Positions 1 to 42,722 of a stretch of DNA of 42,722 nucleotides are shown one piece after another. The position numbers were made by a program, and so were the translations under genes. Positions within the stretch are counted from its first letter, which is position 1, and each line of letters opens with the position of its first letter. Below the pieces are notes generated by a model, which saw nothing but the letters and a program-made list of their open reading frames with translations, did not search any database and was not told where the DNA came from. The DNA is from Chloroflexota bacterium (GTDB lineage Bacteria; Chloroflexota; Dehalococcoidia; Lucifugimonadales; UBA3495), in NCBI GenBank assembly GCA_027624135.1, contig JAQBXL010000012.1:1-42722 (forward strand). The letters run 5' to 3'.

Positions 1-207
1 CTGAGGGCCGGTTGGGATGAAGACTACCTTCTCAAGGTGTTATCCCTATGAGATGCGATTGCCCTGAGCGTCAGACCGAATACGCTTCTCAAGTGGCTCC
101 ACTGCAGTTATCATGAAGCCGTAATTTTCGGATTGTTCGACATAATAACGTCCCCGTTCTCAGCTTTCGTGTGTTGCTAAGAAATCGGGAGATATTAAGA
201 GAGGTAG

Positions 208-1224
<1,017 letters not shown>

Positions 1225-1290
1225 GCTCCAGGCTTTGGCGTAAATTCAAACGGGGCTTTCGTGACCTCCGGAAGCTACCGGCAGCAAAAG

Positions 1291-1338
1291 AAAGTCCCCC
1301 GTCCCCAAGAAAATGGGTAGACGGGGGACTTTTCTATT
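1291..1338 (+). terminator. Rho-independent terminator after gap
   Basis: A 13-bp perfect stem (1291-1303 with 1320-1332, AAAGTCCCCCGTC and its complement) has an inner CCCA/TGGG extension and an AAGAAA-type loop. The descending arm ends in a T-rich run. It lies 66 bases after the gap stop codon and insulates gap from the membrane-protein gene. Confidence 0.85.
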
Positions 1339-1361
1339 CAGGGGATAGCGGGACGCACAAA

Positions 1362-1367
1362 TATAAT
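1362..1367 (+). promoter_or_regulatory. Possible -10 element for the GT39-YYY gene
   Basis: A perfect TATAAT sits between the gap terminator and the GTG start at 1436. No good -35 is present at 16-18 bp (the nearest, TTCAGG, is at 19 bp), so this is only a suggestive promoter. Confidence 0.3.
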
Positions 1368-1435
1368 ATTCAGCACTCGTATCGTGTATCCCGTCGCAAA
1401 CCATCTTTTCATGTCGCAGGATTGAGCAAATAGCA

Positions 1436-4400
1436 GTGCCGTTTAATCTCAAACATCACTTGGGTTTTAGAGGCCGTTTTTCTTGGTCCTTCTATTTATT
1501 GCTCGTCATCTTGGTCGTGGCCCTCACCCTCAGGCTGAATGGCATCAACTGGGACCACGGCTACGGTTTTCACCCCGACGAACGCGACATCTACATGCGC
1601 TCGGGATGCATGTACGACCTGCTTATGGACGCGCCCAACGCCCAAACCTGCGGCTATGTCCTCGCGGAGCCTGATGCTCAGCCAGGGCTGCCGGGCATCG
1701 GCACGCTTCTGGACAAAGATCGCAGCCCGCTAAACCCCCATTGGTTTCCGCTGGGAAGCATCCTCATCTATTTGATGGTGTTCTTCCGTTCAGTGGCGGA
1801 GTTGTTCACCGACCTCAACTCGCTGGAGATGCGGTACTTTGGCAGACCGTTGTCGGCTTTGGCCGATGTCGGTTCCGTGGCGATGGTGTTCGTGTTGGGC
1901 CGACGTTTATACAGCAATGGCGTCGGTCTCTTGGCGGCGGGGCTCACCGCAATATCTGTAATACACATCCAGAATAGCCACTTCTTCCGTCCCGAGACCT
2001 TCTCGGTGTTTTTCACCTTGGTCAGCTTCTGGGCCATGTGGCGGATGTTGGAACGCCGGCGTCTGCGAGACTCAGCGCTATTGGGCCTGATGCTGGGCCT
2101 GGCCATAGCGCCCAAGGTGAGTATACTGCCGATCCTTGCTCCACTTTTCTTGGTCTACTGGTACCGGGTCTTGGACGAAATTGACGGAAATTGGTCCGAG
2201 ATCACGCCGGGTGTGGTGCTGCGTATCTCTCGCCATGCCGCCTTGGCCGCAGTGGTTGCAGGCGGTGTCTTTTTGATCAGCGCTCCCTATGCACTGCTGG
2301 ACATCAAGGCATTCGTGGGCGACGTGGCGTCCCAAGCAAATATGGCTCAGACAGCGGGGTTGTGGCCCTTCACAATCCAATATATCGGAACCCCGTCGTT
2401 CATCTACCAGATACAGCAATCGTCGGTCTGGGGTCTGGGAATTCCTCTCGGTGTAGTGGCCTGGTTAGCGATCCCGTTTACCGCAGTGGCGGCTTGGCTC
2501 TGGCGGGGCACCCGGCGGGCCGATCTATTCCTACTTGCCTGGGTGGTGCCAGGGTTCATATTCCTGGAGACATTCGAGGTCCACTTTCTCCGGTACGTTT
2601 TCCCGCTCATGCCGATCATGGTCATCATGGGCGCGAGGATGTTGCTTTGGCTGGTTGAGGCTGCCAAGCCGCTGGCAACGCGGATCGCTGGCCGTATTAC
2701 GTGGCGCGACGCCGACCTGGCCCGTCTTCTGCCGGGCGTCGCCGTCGCGGTGGTGGTCTTTGTCGTGGGAGCGACGGCCTTCTATGCCCTGGCATTCCAG
2801 CGTGTCTACGCCGAGGAGCATCCGGCGGTTACAGCATCGGTCTGGATCAACGAGAATGTGCCCCGGGGCACTTCTATCGTCAGTGACAACCATTGGGACG
2901 AGTTCGTGCCCAGCCTGTATTCCTATGCTGTCTGGCAGTACCCCGTCTACGAACCAGACACTTCAGACAAGATGAATACCCTGGCAGGGAGATTGGCCTC
3001 GTCGGAGTATGTCGTCTTCTATAGCAGCCGTCCCTACGCCAGCGCCGCCCGAGCGCCCGAGCGTTTTCCGTTCAGCAACAATTACTACCAACGGCTGTTC
3101 GCAGGCGATCTTGGCTACGAACTGGACCGGTCATTCACAACTTATCCCGAACTATTGGGCGTGTCCTTCCGGGACGATGCCATCGGCCGGGCGGGCCTCG
3201 AATCTCCCGAGCCGTCGGTACCCGAACGAGAGTCGCCGTTCAGTCTCAACCTGGGTTATGCAGATGACAACGTGGTGGGCTACGACCATCCTACGGTTCT
3301 GCTCTTTAAGAACGCGGCTCACCTGACCGAGAACGATATTCGGGATCAACTTAGGGGTTTGGGTCAGATCACCGGCTCCCGCCCGGTGGGACTGCTGCTA
3401 TCTGACGAAGACCTGGTGACTCAACAGGAAGGCGGGACATTCGCAGACATCCTTGACCGGGACGGCTGGACCAACGATCTTCCGGTGCTGGCTTGGTTGC
3501 TGGTGGTCGAGTTGATCTACCTGGCGGCCCTGCCATTCACCATGTTCACCTTCCGGCCCCTGCCCGACCGGGGAATCGTTCTGGCGCGCATACTGGGTTT
3601 GCTTGCAGTCAGTTACGTGGCCTGGCTTGCAGTGTCCCTTGGGTGGATGGACTTCTCCCGTTGGGCGGTCTACGTCGGACTGGCCGTGGTGTCGGGGTTG
3701 TCGTTGGTCACCTTGTTCTTCCGCTGGGGCGAGATAACGGGATTTCTCAGGGAACATTGGCGGCTCTTGCTCTTTGGGGAAGTCCTCTTCTTGACCGCGT
3801 TCTTGGGGTTTGTGTTGTTGCGGCATGCCAACCCTGACCTTTGGCATCCATACCGGGGCGGCGAGAAGCCCATGGAACTTGCCTACCTGACGGCGGTGGT
3901 CCGCTCCACCTCCCTCCCCCCCTTCGACCCGTGGTTCGCCGGTGGATATCTGAACTACTACTATTGGGGGTACTTCGCGATCTCCGGGATCATTCGCGTC
4001 ACCGGCATACTGCCCACCACCGCCTTCAATCTTGCGGTGCCGTTCTTCTTCGCCCTGACGCTCACCGGGGCCTATTCGCTGGTCTACAACCTGACCGAGG
4101 GAGTCCGCCAAAGGCGGCTGGTTGGCGCCTCCGCCACCGCGCCGGCTACCGGCTTACCGCCGCCCGTGCCCATGCCCGTGCCCGTGCCCATGGATGATGA
4201 ACCGGCGCGGTGGCGGCGATGGGTTTGGAGTACCATCTGCGCCGGTCTATTAGCGGGATTGTTCACTGCGGTGATTGGGAACCTGGACGGCATGGTGCAG
4301 ATCGTCCAAAACACCTGGCACCGACTGTTTGACGGCACCCCATTCCCGGCCTTTGATTTCTGGCGTAGCAGCCGGATGCTGCCGAATCTTGAGAATTTCG

Positions 4401-5935
4401 AGCCGAACCCCTTGGCATTTTGGGTGCCGGACAAAGTGGCCGAATTTCCGGATGTGTCCTTCCACATCACCGAGTTCCCATTCTTCACATTCTTGTTTGC
4501 TGACCTGCACGCCCACATGATGGTCATCCCGTTCACTCTGTTGGTGATCGGCCTGGGTTTGAACATGGTGGTCGGCTTGAGGGACGGCAACCGCCTGTGG
4601 ACCGGTGTCTCGGCGGCGGCTCTAGCCCTGGGGTTGGGCTCGCTATGGGTGGTCAATAGCTGGGACTTCCCGTCCTACGCCATATTGACCCTTGGTTTGC
4701 TGGCGGTTGCGGTCTATCTAACCAAGGGCACGGCTGCGAAAAAATTTGGGCTGCTGGCAATCTTAACTGTGGGGGTGCTTGCAGTGAGCTTCTTGGCGTT
4801 CCTCCCCTTCCACCAAGCGTACGAAACGTTCAACAGCGGCCTGGACGCTTCTAGGTGGCGGACGCCGGTCGACCGGTTCCTGGGGATACACGGCCTCTTC
4901 CTGTTCGTGATTGCTTCCTCTCTGGTCTTCCAGGCACGAGAGACGTTGATCGAATTGTTCTGGAGCGTCAGGGTGCGGGGGTTCGTAGGCGCGGCGCCGG
5001 GCCTGTATTGGCTGCGAGTTTGCTTGGGATTTGGACTGCTGGTCGCTATCTTCTTCGGGGCGGCCGGGTATTGGAATGCGGTGATTCTGGTGGTCTTCTT
5101 GATGTTGGCGTTCATCGTTGCCTGGAAGACGCTCGCCTCAGACGACGATGAACGCCCGTTCACGATTGTTCCGCTCGCGTTGTTGGTCATGGCCCTCTTC
5201 ATCGGTATCGGCGTAGACCTGGTGCGGGTGGAGGGCGATATTGGCCGGATGAACAGCTTCTTCAAGTACTACTTGGAGATATGGGTTCTGTTCAGCATCG
5301 TTTCGGCCTATATGCTTTGGCAATTGGGATCGTCGGGTTTCTTGCGGCCCAGGCCTGGCTGGCGGTCTGGGGCCTGGCTGGTGGTTCTGGCATTACTGAT
5401 CGGATCCAGCCTGATCTACACTGCTCTTGGCAGCCGGGCCCGCGTCTCAGACCGGTTCACTGACGGCCCATCAACCTTGGATGGCACGGCGTACATGGCA
5501 TCGGCGCAGCACCGGGAGCAGGAGCAGACTATCGAGCTCAAATTGGACTTGGAGGCCATCGAGTGGCTGCAAGACAACGTACAAGGCTCACCGGTTGTCC
5601 TGGAAGCCCATCTGTCGCAATACCGCTGGGGCGCTCGCATCGCCAACTACACCGGGTTGCCTACGGTCCTCGGCTGGCCCTGGCATCAGACACAGCAGCG
5701 GGAAGCATATTCTTTCGCCATCCAGGAAAGAGCCCGGGATATTAGAGAGATGTATGAGACAACCGACGTTGAGCGGGCTCTGGAACTACTACGCGGATAC
5801 AGGGTTCGGTACGTGGTGCTTGGAGACTTGGAGCGAATCACCTACCAAGCGGACGGCCTGGGGAAATTTGAAGAGTTGGGCCAGAAGGTGTTCGAAAACA
5901 AGGGGACAGCGATATACGAATCCCGTTGGAACTAG
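1436..5935 (+). CDS. GT39-type glycosyltransferase fused to DUF2298 (YYY) membrane protein
   Basis: A 1,499-residue polytopic membrane protein starting at GTG. Residues about 20-560 resemble the PMT/ArnT (GT39, GT-C fold) family. A first membrane segment is followed by the outside loop carrying HPDERD (46-51), where these enzymes keep catalytic acidic residues. After a soluble stretch (about 470-680), residues about 690-1499 form the YYY domain, named for the NYYYWGYF motif (Asn840-Tyr843), with many further membrane helices and a conserved FADLHAHM loop. A Pro-rich VPMPVPVPM patch interrupts the second half. GT-C proteins use lipid-linked sugar donors to modify proteins or glycans at the cell surface, so a surface glycosylation role is inferred. 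No polysaccharide genes are adjacent. The YYY domain has no established function that I know of. Confidence 0.85.
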   Translation: MPFNLKHHLGFRGRFSWSFYLLLVILVVALTLRLNGINWDHGYGFHPDERDIYMRSGCMYDLLMDAPNAQTCGYVLAEPDAQPGLPGIGTLLDKDRSPLNPHWFPLGSILIYLMVFFRSVAELFTDLNSLEMRYFGRPLSALADVGSVAMVFVLGRRLYSNGVGLLAAGLTAISVIHIQNSHFFRPETFSVFFTLVSFWAMWRMLERRRLRDSALLGLMLGLAIAPKVSILPILAPLFLVYWYRVLDEIDGNWSEITPGVVLRISRHAALAAVVAGGVFLISAPYALLDIKAFVGDVASQANMAQTAGLWPFTIQYIGTPSFIYQIQQSSVWGLGIPLGVVAWLAIPFTAVAAWLWRGTRRADLFLLAWVVPGFIFLETFEVHFLRYVFPLMPIMVIMGARMLLWLVEAAKPLATRIAGRITWRDADLARLLPGVAVAVVVFVVGATAFYALAFQRVYAEEHPAVTASVWINENVPRGTSIVSDNHWDEFVPSLYSYAVWQYPVYEPDTSDKMNTLAGRLASSEYVVFYSSRPYASAARAPERFPFSNNYYQRLFAGDLGYELDRSFTTYPELLGVSFRDDAIGRAGLESPEPSVPERESPFSLNLGYADDNVVGYDHPTVLLFKNAAHLTENDIRDQLRGLGQITGSRPVGLLLSDEDLVTQQEGGTFADILDRDGWTNDLPVLAWLLVVELIYLAALPFTMFTFRPLPDRGIVLARILGLLAVSYVAWLAVSLGWMDFSRWAVYVGLAVVSGLSLVTLFFRWGEITGFLREHWRLLLFGEVLFLTAFLGFVLLRHANPDLWHPYRGGEKPMELAYLTAVVRSTSLPPFDPWFAGGYLNYYYWGYFAISGIIRVTGILPTTAFNLAVPFFFALTLTGAYSLVYNLTEGVRQRRLVGASATAPATGLPPPVPMPVPVPMDDEPARWRRWVWSTICAGLLAGLFTAVIGNLDGMVQIVQNTWHRLFDGTPFPAFDFWRSSRMLPNLENFEPNPLAFWVPDKVAEFPDVSFHITEFPFFTFLFADLHAHMMVIPFTLLVIGLGLNMVVGLRDGNRLWTGVSAAALALGLGSLWVVNSWDFPSYAILTLGLLAVAVYLTKGTAAKKFGLLAILTVGVLAVSFLAFLPFHQAYETFNSGLDASRWRTPVDRFLGIHGLFLFVIASSLVFQARETLIELFWSVRVRGFVGAAPGLYWLRVCLGFGLLVAIFFGAAGYWNAVILVVFLMLAFIVAWKTLASDDDERPFTIVPLALLVMALFIGIGVDLVRVEGDIGRMNSFFKYYLEIWVLFSIVSAYMLWQLGSSGFLRPRPGWRSGAWLVVLALLIGSSLIYTALGSRARVSDRFTDGPSTLDGTAYMASAQHREQEQTIELKLDLEAIEWLQDNVQGSPVVLEAHLSQYRWGARIANYTGLPTVLGWPWHQTQQREAYSFAIQERARDIREMYETTDVERALELLRGYRVRYVVLGDLERITYQADGLGKFEELGQKVFENKGTAIYESRWN

Positions 5936-5949
5936 CTAGGGAATAGGAT

Positions 5950-5978
5950 TTGACATAAGCGAATTTGTTGGTTAAAAT
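5950..5978 (+). promoter_or_regulatory. Strong sigma-70-type promoter in a gene-free interval
   Basis: A perfect -35 TTGACA (5950-5955), a 17-bp spacer and TAAAAT (5973-5978, five of six matches to TATAAT). It points into 5985-6286, where no plus-strand protein gene exists, and the predicted start falls at the foot of a hairpin. It begins just 14 bases after the upstream stop codon. Confidence 0.6.
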
Positions 5979-5983
5979 ATAAA

Positions 5984-6286
5984 AACATTCTTAAATTATG
6001 TTTAGTATAATTCTAAGAATGTTGAGAATGCCAAAGCTTGAGCGACGTGAAAGTCTTAAGCTCTATTGAGGAGGCTTTGCTCGAAGAGTAGAAGCCATTA
6101 ATAAGACGGGTTTTCGGGCCAAATGCCTTTTTATCAGAATGCCGCGGAGGGCGATTTCTGGGCGAACTGGTTGCATAAGGCCTGTCCCGGTCAGCCCTTC
6201 TCCAACCGGTAGTCCAGCTAAGAAACAGTGTGCGTGTGTGGTGGGAAATTCTTAGTAATGCCGTTGGAGGAGGGCTGACGTTTTTT
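5984..6286 (+). ncRNA. Candidate structured small RNA of about 300 nt
   Basis: This interval between convergent genes has no credible ORF but contains several strong RNA hairpins. The first is 5984-5999 paired with 6007-6023 (16 bp, one bulged C). A second, 6073-6082 with 6086-6096, forms 10 pairs (two G-U) around a GAA loop with one bulged A. A long distal hairpin pairs 6190-6206 with 6263-6279 (17 bp, one G-U) and holds an inner helix CTAAGAA/TTCTTAG (6218-6224 with 6249-6255). Six T residues follow at 6281-6286, as in an intrinsic terminator. A near-consensus promoter starts the unit. I do not see the conserved cores of tmRNA, SRP RNA or RNase P RNA. It could be a lineage-specific RNA, a divergent 6S RNA, or simply an elaborate terminator for the upstream gene. 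Confidence 0.45.
6190..6286 (+). terminator. Long terminator hairpin with T6 tail
   Basis: A 17-bp helix (6190-6206 with 6263-6279) closes a 90-nt structured hairpin, followed by G and then TTTTTT. The T-run is on the plus strand only, so it stops rightward transcription from the upstream interval before it meets the convergent pheA. Confidence 0.7.
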
Positions 6287-6303
6287 ACAGACTTGTCTTA
6301 AAC

Positions 6304-7140
6304 TTAGGGACTCCCCTTGGGACTCCAAAGGGGGTATGAGCCCAAGATTCGCAACATGCTAATGGGTTGAGAGAGAGCCGCAAGCGCTTCTTTCATCGGA
6401 GATTCTTCACGGTGCCCGGCGCAATCAACCAGGAAGATATATTCTCCCAGAGATTGCTTTGTGGGCCTCGATTCGACCTTGAAGAGATTGATTCCCCGTT
6501 GTGCGAACTCGCCCAATGCCTTATAGAGCAACCCCGGCGTATCCACATCGAAGGTGAACGCCACGGAAGTCTTGTCGCGGCCGGTTGGTGGATGGTCGGA
6601 AAGACCGATCACCGCGAACCGGGTGACATTGGCCGCCACGTCCTGGATGCCCCGGTCTAGGATGTACACGTCGTAAAGTTCGGACGCTCGGCGTGGAGAT
6701 ATGGCCGCCGCCGGCACAGGGCTGGCAAAGGCATCTTGCACGGATGAAACGGTGCTGAGGGACGCCATCTGTTCCGCCTGAGGGAAGTTCTTTTCCAGAT
6801 AGGCCCGGCACTGCTGGAGTGCTTGAGGATGCGAGTAGATCACTTTGATCTCAGCCGGATCGGTCCCGGGTTTCGTAAGCAGAAAGTGTTCGATGGGTAG
6901 GTCTATCTCGCCCCGGATAAAGAGCTTTGGCTGGCTGATCAGAAGGTCCAAAGTAAAGATGACCGAGCCCGCCAAGCTGTTTTCAATGGGAACGACGCCT
7001 TCTTCGACCTCTCCCGAAGCTACAGCTTCTCCAACCGCAGTGATAGTCGGATAGGGCATATCAGCGGAAGGATCATAGAGAAGGGCAGCTTCTTCAGAAT
7101 AGGTGCCCAAAGGCCCGAGAAAACCCACAGAAGCAGCCAT
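6304..7140 (-). CDS. pheA: Prephenate dehydratase with ACT domain
   Basis: Converts prephenate to phenylpyruvate in phenylalanine biosynthesis (cytosol). At 278 residues it is the monofunctional form without chorismate mutase. The N-terminal GFLGPLGTYSEEAA and the PIENSLAGSV block (51-60) are characteristic of the periplasmic-binding-like catalytic lobes, and the TRF motif (173-175) is the catalytic Thr signature. The ACT domain (about 192-275) carries ESRP (223-226), part of the phenylalanine feedback site. It is the last gene of a four-gene minus-strand run and starts 2 bases after the stop of the TrkA gene, so it is very likely co-transcribed with a stress/potassium-type module. No other aromatic amino acid gene is nearby. 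Confidence 0.95.
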   Translation of the reverse strand: MAASVGFLGPLGTYSEEAALLYDPSADMPYPTITAVGEAVASGEVEEGVVPIENSLAGSVIFTLDLLISQPKLFIRGEIDLPIEHFLLTKPGTDPAEIKVIYSHPQALQQCRAYLEKNFPQAEQMASLSTVSSVQDAFASPVPAAAISPRRASELYDVYILDRGIQDVAANVTRFAVIGLSDHPPTGRDKTSVAFTFDVDTPGLLYKALGEFAQRGINLFKVESRPTKQSLGEYIFLVDCAGHREESPMKEALAALSQPISMLRILGSYPLWSPKGSP

Positions 7141-7142
7141 GA

Positions 7143-7802
7143 CTAAACCCCGGTCAGGATGTCGTAGAGGATCTGTTCTTCGCCCGTCGGAGTGACCGCA
7201 ACCAACTCATCTTCCGGTTCCACCACGGATCGGCCGGTAGGCAGTGTCGCGCCACTCTTTTTTATCATCAGTGAAATGAAGCTGTTGGGCGGGAGCTCAA
7301 TCTCGCTCAGGCGTTTCCCGATGATATTTGAGTCTTCTGGGACGGTAATGCTGACCAGTTCCATACCCGGCACCCGTAGGTTCATCAAGTGCACCAATGG
7401 CCGCCCCGGCACTCCTTCTTCCAGGCTGGCCAGGACCAGGTGAGTGGAATTCACTACGACATCGATGCCGACCTCGTGAAAAATGGGTTCGTTCTTGGGG
7501 TCTTTGATCAGCGCCATAGTGCGAGGCACCTTGAAGATGTGCTTGGTTATCTGGGAGATCACCAGATTGGTGGCATCCACCCCGGTCAGGCTCGCGACCA
7601 CATCGGCACGGGTTACGCCGGCACGCTTCAGGGTTACTTCGTCGGTGCCGTCGCCAAGCAACGCAATACTACCTAGTTCTTCCGAGAGAAGTTGGAACCT
7701 CCCGAGGTCCTTCTCAATCACCACCACCTCATGTCTGCCGGCGATAAGCGCCTTGGACAGGTGGTAGCCGGACTCGCTGCAACCGACGATTACTACGTAC
7801 AT
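7143..7802 (-). CDS. TrkA-family nucleotide-binding protein (RCK: TrkA-N plus TrkA-C)
   Basis: A 219-residue RCK protein. Residues 1-120 form a TrkA-N Rossmann domain, and about 135-219 a TrkA-C ligand-sensing domain. Such proteins gate K+ channels or transporters in response to nucleotides. The normal GxGxxG dinucleotide motif is altered to GCSESG (7-12), and the acidic residue after beta 2 is Glu30 in VVIEKD. It shares a clear block with the solo TrkA-N protein encoded just upstream (QITKHIFKVPR here, QIAKHIFNVPK there), which indicates duplication. The upstream stop is 13 bases before this start. No channel gene lies in this run; KtrB is encoded in a separate unit about 1.9 kb upstream. 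Its partner is therefore unknown. Confidence 0.85.
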   Translation of the reverse strand: MYVVIVGCSESGYHLSKALIAGRHEVVVIEKDLGRFQLLSEELGSIALLGDGTDEVTLKRAGVTRADVVASLTGVDATNLVISQITKHIFKVPRTMALIKDPKNEPIFHEVGIDVVVNSTHLVLASLEEGVPGRPLVHLMNLRVPGMELVSITVPEDSNIIGKRLSEIELPPNSFISLMIKKSGATLPTGRSVVEPEDELVAVTPTGEEQILYDILTGV

Positions 7803-7815
7803 CTAGCGATCTGGA

Positions 7816-8229
7816 TTATCCTCTTGGGTTGTCGTCTAGGGCCTGGCGGACATCCTGCAGCAGGCCAAAAGAATAGCCTATCACGTTCAGGCCCAGCGCT
7901 GTATACAGGACTTGCAGTTGAGGACTACCCAGGTGGCAGACGACTTTGGGAACATTGAATATGTGCTTGGCGATCTGCGCCACGAGGATGTTTTGGTGGT
8001 CGTCACCGGACATTGCCAAGAAAACGTCGGCATGGTTGATGCCACCCTCCTGCAGATAGTCCTGCATGAGGGGTTCTGCGGTTAGTAAGACTCGGACGCC
8101 GGGGTGGGAGGCTACGCTTTCAAGGCAGTCGCGTTCACTCCCTAGCACGGTTATCTCGACGCCTTCACCGGCCAAGTCGGGCAGTAAGCTTGCGGTGATC
8201 CGGTTACAGCCAAATATCAAGACCTGCAT
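7816..8229 (-). CDS. Solo TrkA-N domain protein with degenerate nucleotide motif
   Basis: A 137-residue protein made of a single TrkA-N Rossmann domain with no TrkA-C. The glycine motif is further degraded: GCNRIT (7-12) keeps only the first Gly. The central block ILVAQIAKHIFNVPK is paralogous to the TrkA protein encoded next. It lies 3 bases after the usp stop codon and 13 bases before the next gene, so the three are surely one operon. A natural reading is that the two proteins form a mixed RCK ring, with this one as a structural or differently liganded subunit. That is inference. Loss of dinucleotide binding is likely but not proven. Confidence 0.75.
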   Translation of the reverse strand: MQVLIFGCNRITASLLPDLAGEGVEITVLGSERDCLESVASHPGVRVLLTAEPLMQDYLQEGGINHADVFLAMSGDDHQNILVAQIAKHIFNVPKVVCHLGSPQLQVLYTALGLNVIGYSFGLLQDVRQALDDNPRG

Positions 8230-8232
8230 GGT

Positions 8233-8688
8233 CTAGTCTCTCGGGAATAGGGGAGCTGGAGCCTGCTCCCGCCAGAACATCACCTGGCATGAGGCATTGT
8301 TGAAGATGTAGGAAGCTGTGGTGCCGAATGTGCAGGCGCCGAACCGGCGTTGGTAGGGCACTCCAACGATCAGCAGATCCATGAATCTATCTTCGGATTC
8401 CAAGACGATTGCCGGGCCCGCCTGCCGTGCCCGCAAGAACCGTGCGTGGAGGCCCTTGTATTTCTCTTCTGAGGCTATGGCTTCGATCCGCGCCAGGATT
8501 TCCTCACCCCGGTTGATATCCTCGGAGATCTCAGACTCCAAAGACAACTCTAGTGGGACCTCGATCACGTACACGGCGTGGAGTTCTGTTTTGGACTCGC
8601 GCGCCATCTGGCAGGCCCACCTAAAAGTGCGCTCACTATAGGGCTTGTCGTTCACCGGCACCAGGATTCTTTTCGCGTCTAATCGCAT
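8233..8688 (-). CDS. Universal stress protein (UspA family)
   Basis: A 151-residue single-domain UspA-fold protein. It opens with KRILVPVND, whose Asp14 corresponds to the adenine-contacting Asp of ATP-binding members. The C-terminal half has the expected DLLIVGVP strand and a closing ASCQVMFWRE segment. The usual ATP motif G-x2-G-x9-G-S/T is not intact: after Gly108 the spacing and glycines differ (YQRRFG, then FGTTA). It may bind nucleotide differently or not at all. It is the first gene of the run usp, TrkA-N, TrkA, pheA. USP domains accompany many K+ channels and transporters, consistent with a potassium or osmotic-stress role here. Confidence 0.85.
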   Translation of the reverse strand: MRLDAKRILVPVNDKPYSERTFRWACQMARESKTELHAVYVIEVPLELSLESEISEDINRGEEILARIEAIASEEKYKGLHARFLRARQAGPAIVLESEDRFMDLLIVGVPYQRRFGACTFGTTASYIFNNASCQVMFWREQAPAPLFPRD

Positions 8689-8756
8689 CGCGGCTCACCG
8701 CCCCGCATAGGTGACTCGGGAACAACGTTGTTTAAGTCCGGCGTGGGCTCCGAATC

Positions 8757-8789
8757 GGGTTTTCTGGGGTTTTCTAGGGTTTTCTGGGG
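8757..8789 (+). repeat. 10-bp direct repeats with G-quadruplex pattern in the usp leader
   Basis: Three tandem copies of a 10-bp unit GGGTTTTCT(G/A) plus a fourth G-run. G-runs at 8757-8759, 8766-8769, 8777-8779 and 8786-8789 are separated by loops of 6, 7 and 6 bases, which meets the usual G3+N1-7 quadruplex rule on the plus strand. The TTTT tracts recur every 10 bp, in helical phase, so the DNA may also be bent. It lies between the predicted usp promoter and the usp start codon. Confidence 0.7.
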
Positions 8790-8801
8790 TCTCAATGGCA
8801 A

Positions 8802-8830
8802 ATTGTACGAGGTGCGTCAACCCAACACAA
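8802..8830 (-). promoter_or_regulatory. Predicted promoter of the usp-trkA-pheA operon
   Basis: On the minus strand, TTGTGT (complement of 8825-8830), a 17-bp spacer and TACAAT (complement of 8802-8807, five of six matches). Transcription would begin near 8795 and pass through the G-rich repeat before usp. Supports the four genes as one unit separate from ktrBA. Confidence 0.5.
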
Positions 8831-8968
8831 CAGAATTATCGTTGGGATTGGTCTGAGATTCGGACTCCCTAGACGAGTCCAAGTTTGGGCATTTGGAACT
8901 TTTGGGTCAAGCCGTAGCCGTCAAGAATTCAGCGATGACCTGCTGAAATTGAATAAGGATTGTTGGGA

Positions 8969-9685
8969 TCAAGAGCCGTTGCGGTGGCTGTGAGACACAG
9001 ATGGGATATGTTCCAGATGGCGCGCTATTTCACCGATCTTGCCCAGTTGTTCATTGGTCGCTGCCACGATCAACACGTCGCCAGCTTTGATCTCTTCGTC
9101 TTTGGCCGGGTGCAGGAAGGAAGTGCGGCCCCGGCGGATGGCCAGAACGGAAATGCCGTGGCGGTCGGCTGTGCCTGCCAGACCGGTTTCCTCCAGGGTG
9201 TGGCCCAGCATCTCTTTGGGGGGTCGCAATTTGCTGATACCGAAATTGGGCACGATGGGCATGTAATCTATGACACCGGTGTCGAATCCCACGTGGGCGG
9301 TGCGACGGGCGCTCTCGAACTCCGGGTAGACTACCCGGTCGACGCCGATCCGTTCCAGTGTCAAGCCGTGGAGTTCGTTGGCGGCACGGGCAATGATGAA
9401 AGGCACTCCCAAGTCTTTGAGCAGCACGGTCACCAGGATGCTGGCCTGAATGTTCTCGCTGCCCAGTGAAACGATGCAGACGTCGTAATGGGCCACGTCC
9501 AACTCTTTCAAGATCGATTCGTTGGTGGCGTCTGCCCGGACCGAATAGGTAGCCTTTCCGAGTTGGTCCTGCACCTTGGATTCATCAACGTCGATGGCCA
9601 AAACGTCATGACCGCTTTGGAACAACTCCTGGGAGATAGTGGAGCCAAACCGCCCCAGTCCGATTACGCAAACTTGTTTTTTCAC
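8969..9685 (-). CDS. ktrA: KtrA/TrkA potassium uptake regulatory subunit
   Basis: A 238-residue RCK protein that forms the cytosolic gating ring of a Ktr/Trk K+ transporter. Unlike the other two TrkA-like proteins in this window, it keeps an intact dinucleotide motif GLGRFG (9-14) with Asp32 after beta 2. The TrkA-C domain covers about residues 150-220 (GTADRHGISVLAIRR to DVLIVAATNEQLGKIG). It directly follows ktrB with 13 bases between stop and start, so the pair form a complete KtrAB system. It is separated from usp by 280 bases holding a predicted promoter, so the two units are probably transcribed independently. Confidence 0.93.
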   Translation of the reverse strand: MKKQVCVIGLGRFGSTISQELFQSGHDVLAIDVDESKVQDQLGKATYSVRADATNESILKELDVAHYDVCIVSLGSENIQASILVTVLLKDLGVPFIIARAANELHGLTLERIGVDRVVYPEFESARRTAHVGFDTGVIDYMPIVPNFGISKLRPPKEMLGHTLEETGLAGTADRHGISVLAIRRGRTSFLHPAKDEEIKAGDVLIVAATNEQLGKIGEIARHLEHIPSVSHSHRNGS

Positions 9686-9698
9686 TATATTATTCTCG

Positions 9699-11156
9699 CT
9701 AGCCTATTCTAACGCCTTCTTGGGCAAAACGGTACCCCTCGGTATCGTCTTCAGTGGCTAAGGCAATGGCCAAGGCCATCGGACCTAAGCGGCCAACGTA
9801 CATCAGCACCATGAGCACGACCTTCGAGGCCAGACCAGTATCCGGGATTATCCCAGTGGAGGCGCCGGTGGTGCTAATCGCGGATACGGTATCGAACATG
9901 ATGTCCAGGAATGGAATCTCCGGTTCAAGGGTTGTCACCACCGTCGCTGAGATGACCGTCAGCGCCAGGCCGAGAGCAGCTACGGTGAGCGCCCTGTGCA
10001 ACTGGGACTGGGGTATCTCGCGGCCAAACGCCTCGGCGCGTGGGCGTCCCCGCAGGGAAGAGATCACAGCCGCCATCAACACCGCGAATGTTGATATCTT
10101 AATGCCACCAGCCGCCGAGCCGGCCGAGCCGCCGATGAACATCAACCCGGTGAACGTCGACTTGGTGACGCCCTTGGCCTGGCCGAGGTCCACGACCGAG
10201 AAGCCGGCAGTGCGGACGCTCACAGACTGGAAAACGGCGTTCACAATCTTGTCTGCCCAACTAAAACTACCCATAGTTTCAGAGTTGGCGAATTCCGCCA
10301 GATACAAGACTCCTGCGCCCAATACCCACAGTAGGATGCTGACGACCAGGACCATTTTGGTTTCTAGAGAGAATCGGGCGAATCGGCGCTTGCGGAAAAC
10401 GTCTGCTATCAAGACCCAGCCCAGGCCACCTAGCATGATCAGGACCGACATGGTCATCAACAACACCGGATTAGATACGAAGCGGGCGACGCTGCTTCCT
10501 CCGGGTACCTCCGGAACGATATTTAAGCCGGCGTTGTTGAACGATGAAACCGACAGGAACACGGATTGCCAGAGGGTTCTGATGGTCCCCAAACCGTCGA
10601 TGCCGTTGATCTGCCAAAAGATCACGGCGGCTCCGGCGGCGTAAAGCAAGAACACCATCACGATCACTGCCCGGCCGACCTGGCGCAATCCCTGCATCTG
10701 GTCGACGCCCACGGTGTCACGCATCAGTGCACGGGTCAAGATCCGTTCTTGAAGGGTCGATCTTTGGCCGATCAGCAGTAAAGTAAATGTGCTCACGACC
10801 ATGAACCCCAAGCCGCCGACCAACATCAGCACGAAGATCACCGCCTGACCAAAAGTGGACCAGTAAGTGCTGGTATCGACCACGGTGTGACCGGTAACGG
10901 TCACGGCGGAAACGGCGGTGAAATAGGCGGTCTCCATAGTTGTGAACCCGGAGCCGTGGTGGGACACCGGCAGAGTTAATAGAGCTCCGCCACCCAAGAT
11001 CAACAGGGCAAACCCGATCAGAATGATGGTGGAGGTGCCTAAGACCTGCCAGGATTCCCGTGGCGGCTCAGACTGCGCGACGGTGGGCAACAGTTCCCTC
11101 CGTCTCCGTAGCCGTATGATGTTTTCATTTGGCCTGCGACGGCGCTCAAACGACAT
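9699..11156 (-). CDS. ktrB: KtrB/TrkH potassium transporter pore subunit
   Basis: A 485-residue membrane protein with the four pseudo-repeats (M1-P-M2) of the Trk/Ktr superfamily. The filter glycines are visible: Gly89 in TVTGH, Gly210 in FNNAG, Gly318 in VRTAGF and Gly431 in STTGAS. The D3 gate region FIGGSAGSAAGGIK (340-353) and the conserved Arg455 in YVGRLGP of the last M2 helix support KtrB. The cytosolic N-terminus (1-35) is unusually rich in Arg, with clusters at 5-8 and 16-20. KtrB passes K+ (often Na+-coupled) across the inner membrane under KtrA control. It is the first gene of the ktrBA unit and divergent from leuS. Confidence 0.94.
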   Translation of the reverse strand: MSFERRRRPNENIIRLRRRRELLPTVAQSEPPRESWQVLGTSTIILIGFALLILGGGALLTLPVSHHGSGFTTMETAYFTAVSAVTVTGHTVVDTSTYWSTFGQAVIFVLMLVGGLGFMVVSTFTLLLIGQRSTLQERILTRALMRDTVGVDQMQGLRQVGRAVIVMVFLLYAAGAAVIFWQINGIDGLGTIRTLWQSVFLSVSSFNNAGLNIVPEVPGGSSVARFVSNPVLLMTMSVLIMLGGLGWVLIADVFRKRRFARFSLETKMVLVVSILLWVLGAGVLYLAEFANSETMGSFSWADKIVNAVFQSVSVRTAGFSVVDLGQAKGVTKSTFTGLMFIGGSAGSAAGGIKISTFAVLMAAVISSLRGRPRAEAFGREIPQSQLHRALTVAALGLALTVISATVVTTLEPEIPFLDIMFDTVSAISTTGASTGIIPDTGLASKVVLMVLMYVGRLGPMALAIALATEDDTEGYRFAQEGVRIG

Positions 11157-11317
11157 TGCTACGCCTAACCGCCGAGCCGGTATCTAGTAACAGCCGAATA
11201 TCAAAATAACTATCGGTAAACGAATAGTCGGGAGTAAGGCAGGGTGAAAATGCTAGCGGCATCTGATCAACGCGGAACTTTAGTGGAAAGACTTAGAGGC
11301 GGGGTCTCTTCAGATAA

Positions 11318-11361
11318 CGGTTAATTCCGTATAACTATGTATCCGGTTGGTTCCGTATAAC
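11318..11361. repeat. Pair of 18-bp direct repeats between ktrB and leuS
   Basis: CGGTTAATTCCGTATAAC (11318-11335) and CGGTTGGTTCCGTATAAC (11344-11361) match at 16 of 18 positions with a 26-bp period. They lie about 160 bp upstream of ktrB and 210 bp upstream of leuS. The layout suits a transcription-factor operator, more likely for ktrB. The rest of the 414-base gap shows no gene, tRNA or riboswitch I recognise. Confidence 0.5.
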
Positions 11362-11491
11362 AAAAAAGAAGAATAAACGAGGTAGGTTCGATTCTAGGAT
11401 TCGCCCAATCTTGTGTCAATGAATCGGACGGTTGGTTTGGGAGAAAATGTAGCGTTCTAGGTTCACAATTTCGAGACTAGACCAGCTTATA

Positions 11492-11500
11492 TGCTAATAT
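11492..11500 (+). promoter_or_regulatory. Extended -10 element for leuS
   Basis: TGCTAATAT is an extended -10 (TG-n-TAATAT) placed 71 bases before the leuS ATG. No good -35 is present at 17 bp, which extended -10 promoters tolerate. A start near 11507 would give a 64-nt leader. I see no T-box hallmark in it. Confidence 0.4.
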
Positions 11501-11570
11501 GATTGGCACGAGCAACGCTGGCCCCAAACGAGGTTTGCCGGCGGCGGCCCCAGACTTGAGGTGACAATAG

Positions 11571-14048
11571 ATGACCAGCAGCCCCAGGCAGGTTGAACTG
11601 GCGTTTGACCCCACTGAGATCGATAAGAAATGGCAGGCACGTTGGGAAAAGGACGGCCTGCATAAAGTGTCCAACGACGACCCCCGTCCCAAGTGGTACG
11701 AGATGACCATGTATCCGTACCCCTCAGGCGACCTCCACATCGGTCATTGGTACGCGATGGCCCCAGCAGATTGCCACGCCCGCTTCCGCAGGATGCAGGG
11801 TTACAACGTTCTCCATCCCATCGGGTTTGATGCGTTTGGACTGCCCGCTGAGAACGCCGCAATCAGCCGGGGGATCCACCCGTACGAGTGGACCATCAGC
11901 AACATCGAGAACATGCGACGCCAACTCCGCTCCCTGGGGTCCATCTACGACTGGGACCGGGAAGTCGTTACCTGTTTGCCAGAGTACTACAAGTGGAATC
12001 AGTGGTTCTTCCTCAAGTTCTTCGAGAAGGGTCTGGCATACCGGGCTAAAGCCCCGGTGGTCTGGTGCCCGTCTTGCCAAACCGTCCTGGCCAACGAGCA
12101 GGTGTTGAACGGTGCCTGTGAGCGTTGCGATTCCCAGATCACCCGTCGGGACCTGGAACAATGGTTCTTCAAGATCACCGACTACGCCGACCGTTTGTTG
12201 GATTTCAGTAACCTTGAAGAATGGCCGGACAAGATCCTGACCATGCAGACCAACTGGATCGGTCGCAGCGAGGGCGTTGAGATATCGTTCGAAATCTCTG
12301 AGGCCGGTCTGGAAGAGAAAGAAGTCCGGACCTTTACCACTCGAATCGACACCATTTTTGGCGTCACGTTTATCGTCTTGGCTCCCGAACATCCATTGGT
12401 GCCCAAATTGACCACCGATGAGAACCGGCAAGCGGTCGACGATTACATCAGTAACGCTCGGCAGACATCTGAGATAGACCGTCTTGCCGCCGATAAAGAC
12501 AAGACCGGCGTGTTCACCGGGAGTTACGCGGTGAACCATCTGAACGGCGAACGGGTTCCCATCTATATCGGTGATTACGTGCTCACCACCTACGGCACCG
12601 GAGCCGTCATGGGTGTTCCGGCGCATGACAGTCGGGATTTCGTCTTCGCCCAGAAATACCGATTGCCCATCCGAGTCGTGATTGCGCCCATCGAATGGGA
12701 CGGAAGAGAACTGACCGAGGCTTTCCTCGGCGACGGCTTCATGACCAATTCCGTCGCCTACGATGGAATGACCAACGACGAAGGTAAGTTGGCGATCGCT
12801 TTAGACCTGGAGAAGAAAGGCTGGGGCAACCGGACAAATTCCTACCGTATCCGAGACTGGTTGATCTCCAGGCAACGTTATTGGGGCACTCCCATCCCCA
12901 TGATCTATTGCGACTCCTGCGGTGTGGTGCCTGTCCCAGAGTCTGACCTGCCCGTGCTGCTGCCCCAGGATGCGGAGTTCAAACCCACCGGCGAGTCTCC
13001 ACTGGCAGGCAACCTTGATTTTGTCCAGACCAAGTGTCCCGAGTGCGGCGAGCCCGCCCGCCGGGAGACCGACACCATGGACACTTTCATGGACTCTTCG
13101 TGGTACATGATGCGCTATTTGGACCCCCATTATTCGGATGGACCCTCTGATCCTGAGCTGACCAAGCAGTGGATGATGGTCGATCAGTACACGGGCGGGG
13201 CCGAGCACGCGGTCATGCACCTGCTTTACTCCCGGTTCTTCATCAAGAGTCTGCACGATATGGGACTGGTGGACTTCGACGAACCCTTCCTGCGTTTGTT
13301 CAACCAGGGCGTCATTCTGGGAGAAGACCACGAGAAGATGAGCAAGAGCCGGGGCAACACGGTTAATCCCGACGAGGTTGTCGGTGCGTTGGGCGCCGAC
13401 GCGGTGCGCTGCTACCTGATGTTCATCGGCCCTTGGGACCAAGGCGGCCCCTGGAGCGACGACAACATCAACGGCACCGCCCGCTGGTTGAACCGTGTCT
13501 GGGACATCGCGGTGCGTGACCCAGGCGTTTTGGACGGCAGGCCTACCGATAGCAGCGCCGTGCGGGATACCGATCGGCTGCTGCACCAGACTGTCCGCAA
13601 ATGCTACAACGATCTGGACCGGTTCAAGTTCAACACGGCCATCGCGTCCCTGATGGAGTTGACCAACCATATGAACCGTGTCTGGGCTGAAGGAAGCATC
13701 GACGCGGAAACTTGGCGGGAATGCACCCGGAAATTACTGCTTCTATTGGCGCCTATGGCCCCGCATATGACCGAGGAACTTTGGGAACTGAACGGCCATC
13801 CCTACAGCATTCACCAACAGGATTTTCCCACCTGGGACGATGACCTGGCCGCCGAAGACTTCATCACCCTTGTGGTGCAGGTCAATGGCAAAGTGCGGGA
13901 CAAGATCGAGGTTCCCGCGGGTATCGAAGAATCGGAAGCTCAGAGATTGGCCCTGGCCAGTTCCCAGGTCCAGAGCTACCTAGAGGGCAAGTCTGTGGCC
14001 AAAACGATCTACGTTCCGGGCCGACTAGTCAACGTGGTGGTTAAGTAA
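11571..14048 (+). CDS. leuS: Leucyl-tRNA synthetase
   Basis: Charges tRNA-Leu with leucine in the cytosol. At 825 residues it has the normal bacterial length. The class I HIGH motif is at 56-59 (DLHIGHW) and KMSKS at 589-593. Two Cys-pair zinc-type clusters (WCPSC with CERC, and YCDSC with CPEC) flank the CP1 editing domain, which keeps the VMGVPAHDSRD editing-site segment. The C-terminal domain ends VVQVNGKVRDKIEVP and YVPGRLVNVVVK, as in other bacterial LeuRS. GAGGTGA is spaced 6 bases before the ATG. Transcribed divergently from ktrB. Confidence 0.98.
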   Translation: MTSSPRQVELAFDPTEIDKKWQARWEKDGLHKVSNDDPRPKWYEMTMYPYPSGDLHIGHWYAMAPADCHARFRRMQGYNVLHPIGFDAFGLPAENAAISRGIHPYEWTISNIENMRRQLRSLGSIYDWDREVVTCLPEYYKWNQWFFLKFFEKGLAYRAKAPVVWCPSCQTVLANEQVLNGACERCDSQITRRDLEQWFFKITDYADRLLDFSNLEEWPDKILTMQTNWIGRSEGVEISFEISEAGLEEKEVRTFTTRIDTIFGVTFIVLAPEHPLVPKLTTDENRQAVDDYISNARQTSEIDRLAADKDKTGVFTGSYAVNHLNGERVPIYIGDYVLTTYGTGAVMGVPAHDSRDFVFAQKYRLPIRVVIAPIEWDGRELTEAFLGDGFMTNSVAYDGMTNDEGKLAIALDLEKKGWGNRTNSYRIRDWLISRQRYWGTPIPMIYCDSCGVVPVPESDLPVLLPQDAEFKPTGESPLAGNLDFVQTKCPECGEPARRETDTMDTFMDSSWYMMRYLDPHYSDGPSDPELTKQWMMVDQYTGGAEHAVMHLLYSRFFIKSLHDMGLVDFDEPFLRLFNQGVILGEDHEKMSKSRGNTVNPDEVVGALGADAVRCYLMFIGPWDQGGPWSDDNINGTARWLNRVWDIAVRDPGVLDGRPTDSSAVRDTDRLLHQTVRKCYNDLDRFKFNTAIASLMELTNHMNRVWAEGSIDAETWRECTRKLLLLLAPMAPHMTEELWELNGHPYSIHQQDFPTWDDDLAAEDFITLVVQVNGKVRDKIEVPAGIEESEAQRLALASSQVQSYLEGKSVAKTIYVPGRLVNVVVK

Positions 14049-14108
14049 CGCCTGGCCTTTTTCTGTCTTTTGCCGGTTCTCGCTTTAGACCAACCGGAGC
14101 GGTGATGA

Positions 14109-15590
14109 ATGGTGATGAATATAGAACAGATATTCCGCGAGTTCACCAGCGGCAGCCGCAGCGGTGCCGTTAGAGCAACTTGGGTGGCGGATTATCTGGA
14201 ATCACCAGTCACTTTCTGGTGCAGCCTTCACGCTCCTGCGAACGCCAAGGACCCGATGACCGACCACCAGCAGCACATCTTTAATGTCGGCAAGACTCAC
14301 CAAACGCAGGTCTACGAACAGTTGTACCCTGGCGGCGTTCAGGAATTTCATATCGACGAGAGAATCGGTTTCAGGCGTGCGCTGGAAGTGATGTTCGAGG
14401 GAGGCGAATTCCTTAAGGACATGCCCCTCGTTTGTTGGTCAGAAGGTCTGACCGGACGCCCCGACGTGCTGGAGCGTGTTGATGGCGTGCCATCCGTGTT
14501 TGGAGATTTCAGCTACCGCGTGGTCGAGATCAAGTCATCCCGCAAATTACGGGAGTCCCAACTGTTGCAGGGAGCTCTGTACAACCGAGTGCTGGGGATG
14601 GTCCAGGGCTATGAACCTCCAGTCTTCCAGATGGTCAACCGGGACTTTGACGTTATTCCGGTGGAGATGTCAGAGGTAGATGAGCGTCTGGATCAGGTGT
14701 TGGCGGAAGTCCGAGAGGTCATGGGCGGAAGGCCGGTCGAACCCTGCCACGGCGCCGCCAGATGGCCCTGGGTTTCCTACGTGGACGGCTTGGCTGTCGC
14801 AGCGAACGATGTTTCCCTGATCACGGGAGTCGGCGCGGCCACTCGCGTGAATCTGGTCCAAGCTGGTTTTTCGACGGTGGACAATATTGCGGTGGCTGAT
14901 GAAGCTGACTTAGTCAGCGTTCACCGCATCGGATCCGCCAAGGCCAAGAAGATGATGGTGTCGGCTCAAGCAATTCAGGGGAAGAAACCCCTGCGCCGGG
15001 AAGAACTCGCAGAATTGCGCCGGGGTAAGACCGAGGTTTTCTTCGACTTTGAGGGCGCCCAGGACCAGGACGAAGATAACGGCCTGGAGATGGTCAACTA
15101 CCTCATCGGAGCAGCCTACCGGACCGCCGGTGGAAAGGCGCAGTACAAGGCCTTCTTTGCCGATTCCTTCGACGAGGAAGACGACAATCTGAACGATTTT
15201 CTGAGGTGGGCCAATTCCTTGGACGACCCCGTTTTTTACCATTGGCACCATTACGAGCGGAATCATCTCAGGAAGATGGTCGAGCGGTACGGGGTTGATT
15301 CCCAGTTGGCCGGGGTGGTGCTGGACCGTCTGGAAGACCTGTCTCCCTGGGCCACCAAAGGATATGCCTTTCCCGCCTTTGGAGAGTCGTTGAAGGCCAT
15401 TGCCAAGTCACTGGGCTTCGAATGGCGTCAGGCCGACGTGACGGGAGTCGGGTCGATGACCCTCTACATGAACTATGTCGAGTCCGGTAGTATGGACCAG
15501 ACCGCCAAGAACAAGATCATCGTCTACAACGAAGACGACTGTTTTGCTACCATGCATATCTACGACTGGGTCATTGCCCAGGAAGAATGA
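14109..15590 (+). CDS. TM0106-type RecB-like nuclease with HhH and RNase H-like exonuclease domains
   Basis: A 493-residue three-part protein. Residues 20-170 form a PD-(D/E)xK RecB/Cas4-like domain: Asp119 (GRPD), Glu140-x-Lys142 (EIKSS) and Gln151 are the expected active-site residues. Residues about 236-290 are helix-hairpin-helix DNA-binding repeats (ITGVGAATR, VHRIGSAKAK). Residues 307-490 form a DEDD/RNase H-like exonuclease domain with Asp313-Glu315 (FFDFEG) and Asp476/477 in the YNEDD motif. Such TM0106-family proteins are inferred to act in DNA repair or processing; none is well characterised to my knowledge. No cas genes or repeats are nearby. The start sits in a tandem 10-bp duplication (GGTGATGAAT twice), so ATG at 14109 or 14115 is possible. 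Confidence 0.85.
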   Translation: MVMNIEQIFREFTSGSRSGAVRATWVADYLESPVTFWCSLHAPANAKDPMTDHQQHIFNVGKTHQTQVYEQLYPGGVQEFHIDERIGFRRALEVMFEGGEFLKDMPLVCWSEGLTGRPDVLERVDGVPSVFGDFSYRVVEIKSSRKLRESQLLQGALYNRVLGMVQGYEPPVFQMVNRDFDVIPVEMSEVDERLDQVLAEVREVMGGRPVEPCHGAARWPWVSYVDGLAVAANDVSLITGVGAATRVNLVQAGFSTVDNIAVADEADLVSVHRIGSAKAKKMMVSAQAIQGKKPLRREELAELRRGKTEVFFDFEGAQDQDEDNGLEMVNYLIGAAYRTAGGKAQYKAFFADSFDEEDDNLNDFLRWANSLDDPVFYHWHHYERNHLRKMVERYGVDSQLAGVVLDRLEDLSPWATKGYAFPAFGESLKAIAKSLGFEWRQADVTGVGSMTLYMNYVESGSMDQTAKNKIIVYNEDDCFATMHIYDWVIAQEE

Positions 15591-15658
15591 CCGATCAAAG
15601 CTGATCCCTTCGGCTAATCCAATATTGCTGCGGCTTACGCAGTCTGAGTATCGAATCA

Positions 15659-16387
15659 ATGACGACCAGCGGCGCGAATAATGGGCAGGGAAGCCTTTAC
15701 GGCATTGGCGTGGGACCAGGCGATCCGGAGCTTTTGACCATCAAAGCCCAGCGGTTGCTGCAAAACGTGCCCGTCATCTGCTTCACTCAACTGGACGACG
15801 GTAAGGAAAGCTACGCCCTGAGCGTGGTTCGGGGTCTACTTGATGCAGCCAAACCCGAGTTCATAGCTATCACGATTCCCGCCGATGACGATGCTCCGGT
15901 TAGCCCTCAAACGTGGACCGACTCTGCTCAGGAGATCGCCGGGCATCTGAGACAGGGCCGCGACGTGGCCTTCATCACCGAAGGCGACCCGATGCTCTAC
16001 AGCGAGTTCTTCCACGTTTTGGAGAGCGTCAAGTCTGTGGTGCCGGACCTGGATGTGGAAGTCGTCCCCGGTGTTTCGTCAGTGATGGCAGCGGCGGCCA
16101 GTTCTGGCATGCCTTTGGTCACCCACGGGCAGAGGCTGACCATCTTGCCCAAGGTCTACGGCATCGACGATCTAGTCAAGGCGATAACCAACTCAGACAC
16201 AACAGTGCTGATGGAAGTGAACCGGGACTTGCTCCAGGCGCTGGCGGACCGCGAAAAACTTGGCCTCACCGGAAAAGCCATCTATGTGCGCCAGGCCAGC
16301 ACTGCTCGGGAGACGGTCGTGGATGACATCTCCAAACTTGCCGCCGAAGACTTGGATTACTTCTCGCTGCTGATAATCCGGCGGTAG
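15659..16387 (+). CDS. cobI: Precorrin-2 C20-methyltransferase (CobI/CbiL-like)
   Basis: A 242-residue tetrapyrrole methylase that uses SAM to methylate C20 of precorrin-2 or cobalt-factor II in cobalamin synthesis. The family opener GVGPGDPELLTIKA begins at residue 17. The EGDPMLYSEFF segment and VVPGVSSVMAAAA block form the SAM and substrate sites. The subfamily call rests on the FFHVLESV and LTILPKVYG stretches and is fairly safe, though another precorrin methylase is possible. No other cob/cbi gene lies here, so the pathway must be encoded elsewhere or the enzyme is an orphan. It follows the nuclease gene by 68 bases. Confidence 0.85.
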   Translation: MTTSGANNGQGSLYGIGVGPGDPELLTIKAQRLLQNVPVICFTQLDDGKESYALSVVRGLLDAAKPEFIAITIPADDDAPVSPQTWTDSAQEIAGHLRQGRDVAFITEGDPMLYSEFFHVLESVKSVVPDLDVEVVPGVSSVMAAAASSGMPLVTHGQRLTILPKVYGIDDLVKAITNSDTTVLMEVNRDLLQALADREKLGLTGKAIYVRQASTARETVVDDISKLAAEDLDYFSLLIIRR

Positions 16388-16395
16388 AGGGCTGT

Positions 16396-16503
16396 TCAGG
16401 CCTTCCGCTCCAGCTTTTTCAGCACTTCACTGTCGCCGGGTTCGGGCGTGGGGGCCTCGGCCAGTTGTAGTCTCCGTGGACTAGTTACTTGGATCGCTTT
16501 CAT
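16396..16503 (-). pseudogene. N-terminal remnant of a zinc-type alcohol dehydrogenase
   Basis: A 35-codon minus-strand frame starts at ATG 16503 with MKAIQVTSP, followed by LAEAPTPEPGDSEVL, then stops. This matches the first 30 or so residues of medium-chain alcohol dehydrogenases (the GroES-like domain opener, usually MKAVVVT...EPGPGEVLVKV). The zinc-site GICGSD segment that should follow is absent and a TGA ends the frame. It reads as the stump of a deleted gene. Similarity was judged by eye. Confidence 0.45.
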
Positions 16504-16615
16504 AAGATATCCCGCTGGTGGATTTCGGCAAGCTTGGCATACCCTCCGTTAGCGAGTTGAACGCCTGTCGTGTGCTAAACTGTTGCGCAAATCGACCTGT
16601 TCCGGAGGACACGAG

Positions 16616-17455
16616 ATGGCCACATCGGTGCAACCCAAAGACAAAACGGTCAACGTCAACGGAATCAACCTGCACTACCTGGATTGGGGCACTGAAGGCA
16701 AACCCAAAGTCCTGCTGCTCCACGGCCTGCGAGGACATAGCCGCTCGTGGGACGATGTTTCTGCCGAGTTCTGCCAGGATTACCATGTGCTGGCCCTCGA
16801 CCAAAGGGGACGGGGAGACAGCGACTGGGCGCCGGGTGGAGACTACTCCAGCGAATCCTTCGTTGCTGACCTGGAAGGATTCTGCCAGTCGGTGGGACTG
16901 GACTCCTTCATACTGGTGGGTCACTCTATGGGCGGCAGAAATAGCATGGCCTTCGCCGGGCGTAACGCCGAGAAACTGCAGAAGCTGGTCATCATCGACA
17001 TCGGCCCCGACCTGGACCCCAAGGGCTCAGGCCGCATCACCCAAGAGCTAAAAGATGTTCCCGAAGAGTTCGATTCCTTCGATGATGTGGTGGCCTACCA
17101 GAACAAGCAGAACCGGTTCTGCTCCGATCCGGTGCTGCGACGCCGTTTGACCTACGCCACCAAAGAGCTACCCAACGGCAAGGTGGGCTGGCGCTACGAC
17201 CTGGAGATCAGGGAACAACGCCGGAACGGCACCGGGTCGCCCCAACCGAACCTGTGGCTCGACCTGCCCAAGATCGAATGCCCGGTTCTGATCGTCAGGG
17301 GTTCCGAGACCGACACCCTCGGATTGGAGACGGCGGAAAAGATGGTCGAGACTCTTCCTGATGGCCGGTTGGTTCATGTTGACCGGGCCGGCCACATGGT
17401 CTTTGAGGACAACCCTGAAGGATTCATCGAAGAGCTTCATAGTTTCTTGGACTAA
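16616..17455 (+). CDS. Alpha/beta hydrolase
   Basis: A 279-residue alpha/beta-hydrolase with a full catalytic set: the oxyanion-hole LLHG at 34-37, nucleophile Ser104 in VGHSMGG, and His260 in RAGHMV. An acidic residue in the GSETDTLG loop supplies the triad acid. I chose ATG 16616 because GGAGG precedes it by 8 bases; an in-frame TTG at 16583 lacks one. The substrate cannot be read from sequence, though the layout resembles esterases and C-C bond hydrolases of aromatic and lactone catabolism. A second hydrolase follows after 25 bases, so they are probably co-transcribed. Confidence 0.9.
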   Translation: MATSVQPKDKTVNVNGINLHYLDWGTEGKPKVLLLHGLRGHSRSWDDVSAEFCQDYHVLALDQRGRGDSDWAPGGDYSSESFVADLEGFCQSVGLDSFILVGHSMGGRNSMAFAGRNAEKLQKLVIIDIGPDLDPKGSGRITQELKDVPEEFDSFDDVVAYQNKQNRFCSDPVLRRRLTYATKELPNGKVGWRYDLEIREQRRNGTGSPQPNLWLDLPKIECPVLIVRGSETDTLGLETAEKMVETLPDGRLVHVDRAGHMVFEDNPEGFIEELHSFLD

Positions 17456-17480
17456 CCGCGCACTCTAGAAGGGACGCAAG

Positions 17481-18185
17481 ATGGCAGAACAAAACCCCCG
17501 GTCACAACCGCCGTCAGTGGATGAATTGATGAGTATCCGGGATGTGCAAGGTATCCCTCTCCCGGATGGCGATGTTGGCGAAGGCCTGTTGTTTCAGACC
17601 AGTCGAGGGGATTTTCCGGCTATCCTCCACCGGGCTCCTGACACCGACCTGGCCGTGATCTGGGTCTGTGGCGCGCGCGGTGGGTTTGGCGGCCCGGGCC
17701 CAGGCACTTACGCTCGCATGTCCGAGCATTTCGTCGACAACGGAATCACCTCGCTGCGCCTGGACTACCGCTCACCCAACGATGTGTTCGAGTGTGCCTT
17801 GGACCTGCTGGCCGGGGTGGCTTATCTGAAGAGCGCCGGACACAAACCGGTGGTGGTAGTTGGCCATTCATTCGGCGGCGCGGTGGTCATCGCCGCGGGC
17901 GCTAACAGCTCCCACATCAAGGGTGTAGTGGCGTTGTCCCCGCAGACCTATGGCGCGGGTATGTCCGGACAGGTGGCGCCCAGAAAGATGCTGGTGGTGC
18001 ACGGCAAGGCCGACACCCGCCTGCCGTTCAGTTGCGGGCAGCAGATCTACGACTGGGCCCAGGAGCCCAAGGAGTTGGTGCTGTACGAGGGCGCGGAACA
18101 CCGCCTGGAAGAGTGCCGCGACGATCTTGAAAGCCTGCTGGGGAAGTGGATACCGGAGACCTTGGCCACTGAGATTGCTCTCTGA
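17481..18185 (+). CDS. Dienelactone-hydrolase-like alpha/beta hydrolase
   Basis: A 234-residue alpha/beta hydrolase. The nucleophile is Ser130 in VVGHSFGG, the acid Asp178 in HGKADTRLPF and the base His207 in GAEHRL, so the triad is intact. The compact size and HGKAD...P loop resemble dienelactone hydrolase and acyl-peptidase-type small hydrolases. The nucleophile is Ser rather than the Cys of classical dienelactone hydrolases, so the substrate is uncertain. An unusual Gly-rich stretch ARGGFGGPGPG (65-75) forms the first loop after the core strand. It is second in a two-hydrolase unit and converges on the MmgE/PrpD gene. Confidence 0.85.
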   Translation: MAEQNPRSQPPSVDELMSIRDVQGIPLPDGDVGEGLLFQTSRGDFPAILHRAPDTDLAVIWVCGARGGFGGPGPGTYARMSEHFVDNGITSLRLDYRSPNDVFECALDLLAGVAYLKSAGHKPVVVVGHSFGGAVVIAAGANSSHIKGVVALSPQTYGAGMSGQVAPRKMLVVHGKADTRLPFSCGQQIYDWAQEPKELVLYEGAEHRLEECRDDLESLLGKWIPETLATEIAL

Positions 18186-18305
18186 TTATACATAGAGAAG
18201 TGGCACGACTCAATTTGTCCACCCATCGAGAATTGGTGGAGCGAGTAGGGGCGGGATTTAAACCCTCCTCTACCTGTGTGTGATGATATTTGGGTTGGTG
18301 AGGGA

Positions 18306-19715
18306 TTATTCGGTGGAAAGCAACGCCGCCAACTGCCGGACATCGCTCATCTGGTCCAGAGATTCCACCGCCGCGATGATCTCCTTCTGGCGGTCTGAAC
18401 TGATTACTGGTGATGAAAGCAGATGGAACTTCTCTTTCATCTCGTCCCATGTCACTGGGTTCTCCGGGTCGCCCTTGGGATAACCCAGTTCGCTGCGCAG
18501 TGTTCGGCCGTCATTGGTGTCGACCTCAGCCCAGGCGGCCATCTGCCGGGGGGCCAAGCCGTCCAACTTGGGGTCAGTGATGCACTGGACCCGCTGCATC
18601 ACGTGTTTTACCTGCGGATCGTCGGGCATGCCCAGTTGGTATTCGCTCAGATAAGCGCTGCCGTGGGTCAGCGCCACCGCCGCGCCGAAGGGCATGCTGA
18701 ACTGCATGTCCACCACCGACTTGGGGTTTCGTTTGGCCTCGATGGGTTCGGAAACCAATTTCATTCCCGCGCTGAGAACTCCGACCCGTACCTCCGATAC
18801 ATCCATGGGATTGATGCCGTAAGTGCGCTTCAGGTCCAGCAGACAATCGATTGGCCCCTGCTTGAAGCGGCAGCAGGTGTGTGGCTTGATGCTGGTCCGG
18901 GTGATCAGATACTCTTCGCCCAGGTCTTTCAGCACCAGGCTAGGGTCGGGATCACCGGAATAAGCTTGCAGGAAGCCGTCTCGGCCTTCCAAAATCGTGG
19001 TCGGTCCTGTGAACCCTGACCTGGCCAAAAGAGCGGCCCAGATACAGCTATGGGAGGCCCAGCCCGGATGAAACCGCTTGGTCCAAGCCCCTTGCGCCAG
19101 GTATTCCATGCTGCCAGAGGTCTGACTACCCGCGATGCCGAGGGCGTGGACGAATGAGTCGCCCTTCAATTCCAACAGCCGGGCCGCAACTGCCGCAGCT
19201 CCAAAGGCGCCGCAGGTTCCGGTTGGGTGGAATCCCCTGGAGTAATGCTCTGCGCCTTTGGAGCTGCGGCCCAACCGGCAGATGACGTCGTATCCGGCCA
19301 CCACTGCCGCAATGAACTGTTTCCCGCTCACGTCGGTTACGTCGGCCATCGCCAGAGCGGTGGGGAAGGCGGTGACGCCAGGATGGTGGACTGCCTCGTT
19401 GTTTACGTCGTCCATCTCGATGCTGTGGAACGCCGTTCCGTTCGCCATGGCAGCGTACTCTGGCAGGGCCCTAGTGCTAGTGCCGACGATCGCAGATGGC
19501 CCGCTCCGGCCGACGCTTTCGAAGGCCTGGACCATTGTCTTTGCTGTGTCGGTGGTTGAGCCATTCAGTGTCACACCGGCGAAGTCGAGGCATAGGTACT
19601 TGGCCCAGTCGACCACATCTGGCGAAAGGTCTTCGTAATCCAGATTGCTGGCGTACGCGCCCAATACTCGGGTTATCTGGCTTTCGTCTTTGTTGTCCAT
19701 GTTGTTTCGGACCAT
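18306..19715 (-). CDS. MmgE/PrpD family protein
   Basis: A 469-residue member of the MmgE/PrpD family (2-methylcitrate dehydratase, cis-aconitate decarboxylase and relatives), cytosolic. Family blocks are present: FHSIEMDDVNNEAVHHPG early, GFHPTGTCGAFGAAA in the middle, FHPGWASHSCIW, and KPHTCCRFKQGPIDCLLDL before the C-terminal lid. GGGAGG lies 7-8 bases before ATG 19715, favouring that start over the ATG five codons in. No prpB, prpC or citrate synthase gene is nearby, so a methylcitrate role is not supported. In this lineage such genes more likely act in catabolism of organic acids. Divergent from the ferritin-like/monooxygenase operon. Confidence 0.9.
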   Translation of the reverse strand: MVRNNMDNKDESQITRVLGAYASNLDYEDLSPDVVDWAKYLCLDFAGVTLNGSTTDTAKTMVQAFESVGRSGPSAIVGTSTRALPEYAAMANGTAFHSIEMDDVNNEAVHHPGVTAFPTALAMADVTDVSGKQFIAAVVAGYDVICRLGRSSKGAEHYSRGFHPTGTCGAFGAAAVAARLLELKGDSFVHALGIAGSQTSGSMEYLAQGAWTKRFHPGWASHSCIWAALLARSGFTGPTTILEGRDGFLQAYSGDPDPSLVLKDLGEEYLITRTSIKPHTCCRFKQGPIDCLLDLKRTYGINPMDVSEVRVGVLSAGMKLVSEPIEAKRNPKSVVDMQFSMPFGAAVALTHGSAYLSEYQLGMPDDPQVKHVMQRVQCITDPKLDGLAPRQMAAWAEVDTNDGRTLRSELGYPKGDPENPVTWDEMKEKFHLLSSPVISSDRQKEIIAAVESLDQMSDVRQLAALLSTE

Positions 19716-19772
19716 TATTCGTCCCTCCCGGCGGTGGAAGAATAAGCGTGGAAGAATCGAGGAAATTCGGCG

Positions 19773-19798
19773 ATGCCGATTTTCGGCATTCTAGCATA
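19773..19798 (-). promoter_or_regulatory. Extended -10 and 7-3-7 palindrome before the MmgE/PrpD gene
   Basis: On the minus strand TGCTAGAAT (within 19788-19796) is an extended -10. It abuts a perfect palindrome ATGCCGA-TTT-TCGGCAT (19773-19789) that would cover the transcription start, a typical repressor-site position. Confidence 0.4.
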
Positions 19799-19821
19799 CG
19801 CGGCGCCCAAACCACGCCCGA

Positions 19822-19850
19822 TTGACACTCCTTGGGCGGCGCACTACACT
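19822..19850 (+). promoter_or_regulatory. Promoter of the ferritin-like/monooxygenase operon
   Basis: Perfect TTGACA (19822-19827), a 17-bp spacer and TACACT (19845-19850). Predicted start is near 19857, 43 bases before the ATG at 19900. Confidence 0.6.
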
Positions 19851-19899
19851 CCAGGCAACTTACTGAAACCAAACTTGCGACGCTAGGAGCAGTGCCGAT

Positions 19900-20358
19900 A
19901 TGACCTCAAAACCTCAATACATCGCCCTTCTAAATGACATTCGTCTCCAAGAGAACCGGGCCGGCGTGTACCTGGAAGCGTGGGCCAATACGACAGACAA
20001 CAAAGACCTTAAAGAATGCCTGTCTTTCGTGGCGGCGCGGGAGTACAGCCACGGAGATATCTTCGAGCGCCGGGTCAAAGAACTTGGGTTTGGTAATGAA
20101 GAGATTGAGGACCCCGAATTTGACGAGAAGGTCCGTGTGGTCTCATCTGACATATCCGATGCCGATAAGATCGCCTGGCTCAAGGAATCGCGGTCAAGGC
20201 AGGCTACTCCCAGTGTGCGCGAGCGGTATGAAATTGCTACAGATGATGAATCCGTGGACCCGCTGACCCGATCGCTGCTGCGGTGGTTCACCGACGTCGA
20301 GAACGACTCGGTGGTTAAGATGGGTGGGGTCTACGCCCAGATCGAGAACGCGGGTTAA
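19900..20358 (+). CDS. Ferritin-like domain protein (hypothetical)
   Basis: A 152-residue, mostly helical protein. Glu18 and Glu26 in the first helix and Glu48-x2-His51 (REYSHGDIFERR) in the second resemble half of a ferritin/rubrerythrin di-iron site. The matching second ExxH is not clear: the last helix has DVENDSV with no His. It may bind metal incompletely or be structural. It is the first gene of a run with the flavin monooxygenase, which starts only 5 bases after its stop, so a linked function such as oxygen or metal handling is possible but unproven. Confidence 0.65.
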   Translation: MTSKPQYIALLNDIRLQENRAGVYLEAWANTTDNKDLKECLSFVAAREYSHGDIFERRVKELGFGNEEIEDPEFDEKVRVVSSDISDADKIAWLKESRSRQATPSVRERYEIATDDESVDPLTRSLLRWFTDVENDSVVKMGGVYAQIENAG

Positions 20359-20363
20359 CAGGT

Positions 20364-21479
20364 ATGAAATTCGGAGCCTTCTTCGTGGGCCAGCGGCCCC
20401 AACTGCACGAGCAATACGACGACGAGCATAAGGCCAACCCAAACCCCGTGAGCCGCACCGACGTGGAGGTCTACCAAGACATCCTAAAGGGCGCGGAACT
20501 GGCGGAGGAGTTGGGCTTTGATTCGGTCTGGATCGCCGAACACGCGTTCAGCGAACACAGCATCATCAGCTCGCCCCACAGCTTGCTGGCCGCCATCGCC
20601 GCCCGCACTAAGAAGGTTCAGATCGGTGTGGCGTGCACCATAGTCCCCTGGCACGCACCGCTGCGGCTGGCTCAAGACTTGGCCACGATCGATATCATCA
20701 GCGGTGGCCTGGTTGTTGTCGGCGTAGGGCGGGGGTACCAGAAACGGGAGTTTGATATCTACGGCATCGACATAGCCGAGTCCAGGGACCGGTTCGTCGA
20801 GGGGATGGATATCGCCGTCAAAGCATGGACCGAAGAGCGTTTCGCCTACAAAGGCCAGTTCTTCAATTTCCCCGAGGTCATGGTGATTCCCAAACCCGTG
20901 CAGCAGCCCCACCCAACGATCTTGATGGCAGTGACCCACAGCCCTGAGTCTGTGGAGATCGCGGTCTCCAACCGCTGGGGCTTGTTCACCGTGGGCAGCA
21001 GTTTCTTCCCAGCCTCGCCTGATTCGGATCAGAACCTGATCAGCCTCTATCATCGGCGCATGCTCGAAGAGGGAGTGGCGCCGGATGATATCGATATTGC
21101 GGCCGTGCGAAACGTCTATGTGTCGCCTACGGATGACGAAGCCATCGACTTGTTGACCCCCCGGCTGCAATGGGCTGGGGACATGGGGGAATTTCTTCGC
21201 AGGCCGGTCGCTGATATGGCTGCGGCCCCCGGAGGCCTTAGAGGCTACGAGAGCTATGTGCGCGACCCCTTCATCGAGCCAGACCTGGTGGCCGAGCGCG
21301 GGAAAGAGGGCATGGCGGCCATCGGCAGTCCAGAGAAGGTCACCAGCGCTATCAAAGAATTAGAAGACAATCACGTCAACCACTTCATAAGCTATCTCGA
21401 TGCTGGCGGACTTGATTTCGACCAGGTATCCAGTTCGTTGAGGCTGTTCGCCGAAAAAGTGATGCCCAACTTCCGGTGA
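20364..21479 (+). CDS. LLM-class flavin-dependent monooxygenase
   Basis: A 371-residue luciferase-like TIM-barrel enzyme (bacterial luciferase, alkanesulfonate and nitrilotriacetate monooxygenase superfamily). It starts MKFGAFF and has FDSVWIAEHAF, QIGVACTIVPWHAPLRLAQDLATID and GVGRGYQKREFDIYGID, all family blocks. These enzymes use reduced FMN (or F420) and O2 to oxidise organosulfur, aromatic or cyclic ketone substrates. The substrate is not readable. A flavin reductase gene at 32316 could supply reduced flavin, though it is not linked. It is tightly coupled to the ferritin-like gene and followed by a metallo-hydrolase. Confidence 0.93.
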   Translation: MKFGAFFVGQRPQLHEQYDDEHKANPNPVSRTDVEVYQDILKGAELAEELGFDSVWIAEHAFSEHSIISSPHSLLAAIAARTKKVQIGVACTIVPWHAPLRLAQDLATIDIISGGLVVVGVGRGYQKREFDIYGIDIAESRDRFVEGMDIAVKAWTEERFAYKGQFFNFPEVMVIPKPVQQPHPTILMAVTHSPESVEIAVSNRWGLFTVGSSFFPASPDSDQNLISLYHRRMLEEGVAPDDIDIAAVRNVYVSPTDDEAIDLLTPRLQWAGDMGEFLRRPVADMAAAPGGLRGYESYVRDPFIEPDLVAERGKEGMAAIGSPEKVTSAIKELEDNHVNHFISYLDAGGLDFDQVSSSLRLFAEKVMPNFR

Positions 21480-21540
21480 TATTCATGTCTAAACGTGAAG
21501 GTTGGCCGCCGGAATGGCCGCCGAAAAGGACAAACTGACC

Positions 21541-22302
21541 ATGGCGACACTGGATGTACTGACCTACGGATTTGCACTAACCACCGACCAAGGTTCATTC
21601 GGATACTCCACCAACTCGTTGCTCCGGGTGGGAAACCACAATATCCTCATCGACACCGGGCCATCGTCGCGCCGCCCTTTCTTGGTCAAGGCGCTGAAAG
21701 CCAAGGGTCTTGAAACCGACGACATCGACATCGTCATCCTGACCCACATGCACTGGGACCACTGCCAGAACACCGACCTGTTCACCAAGGCTAGGGTGTT
21801 GGTTAACCCCACGGAGATCGACTACGCTCGCAATCCGAACAAGTGGGACCTGGCCGTGGCCTCAGGGATGGCCGACATGATGCGGAACATGAAGGTTGAA
21901 ACCGTATCAGAGGGAGACACGATAGTGGATGGCGTTTCGATCATCGAAACCCCCGGCCACACCAAGGGTCACATGAGTATCCTGGCCGACATCGACGGCG
22001 AGAAAGTCCTGTTGGCCGGTGACGCCATGCCCGAGAGCGGCACCGTGGCGCGTGGGCTGCCCTACAACGTCTTCTGGGACGTGGCTGACGCCCAGGAAAG
22101 CGTCGAAAAGATGTTGTCGGCCTCCAATGTTTTCTATCCGGGACACGACCGTCCCTTCCGGGTCGAGGGCGACGAGATCAACTATCTGGAAGGCCCTGAG
22201 AACATCCTTGTCATGGACAGCACCGAGGGCGGCGGGACCGCTTCGCTTACATTCACGGTTTCCGCGTCCCGCACTGTGAACGTGGACATCGTCCAGAAGT
22301 AA
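21541..22302 (+). CDS. Metallo-beta-lactamase-fold hydrolase, AHL-lactonase-like
   Basis: A 253-residue metallo-beta-lactamase-fold enzyme. The dinuclear metal motif is complete: His69-x-His71-x-Asp73-His74 (THMHWDHCQN), His140 in TPGHTKGH, Asp161 in LAGDAM and His202 in YPGHDRPF. This set is typical of N-acyl-homoserine lactonases and other lactone hydrolases. Given the monooxygenase encoded upstream, opening of a lactone made by Baeyer-Villiger-type oxidation is a plausible role, but this is inference. AAGGA precedes ATG 21541; ATG 21514 is an alternative start adding nine residues. A strong terminator ends the operon. Confidence 0.88.
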   Translation: MATLDVLTYGFALTTDQGSFGYSTNSLLRVGNHNILIDTGPSSRRPFLVKALKAKGLETDDIDIVILTHMHWDHCQNTDLFTKARVLVNPTEIDYARNPNKWDLAVASGMADMMRNMKVETVSEGDTIVDGVSIIETPGHTKGHMSILADIDGEKVLLAGDAMPESGTVARGLPYNVFWDVADAQESVEKMLSASNVFYPGHDRPFRVEGDEINYLEGPENILVMDSTEGGGTASLTFTVSASRTVNVDIVQK

Positions 22303-22323
22303 TATTGCCTGAGTAATTAACTA

Positions 22324-22362
22324 ACGGTCCAGGGTCTTGGATCGTCCCTGGGCCGTTTTTTT
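22324..22362 (+). terminator. Terminator of the monooxygenase operon
   Basis: ACGGTCCAGGG (22324-22334) pairs with CCCTGGGCCGT (22346-22356), 11 bp with one G-U, followed by seven T residues. It lies 22 bases after the metallo-hydrolase stop codon. Confidence 0.9.
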
Positions 22363-22400
22363 GATTCAAGCCCATAAACTCACGGAGTGACTTCCCGAAT

Positions 22401-22628
22401 ATGGCGACCACATCACTCACAGTTGACCCAGCCTTTACCCTAGCTGCCCATGTTTGGGGAACCAGCTTGGATACGGATGATTTGAAGGATAAATTCCGTG
22501 ATTGCGCCGCTCACGCCTTGAATCCCCCGTCGATGGCATCGGTCGACCGGATTATGGCCTTGATCCTGGAGCCAGGAGCAATGGCCGATTCCAGGGATCT
22601 GTTCAGCCTGCCAGCAGTTCCCGAATAG
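22401..22628 (+). pseudogene. Small ORF resembling the C-terminal tail of an MmgE/PrpD protein
   Basis: A 75-codon frame. Residues 27-75 line up by eye with the last 45 residues of the MmgE/PrpD protein encoded at 18306-19715: DDLKDKF here, DEMKEKF there, then a DRIMALI-like helix and MADSRDL against MSDVRQL. The catalytic domain is missing. It is probably the surviving tail of a lost paralogue that acquired an upstream ATG; a genuine small protein cannot be excluded. A weak GGAG lies 13 bases before the ATG. Confidence 0.4.
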
Positions 22629-22695
22629 CTGTTCGAATCATATAATTGGCCGGGACCCAGATTAAATCGTTAGACCGGCCAGCGGGAAGGTTTAT

Positions 22696-24390
22696 TTGTC
22701 CACAGATACCGTTATCAAAGACGCTATGGATTCCTTGCTTAGGGCCCGTCCCGGGTTCTGGTCCCGAACGGCTTGCGGCGTCACCCGGTCATTGGCGCCC
22801 ATCCAGGCATTATTGGACCGGAATGCTTATTCCATCGAGACCTCCCGGACCCGCATCCTCTTGGTCGGCGGCCTTTCTGGTGAGGAGGGCGACGTGAATA
22901 TGGCGCTTCACGCCCTGGAGTTGTTCGCTGGTGGCGGTGACGCCCTTTCTCTGCGTATCGCGCTCAGCGCGGTGCCGTGCGCCAATCCCGACGGCCTGCG
23001 CCTGAACGCTGCCCCCGGCAACGGAGCGGGCGGCAATCCCTCCGGCACCTACCCGCCTGAAGGCAAGTTCTATTATGACCCGGAGGAACCTGAGAAACGC
23101 TATTTGTGGCGGTGGATCTGCTCCCAGGCCCCCGATCTGGTCTTGGAATTGAAGGTGGGCACGTCGGTTACTTGGGAACACAACCAGGCTGGCCAAAACC
23201 TGGCGCCGGGACTCGCCGCAAAAATCATCTCAGGTGAGCAAGGGCTTCTGGCGGCCCTTGGCACCGGCCATCCCGACGGCCTGGGAACCATACCGGGACT
23301 GCGGTTCACTGCCACGGAAGAGCAACTGCCCAGGGAGCTGAGCCGTTTGTTCAGCATGCTGCGGCACCTAGATGTGCTGACGAAGTCCGACGCGAGGAAG
23401 GCATTGGACACCCGCCGCGCCCGCTCAAGGATGGAGATCGCGAATGTGCTGGCATCGGCATACGGCCACACGTTCAACCCTGTCGTTTACACCCAGGGGG
23501 TACCTATCAGTGGCCGGCTCAGATTACACGCCTTGGAGCCGGAAGGAGAAAACCCGGCGAGGGATATCGTCCCGTTGCTGGAGTCATTTACCTCGGCCGG
23601 CCTGCCTCAAGACCTGGCCCCATCGGCGTTGGCGTCGGTGGTCTGGGCCGAAGAATTATCCGATATCACCGGGGACGCGCGCTATAACAACCTCGTCATA
23701 GCCGCCGCGAACCGGTTCGAAGCGACTGGCCACGGCAGCGCTCCCAAACCCTGCGATCCCGATTTTCGCACCGAAGACATGTTTATGAGCGGGGCGATCC
23801 TGGGAAGGGCGTTCAAGCTGACCGGGGACACAAAGTACGCGGATATCTTGGTGAATCTTTTGTTGGACGGGAGGATCCAGCAGGACCACGGTCTGTTCTG
23901 GCACTGCCGCCTGTCTGCCTACTACTGGGGCCGGAGCAACGGGTTCGCCGCCATGGGCTTGGCCGAATCCTTGACCTATCTGTCGCAAGATCACCTCCAA
24001 CGCCCAGCGGTACTGTCGATGTACACCCGGCTCATGGCTTCGCTACGTCGGTTGCAACACCCGTCCGGTCTCCTGACCCAGGTGTTGGACTTTCCTGGGT
24101 CGTATCTTGAGTTCACCGTCACCTGCATGATGGGCTATGCCATGGCCCGTGGACTCCGCTTGGGGCTCCTCTCCAATGAATTCCGGGAGACCGTTGACCT
24201 GGCTTGGCAGGGAATAGCGGAGCGCATCGACGAAGTCGGCAACGTGGTGGATGGCTGCGCCAGCACCGGTGTGCAGAATAACGTCCGGGATTATCTGGAC
24301 CGTCCGGCCATCTTCGGCTTTGACGACCGCAGCGGCGGAATGGCCCTCTGGTTTGCCGTGGAGATGGAACGGCTAGACCGCGGGATCTGA
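22696..24390 (+). CDS. M14-carboxypeptidase-like domain fused to a GH88/GH105-like barrel
   Basis: A 564-residue protein starting at TTG behind GGAAGG. Residues about 50-200 resemble M14 zinc peptidases or deacylases: RILLVGGLSGEEGDV (53-67), VPCANPDGLRL (93-103) and APDLVLELKVG (145-155). However the two zinc-ligand His positions read Ser61 (usual GGxHGxE) and Lys153 (usual DLxLELHxG), so the site looks dead. Residues about 290-560 resemble the alpha/alpha barrel of unsaturated glycuronyl hydrolases (GH88/GH105): TEDMFMSGAILGRAFKLTGD (Asp361 a candidate catalytic residue), YYWGRSNGFAAMGLAESL, and a closing SGGMALWFAVEMERL helix. There is no signal peptide. It may act on intracellular uronic or aminosugar compounds. 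Domain borders and the barrel family are judged from motifs only. Confidence 0.65.
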   Translation: MSTDTVIKDAMDSLLRARPGFWSRTACGVTRSLAPIQALLDRNAYSIETSRTRILLVGGLSGEEGDVNMALHALELFAGGGDALSLRIALSAVPCANPDGLRLNAAPGNGAGGNPSGTYPPEGKFYYDPEEPEKRYLWRWICSQAPDLVLELKVGTSVTWEHNQAGQNLAPGLAAKIISGEQGLLAALGTGHPDGLGTIPGLRFTATEEQLPRELSRLFSMLRHLDVLTKSDARKALDTRRARSRMEIANVLASAYGHTFNPVVYTQGVPISGRLRLHALEPEGENPARDIVPLLESFTSAGLPQDLAPSALASVVWAEELSDITGDARYNNLVIAAANRFEATGHGSAPKPCDPDFRTEDMFMSGAILGRAFKLTGDTKYADILVNLLLDGRIQQDHGLFWHCRLSAYYWGRSNGFAAMGLAESLTYLSQDHLQRPAVLSMYTRLMASLRRLQHPSGLLTQVLDFPGSYLEFTVTCMMGYAMARGLRLGLLSNEFRETVDLAWQGIAERIDEVGNVVDGCASTGVQNNVRDYLDRPAIFGFDDRSGGMALWFAVEMERLDRGI

Positions 24391-24430
24391 TTTTGCGATT
24401 GGGGTTGATACTCCAGATTCAATGACTAAT

Positions 24431-24780
24431 TTACGGCGACCAAATTGTAGGCGAATGATTTTCCATTGTCTGACGTTTTAGCGATGCGAATATTCGGTCT
24501 GACAAGTAACTGAAATTTTGTGGCGGCTTGATGCTCGAATTCAATGTCGATAGATGAACTGGCGTGATTAGAGGGGTCACGTTACCGATTACCAGGGCTA
24601 AGGCTTTTTGAGCACCCGCAAAATATTCTTTGAACTCAGAATATGAAATACCACCGACGGCTTGGTAACTCTTCCACAGTGCAGCGGGAGAGGCCTGATC
24701 TATTTTTTCGATTTCGAAAAACCAATTATCTTCTTGATTGGAGCGGTGGCGTATACGACGATATCCGTCACGTGCTGAGC
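24431..24780 (-). pseudogene. Frameshifted remnant of a PUA-like/ASCH-type predicted RNA-binding regulator
   Basis: On the minus strand one frame reads TDIVVYATAPIKKIIGF (from about 24768). The next frame continues FEIEKIDQASPAALW, then ISYSEFKEYFAGAQKALAL, then KPPQNFSYL and ends at TAA (24431-24433). Joined, this is the layout of the COG4933-like PUA/ASCH family (YATSP-KKIVGEFEI, LW, EFxEYFxG, PPQSFxYL). The break is explained by one missing base in a T-run (complement of A at 24717-24721). The N-terminal 30 or so residues are gone, overlapped by the cyclic-nucleotide-binding gene. The rest of the 24391-24833 gap shows nothing. Confidence 0.5.
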
Positions 24781-24833
24781 AAAGCTACTTCCCCTACCCC
24801 CATCTGGAGCCTGAGCGGACGGAACCCACCTTG

Positions 24834-25244
24834 ATGGGGGAGTTTTCTGAGAAAGACTTGCTTAAGGTCTACTCTGTAGGCAAGGTCCAAAGCTTTCGTG
24901 CCGGAGAGATCATGGTTACGGAATGGTCTGGCGAGCCTGCTCTTTACGTAATCATGGAAGGGACCGCCGAGGTTCTCATGCCGAGGAGGAATGGCTGGTA
25001 TAAGCTGGCATCCTTGGGCCCCGCTGGGGTCTTTGGCGAACTGTCGTTCTTCGACCGCCTGACCCGGTCCGCCCGCGTTGTGGTCCTCATCGAATGCAAT
25101 GTGCTGAAGATTGATGACCACGCTTTCGAGAGCCTGCGTGAGATCGACACCAAGCTGGCCCTCAATCTCGTGCTGGACTTGGGCAAGATGCTCAGCCACC
25201 GATTGCGGAATATGAACGACCTGGTTCGGACACTAGTCAGATAA
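24834..25244 (+). CDS. Cyclic-nucleotide-binding domain protein
   Basis: A 136-residue protein made of a single CNB (CRP-type sensor) domain. It has FRAGEIMVTEW (21-31), the phosphate-binding cassette FGELSFFD (67-74) with Arg78-Ser-Ala, and a C-terminal helix ending LSHRLRNMNDLVRTLVR. There is no DNA-binding helix-turn-helix, kinase or channel domain, so it is a stand-alone sensor that probably acts through a partner. The Glu and Arg of the cassette suggest real cyclic-nucleotide binding. The start is uncertain: ATG 24834 has only a weak ribosome site, and an in-frame TTG at 24738 would add a basic stretch of no recognisable kind. Confidence 0.8.
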   Translation: MGEFSEKDLLKVYSVGKVQSFRAGEIMVTEWSGEPALYVIMEGTAEVLMPRRNGWYKLASLGPAGVFGELSFFDRLTRSARVVVLIECNVLKIDDHAFESLREIDTKLALNLVLDLGKMLSHRLRNMNDLVRTLVR

Positions 25245-25388
25245 CTTTTCTCTACCGGACCTGGTGACATTCGACAGCGCCTCCGCGCAATAACGCGGAC
25301 GGTATGCTCACCGACAGACAGAGAACAACTGACGAGGTGATTGCCGCGCCCCACTGTCCGGCGGCCAACGCTTTTGATTGCAGAAAGA

Positions 25389-26186
25389 TCAGGCGAAGAA
25401 ATTGCGGACCAGGCCCACGAATTCGTCCTTCTTCTCCGATTCCGGGTGGTGGCCGCAATTTGACAGTATCTCCAACCGGGCGCCCTGGATCGCCTGCTGA
25501 TATGCTTCGCCGGCGCTGGTGGGAATCACGGGGTCTTGCTCGCCCCAGACCAATAGCGTAGGCAGGTCCTTCAACCGCGCCAGCAGATGGGGCAAAGCAG
25601 CGTGGTACATGTAGGGACGCCAGGTAAGCCGGGCGGCTTCTTCCCTGGCGCATTCCCAAAGTTCGACCTGTTCTGGGCTGGGCTCTTCAGGGCAGATCGT
25701 GGGAAAATCTCGAGTATTGCTGGGATCGAGATAACTTGATTCCAGGTATTCTTTGGCAACGATCAAGAACATGTCGAGTATCTCGCCCGTTGGCGGCTTG
25801 ATACCGGCCGGAGCGACCAGCGCCATCTTGTTGAATGCCTTGGGAGACTGACAAGCCATCTCCGCTGCTAGCCAACCTCCGAGAGAGAACCCCAGCACGT
25901 TGATCTGCTCCAGTCCCAACTCCTCCAGCGCCCTCAGGTACCAACCAGCTAGGTCGCGCACGGTCATGATCCAATCGAGGCGGTCGGTGATGCCGAAACC
26001 GGGATGGGCCGGCATGTGGAGGGTGAAGTCGCGTGCCAGTTCTTCTGCGTAGGGGAGACGGGGGGGTTGTCCCATCTCATCGTGGAGAACCAATAGGGGA
26101 TCGCCGCTGCCGCCCCTGACGATGTGGAGGTCTAGGCCGGCTACTCGAGTCGTTCCTTCGGTCCAAGTTAAGGAACTGGTTGACAT
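25389..26186 (-). CDS. Alpha/beta hydrolase
   Basis: A 265-residue alpha/beta hydrolase with nucleophile Ser101 in LGFSLGG, acid Asp in WGEQDPVIP and base His in SNCGHHPE. The oxyanion loop is VLHDEMG rather than the usual LHGxG, a variant seen in some C-C bond hydrolases. I chose ATG 26186, since AGGAG sits 8 bases before it on the minus strand. The substrate is unknown. It stands alone between the CNB gene (convergent) and the surface-protein gene (divergent). Confidence 0.88.
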   Translation of the reverse strand: MSTSSLTWTEGTTRVAGLDLHIVRGGSGDPLLVLHDEMGQPPRLPYAEELARDFTLHMPAHPGFGITDRLDWIMTVRDLAGWYLRALEELGLEQINVLGFSLGGWLAAEMACQSPKAFNKMALVAPAGIKPPTGEILDMFLIVAKEYLESSYLDPSNTRDFPTICPEEPSPEQVELWECAREEAARLTWRPYMYHAALPHLLARLKDLPTLLVWGEQDPVIPTSAGEAYQQAIQGARLEILSNCGHHPESEKKDEFVGLVRNFFA

Positions 26187-26317
26187 GGAACTGCTCCTGC
26201 TGAGGAATATTTCGCTCGCCAATGGGCTGGGCACTCTGCCTGGGCGTCCTGATTGTGTGTCGTCTCAATGGGGATTGTCAACCGGCTTATCCCAAAGCCA
26301 ATTTCAAGGCCGTCTTC

Positions 26318-26345
26318 TTGGCGGATGCCCAAAAATGTTTATAAT
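26318..26345 (+). promoter_or_regulatory. Possible promoter of the surface-protein gene
   Basis: TTGGCG (26318-26323), a 16-bp spacer and a perfect TATAAT (26340-26345). The start would be near 26352, giving a leader of about 185 nt before ATG 26537. The stretch 26187-26536 holds no gene. Confidence 0.4.
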
Positions 26346-26536
26346 AGCCCCGGCTCTTCCTAGCAGACCGGGCCAACTGGAAACTTTTTGACGGTCACGG
26401 AGATCCGAAATTTCCTGGTCTGGATGTCTGTCTCCGCGCGAGTGGTGGAGTGGGTGTTACAAAAGCGTTCCCAATACTGTAACCGGGCTGTACCACCCAA
26501 CCGAGATTTGAGTGGCCCCGCCTGGGCGAATGAATT

Positions 26537-26926
26537 ATGGCGGAGCCCACACCTCGTTATCCGTTGGCCGACCTGGCCATCTACGCCCTTCTACCCCTGC
26601 TTGTGTTGGGAGGAATACTCGCTGGGCTGATTGCGTCTGGCGTGATTCCATTGATATCGTCATCTGACCGTGGCGGAGTGGTCGGCGCCCTGTTCCTCGG
26701 GCCAGTGGGAGTTCTTATCACGGGGAGCGACGATGTGGAGTTGGTCTCCGGAGAGGGCCGGGTTAGAGTGGCCATCTCCTCCGGCTCCGTGACTTCCCCG
26801 GTGCTGTTGAGCTATCAAGAACTCGACACGACCGAAAATATTATCTTGGGGAAGGGATACCCAAGCACCGGGAGATTCTTCGAACTGTCGGCACAGCCGC
26901 AGATAGCTAATGATGGCCCGGTGTGA
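26537..26926 (+). CDS. Membrane-anchored N-terminal part of the interrupted surface protein (ZU5-like)
   Basis: A 129-residue frame with one membrane segment (about residues 14-40, IYALLPLLVLGGILAGLIAS) followed by a short linker and the first half of a beta-rich ZU5-like domain (ELVSGEGRVRVAISSGSV, SPVLLSYQEL). It ends at TGA 26924-26926. The reading frame continues open straight after that stop into the 600-residue ORF at 26936, and the beta domain continues across the stop (see findings). It is therefore best read as the start of a single 733-residue anchored extracytoplasmic protein rather than a separate gene. Confidence 0.6.
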   Translation: MAEPTPRYPLADLAIYALLPLLVLGGILAGLIASGVIPLISSSDRGGVVGALFLGPVGVLITGSDDVELVSGEGRVRVAISSGSVTSPVLLSYQELDTTENIILGKGYPSTGRFFELSAQPQIANDGPV

Positions 26927-26935
26927 TTCCTGCCG

Positions 26936-28738
26936 ATGCTCGCGATCTCCGTAGCCGTGGGGCCGGGAGACTTGGCGCTGGCCGGAAACGACTACTCGCG
27001 GTTTGCCTTGCAGCATTACTCTGAGCTGGACCAGTACTGGGAAGTCTTGGATACGACCCCCAAGCCATATGATTCCGCCGTTGTGGCCTATACCGGCAGT
27101 CTAAGCCGGTTCGCGCTCAGCATCGCTCCGGCCGCTGTCGCCCGGGCAGCTGCAACTGCTGCTAGGCCAGAAAATGAAACTGCTGCGCTCGACACGCCTG
27201 GACCTGAACCGACAATCACCATCGCGCTGGCAGCAAGCCCTATTCCGGTGCCGACAGCGACTGGGCTGCCGACCCCAACTCCCACGCCGGTGTCCACTGG
27301 GCCTGTGGCCCTAGCGCCTGCATCGGTCTCAACTCCCACAATGATTCCATCTCCGATACCAACGCAGACTCCGGGCGTCTCGCCGACCCCCACCGCAACT
27401 CTCACTCCCAGCCCGACACCTATACCGACGCCCTCGGCAACGCCATCACCAACTCCAACGCTGACAACCCCTACTCCTGTACCAACGCCGACGCCGACAA
27501 CCCCCACGCCAACGCCTGTTCCAACCCCAACATCGACGCTGACCCCCACTCCTACTCCAACAATGACTCCGAGGCCAACGCCTGTTCTTACTCCGACGCC
27601 GACCTCGACGCCGACCCCAACGCCGACACCGACGGCCACGCCCGTTCCCACACCGACCCCAACTTCGACACCGATTCCAACGCCTTTCCCGACATCGACT
27701 CCAGTGCCGACACCTGCTCCCACCGCTACTCCAGCATCGACCCCCACTCCGACACCGACATCGACGGCTGTTCCGACACCGAGCCCAACGTTTACCCCGG
27801 TACCATCTCCGATCCCAACGTCAACGTCAACACCAACGCCCACGCCCACGCCCACGCCCACGCCCACGCTGAGTCCCACTCCTACGTTGACGCCGACACC
27901 TGCCCCGACAGCTACTCCTACGCCTACACCTACGCCGACGCCAGTTCCCGGTGGCAGAATCGCATTTCAGTCAGACCGAAGCGGGAATTTCGAGATCATG
28001 ACCATGGGTTTGGATGGTTCAAATCCAGTGAATATCACGAATCATCCAGCGTCCGATTTGGATCCGTCGTGGTGTGGTAGCGGAACCCTGACATTCGTCT
28101 CTGGCCGCGATGGGAATACGAATATCTACATCATGTCGGCCATCGGAACTGATCAGACCAGGCTTACGGATGGACCGGCAGCCGACCACTCGCCGGCCTG
28201 CTCGTCCTCAGGAGACCAGATTGCCTACAGCTCCGACGAGAACGGCAATGACGATATACATGTGATGAACCCAGATGGTTCGGGTCAGCAGCGTTTGACG
28301 ACCTCGGCTGCAGCGGATAATCATCCGGCGTGGTCTCCGGACGGCTCCAAGATCGCTTTTGTATCGGACCGCGACGGCAACCAAGAGATCTACGTGATGA
28401 ACTCCGACGGCACCGGAAAGGTCAATCTGACCAACAACTCTGGCGGAGATTCGGAACCATCCTGGTCGCCAAACGGCGCTAAGATCGCGTTCGCCTCCAA
28501 CCGTAATGGCGCCTGGGAGATCTACATGATGCAATCGGACGGTTCTGGAGCTTTTCCGCTGACGAATAACGGTACTGCGGACGGCGCGCCGAGTTGGAAT
28601 ATTACTGGGTCCCTGTTAGTGAGTCACAGTAGCCGAGACGGTAACGATGAGGTCTACAGAATGAGTTCCGTTGGTTCGTTTCAGACCAACCTAACCAACG
28701 ATACTTCTTCCGACAGTCACGCCGATTGGGAGTGGTGA
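26936..28738 (+). CDS. Pro/Thr-stalk beta-propeller surface protein (PD40/TolB-like), downstream part
   Basis: A 600-residue frame in phase with the upstream membrane-anchored frame. Residues 1-62 complete a ZU5-like beta domain ([27 protein letters not shown]). Residues about 102-338 are an extreme Pro-Thr repeat stalk of about 235 residues. Residues 340-600 hold six PD40 repeats (each with a [20 protein letters not shown] core and PSWSPxGxKIAF), forming a six-bladed TolB-like propeller. The likely role is a cell-surface binding or adhesion protein held away from the membrane. If translated alone from ATG 26936 it would lack any export signal, so function needs read-through or an intact allele. 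Confidence 0.7.
27239..27949 (+). repeat. Degenerate tandem repeats coding the Pro-Thr stalk
   Basis: About 710 bp of short C-rich repeats (CCNACN-type hexamers, for example runs of ACGCCC near 27835-27870) encode alternating Pro and Thr. Such repeats expand and contract easily. The opposite strand shows a Val-Gly frame that is only an artefact. Confidence 0.85.
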
Positions 28739-28856
28739 TAGGCCCGCCATGCCACTGGTATTTGTGTATTCCCAGATGTGGTGGCAGAATGGCCGGGTCG
28801 CCGTGTGATCCATCGCCGGGCGGCAAAGCTCAACCCCGTAAATCAGGAGGGCCAAC

Positions 28857-29615
28857 GTGCCATCGATCAGAGTCAACCGGGCCAAACAAAAATTGCAGAA
28901 TGGAGAGGTGGTCACCACTATCTCAGGGCTACAGAGCAGCGACATCATTGATTTCCTTGGTCCGATCGGTTTCGATGCCGCATGGATCGAATGCGAGCAC
29001 GGATCGGTCGACTGGGATTCCCTGGGGGACATGACCAGAGCCTGCGACCTATGGGGGATGGCATCCATCACCCGGGTCAACTCCAACGATCCAGGCCTGA
29101 TCACCCGCACCCTGGACCGGGGTTCAATGGGGATAGTCGTGCCCCACGTCAATTCCCGAGAGGCCGCAGAACAAGCTGCCCAGTCGGCCAAATATGCCCC
29201 ATTGGGGTACCGGGGCATGTTCGGTGGCCGGCAGTCCTTTGGGGTCGGAGATTACTTCCAGCAAGCCAACGATCAGACGATGGTCATCGTGCTGCTTGAG
29301 GAGGTGGAGGCCTTGGCCAATCTTGATGAGATCCTGGCTGTACCCGACATCGACGTGTACTTTGTTGCTCCTTCGGACCTTTCCCAGACCATGGGCCACA
29401 TCGGAAACGCCGAACACCCCGAAGTTCAAAAAGCCATCGATGAAGCCATCGCCAAGATCACTGCGGCGGGCAAAGTAGCGGGAACGCTGGCGAACGACGG
29501 AAATCTGGAAGCCTACGTGGAGAAGGGAGTCAAGTTTCTGATGACCTCATGGAACGGCTGGGTAGCCAGAGGCGGCGCCGAATACGTGCGGAAGGCCACA
29601 GCGGCCGGGAAGTAA
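28857..29615 (+). CDS. HpcH/HpaI aldolase family protein
   Basis: A 252-residue class II pyruvate aldolase-fold enzyme, GTG start behind AGGAGG. Catalytic and metal positions are visible: Glu47-His48 in IECEHG, Arg73 in SITRVN, GYRGMFGGRQ (118-125), Glu148/149 in LLEEVEAL and Asp174 in VAPSDLSQTMG. The enzymes cleave 4-hydroxy-2-oxo-acids to pyruvate and an aldehyde, commonly at the end of aromatic-compound breakdown. The substrate aldehyde is unknown here. It follows the surface-protein gene by 118 bases and converges on an MFS transporter gene, which might move a related substrate. Confidence 0.92.
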   Translation: MPSIRVNRAKQKLQNGEVVTTISGLQSSDIIDFLGPIGFDAAWIECEHGSVDWDSLGDMTRACDLWGMASITRVNSNDPGLITRTLDRGSMGIVVPHVNSREAAEQAAQSAKYAPLGYRGMFGGRQSFGVGDYFQQANDQTMVIVLLEEVEALANLDEILAVPDIDVYFVAPSDLSQTMGHIGNAEHPEVQKAIDEAIAKITAAGKVAGTLANDGNLEAYVEKGVKFLMTSWNGWVARGGAEYVRKATAAGK

Positions 29616-29638
29616 CTGAAGTAACCGCCCGGGCCGAG

Positions 29639-30928
29639 TTACGACGCCGGAGGGCGCTCCATTCGTTTGGACGCTGGCTGGCGTCCGGTCGTTTTTAGCG
29701 GCATCAGCAGCAACGCGCCGATGACGAACAACCCTGCGGACCCGGATATCAGCATCTGGTAGCCAAAGTCATCGCCGTTGATTCGGTTTAGCGCGTCGAT
29801 CCCTGGTCCCAATAACTTTGCCACGGCCGCGCCGCCAATGGTCGCCAGGTTCACGATGCCGATGTGAAGCCCCGCCTGGCCTTCGTCCGCCAATTCATTG
29901 GCCAATGCCCAGTTTGCGCTCATTAGCGTGCCGATCGAGGCGCCGAGCACGCTGGCTATGATCAATACTTCCGTGGAATCATTGGCGGTCAACATCCACA
30001 GGGAGGCCAAGGCCGAGCCAATGGCGCCCACCATGACGACCGGCTTTCTGCCGACCCGGTCGGATACCCAGCCGGAAACCAAGCCTGCGATGGCCAAGGC
30101 CCCGGCAATCACCAAGATCATGCGGGCCAAAGCCTCCGCCGCATTGTCCAGCCCAACCGAGTCTCTCAGGAAGAACAGCCCGTAGGTCTGGAACGACGCT
30201 ATCGCGGTAATCATAACCAAACGAGAGATCAAGAATAGCCCCAACTGGGTGTTCAGTACCGATCGAAACGACGATTCGACATCGCGGCGCTGAGAATTTA
30301 GAGGGGACGCCAATTCCATACGGGAGACTTGGATCGACGTGACGGATATGGCCAGAATCATGGCAAAGGCCAATATCCCCAAGGTTATCCATTGCCAGTC
30401 TAAGCTCCCAGTCTTGCCGATCAGCGAGCCGGTGACAGCGATCATCACCGCCCCGCCCACCGTGTCGGACATTATCTTCATCGACGAGGCCATGCCGATG
30501 CGATTCAATGGCACGCAATCCCGAACCAGGGCTAACCCTGGGCCATAGGCGATATTCACGTTGGCCTGGATGAATATCCAAGCACCGAACAACACTGGGA
30601 AATTGGGCGCCAACCGCACGCCAACCAAACCTACCGCGGCGAAGATGGAGCCCCAGAGGATGAACGGAACCCGGCGGCCAAGGGGGGAATGACTGCGGTC
30701 GCTGATTCGCCCAATGGTTGGTTGCACCAGGGCAGCCATGATCAGCCCGCTGATCCCTAGCACTGCCAGGTAGGTGTTCTTGAGCTCTTCCGGAGCTAGA
30801 GTCAGCACGATCACCGGAAGAATCACCGTGTCCATGGCTAGGATGAACCCGGTTACCCCGAAGCTAAATGAATTCAGCTTCAGCAGGTCAAAATTACTCC
30901 AATTTCTATTCCACGGGCCTTGGGCCAT
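29639..30928 (-). CDS. MFS transporter (SLC45/sugar-cation-symporter-like)
   Basis: A 429-residue inner-membrane transporter with about 12 membrane segments. Motif A between helices 2 and 3 reads GRISDRSHSPLGRR (73-86), the SHSPLGRRVPFI form found in SLC45/sucrose-type and GPH-like carriers. The second half has a matching GWVSDRVGRKPVV motif. The cargo is not readable; sugars or organic acids are both possible. Its 3' end faces the HpcH/HpaI aldolase gene 23 bases away, and its 5' end is divergent from the BtuF-like gene. Confidence 0.88.
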   Translation of the reverse strand: MAQGPWNRNWSNFDLLKLNSFSFGVTGFILAMDTVILPVIVLTLAPEELKNTYLAVLGISGLIMAALVQPTIGRISDRSHSPLGRRVPFILWGSIFAAVGLVGVRLAPNFPVLFGAWIFIQANVNIAYGPGLALVRDCVPLNRIGMASSMKIMSDTVGGAVMIAVTGSLIGKTGSLDWQWITLGILAFAMILAISVTSIQVSRMELASPLNSQRRDVESSFRSVLNTQLGLFLISRLVMITAIASFQTYGLFFLRDSVGLDNAAEALARMILVIAGALAIAGLVSGWVSDRVGRKPVVMVGAIGSALASLWMLTANDSTEVLIIASVLGASIGTLMSANWALANELADEGQAGLHIGIVNLATIGGAAVAKLLGPGIDALNRINGDDFGYQMLISGSAGLFVIGALLLMPLKTTGRQPASKRMERPPAS

Positions 30929-31083
30929 TCTCGGCGTCCGCTTGGTTCAAGATCAATGCGCATCGCCCACCAACCTCCCGGTCTGGGCGGCAAACCGTGG
31001 TTTATAATACAGCAGCGCCGTCGGATCGTGCCTCCAATATAGTGGCGGGTAGGCTGGGTTTCTCCGGACTCCCTCGCATCTGC

Positions 31084-31100
31084 TAATCACCTGTTGATTA
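31084..31100. promoter_or_regulatory. Palindrome upstream of the BtuF-like gene
   Basis: TAATCA-CCTGT-TGATTA, a perfect 6-5-6 dyad in the divergent interval between the MFS and BtuF-like genes, resembling a dimeric regulator site. No cobalamin riboswitch hallmark is seen in the 239-base gap. Confidence 0.3.
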
Positions 31101-31167
31101 AATGATGGGCCACCTACCACGTTCGGCGCCACTTTAGCCTCCAATACTGGAATCCCAAAGGACGTCA

Positions 31168-32148
31168 GTGCCCGAGATGAAGATTTGTTCCCTGCTTCCC
31201 AGCGGGACCGAGATATTGTTTGCCTTAGGTCTGGGAGATCAGGTCGCCGGGGTGTCCGACCTGTGCGACTTCCCGGCTGGCGCTAAGTCCAAACCGGCGG
31301 TCAGCCGCAGCAGGGTAGATCCTTCCGTTCTGTCCAGCGAAGAAGTGGAAGCCGCAATGATTGATTTGCTCACCCGTGGCGAAAATCCATACGACTTGGA
31401 CCAAGAGTGGCTGGTGAGAGAGTCTCCCGACGTGATCTTGACCCAGGACCTCTGCCACGTCTGCGAAGTGGACGCCGGGCAGGTGACTGGGGTGGTCTCT
31501 GGGATGGAAGTCCAACCCGAGGTCGTCGTGCTGCAGCCTAGAACTTTTCAAGATGTCTTAGATTCATTTCTGCAGGTTGGCAGGGCCTGCGGGACGGAAG
31601 AGACGGCGGTTCAGATGATTGCGGCGATACGGGAGCGGGTGCAGGCGATCCAAGACAAACTCCCACCTGTGGCAGAACGGCCACGGGTGTTTTCTATGGA
31701 GGGGATCAACCCTCTGGTGGTGGGTGGCCACTGGATACCTGACATGCTGGATCTGGCGGGGGGTAAGCAGGAGATGCTTGCTCCGGGCTGTGCGGCCAAA
31801 AGGTTGGAGTGGGATGAGATTCGCAGCTATGATCCGGATAAGCTGTTCGTCGATCTATGCTCTTCCGACCTGGCTAGAAATCTTCGTGAGGCGCCCTGGT
31901 TCGAAGATCAGGAGGGCTGGAGGGAACTTGCCGCAGTAAAGAATGGCGAAGTCTATCTGATCGACCATTCTTATTTCAGCCGTCCCGGCCCCAGGGTCAT
32001 CAAAGGTCTGGAGATATTGGCTCAACTGACCCATCCGGGGCTCTTCACCGGGCTGGTGCCGCCGCGAACTGTGGTCAAATTGGACGCTCGACACTATGCC
32101 GGTCTCCCAACCGGAGGACTGGTAGAGAGCTTTTCCCCGTATCGTTGA
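31168..32148 (+). CDS. BtuF-like cobalamin/periplasmic-type binding protein without signal peptide
   Basis: A 326-residue member of the BtuF/FepB-type metal-chelate binding family (COG0614). It starts MKICSLLPSGTEILFALGLGDQVAGVSDLCDFP, the hallmark of the cobalamin-binding branch, and continues with DVILTQDLCHVC and VVGGHWIPDMLDLAGG. There is no signal peptide or lipobox: the first residues go straight into the core strand, so the protein appears cytosolic. No permease or ATPase gene adjoins. The GTG start at 31168 has AAAGGA 5 bases upstream; ATG 31177 is an alternative. Soluble versions of this family are common, but their role is not established. Confidence 0.85.
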   Translation: MPEMKICSLLPSGTEILFALGLGDQVAGVSDLCDFPAGAKSKPAVSRSRVDPSVLSSEEVEAAMIDLLTRGENPYDLDQEWLVRESPDVILTQDLCHVCEVDAGQVTGVVSGMEVQPEVVVLQPRTFQDVLDSFLQVGRACGTEETAVQMIAAIRERVQAIQDKLPPVAERPRVFSMEGINPLVVGGHWIPDMLDLAGGKQEMLAPGCAAKRLEWDEIRSYDPDKLFVDLCSSDLARNLREAPWFEDQEGWRELAAVKNGEVYLIDHSYFSRPGPRVIKGLEILAQLTHPGLFTGLVPPRTVVKLDARHYAGLPTGGLVESFSPYR

Positions 32149-32173
32149 TTCCGTAATGTAGTCCGATCAGGCG

Positions 32174-32203
32174 TTGGCACACGGATAATGGAGCGTATAT
32201 AAT
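32174..32203 (+). promoter_or_regulatory. Promoter of the flavin reductase gene
   Basis: TTGGCA (32174-32179), an 18-bp spacer and TATAAT (32198-32203). The leader that follows carries repeated (T/C)ACTCTTC motifs. Confidence 0.55.
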
Positions 32204-32207
32204 ATTG

Positions 32208-32273
32208 ACTCTTCACATTGTCTCTTCATAGTGACTCTTCCGGTGGCGCCACTCAGAGATTCACTCTTCCGGT
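32208..32273 (+). repeat. Repeated ACTCTTC motifs in the flavin reductase leader
   Basis: ACTCTTC occurs at 32208, 32234 and 32263. The last two extend to ACTCTTCCGGT (32234-32244 and 32263-32273). CCGGTATC is also repeated at 32269 and 32287. Spacings of 26 and 29 bp begin right after the -10, which suits an operator array or a mere local duplication. Confidence 0.45.
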
Positions 32274-32315
32274 ATCGTTCGCCGCGCCGGTATCATTTTT
32301 AGTGTAGGTATTGCC

Positions 32316-32801
32316 TTGCTTGATAACGATGAGTTTAGGTCGGCCCTTTCCCAGTTTGCCACCGGCGTTACGGTGATCACTACTCTGGATGACGAGGGTC
32401 AGCCCCATTCCATGACGGCCAACGCCTTCTCCTCGATCTGCCTTGACCCGCCGACGGTCATGGTCTGTATCGCCCATGGCACCCATACCTTTGGTTATCT
32501 GGAGAAGACAGGCCGCTTCGGCGTCAATATCCTCAATCGGGAACAGCAGGATTTGGGCGCCTACTTCGCCAAAAAGCCGGAAAACCGCACTGAAGACCTC
32601 GAATACCATTACTCTAAGGCGGAAAACGGGGTGCCAATCTTGGACGGCTCAATGGTCTTCTTCGGTTGCGAAGTCCTGGGGGCTCACGTATATGGGGACC
32701 ACACGATCTACGTGGGTGAGGTAAAAGAAATGCGCCAGAACGAGTCTGGCGCACCTTTGATGTTTTTCGCTAGCCGCTGGTACAACCCCTCCGAAGAGTA
32801 G
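32316..32801 (+). CDS. Flavin reductase-like FMN-binding protein
   Basis: A 161-residue member of the flavin reductase (DIM6/NTAB, HpaC-like) family. It has FATGVTVITT, HSMTANAFSSICLDPPTVMVC, FGVNILNREQQDL and a closing FFASRWYNPSEE. Such proteins reduce FMN or FAD with NAD(P)H to feed two-component monooxygenases. The luciferase-type monooxygenase encoded at 20364 could use its product, though the genes are 11 kb apart. The start is TTG at 32316, with only a weak ribosome site; the next in-frame ATG would remove the conserved N-terminal strand. Confidence 0.9.
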   Translation: MLDNDEFRSALSQFATGVTVITTLDDEGQPHSMTANAFSSICLDPPTVMVCIAHGTHTFGYLEKTGRFGVNILNREQQDLGAYFAKKPENRTEDLEYHYSKAENGVPILDGSMVFFGCEVLGAHVYGDHTIYVGEVKEMRQNESGAPLMFFASRWYNPSEE

Positions 32802-32828
32802 GTTAGAACTGAGGCTCAAGCAGGCTTT

Positions 32829-33518
32829 TTATTTCAGGCTCGCCATGAATTGCTCGATCTCTTCATTGACCTTCTTGTGCTTCTCCATCTGCACAAGGTG
32901 AGTGCCGCCCGGAATAACGGATTCCCGGGCGTTCTTGATGTGCTCAGTCAGATAATCGGCGTACTTGACGGGAGTCATCACGTCGTCGCTTCCGCAGAGC
33001 ACCTGGGCTGGTATATCGATATTTTCTAGCTCGTTCATAACGTCGAACTTGTTGCAGGCCAAAAGGTCGTTAAGCTCGACCGCCGGACCAACCTCGACCG
33101 CTCTCTGAGACACCACCGGATGCATGTCGGATGGCACACCTTTGAAATTCTTCATGTAGCTGGCCAGCCATTTTGAATTATCCGGTCCGGGTTCTCGGCA
33201 GCGATCCAGGTACTCAGGACGAACTTTTAGACGAGCCCCCGTCCCGAGCAAGATGATCGCTTTCAGTTCTTTTGGGTACCGCAGTGCATAGAGCAGCGTG
33301 ATTGCCCCGCCCATGTTCTGCCCGCAGAGGACAACGTCCTTGTATCGCCGGGCCGTGATGAATCCTCGAACCCACTCCAAATAGCCTTCAATATCGAGGC
33401 AAGGCTTGCCCGTTGAATGTCCGGGAAGGTCGATCGCCTTGGAGTTTCGGAAATGCCGGAGTTGGTAGTAATAGGAGAGGCTGGAACTACCGGCCCCATG
33501 CAGGAATACGAGTTTCAT
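32829..33518 (-). CDS. Alpha/beta-hydrolase-fold protein with Asn in place of the nucleophile Ser
   Basis: A 229-residue alpha/beta hydrolase-fold protein. The oxyanion loop FLHGAG (5-10), the GSDDVMTP acid loop and GGTHLVQME His are all in place. The nucleophile elbow, however, reads CGQNMGG (65-71), so Asn68 stands where Ser should be. AGAGGT is 7 bases before ATG 33518; a longer frame to 33593 runs through tandem repeats and is unlikely. The change probably abolishes normal ester hydrolysis. The fold may serve as a binding or lyase-type protein, like other non-hydrolytic family members. It is a single-gene unit downstream of the gyrA terminator. Confidence 0.85.
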   Translation of the reverse strand: MKLVFLHGAGSSSLSYYYQLRHFRNSKAIDLPGHSTGKPCLDIEGYLEWVRGFITARRYKDVVLCGQNMGGAITLLYALRYPKELKAIILLGTGARLKVRPEYLDRCREPGPDNSKWLASYMKNFKGVPSDMHPVVSQRAVEVGPAVELNDLLACNKFDVMNELENIDIPAQVLCGSDDVMTPVKYADYLTEHIKNARESVIPGGTHLVQMEKHKKVNEEIEQFMASLK

Positions 33519-33528
33519 TAACGACCTC

Positions 33529-33575
33529 TGGTAATAAACAATTGGTAATAAGCAATATCTATATAGGAGATATTG
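33529..33575. repeat. Tandem 14-bp repeat and adjoining inverted repeat before the Asn-type hydrolase
   Basis: TGGTAATAAACAAT (33529-33542) is followed at once by TGGTAATAAGCAAT (33543-33556), 13 of 14 identical. Overlapping it is a perfect inverted repeat CAATATCT-(7)-AGATATTG (33553-33560 and 33568-33575). AT-rich and just upstream of the start codon, so a regulatory site is likely. Confidence 0.55.
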
Positions 33576-33688
33576 TTGAATGACTAATATCAACTACTAG
33601 CAGCTATATTATCTAAATTAGTGGACATGTTCAAGCTTTTCTTGTTGTGTAATTGATGTTCGGGGGTCTCTGTGAGGCTATCGAAATA

Positions 33689-33734
33689 GCAAATGAAGAA
33701 AGCGCCGTGTCATCACGGCGCTTTCTTCATTTGC
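33689..33734. terminator. Perfect 21-bp hairpin terminator of gyrA
   Basis: 33689-33709 pairs without mismatch with 33714-33734 around a 4-base loop. Each arm carries an A- or T-rich part (GAAGAAAGCGCC / GGCGCTTTCTTC), so it can stop transcription in both directions. It lies 29 bases past the gyrA stop codon. Confidence 0.85.
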
Positions 33735-33762
33735 CTGGTATCGTTCCGGAAGCTAAGCGGGG

Positions 33763-36327
33763 TTATTCCGCGCTGTCCGCTTCCGACTCGTCGTTCGCGG
33801 TTGAGTCTGGATCATGGGGAGCCGACGACCCGTTCTTACCATTGCTTTCCCCGTCGTCACTAATTTGAGTGTCCGACTCTTGGAAGCAGGCGATGGAGGC
33901 TACGTAGTCATCCGCTTCGCGGTCACGCCAGACGATCACTCCCTGGGTATTCCGACCGGTAACCCGGACGTCTTCCAGGGTTATCCGCACCACCTGGGCC
34001 TTGGCCGATATGATGAGGATAAGCTGCCCCGGACCTTCGGATACAACCCTGGCGGCCGCCACGTTTCCGGCTTTATCGGAGGTTCGGAAGGTTCTAACCC
34101 CCTGACCGCCCCTGGAGTGGCTCGGATAGCTAGTCAACGGAGTGCTCTTGCCATAGCCACGTTCGCTGACGATCAAGAGATGGCTATTGGGGGTGACCGT
34201 GCTCATGGCGACCACTTCGTCGTTTTTCAGGAGCCGTACACCCCTGACGCCGCCTGCGGTGCGGGATCGTGGGGTTAGACCGGAGATGGGGAATTTTATC
34301 GCCTGTCCGCTCTTTGTCACCATGACTGCGTCCTTGGCCTCGCCCACTTGGGCGACAGAGACCAACTCATCGCCCTGCTCCAGGTCCATGACAATGAGTC
34401 CTGACGGCCGGATACGAGTGAGTTCGCCCGTTTTCAGGGCTTTGATCTCACCCTTCTTAGTGGCCAGCAGTAGTGGGTACTCGTCTCTGGGGTTCTCGAT
34501 GAGCAACATGGCCTGTATCTGCTCTCCCCGGTCGAGAGGCAACAGATTGGACAGCAGAACGCCTCTGCTGGTCCGCGAAGAGTCCCCGTGTATCTGATAG
34601 GCCTTCAGTGGGTATACCCGCCCCCGGTTCGTGAAGAAGAACAGGGTATCGTGGGTTTCAACCACCAGCAGGTCCATCACGGCGTCATCTTCTCTTGTTC
34701 GCATGCCGACCACGCCTTTTCCACCTCTATGTTGGGTGCGGAAAGTGTCGGAAGGCACGCGTTTCACGTAGCCCTTCTGACTCAGCGTGATGATGACGTC
34801 TTCATTGGGAATGAAAGATTCATCGGTCTGGTCGGCGAGTTCCGCGTCGTGGATCACCGTTCTTCTGGGATTGTTGAAGGATTTCTTCAACTCCTGAGTT
34901 TCAGTCTTGATCTGAGCCATGACCAAAGCGGGGCTGGCTAACAACTCCTCAAGCTCGGTAATCTTCGCCAGCAGGTCTTCGTGTTCCTTTTCCAGTCGCT
35001 CCCGTTCTAGGGCGGCCAGACGGCGGAGCTGCATGTCCAAGATCGCTTGCGCTTGAATCTCGCTTAGGTTCAATGTCGACATCAGGTTCGCCCGCGCTGC
35101 TTCCACGTCGGCCGAACCCCGGATGATTGCGATGACCTCGTCCATCCGGTCAAGTGCCAGCAGAAGCCCCTGGACCACATGGTCGCGGTCTTGCGCCTTT
35201 TGAAGCTGGAATTCGGAGCGGCGGCGAATCACCTGCTGCCTGTGCTCGATGAATAGAACCAGGCAACGCTTTAGTGGCAGTACCTGAGGCTGGCCGTCCA
35301 CCAGGGCGAGCATGATGGTGTTGAAAGATGACCGCAGGGCCGTGTGGCGGAACAGGTTATTCAGGACGATGTAGGTCTGGGCGTCGCGGCGGAGTTCGAT
35401 GACGATCCGCATCCCATGCCGGTCCGACTCGTCCCGGATGTCGGATATCCCATCAAGTTTCTTTTCTCTGGTGAGGGTGGCGATCTTTTCTACCAGGTTG
35501 GCTTTGTTGACCTGATAAGGAATCTCGGTGATTATTATCTGCTCCCGGTTTCCCCGGAGCTCTTCAACCTCGGTGGTGGCTTCCATGATGATGCGGCCGC
35601 GCCCGGTGGTGAATGTGTCGTAGATCCCTTGATGACCGAGGATGTTGGCGCCCGTCGGGAAATCAGGACCCTTGACCACTTGCATCAACTGTTCGGTGGT
35701 GGTGTCCGGGTCGTCGATCAACAAGATGATGGCGTCACACAGCTCTCCCAAGTTATGGGGAGGGATGTTGGTGGCCATGCCTACTGCGATACCCGTTGCA
35801 CCATTGACCAGCATATTAGGCATGCGTGCCGGCAAGACCGTGGGTTCGCCCAAGGAGTCGTCAAAGTTAGGGCTGAAATCGACAGTGTTTTGGTCGATAT
35901 CGGCCAATAGTTCGTCGGCGATGGGAGCGAGGCGGGCTTCGGTATACCTCATGGCTGCCGGCGGGTCGCCATCGACGCTGCCAAAGTTGCCCTGTCCCGT
36001 GATCAAGGGGTAACGCATGGAGAAGTCTTGGGCCATGCGAACCAGAGCGTCGTAGACTGAGCCTTCACCGTGAGGGTGAAACTTACCCAACACCTCCCCG
36101 GCGATCCGGGCGCTCTTTCTGAAGGCGGAGTTGGGGCGGATACCCATGTCGTGCATCGCGAACAAGATTCGGCGTTGGACCGGTTTCAGACCGTCGCGCA
36201 CATCGGGCAGTGCCCTGGCCACGATCACGCTCATCGCATATGTAAGGTACGATGTGCGCATCTCGTCTTCAATGCGAATCGGGCGATCCCCTGGGCTGTG
36301 TGGCTGTTCTGGTGTAGTCGTTACCAT
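33763..36327 (-). CDS. gyrA: DNA gyrase subunit A
   Basis: An 854-residue type IIA topoisomerase A subunit that cuts and reseals DNA during negative supercoiling, with GyrB. The active Tyr128 is in AAMRYTEAR. The winged-helix and tower regions are intact. The C-terminal beta-pinwheel carries the GyrA-box variant QHRGGKG, which favours gyrase over topoisomerase IV. The tail is acidic. In the quinolone-resistance region the sequence is [10 protein letters not shown] (84-93), so Gly89 stands at E. coli position Ser83 while the Asp87 equivalent (Asp93) is kept. AAGGAG is about 9 bases before the ATG. gyrB is not in the window. Confidence 0.97.
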
Positions 36328-36482
36328 CGATCAATGCTCCTTGCGATGCCGTTCTGGATATGGGTCATTTTCACCATATGGAATGGGTAACCGGGTAGCC
36401 GCTACGCTGGTGTGTCTGGGTCTTGTATCGAGAAGACCGCGCGAGGATACGAGAGACTTGGGGAAGGCCGGTTGGTCTGGGG

Positions 36483-37193
36483 CTAGGCGGCGAAGGCGGC
36501 CAGATAGGTTTCAGCTCGTTCATGCAATCCAAGGAACAGGTTGCCGAACAGCTTTGGAACCTCATCTTGCCGCTCGGGGTGGCACTGCAACCCAATCACC
36601 CAACTATGTTCCGGACTCTCCAGTCCTTCTATCAACCCATCCTCCACCTCGTAAGCTGTGGTCATCAGGCGCGGCGCACGCTGCGCTTCCTTCAGTCCCT
36701 GATGGTGCAGGCTGTTCACCTTGAAGAAGCCTGCCATTCCGATCACCGCCGCGGCCTTTGCGCCCGGCGTGATGAATATCTGATGGTATGCGGACTCCCA
36801 CTCGCCATCAATCTTTTCAGATTTGTGGTGCGGGAGGTCCTGAATCAGCTTGCCACCGAAAGCAACGTTCAATAGCTGCATGCCCCTGCAGATTGCCAAA
36901 ACGGGCATGTCCCGGTCCAAAACGTATTCCAGAATGCGAAGTTCCAGGTCGTCCAAGGGCCGGCGTAGTTCCAGTCCGGCATTGGAGTCGGGTTCTTCTC
37001 CGTAAAGCGCCGGATCGATGTCGGGGCCTCCGGAAAGGAGCAGACCGCCGACTCCGTTCATCATCTCTTCCGTGGCCACACCGCCGTGCTCGTCAGGCGT
37101 CAACAGCCGTATTTCCGCGCCTGCTGATTCCATCGCTGATACGTACCGGCGTGCATTCTTGGAGCTGGAAGATGTGATAGCTATAATGGCCAT
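36483..37193 (-). CDS. Class I glutamine amidotransferase-type hydrolase (peptidase C26, PuuD-like)
   Basis: A 236-residue gamma-glutamyl hydrolase-fold protein. The triad is complete: Cys102 in LAICRGMQLLN, His205 and Glu207 in LQCHPER. LLLSGGPDIDPALYG (51-65) and NSLHHQGL (160-167) are typical of gamma-glutamyl-GABA hydrolases (PuuD). PuuD releases GABA from gamma-glutamyl-GABA in putrescine breakdown, but no other puu gene is here, so the substrate may differ. It lies 155 bases upstream of gyrA on the same strand, with no terminator seen between them. Confidence 0.9.
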   Translation of the reverse strand: MAIIAITSSSSKNARRYVSAMESAGAEIRLLTPDEHGGVATEEMMNGVGGLLLSGGPDIDPALYGEEPDSNAGLELRRPLDDLELRILEYVLDRDMPVLAICRGMQLLNVAFGGKLIQDLPHHKSEKIDGEWESAYHQIFITPGAKAAAVIGMAGFFKVNSLHHQGLKEAQRAPRLMTTAYEVEDGLIEGLESPEHSWVIGLQCHPERQDEVPKLFGNLFLGLHERAETYLAAFAA

Positions 37194-37305
37194 ACGACAT
37201 AATATTGTAACGGAATAGTGCCTGTAGTAACAGCGTTTCGGAGTCGGGAATTGACTGATTTTTGAGCCTGTCCGTGCCTGAGATCGTTTGCTCCTACGCC
37301 TCCTA

Positions 37306-37339
37306 TTTTGATAAACTACACACTAGTTTTGATAAACTA
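37306..37339 (+). promoter_or_regulatory. Direct-repeat operator/promoter of xdhC-mocA
   Basis: TTTTGATAAACTA occurs twice (37306-37318 and 37327-37339), exactly 21 bp apart, two helical turns. The second copy is also a palindrome TAGTTT-TGAT-AAACTA. TTGATA in the first copy and GATAAA in the second are 17 bp apart and could serve as -35 and -10. It lies about 110 bp before the xdhC ATG. Confidence 0.5.
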
Positions 37340-37446
37340 AACATCAGGGAATCAACTAAGGGACCGAACGCGATTGCGAGTCTTCGGGCGACCACATTGA
37401 GTGCCACGAGGGAAGGCCCCGAGTTTTTGGATAGCAAAAGGATCAG

Positions 37447-38586
37447 ATGAGAGAAGTTATACAAGGAGCGGTTGACGACTTAACTGACGGTCAACCGTGT
37501 GTTCTGGCAACTGTAGTCCGCACCAAGGGATCCACCCCTCAGAAGGCCGGCGCGATGTTGCTTGTCCGCCAAGATGGCAGCGGTCTGGGCACACTGGGCG
37601 GAGGCTGCGTGGAGGGCGACATCTGGTTCGCCGCCAAAGAGATACTAAGGCAGAACGGCGGCCCTGAGTTCAAAGACTACTATCTGAATGAAGATATCGC
37701 CGCCCGCGACGGTCTGGTCTGTGGCGGCACCATGTACTTCTACCTTGAGCCTCTGCGGAAGACCGAGGAATTCTTGTCCATCGGCAACGAGATCGTTGAC
37801 GCCTATGACGGCGGCCAACCGGTCGGCCTGGCCACGGTGGTGAACGCCAAAGACGGCGGTCCCCCGTTGGGCGCCAAGTTGTTGCTGCGGGTGGACGGAT
37901 CCGTAAACGGAACCCTGGGCAACAAAGAGCTGGACTCCCAGGCCATCGAGATTGCACAAACGGTCGCCGAAGTCGGCAGCAGCGAGTCCTTCACCACCGC
38001 CGATGGCACGGAGGTGTTTGTCGAGGGATTCACCACGCCTCCGACCTTGGTCATGGTGGGCGGCGGACACGTGGGCAAGGCGACTGCGGACCTGGCACAT
38101 TCCCTGGGTTACAGGGTGCAGTTGGTCGATGACCGTCCTGAATTTTCCAACGAAGAACGATTCCCCTACGCCGACAAAACGGTTGTTGAAACCTACGACA
38201 AATGGACCGATCATCTGGATCTAAATGTGAATACTTTCGTGGTGGTGGCGACCCGAGGCCACCGCTATGACGACATGGCATTGGAATCAGCCCTAAGGAC
38301 CCGGGCCCGATACATCGGCCTGTTGGGAAGCCGCCGCAAGACCATCATGATCTACCGGCGCTTGATCGAACAGGGAGTGTCATTGGAGCGCATCAAAGAG
38401 GTGCACGCCCCCGTTGGCCTGAACATCGGCGCTCTGGAACCCGGAGAGTTGGCCGTTAGCATCATGTCGGAGATCATCATGGTCCGGCGCGGCGGCGATG
38501 GCGGCCAGATGCAGATGGGCGAATGGTACGTTGACCGGGCCGCGAATATCGCCGAACGGGCGCACGAAAGTTCGGTAGAAGTCTAG
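37447..38586 (+). CDS. xdhC: XdhC/CoxI family molybdenum-enzyme maturation protein
   Basis: A 379-residue protein with both XdhC halves. The N-terminal XdhC/CoxI domain has TKGSTPQKAGA and GTLGGGCVEGD (48-58), with the conserved Cys54. The C-terminal Rossmann domain has VGGGHVG (204-210) and LLGSRRK. XdhC binds molybdenum cofactor and helps its sulfuration and insertion into xanthine dehydrogenase and CO-dehydrogenase-type hydroxylases. Next to it, after 11 bases, is a MocA-type gene, a familiar pairing. No molybdenum hydroxylase structural gene lies in the window, so the client enzyme is encoded elsewhere. Confidence 0.92.
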   Translation: MREVIQGAVDDLTDGQPCVLATVVRTKGSTPQKAGAMLLVRQDGSGLGTLGGGCVEGDIWFAAKEILRQNGGPEFKDYYLNEDIAARDGLVCGGTMYFYLEPLRKTEEFLSIGNEIVDAYDGGQPVGLATVVNAKDGGPPLGAKLLLRVDGSVNGTLGNKELDSQAIEIAQTVAEVGSSESFTTADGTEVFVEGFTTPPTLVMVGGGHVGKATADLAHSLGYRVQLVDDRPEFSNEERFPYADKTVVETYDKWTDHLDLNVNTFVVVATRGHRYDDMALESALRTRARYIGLLGSRRKTIMIYRRLIEQGVSLERIKEVHAPVGLNIGALEPGELAVSIMSEIIMVRRGGDGGQMQMGEWYVDRAANIAERAHESSVEV

Positions 38587-38597
38587 GCCCCGCTCCA

Positions 38598-39197
38598 ATG
38601 CCCCAAGTCTGGGCGATACTTCTTGCCGCTGGCGAGTCCAGCCGCATGGGTCGTCTGAAGGCCTTGCTCCCGTGGCGCAACACCACCCTTCTTGAATATC
38701 AGCTTCATTCCCTATTGGAAGCGGGAGTTCACGGGATCATAGTGGTACTGGGCCACGATGCGGATAGCCTCAAACCAATGGTCGAATCTGTCGATGGCGC
38801 GTCGTGGGCGTACAACCCGGATTATCTCCAGGGCAAGACCACTTCCCTTAAGACCGGCGTTGCGGCGCTTGCCGGTCAGCAGGTTTCAGATGTGCTCCTG
38901 CTTAGCGTAGACCAGCCCCGGAACCCGGATTCTGTGCGAACGTTACTGGAGCGCCACCTGTCGTCCTCAAACCGAATCACCATCCCGACCCACGGCGGCA
39001 AGGGAGGCCATCCAATCTTGATCGCGGCCGAACTATTGCCGAAGTTGGCGGAGATCGAAGAAGAATCTCAGGGTCTGAAAGCGGTGGTTCGCCAGCACGC
39101 GGAAAACACGGAGAGGTTTGAGATGGACGATCCTTCTCTACTCTGGGATCTGAACACACCAGAGCAGTATCAGAAAGCCCTGGATTCTGCCATCTAG
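38598..39197 (+). CDS. mocA: Molybdenum cofactor nucleotidyltransferase (MocA-like)
   Basis: A 199-residue MobA-like NTP transferase. AAGESSRMGRLKALLPW (10-26) is the nucleotide-binding loop, LLLSVDQPRNP holds the metal-binding Asp, and HGGKGGHPI the later substrate loop. The form without MobA guanylyl-specific features fits MocA, which makes molybdopterin cytosine dinucleotide for hydroxylases of the xanthine/CO dehydrogenase type. It is co-transcribed with xdhC (11 bases apart). Ends at a bidirectional terminator facing an MFS gene. Confidence 0.88.
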   Translation: MPQVWAILLAAGESSRMGRLKALLPWRNTTLLEYQLHSLLEAGVHGIIVVLGHDADSLKPMVESVDGASWAYNPDYLQGKTTSLKTGVAALAGQQVSDVLLLSVDQPRNPDSVRTLLERHLSSSNRITIPTHGGKGGHPILIAAELLPKLAEIEEESQGLKAVVRQHAENTERFEMDDPSLLWDLNTPEQYQKALDSAI

Positions 39198-39264
39198 TTT
39201 CCGTCGTTCATTGGATCGACGGTGGCCCCGCTCGGTTCTTCAAGCAGCCCCCGAATACCGTGAC

Positions 39265-39295
39265 AAAAGCCCCGGCCGATACAGCCAGGGCTTTT
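39265..39295. terminator. Bidirectional terminator between mocA and MFS genes
   Basis: AAAAGCCC (39265-39272) pairs with GGGCTTTT (39288-39295), with an inner GGC/GCC step. The symmetric A and T tracts serve both convergent genes. Confidence 0.8.
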
Positions 39296-39331
39296 CAGGT
39301 TCAAGCCGCAATAGAGCCATTACCTTCTAGT

Positions 39332-40585
39332 TCAGGCTAGTTGCTGCTCTCGTCGTATTGTGGTGGCTGGCATCGCCATTGCGCATAAGAACCCTAAGAA
39401 GAACAACCCGGCTGCGAAGAAGAACGCTGAATGCCAACCGACATACTCAACCAGGACTCCAGCGAGGATTGACGACATGGCGCCGAAGAAGGCGTTGCTG
39501 CCCCACATGAGTCCGATGAACGTGCCTTCAAGTCCCTTGCCCTCGGCCACATCGATCGCCGCCGCCTGGGTCAGGGAGTTGACAGAAAATAGGAACAGCC
39601 CGAACAGCAGCACAGAAACCGTCATACCAGGCCCGTCTCCCCCAAGGGCCATCGTTACTGGGAAGATGACAGCGCTGGCCATGATCAACACGATTATTGG
39701 CTTTCTTCCGATGCGGTCCGATAATGCTCCGAACAACGGCCCGGCGAATATACCCGGAGCGGCCAGCAAGGCTACGTGGAACCCGACCCAAAAATTACTG
39801 AGGCTTAGTTGGTCCGATAAGTACAGGGGAATCACCCAGAGCAAGGACCGGTCGCCCATGCCACGTACTGCGGAGACTGTGAAAATCCACCACATGCCGG
39901 TGCCACGGAAGGACTCCCGCATGCCATGCATCTGAGTCCTGAACTTTGCCTTGTAGTCGACGCCTTCGACCTTTGGACCGCCCACGTTGCGCAGCACGAA
40001 GAAAATCAGTATGGCCAATAAGAGGAGCACCGGTGTGCCGCCACCCATGATCCAACGCCAGCCGACGATACTCAGCAAGCCCCCTACTATCAATGGCCCC
40101 AGCCAGTCACCGATGTTACCGGTGGAGCGGTGCATCGAAATGAATAACCCTCGTTGTTTGGGGAACCTCTGGGCAAGCAGTCCTAAAGCGGGTGGGTGCC
40201 ACAGGGCGGTGCCTGCCGAAGCCAGGGCCAGGGACGCCAAGATCAGCCCGAAAGTCGGAGCGATTGAGACCAGGAAATAGCCAACAGCAATCAAGGACAT
40301 GCTGAACGCGAGGATGTGGGCTCTCCGGTGCTGGAACAGATCCACGAAGAACCCGCCAGTCATGCTGGTTGCGCCGCCGGAGAGCTGCCGCACCGCGTCC
40401 AAAAGACCCGCCTGGATCGGGGCCAGGCCCAGGGCGATGTAGCTCTGAGGAATGAGCACCAAAAAGGCGCGGCCGTACATGTGCTCTAGCGCATGGGCGC
40501 CAATCACACTGGTGGCCATCACCGAGTCTTTGGTCCGGTTATATTCGGGGTTGGCGATTGCCTGAGGGTCTACAGCTTCGGCCAA
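39332..40585 (-). CDS. MFS transporter, fosmidomycin-resistance-like
   Basis: A 417-residue inner-membrane MFS protein with about 12 helices. The block LWHPPALGLLAQRFPKQRG and SMHRSTGNIGDWLGPLIVGG resembles the Fsr (fosmidomycin resistance) branch (FHP...GGNLGFALGP). Motif A in the second half is LFGALSDRIGRKP. The branch contains drug and small-molecule efflux pumps, but the cargo here is unknown. The first 25 residues are cytosolic. It is preceded by a predicted promoter (minus strand, TATACT near 40683-40688) and transcribed in the same direction as the asparaginase gene. Confidence 0.88.
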   Translation of the reverse strand: MAEAVDPQAIANPEYNRTKDSVMATSVIGAHALEHMYGRAFLVLIPQSYIALGLAPIQAGLLDAVRQLSGGATSMTGGFFVDLFQHRRAHILAFSMSLIAVGYFLVSIAPTFGLILASLALASAGTALWHPPALGLLAQRFPKQRGLFISMHRSTGNIGDWLGPLIVGGLLSIVGWRWIMGGGTPVLLLLAILIFFVLRNVGGPKVEGVDYKAKFRTQMHGMRESFRGTGMWWIFTVSAVRGMGDRSLLWVIPLYLSDQLSLSNFWVGFHVALLAAPGIFAGPLFGALSDRIGRKPIIVLIMASAVIFPVTMALGGDGPGMTVSVLLFGLFLFSVNSLTQAAAIDVAEGKGLEGTFIGLMWGSNAFFGAMSSILAGVLVEYVGWHSAFFFAAGLFFLGFLCAMAMPATTIRREQQLA

Positions 40586-40682
40586 TGGTTCTCATCCCCC
40601 CAAACTATGCGGTTTATTCGACGCGTTCGGTTTCCACTTGGACCATAGAACAGGCGTGATTATGACGAAACACGCGGTGGGC

Positions 40683-40710
40683 AGTATACACCTGAGGTCA
40701 TTCCGTTAAA
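40683..40710 (-). promoter_or_regulatory. Possible promoter of the Fsr-like MFS gene
   Basis: Minus-strand TTTAAC (complement of 40705-40710), a 16-bp spacer and TATACT (complement of 40683-40688), about 98 bp before the start codon. Confidence 0.35.
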
Positions 40711-40766
40711 AGCAGCACAGAATCCCGGGGTTATCCGACTATCGTTCTCAGGAATTGGAAAGGCGC

Positions 40767-41774
40767 TTAGTAATCGTAGAAAAGCTGCTGTAATTCCTGA
40801 CGGTCCTTGGTGACGGTCAACCCAAGCATCAACAGTATCCTGGCTTTCTGGGGCGGCAGATTGTCTGAGACGAGGAAGCCTTGTTGTTCTTTCTTCGGAG
40901 TCATGACCACCCTGCCCGCAGTGGACCGAGTCGACAACACGACCGGGACTCCGTCATCGACCAATTTTACTGCGGCGTCGATCACCGTCGGAGGGAAGGT
41001 TCCGCCGCCAAACCCGGCTAGCACCAATCCGTCAGAACCGTTGTTCCGCACCGCGTCCACCAATAAACCGTCCGCTCCTGCGTACGCGTAGACAATATCA
41101 ACTCGGGGTAAGCTGGTCACGTCGTCGACCAAGAACGGGGTATCAACGGTATGGCGGCGGATCGGCGCCCGGTAGAACACCACCTTCCCATCGGAATCTG
41201 AGTAGCCAAGGAACCCCAATTCATTGGGCCGAAAGGTCTCCACCCGGAAGGTGCTGGCCTTGATCACGTCCCGGCCGGATTGAATCTCGTTGTTTAGGAC
41301 CGTCAGCACTCCCAAGCCGGCGGCATCTGGGCACGCGGCGGTCCGAACGGCGTCCAGCAGATTCAAGTCAGCGTCGGTGCTTAGAGCCGTCGGCGGACGC
41401 ATAGCCCCCGTGATAACGACCGGCTTGGAGGACTTCACGGTGAGATGAAGGAAGTAGGAGGTCTCTTCCAGAGTGGCGGTGCCGTGGGTGACGACGACGC
41501 CTGCCACGTCTGCTTCCTCGCGGAATATTTCGTTGATTCGGCGAGTTAGACCAAGCCACTCCGCCGCGCCGATCGCAGTGCTTCCCACGCTGACCAGGTC
41601 TTCGGACCGGACTTCGGCGATGTCGCGAATCTCAGGCACCCGGTCCAGTGACTGCTGGATGGTGATGTGGTCGCCAATCTCGGGATACAGGATGAAGTCC
41701 AGGCGGTTGGGTCCGACTCCAGCGATGCTCCCCCCGGTGCCGATCACTCTGACGGTGGGTCTCTGGTTTGTCAT
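40767..41774 (-). CDS. Type I/II asparaginase-family amidohydrolase
   Basis: A 335-residue asparaginase-fold protein. The first catalytic Thr13 is in GTGGSIAG. The second is Thr99, and the conserved Lys172 is in DVIKAST. The family motif HGTDTxEET reads HGTATLEET (97-105): the Asp that normally holds the substrate alpha-amino group is Ala100. Other blocks (GAMRPPTALSTDADLNLLDAV, LNNEIQSGRDV, GFGGGTFP) are normal. There is no signal peptide, so it is cytosolic. Loss of the Asp suggests a substrate other than free L-asparagine, for example an amide or N-acyl compound. It is divergent from the phosphoesterase gene. Confidence 0.88.
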   Translation of the reverse strand: MTNQRPTVRVIGTGGSIAGVGPNRLDFILYPEIGDHITIQQSLDRVPEIRDIAEVRSEDLVSVGSTAIGAAEWLGLTRRINEIFREEADVAGVVVTHGTATLEETSYFLHLTVKSSKPVVITGAMRPPTALSTDADLNLLDAVRTAACPDAAGLGVLTVLNNEIQSGRDVIKASTFRVETFRPNELGFLGYSDSDGKVVFYRAPIRRHTVDTPFLVDDVTSLPRVDIVYAYAGADGLLVDAVRNNGSDGLVLAGFGGGTFPPTVIDAAVKLVDDGVPVVLSTRSTAGRVVMTPKKEQQGFLVSDNLPPQKARILLMLGLTVTKDRQELQQLFYDY

Positions 41775-41846
41775 ACGGTTTACTCTCTACGGAAATTTGA
41801 GGTAGGCGGTAAATCTTGGATTCGACAGTATCCACCGTCAACCGGT

Positions 41847-41852
41847 TATAAT
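41847..41852 (+). promoter_or_regulatory. Possible -10 for the metallophosphoesterase gene
   Basis: A perfect TATAAT in the 139-base divergent interval. TTCGAC lies 20 bp upstream, a poor -35 distance. A start near 41859 would leave a leader of about 55 nt that contains the hairpin at 41887-41903. Confidence 0.35.
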
Positions 41853-41886
41853 CACCGGGACATACTAACGGATTTTGAATCCAGAG

Positions 41887-41903
41887 TCCCGATGCCATCG
41901 GGA
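41887..41903 (+). promoter_or_regulatory. Hairpin over the ribosome-binding site of the metallophosphoesterase gene
   Basis: TCCCGAT-GCC-ATCGGGA is a perfect 7-bp hairpin. Its 3' arm contains the GGGA that precedes ATG 41914 by 10 bases, so folding could limit translation from that start. Confidence 0.35.
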
Positions 41904-41913
41904 TGTTCCAGGG

Positions 41914-42657
41914 ATGCTGACTATCATGCGGGCACTGATATTGTCCGACATTCACGCCAACCTGGAGGCCTTGGAGGCCGTTTTCACCGACGCCCAATTC
42001 TGGGGTGGGTTCGACGCTATCGGGTGTCTGGGAGACACTGTCGGTTACGGCCCTGATCCAGCCGCCTGCATCGAACGGCTTAGGGAATTCGAGTTGGTGG
42101 CGGTGGCTGGGAACCATGACGCTGCCGCTGTCGGATCGATCGACGCATCGGATTTTAATGACTACGCCAAGGCGGCAATGCACTGGACGGCCGGGCAGCT
42201 TGACGATGGCCACCGTGATTTTCTAAGTTCGTTGCCGATGGTTTCTGTTCAAGAGCCGTTCACACTGGTGCACGGAAGTCTTCGCGACCCAATCGTAGAG
42301 TACCTATTGGACCGCGATTCTGCGATGGGCACGTTGGCTCTGTTGGAAACGAAGTATTGCCTTGTAGGTCATTCCCACATCTCGTTCGTCTGCAATGAGA
42401 TTCAGGGAGAACCGGGGTTCAATGAGTTTCCTGAGATTGAACCCTTTCTGCTTGGTGATGACCGGTTGATAATCAATCCGGGGAGCGTCGGCCAGCCCAG
42501 GGACCGCGACCCCCGTTCCAGCTACGCGATCTACGACTCATCGGTCTCGACAATAGAGCGTTACCGGGTTGCTTACGACATCGCCAAGACCCAACAGAAG
42601 ATGAAGACAGAGGGCCTCCCTCTCCATCTGATCGACCGGCTAAATCACGGATTATAG
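41914..42657 (+). CDS. Calcineurin-like metallophosphoesterase (YfcE/MJ0936-like)
   Basis: A cytosolic metallophosphoesterase of about 247 residues with the five metal motifs: SDIHAN (Asp12, His14), GDTVGYGPDP (Asp41), GNHD (67-68), LVHGS and VGHSH. The SDIHANLEALEAV opener and GDTVGYGP form are typical of small phosphodiesterases that act on nucleotides or general phosphoesters. Two starts are close: ATG 41914 (GGGA 10 bases before) and ATG 41926 (MRALILSD). The last 62 bases of the window after its stop hold no recognisable gene. Confidence 0.88.
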   Translation: MLTIMRALILSDIHANLEALEAVFTDAQFWGGFDAIGCLGDTVGYGPDPAACIERLREFELVAVAGNHDAAAVGSIDASDFNDYAKAAMHWTAGQLDDGHRDFLSSLPMVSVQEPFTLVHGSLRDPIVEYLLDRDSAMGTLALLETKYCLVGHSHISFVCNEIQGEPGFNEFPEIEPFLLGDDRLIINPGSVGQPRDRDPRSSYAIYDSSVSTIERYRVAYDIAKTQQKMKTEGLPLHLIDRLNHGL

Positions 42658-42722
42658 AGCCTGTCCCGTAGACCTTGCGGTCGAGTGGGTCATTCCGTGG
42701 CGGAGCAGTTGTGTTTGACGGG

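Follow-up and report, generated by a model that had tools for sequence, protein, structure and literature searches.

The window, that is, the whole 42,722-nucleotide stretch of DNA that was analysed, specifies a 564 amino acid protein in which an M14-like domain without a zinc site is joined to a GH88/GH105-type barrel. The best reading of this protein, to which we give a probability of roughly 0.6, is a cytosolic and probably active enzyme, a variant of the GH88/105-like type whose M14-fold module is non-catalytic; it is classed with the GH88/GH105 kind, as a variant, and is not placed among the M14 peptidases. The architecture as such, an M14 fold followed by a GH88/105-type barrel, is firmly supported. 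The sequence-only reading had not recognised the pairing as a described one, and no description of it was found in the open-access literature; it looks like an apparently undescribed enzyme type. The gene and its two domains are as follows:

22696..24390, + strand: two-domain open reading frame, 564 amino acids plus stop, TTG start, intact, as had been proposed
22696..23385, + strand: N-terminal M14-fold domain with no zinc site, residues 1-230 (AlphaFold2 model with Z 19.1, and hhalign)
23422..24387, + strand: GH88/GH105-type alpha/alpha barrel, residues 243-564 (Pfam PF07470; Z 37.7 to YteR)

The gene was found in nine of the 11 congeners searched, at 76-84% identity and with one copy in two pieces. 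Matches at E <= 0.001, mostly full-length, occur in 29 of 60 related genomes, and a bacterial genome collection contains relatives on 189 stretches, from which the 78 best distinct loci were retained. Among the hosts of these retained loci are SAR202-like Dehalococcoidia, Caldilineaceae, Candidatus Poribacteria and Candidatus Entotheonella, together with two bins labelled Planctomycetaceae and Proteobacteria. The same two-domain order, which the earlier reading had proposed to look for in other genomes, is present in Chloroflexota, Poribacteria and Entotheonella. With so broad a recurrence, the open reading frame is no chance one but belongs to an established gene family. In one congener (L042, G007:C69:75225-76918) the gene is represented by two ORFs with a break near residue 203, where there are unreadable bases, reflecting either an assembly fault or a frameshift. 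The copy binned as Planctomycetaceae (L044, PBTE01000175.1) shares about 53% identity with the window protein, and its downstream neighbour is the one seen in the Chloroflexota loci L041 and L043; it is possibly mis-binned.

No signal peptide is evident in the 564 amino acid protein, in keeping with the cytosolic location suggested earlier, and the protein is presumably cytosolic. A full-length AlphaFold2 model built from an alignment of 57 homologues reached a pLDDT of 93.1 and a pTM of 0.93, the latter value suggesting that the two predicted domains pack on each other.

An M14 framework had been seen by eye in the N-terminal half, and structural comparison bears this out. Residues 1-230, modelled alone with AlphaFold2 (pLDDT 89.7), match carboxypeptidase B (Z 19.1 over 208 residues, 2.8 A), and carboxypeptidases B, A and T all superpose with Z of 18-19 over about 210 residues (Foldseek E 1e-9). 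A Pfam scan of the domain gave nothing, even at E 10, and its profile retrieved from the PDB sequences chance matches only (DsbA, interleukin-34), which were discarded. When the profile was run over 301 Chloroflexota genomes it recovered, besides the family, other proteins at E 1e-6 to 1e-2. One of these, L137 (E 2.9e-5), is a Pfam Peptidase_M14 protein (PF00246, 1.8e-19) possessing the motifs GGQHGGPE, NPDG, NRN and NYHSAGG. An hhalign comparison of the N-domain profile with the M14-like set that includes L137 gave a probability of 96.8% and an E-value of 2.9e-10 over 123 columns, a region which stops before the column of the M14 catalytic Glu270. Homology to PF00246 proteins is supported by these alignments, indirectly, by way of this set, and the sequence evidence does not depend on the fold comparison. 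A second M14-like group of about 405-412 amino acids is present in other Chloroflexota (L133, L134, L140, L141 and L143); it has GTSQGAE at the first His motif but retains YLEFHAH, and it is possibly another degenerate M14 family.

The positions of the N domain that were compared with true M14 proteins are:

22876..22878, + strand: Ser61, column of the first zinc His (hhalign); never His in 56 rows
22885..22887, + strand: Glu64, column of the zinc Glu, not conserved; Glu in 5 of 55 rows
22984..22995, + strand: NPDG motif, residues 97-100, common to true M14 proteins (profile alignment)
23152..23154, + strand: Lys153, column of the second zinc His (hhalign); no His in 57 rows

The by-eye placement of Ser61 and Lys153 at the two zinc His columns was right, as the hhalign alignment with true M14 proteins demonstrates, and it extends to the family. 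At position 61 the 56 informative rows contain S (35), R (9), T (6), N (3), D (2) and A (1); a lone His at position 153 occurs in one congener (L004/L046), which is not in the 57-row alignment. The loss of both His ligands stands, and Glu64, the third ligand, although found in the window protein, is so rare elsewhere that the whole set is gone. Ligand loss is a family property, and the alignments give firm support to a pseudo-M14 status. The Asn-Arg (NRN) anchor that holds the substrate carboxylate in M14 enzymes is likewise replaced in the family consensus (hhalign).

Pro120, Pro121, Glu133, Trp138, Arg139, Glu151, Trp160 and Arg203 are invariant or nearly so, and this conservation is what speaks for an N domain that is still a hydrolase, by way of a different metal site or of none. 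We hold that to be highly improbable, since no invariant His/Cys/Asp set able to bind a metal was seen, the carboxylate-binding motif is lost, and the conserved PE and YLWRW look structural because they sit at the SEPET motif of true M14 proteins and its helix. Among eight close relatives dN/dS was about 0.02-0.12 in the N domain and about 0.06-0.12 in the barrel, values to be trusted no further than their order of magnitude, as synonymous sites are near saturation in several pairs. With strong purifying selection, on a par with that on the barrel, the N domain is a pseudoenzyme domain that has been maintained, and not debris.

The M14-like domain is not obligatory, since the barrel occurs without it in a related clade. 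Eleven proteins of the same class lack the N domain, most of their open frames being about 325-380 amino acids, and no gene for an N domain was found near them in ten loci read over 5-17 kb. These stand-alone barrels form one clade (99/96), which the best tree nests within the fused set. A tree uniting all fused proteins in one clade is an alternative that the test does not reject (p-AU 0.26), so that one gain of the N domain is not distinguishable from one loss.

The C-terminal barrel had been assigned to the GH88/105 type, correctly, with a start at residue 290, which is to be moved to about residue 243. It matches PF07470 (GH88) at 3e-32, with 112.4 bits against a curated cut-off of 26.6, and residues 243-564 superpose on YteR over 319 residues (Z 37.7, 2.4 A, 23% identity) as a complete (alpha/alpha)6 barrel. 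A match to the NCBIfam BglB model lay far under its cut-off and was not retained. In YteR the residues that matter are Tyr41, Asp88, His132, Trp141, Asp143, Met147, His189, Trp211 and Trp217, and YesR and RhiN have Asn at the position of Asp88 (PMC4528949). Active-site columns were taken from a profile alignment, a MAFFT alignment and a column table, the MAFFT set comprising the fused family, its stand-alone relatives and six canonical GH88/105 barrels of other Chloroflexota; the counts cover 47 fused, 11 stand-alone and 6 canonical sequences. The corresponding positions are:

23488..23490, + strand: Tyr265, equivalent of YteR Tyr41, invariant (profile alignment, column table)
23623..23625, + strand: Ser310, in the column of YteR Asp88, the Asp being lost (MAFFT, column table)
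23767..23778, + strand: R358-T-E360-D361, in the column of the W-x-D catalytic motif (MAFFT, column table)
23902..23904, + strand: His403, equivalent of YteR His189, invariant (profile alignment, column table)
23926..23946, + strand: W411-G-R413-S-N-G-F417, equivalents of YteR Trp211, Arg213 and Trp217 (profile and MAFFT alignments, column table)

The column of YteR Asp143 holds Glu360 in the window protein and Glu in all 47 fused and all 11 stand-alone sequences, against Asp in all six canonical ones. It is adjoined by Asp361, which is Asp or Glu throughout the clade (Glu in two of the 11 stand-alone proteins), and Arg358 takes the place of YteR Trp141 in a column that is mostly Arg. The sequence-only reading had noted that a second catalytic Asp was not evident near HCRLSAYYWGR. 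This holds for the Asp itself; the acid is not missing, being the invariant Glu360, 43 residues before His403, by a D-to-E change. At the Asp88 column Asp is found in none of the 47 fused and in two of the 11 stand-alone proteins. HMMER puts YteR D143 a few residues later, and the 3k11 and MAFFT alignments were preferred. A weak phmmer alignment had set Asp361 on the Asp88 hairpin of YteR, implying that a 70-residue hairpin was missing; this pairing was ruled out, the model having a complete barrel, the profile alignment spanning YteR 30-325 and MAFFT placing E360 on the W-x-D aspartate.

Ten residues, namely Glu360, His403, Trp411, Arg413, Asn415, Phe417, Glu472, Arg536, Asp543 and Arg545, are invariant in the 47 fused and 11 stand-alone sequences. 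Arg536 and Asp543 are uncommon among canonical barrels, and Phe417, which replaces YteR Trp217, is a constant of this clade. Judged from this conservation, the barrel is probably an active enzyme. With the Asp88 equivalent lost and Asp no longer the residue at 143, catalysis could be weakened or altered and, since two defining residues differ, the protein is not counted as a proven GH88/GH105 member. These same changes, with the lost zinc site, are the grounds for regarding both domains as pseudoenzymes and the protein as a sensor or scaffold, which we consider very unlikely given that the acidic, His, Arg and Trp pocket set is invariant in 58 divergent sequences from several phyla, as in an active site.

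An unsaturated uronyl hydrolase of the ordinary GH105/GH88 sort, with a further domain that is passive and a D-to-E change that is neutral, would agree with a Pfam GH88 score well above cut-off, with YteR as best structural match and with the retained pocket residues, but it is hard to reconcile with the Asp88 column of the 47 fused proteins and with the Arg that mostly replaces Trp141. A GH78 rhamnosidase lies near the gene in nine Caldilineaceae loci, and a PfkB-type sugar kinase, identified by eye, lies shortly downstream in one SAR202 subgroup, both of which would suit such a hydrolase. Against it, KduI and the Hepar_II_III lyase, the only two lyases/isomerases searched, are absent from 25 related genomes, which speaks against the classic unsaturated-uronate route. 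A cultured SAR202 strain, furthermore, is reported to possess few glycoside hydrolases; it responds to rhamnose, fucose and their acids (PMC10444878). The ordinary hydrolase is rated as unlikely. The Asp88 loss and the absence of KduI and the lyase from those 25 genomes also weaken the earlier proposal that the enzyme completes the degradation of lyase-cut uronates. Uronic acid degradation is attributed to sponge Anaerolineae and Caldilineae (PMC6306507).

The neighbours of the window gene specify an MmgE/PrpD protein, a luciferase-like monooxygenase, a metallo-beta-lactamase fold protein, a cNMP-binding protein and an alpha/beta hydrolase, and they largely recur in the genus. Between lineages the neighbourhood varies and no single one holds; the neighbourhoods do not fix the pathway. 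GMC-like oxidoreductase genes, recognised by eye, occur nearby and in several cases directly adjacent in five fused and three stand-alone loci (raw counts). They would be in line with a barrel acting on C3-oxidised (3-keto) glycosides, or on some other oxidised sugar that a GMC oxidoreductase produces, with hydratase chemistry on an elimination product; the elimination of 3-keto glycosides by enzymes is itself an established route (PMC10628242). There is no GMC gene beside the window gene, and we regard this possibility as quite unlikely.

A DUF1800-DUF1501-NHL group stands beside both fused and stand-alone genes. DUF1800 is reported in operons with chitin synthase (PMC5122149). Genomes of the window's genus and family each have 7-15 copies of it, a paralogue expansion seen in G000 and its relatives. 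A link to the DUF1800/DUF1501/NHL neighbours is diluted by this multiplicity and is suggestive only. Directly upstream of the gene in one subgroup (L053, L062 and L063) are a cytochrome P450-like protein (by eye) and an AIR-carboxylase/LarB-like protein, and a LarB-like gene also lies upstream in L051 and L104-L106. An iron-containing alcohol dehydrogenase lies directly or closely downstream of the gene in about a dozen relatives; from 24391 onward the window has none, a cNMP-binding protein coming next. Further on, at 26936-28738 (+ strand), a 600 amino acid ORF contains a long Pro/Thr-rich repeat (PTPTPTP...) followed by a TolB/PD40-like beta-propeller, and the repeat opens long ORFs on the opposite strand that are probably not genes.

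For the variant enzyme with a non-catalytic M14-fold module, the following mode of action is proposed. The barrel, which retains a carboxylate at the catalytic position (Glu360, with Asp361 adjoining), the catalytic His403 and the Trp, Arg and Tyr of the sugar pocket, would be an active carbohydrate enzyme. Glu360 may serve as general acid/base, adding water to a bound sugar derivative or otherwise cleaving it, and the substrate would be something other than the unsaturated uronyl disaccharides of classic enzymes. No peptide or acyl chemistry would be performed by the M14-like domain, which, packing on the barrel, may stabilise it or shape access of the substrate. The binding or scaffolding role proposed earlier for the M14 part may apply; what the evidence establishes is its maintenance by selection and its absence from the related stand-alone clade. 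A more specific form of the proposal is tentative and rather doubtful as it stands: a new carbohydrate-active family derived from GH88/GH105, with Glu for the catalytic Asp, a new and perhaps oxidised or rhamnose/uronate-linked substrate, and a zinc-less carboxypeptidase domain recruited for substrate recognition.

Chloroflexota of the marine SAR202 type are abundant, and the oxidation of resistant organic matter is ascribed to them, yet little is known of their substrates. Here a conserved sugar enzyme common to them and to sponge-associated Caldilineaceae, Poribacteria and Entotheonella offers a concrete, testable handle. It would also exemplify how a peptidase fold is retained in a carbohydrate enzyme as a module without catalysis, for which the related proteins without the M14-like module are a natural control.

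Among known systems the whole barrel fold is shared with YteR (GH105; PDB 1nc5/2gh4), the unsaturated rhamnogalacturonyl hydrolase of B. subtilis, and the equivalents of Tyr41, His189, Trp211 and Arg213 are kept. The two differ in that Asp143 has become Glu360, Trp141 Arg358 and Trp217 Phe417, Asp88 is lost and identity is 23%; YteR, moreover, has no M14-like domain. The best PDB sequence match is 3k11 (profile E 5e-34), a putative glycosyl hydrolase of Bacteroides thetaiotaomicron, whose WLDDMFM aligns with RTEDMFM of the window protein and which retains W-x-D. With the M14 zinc carboxypeptidases (PF00246; carboxypeptidases A, B and T) the N domain has in common the fold, the NPDG and PE motifs and a distant homology, whereas it possesses neither zinc ligands nor the NRN anchor and is fused to a glycosidase-type barrel. 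The inactive M14 domains of animals (carboxypeptidase D domain III, CPX and AEBP1) also have the M14 fold without catalytic residues and are kept by selection; those proteins are extracellular or secretory and have no glycosidase partner.
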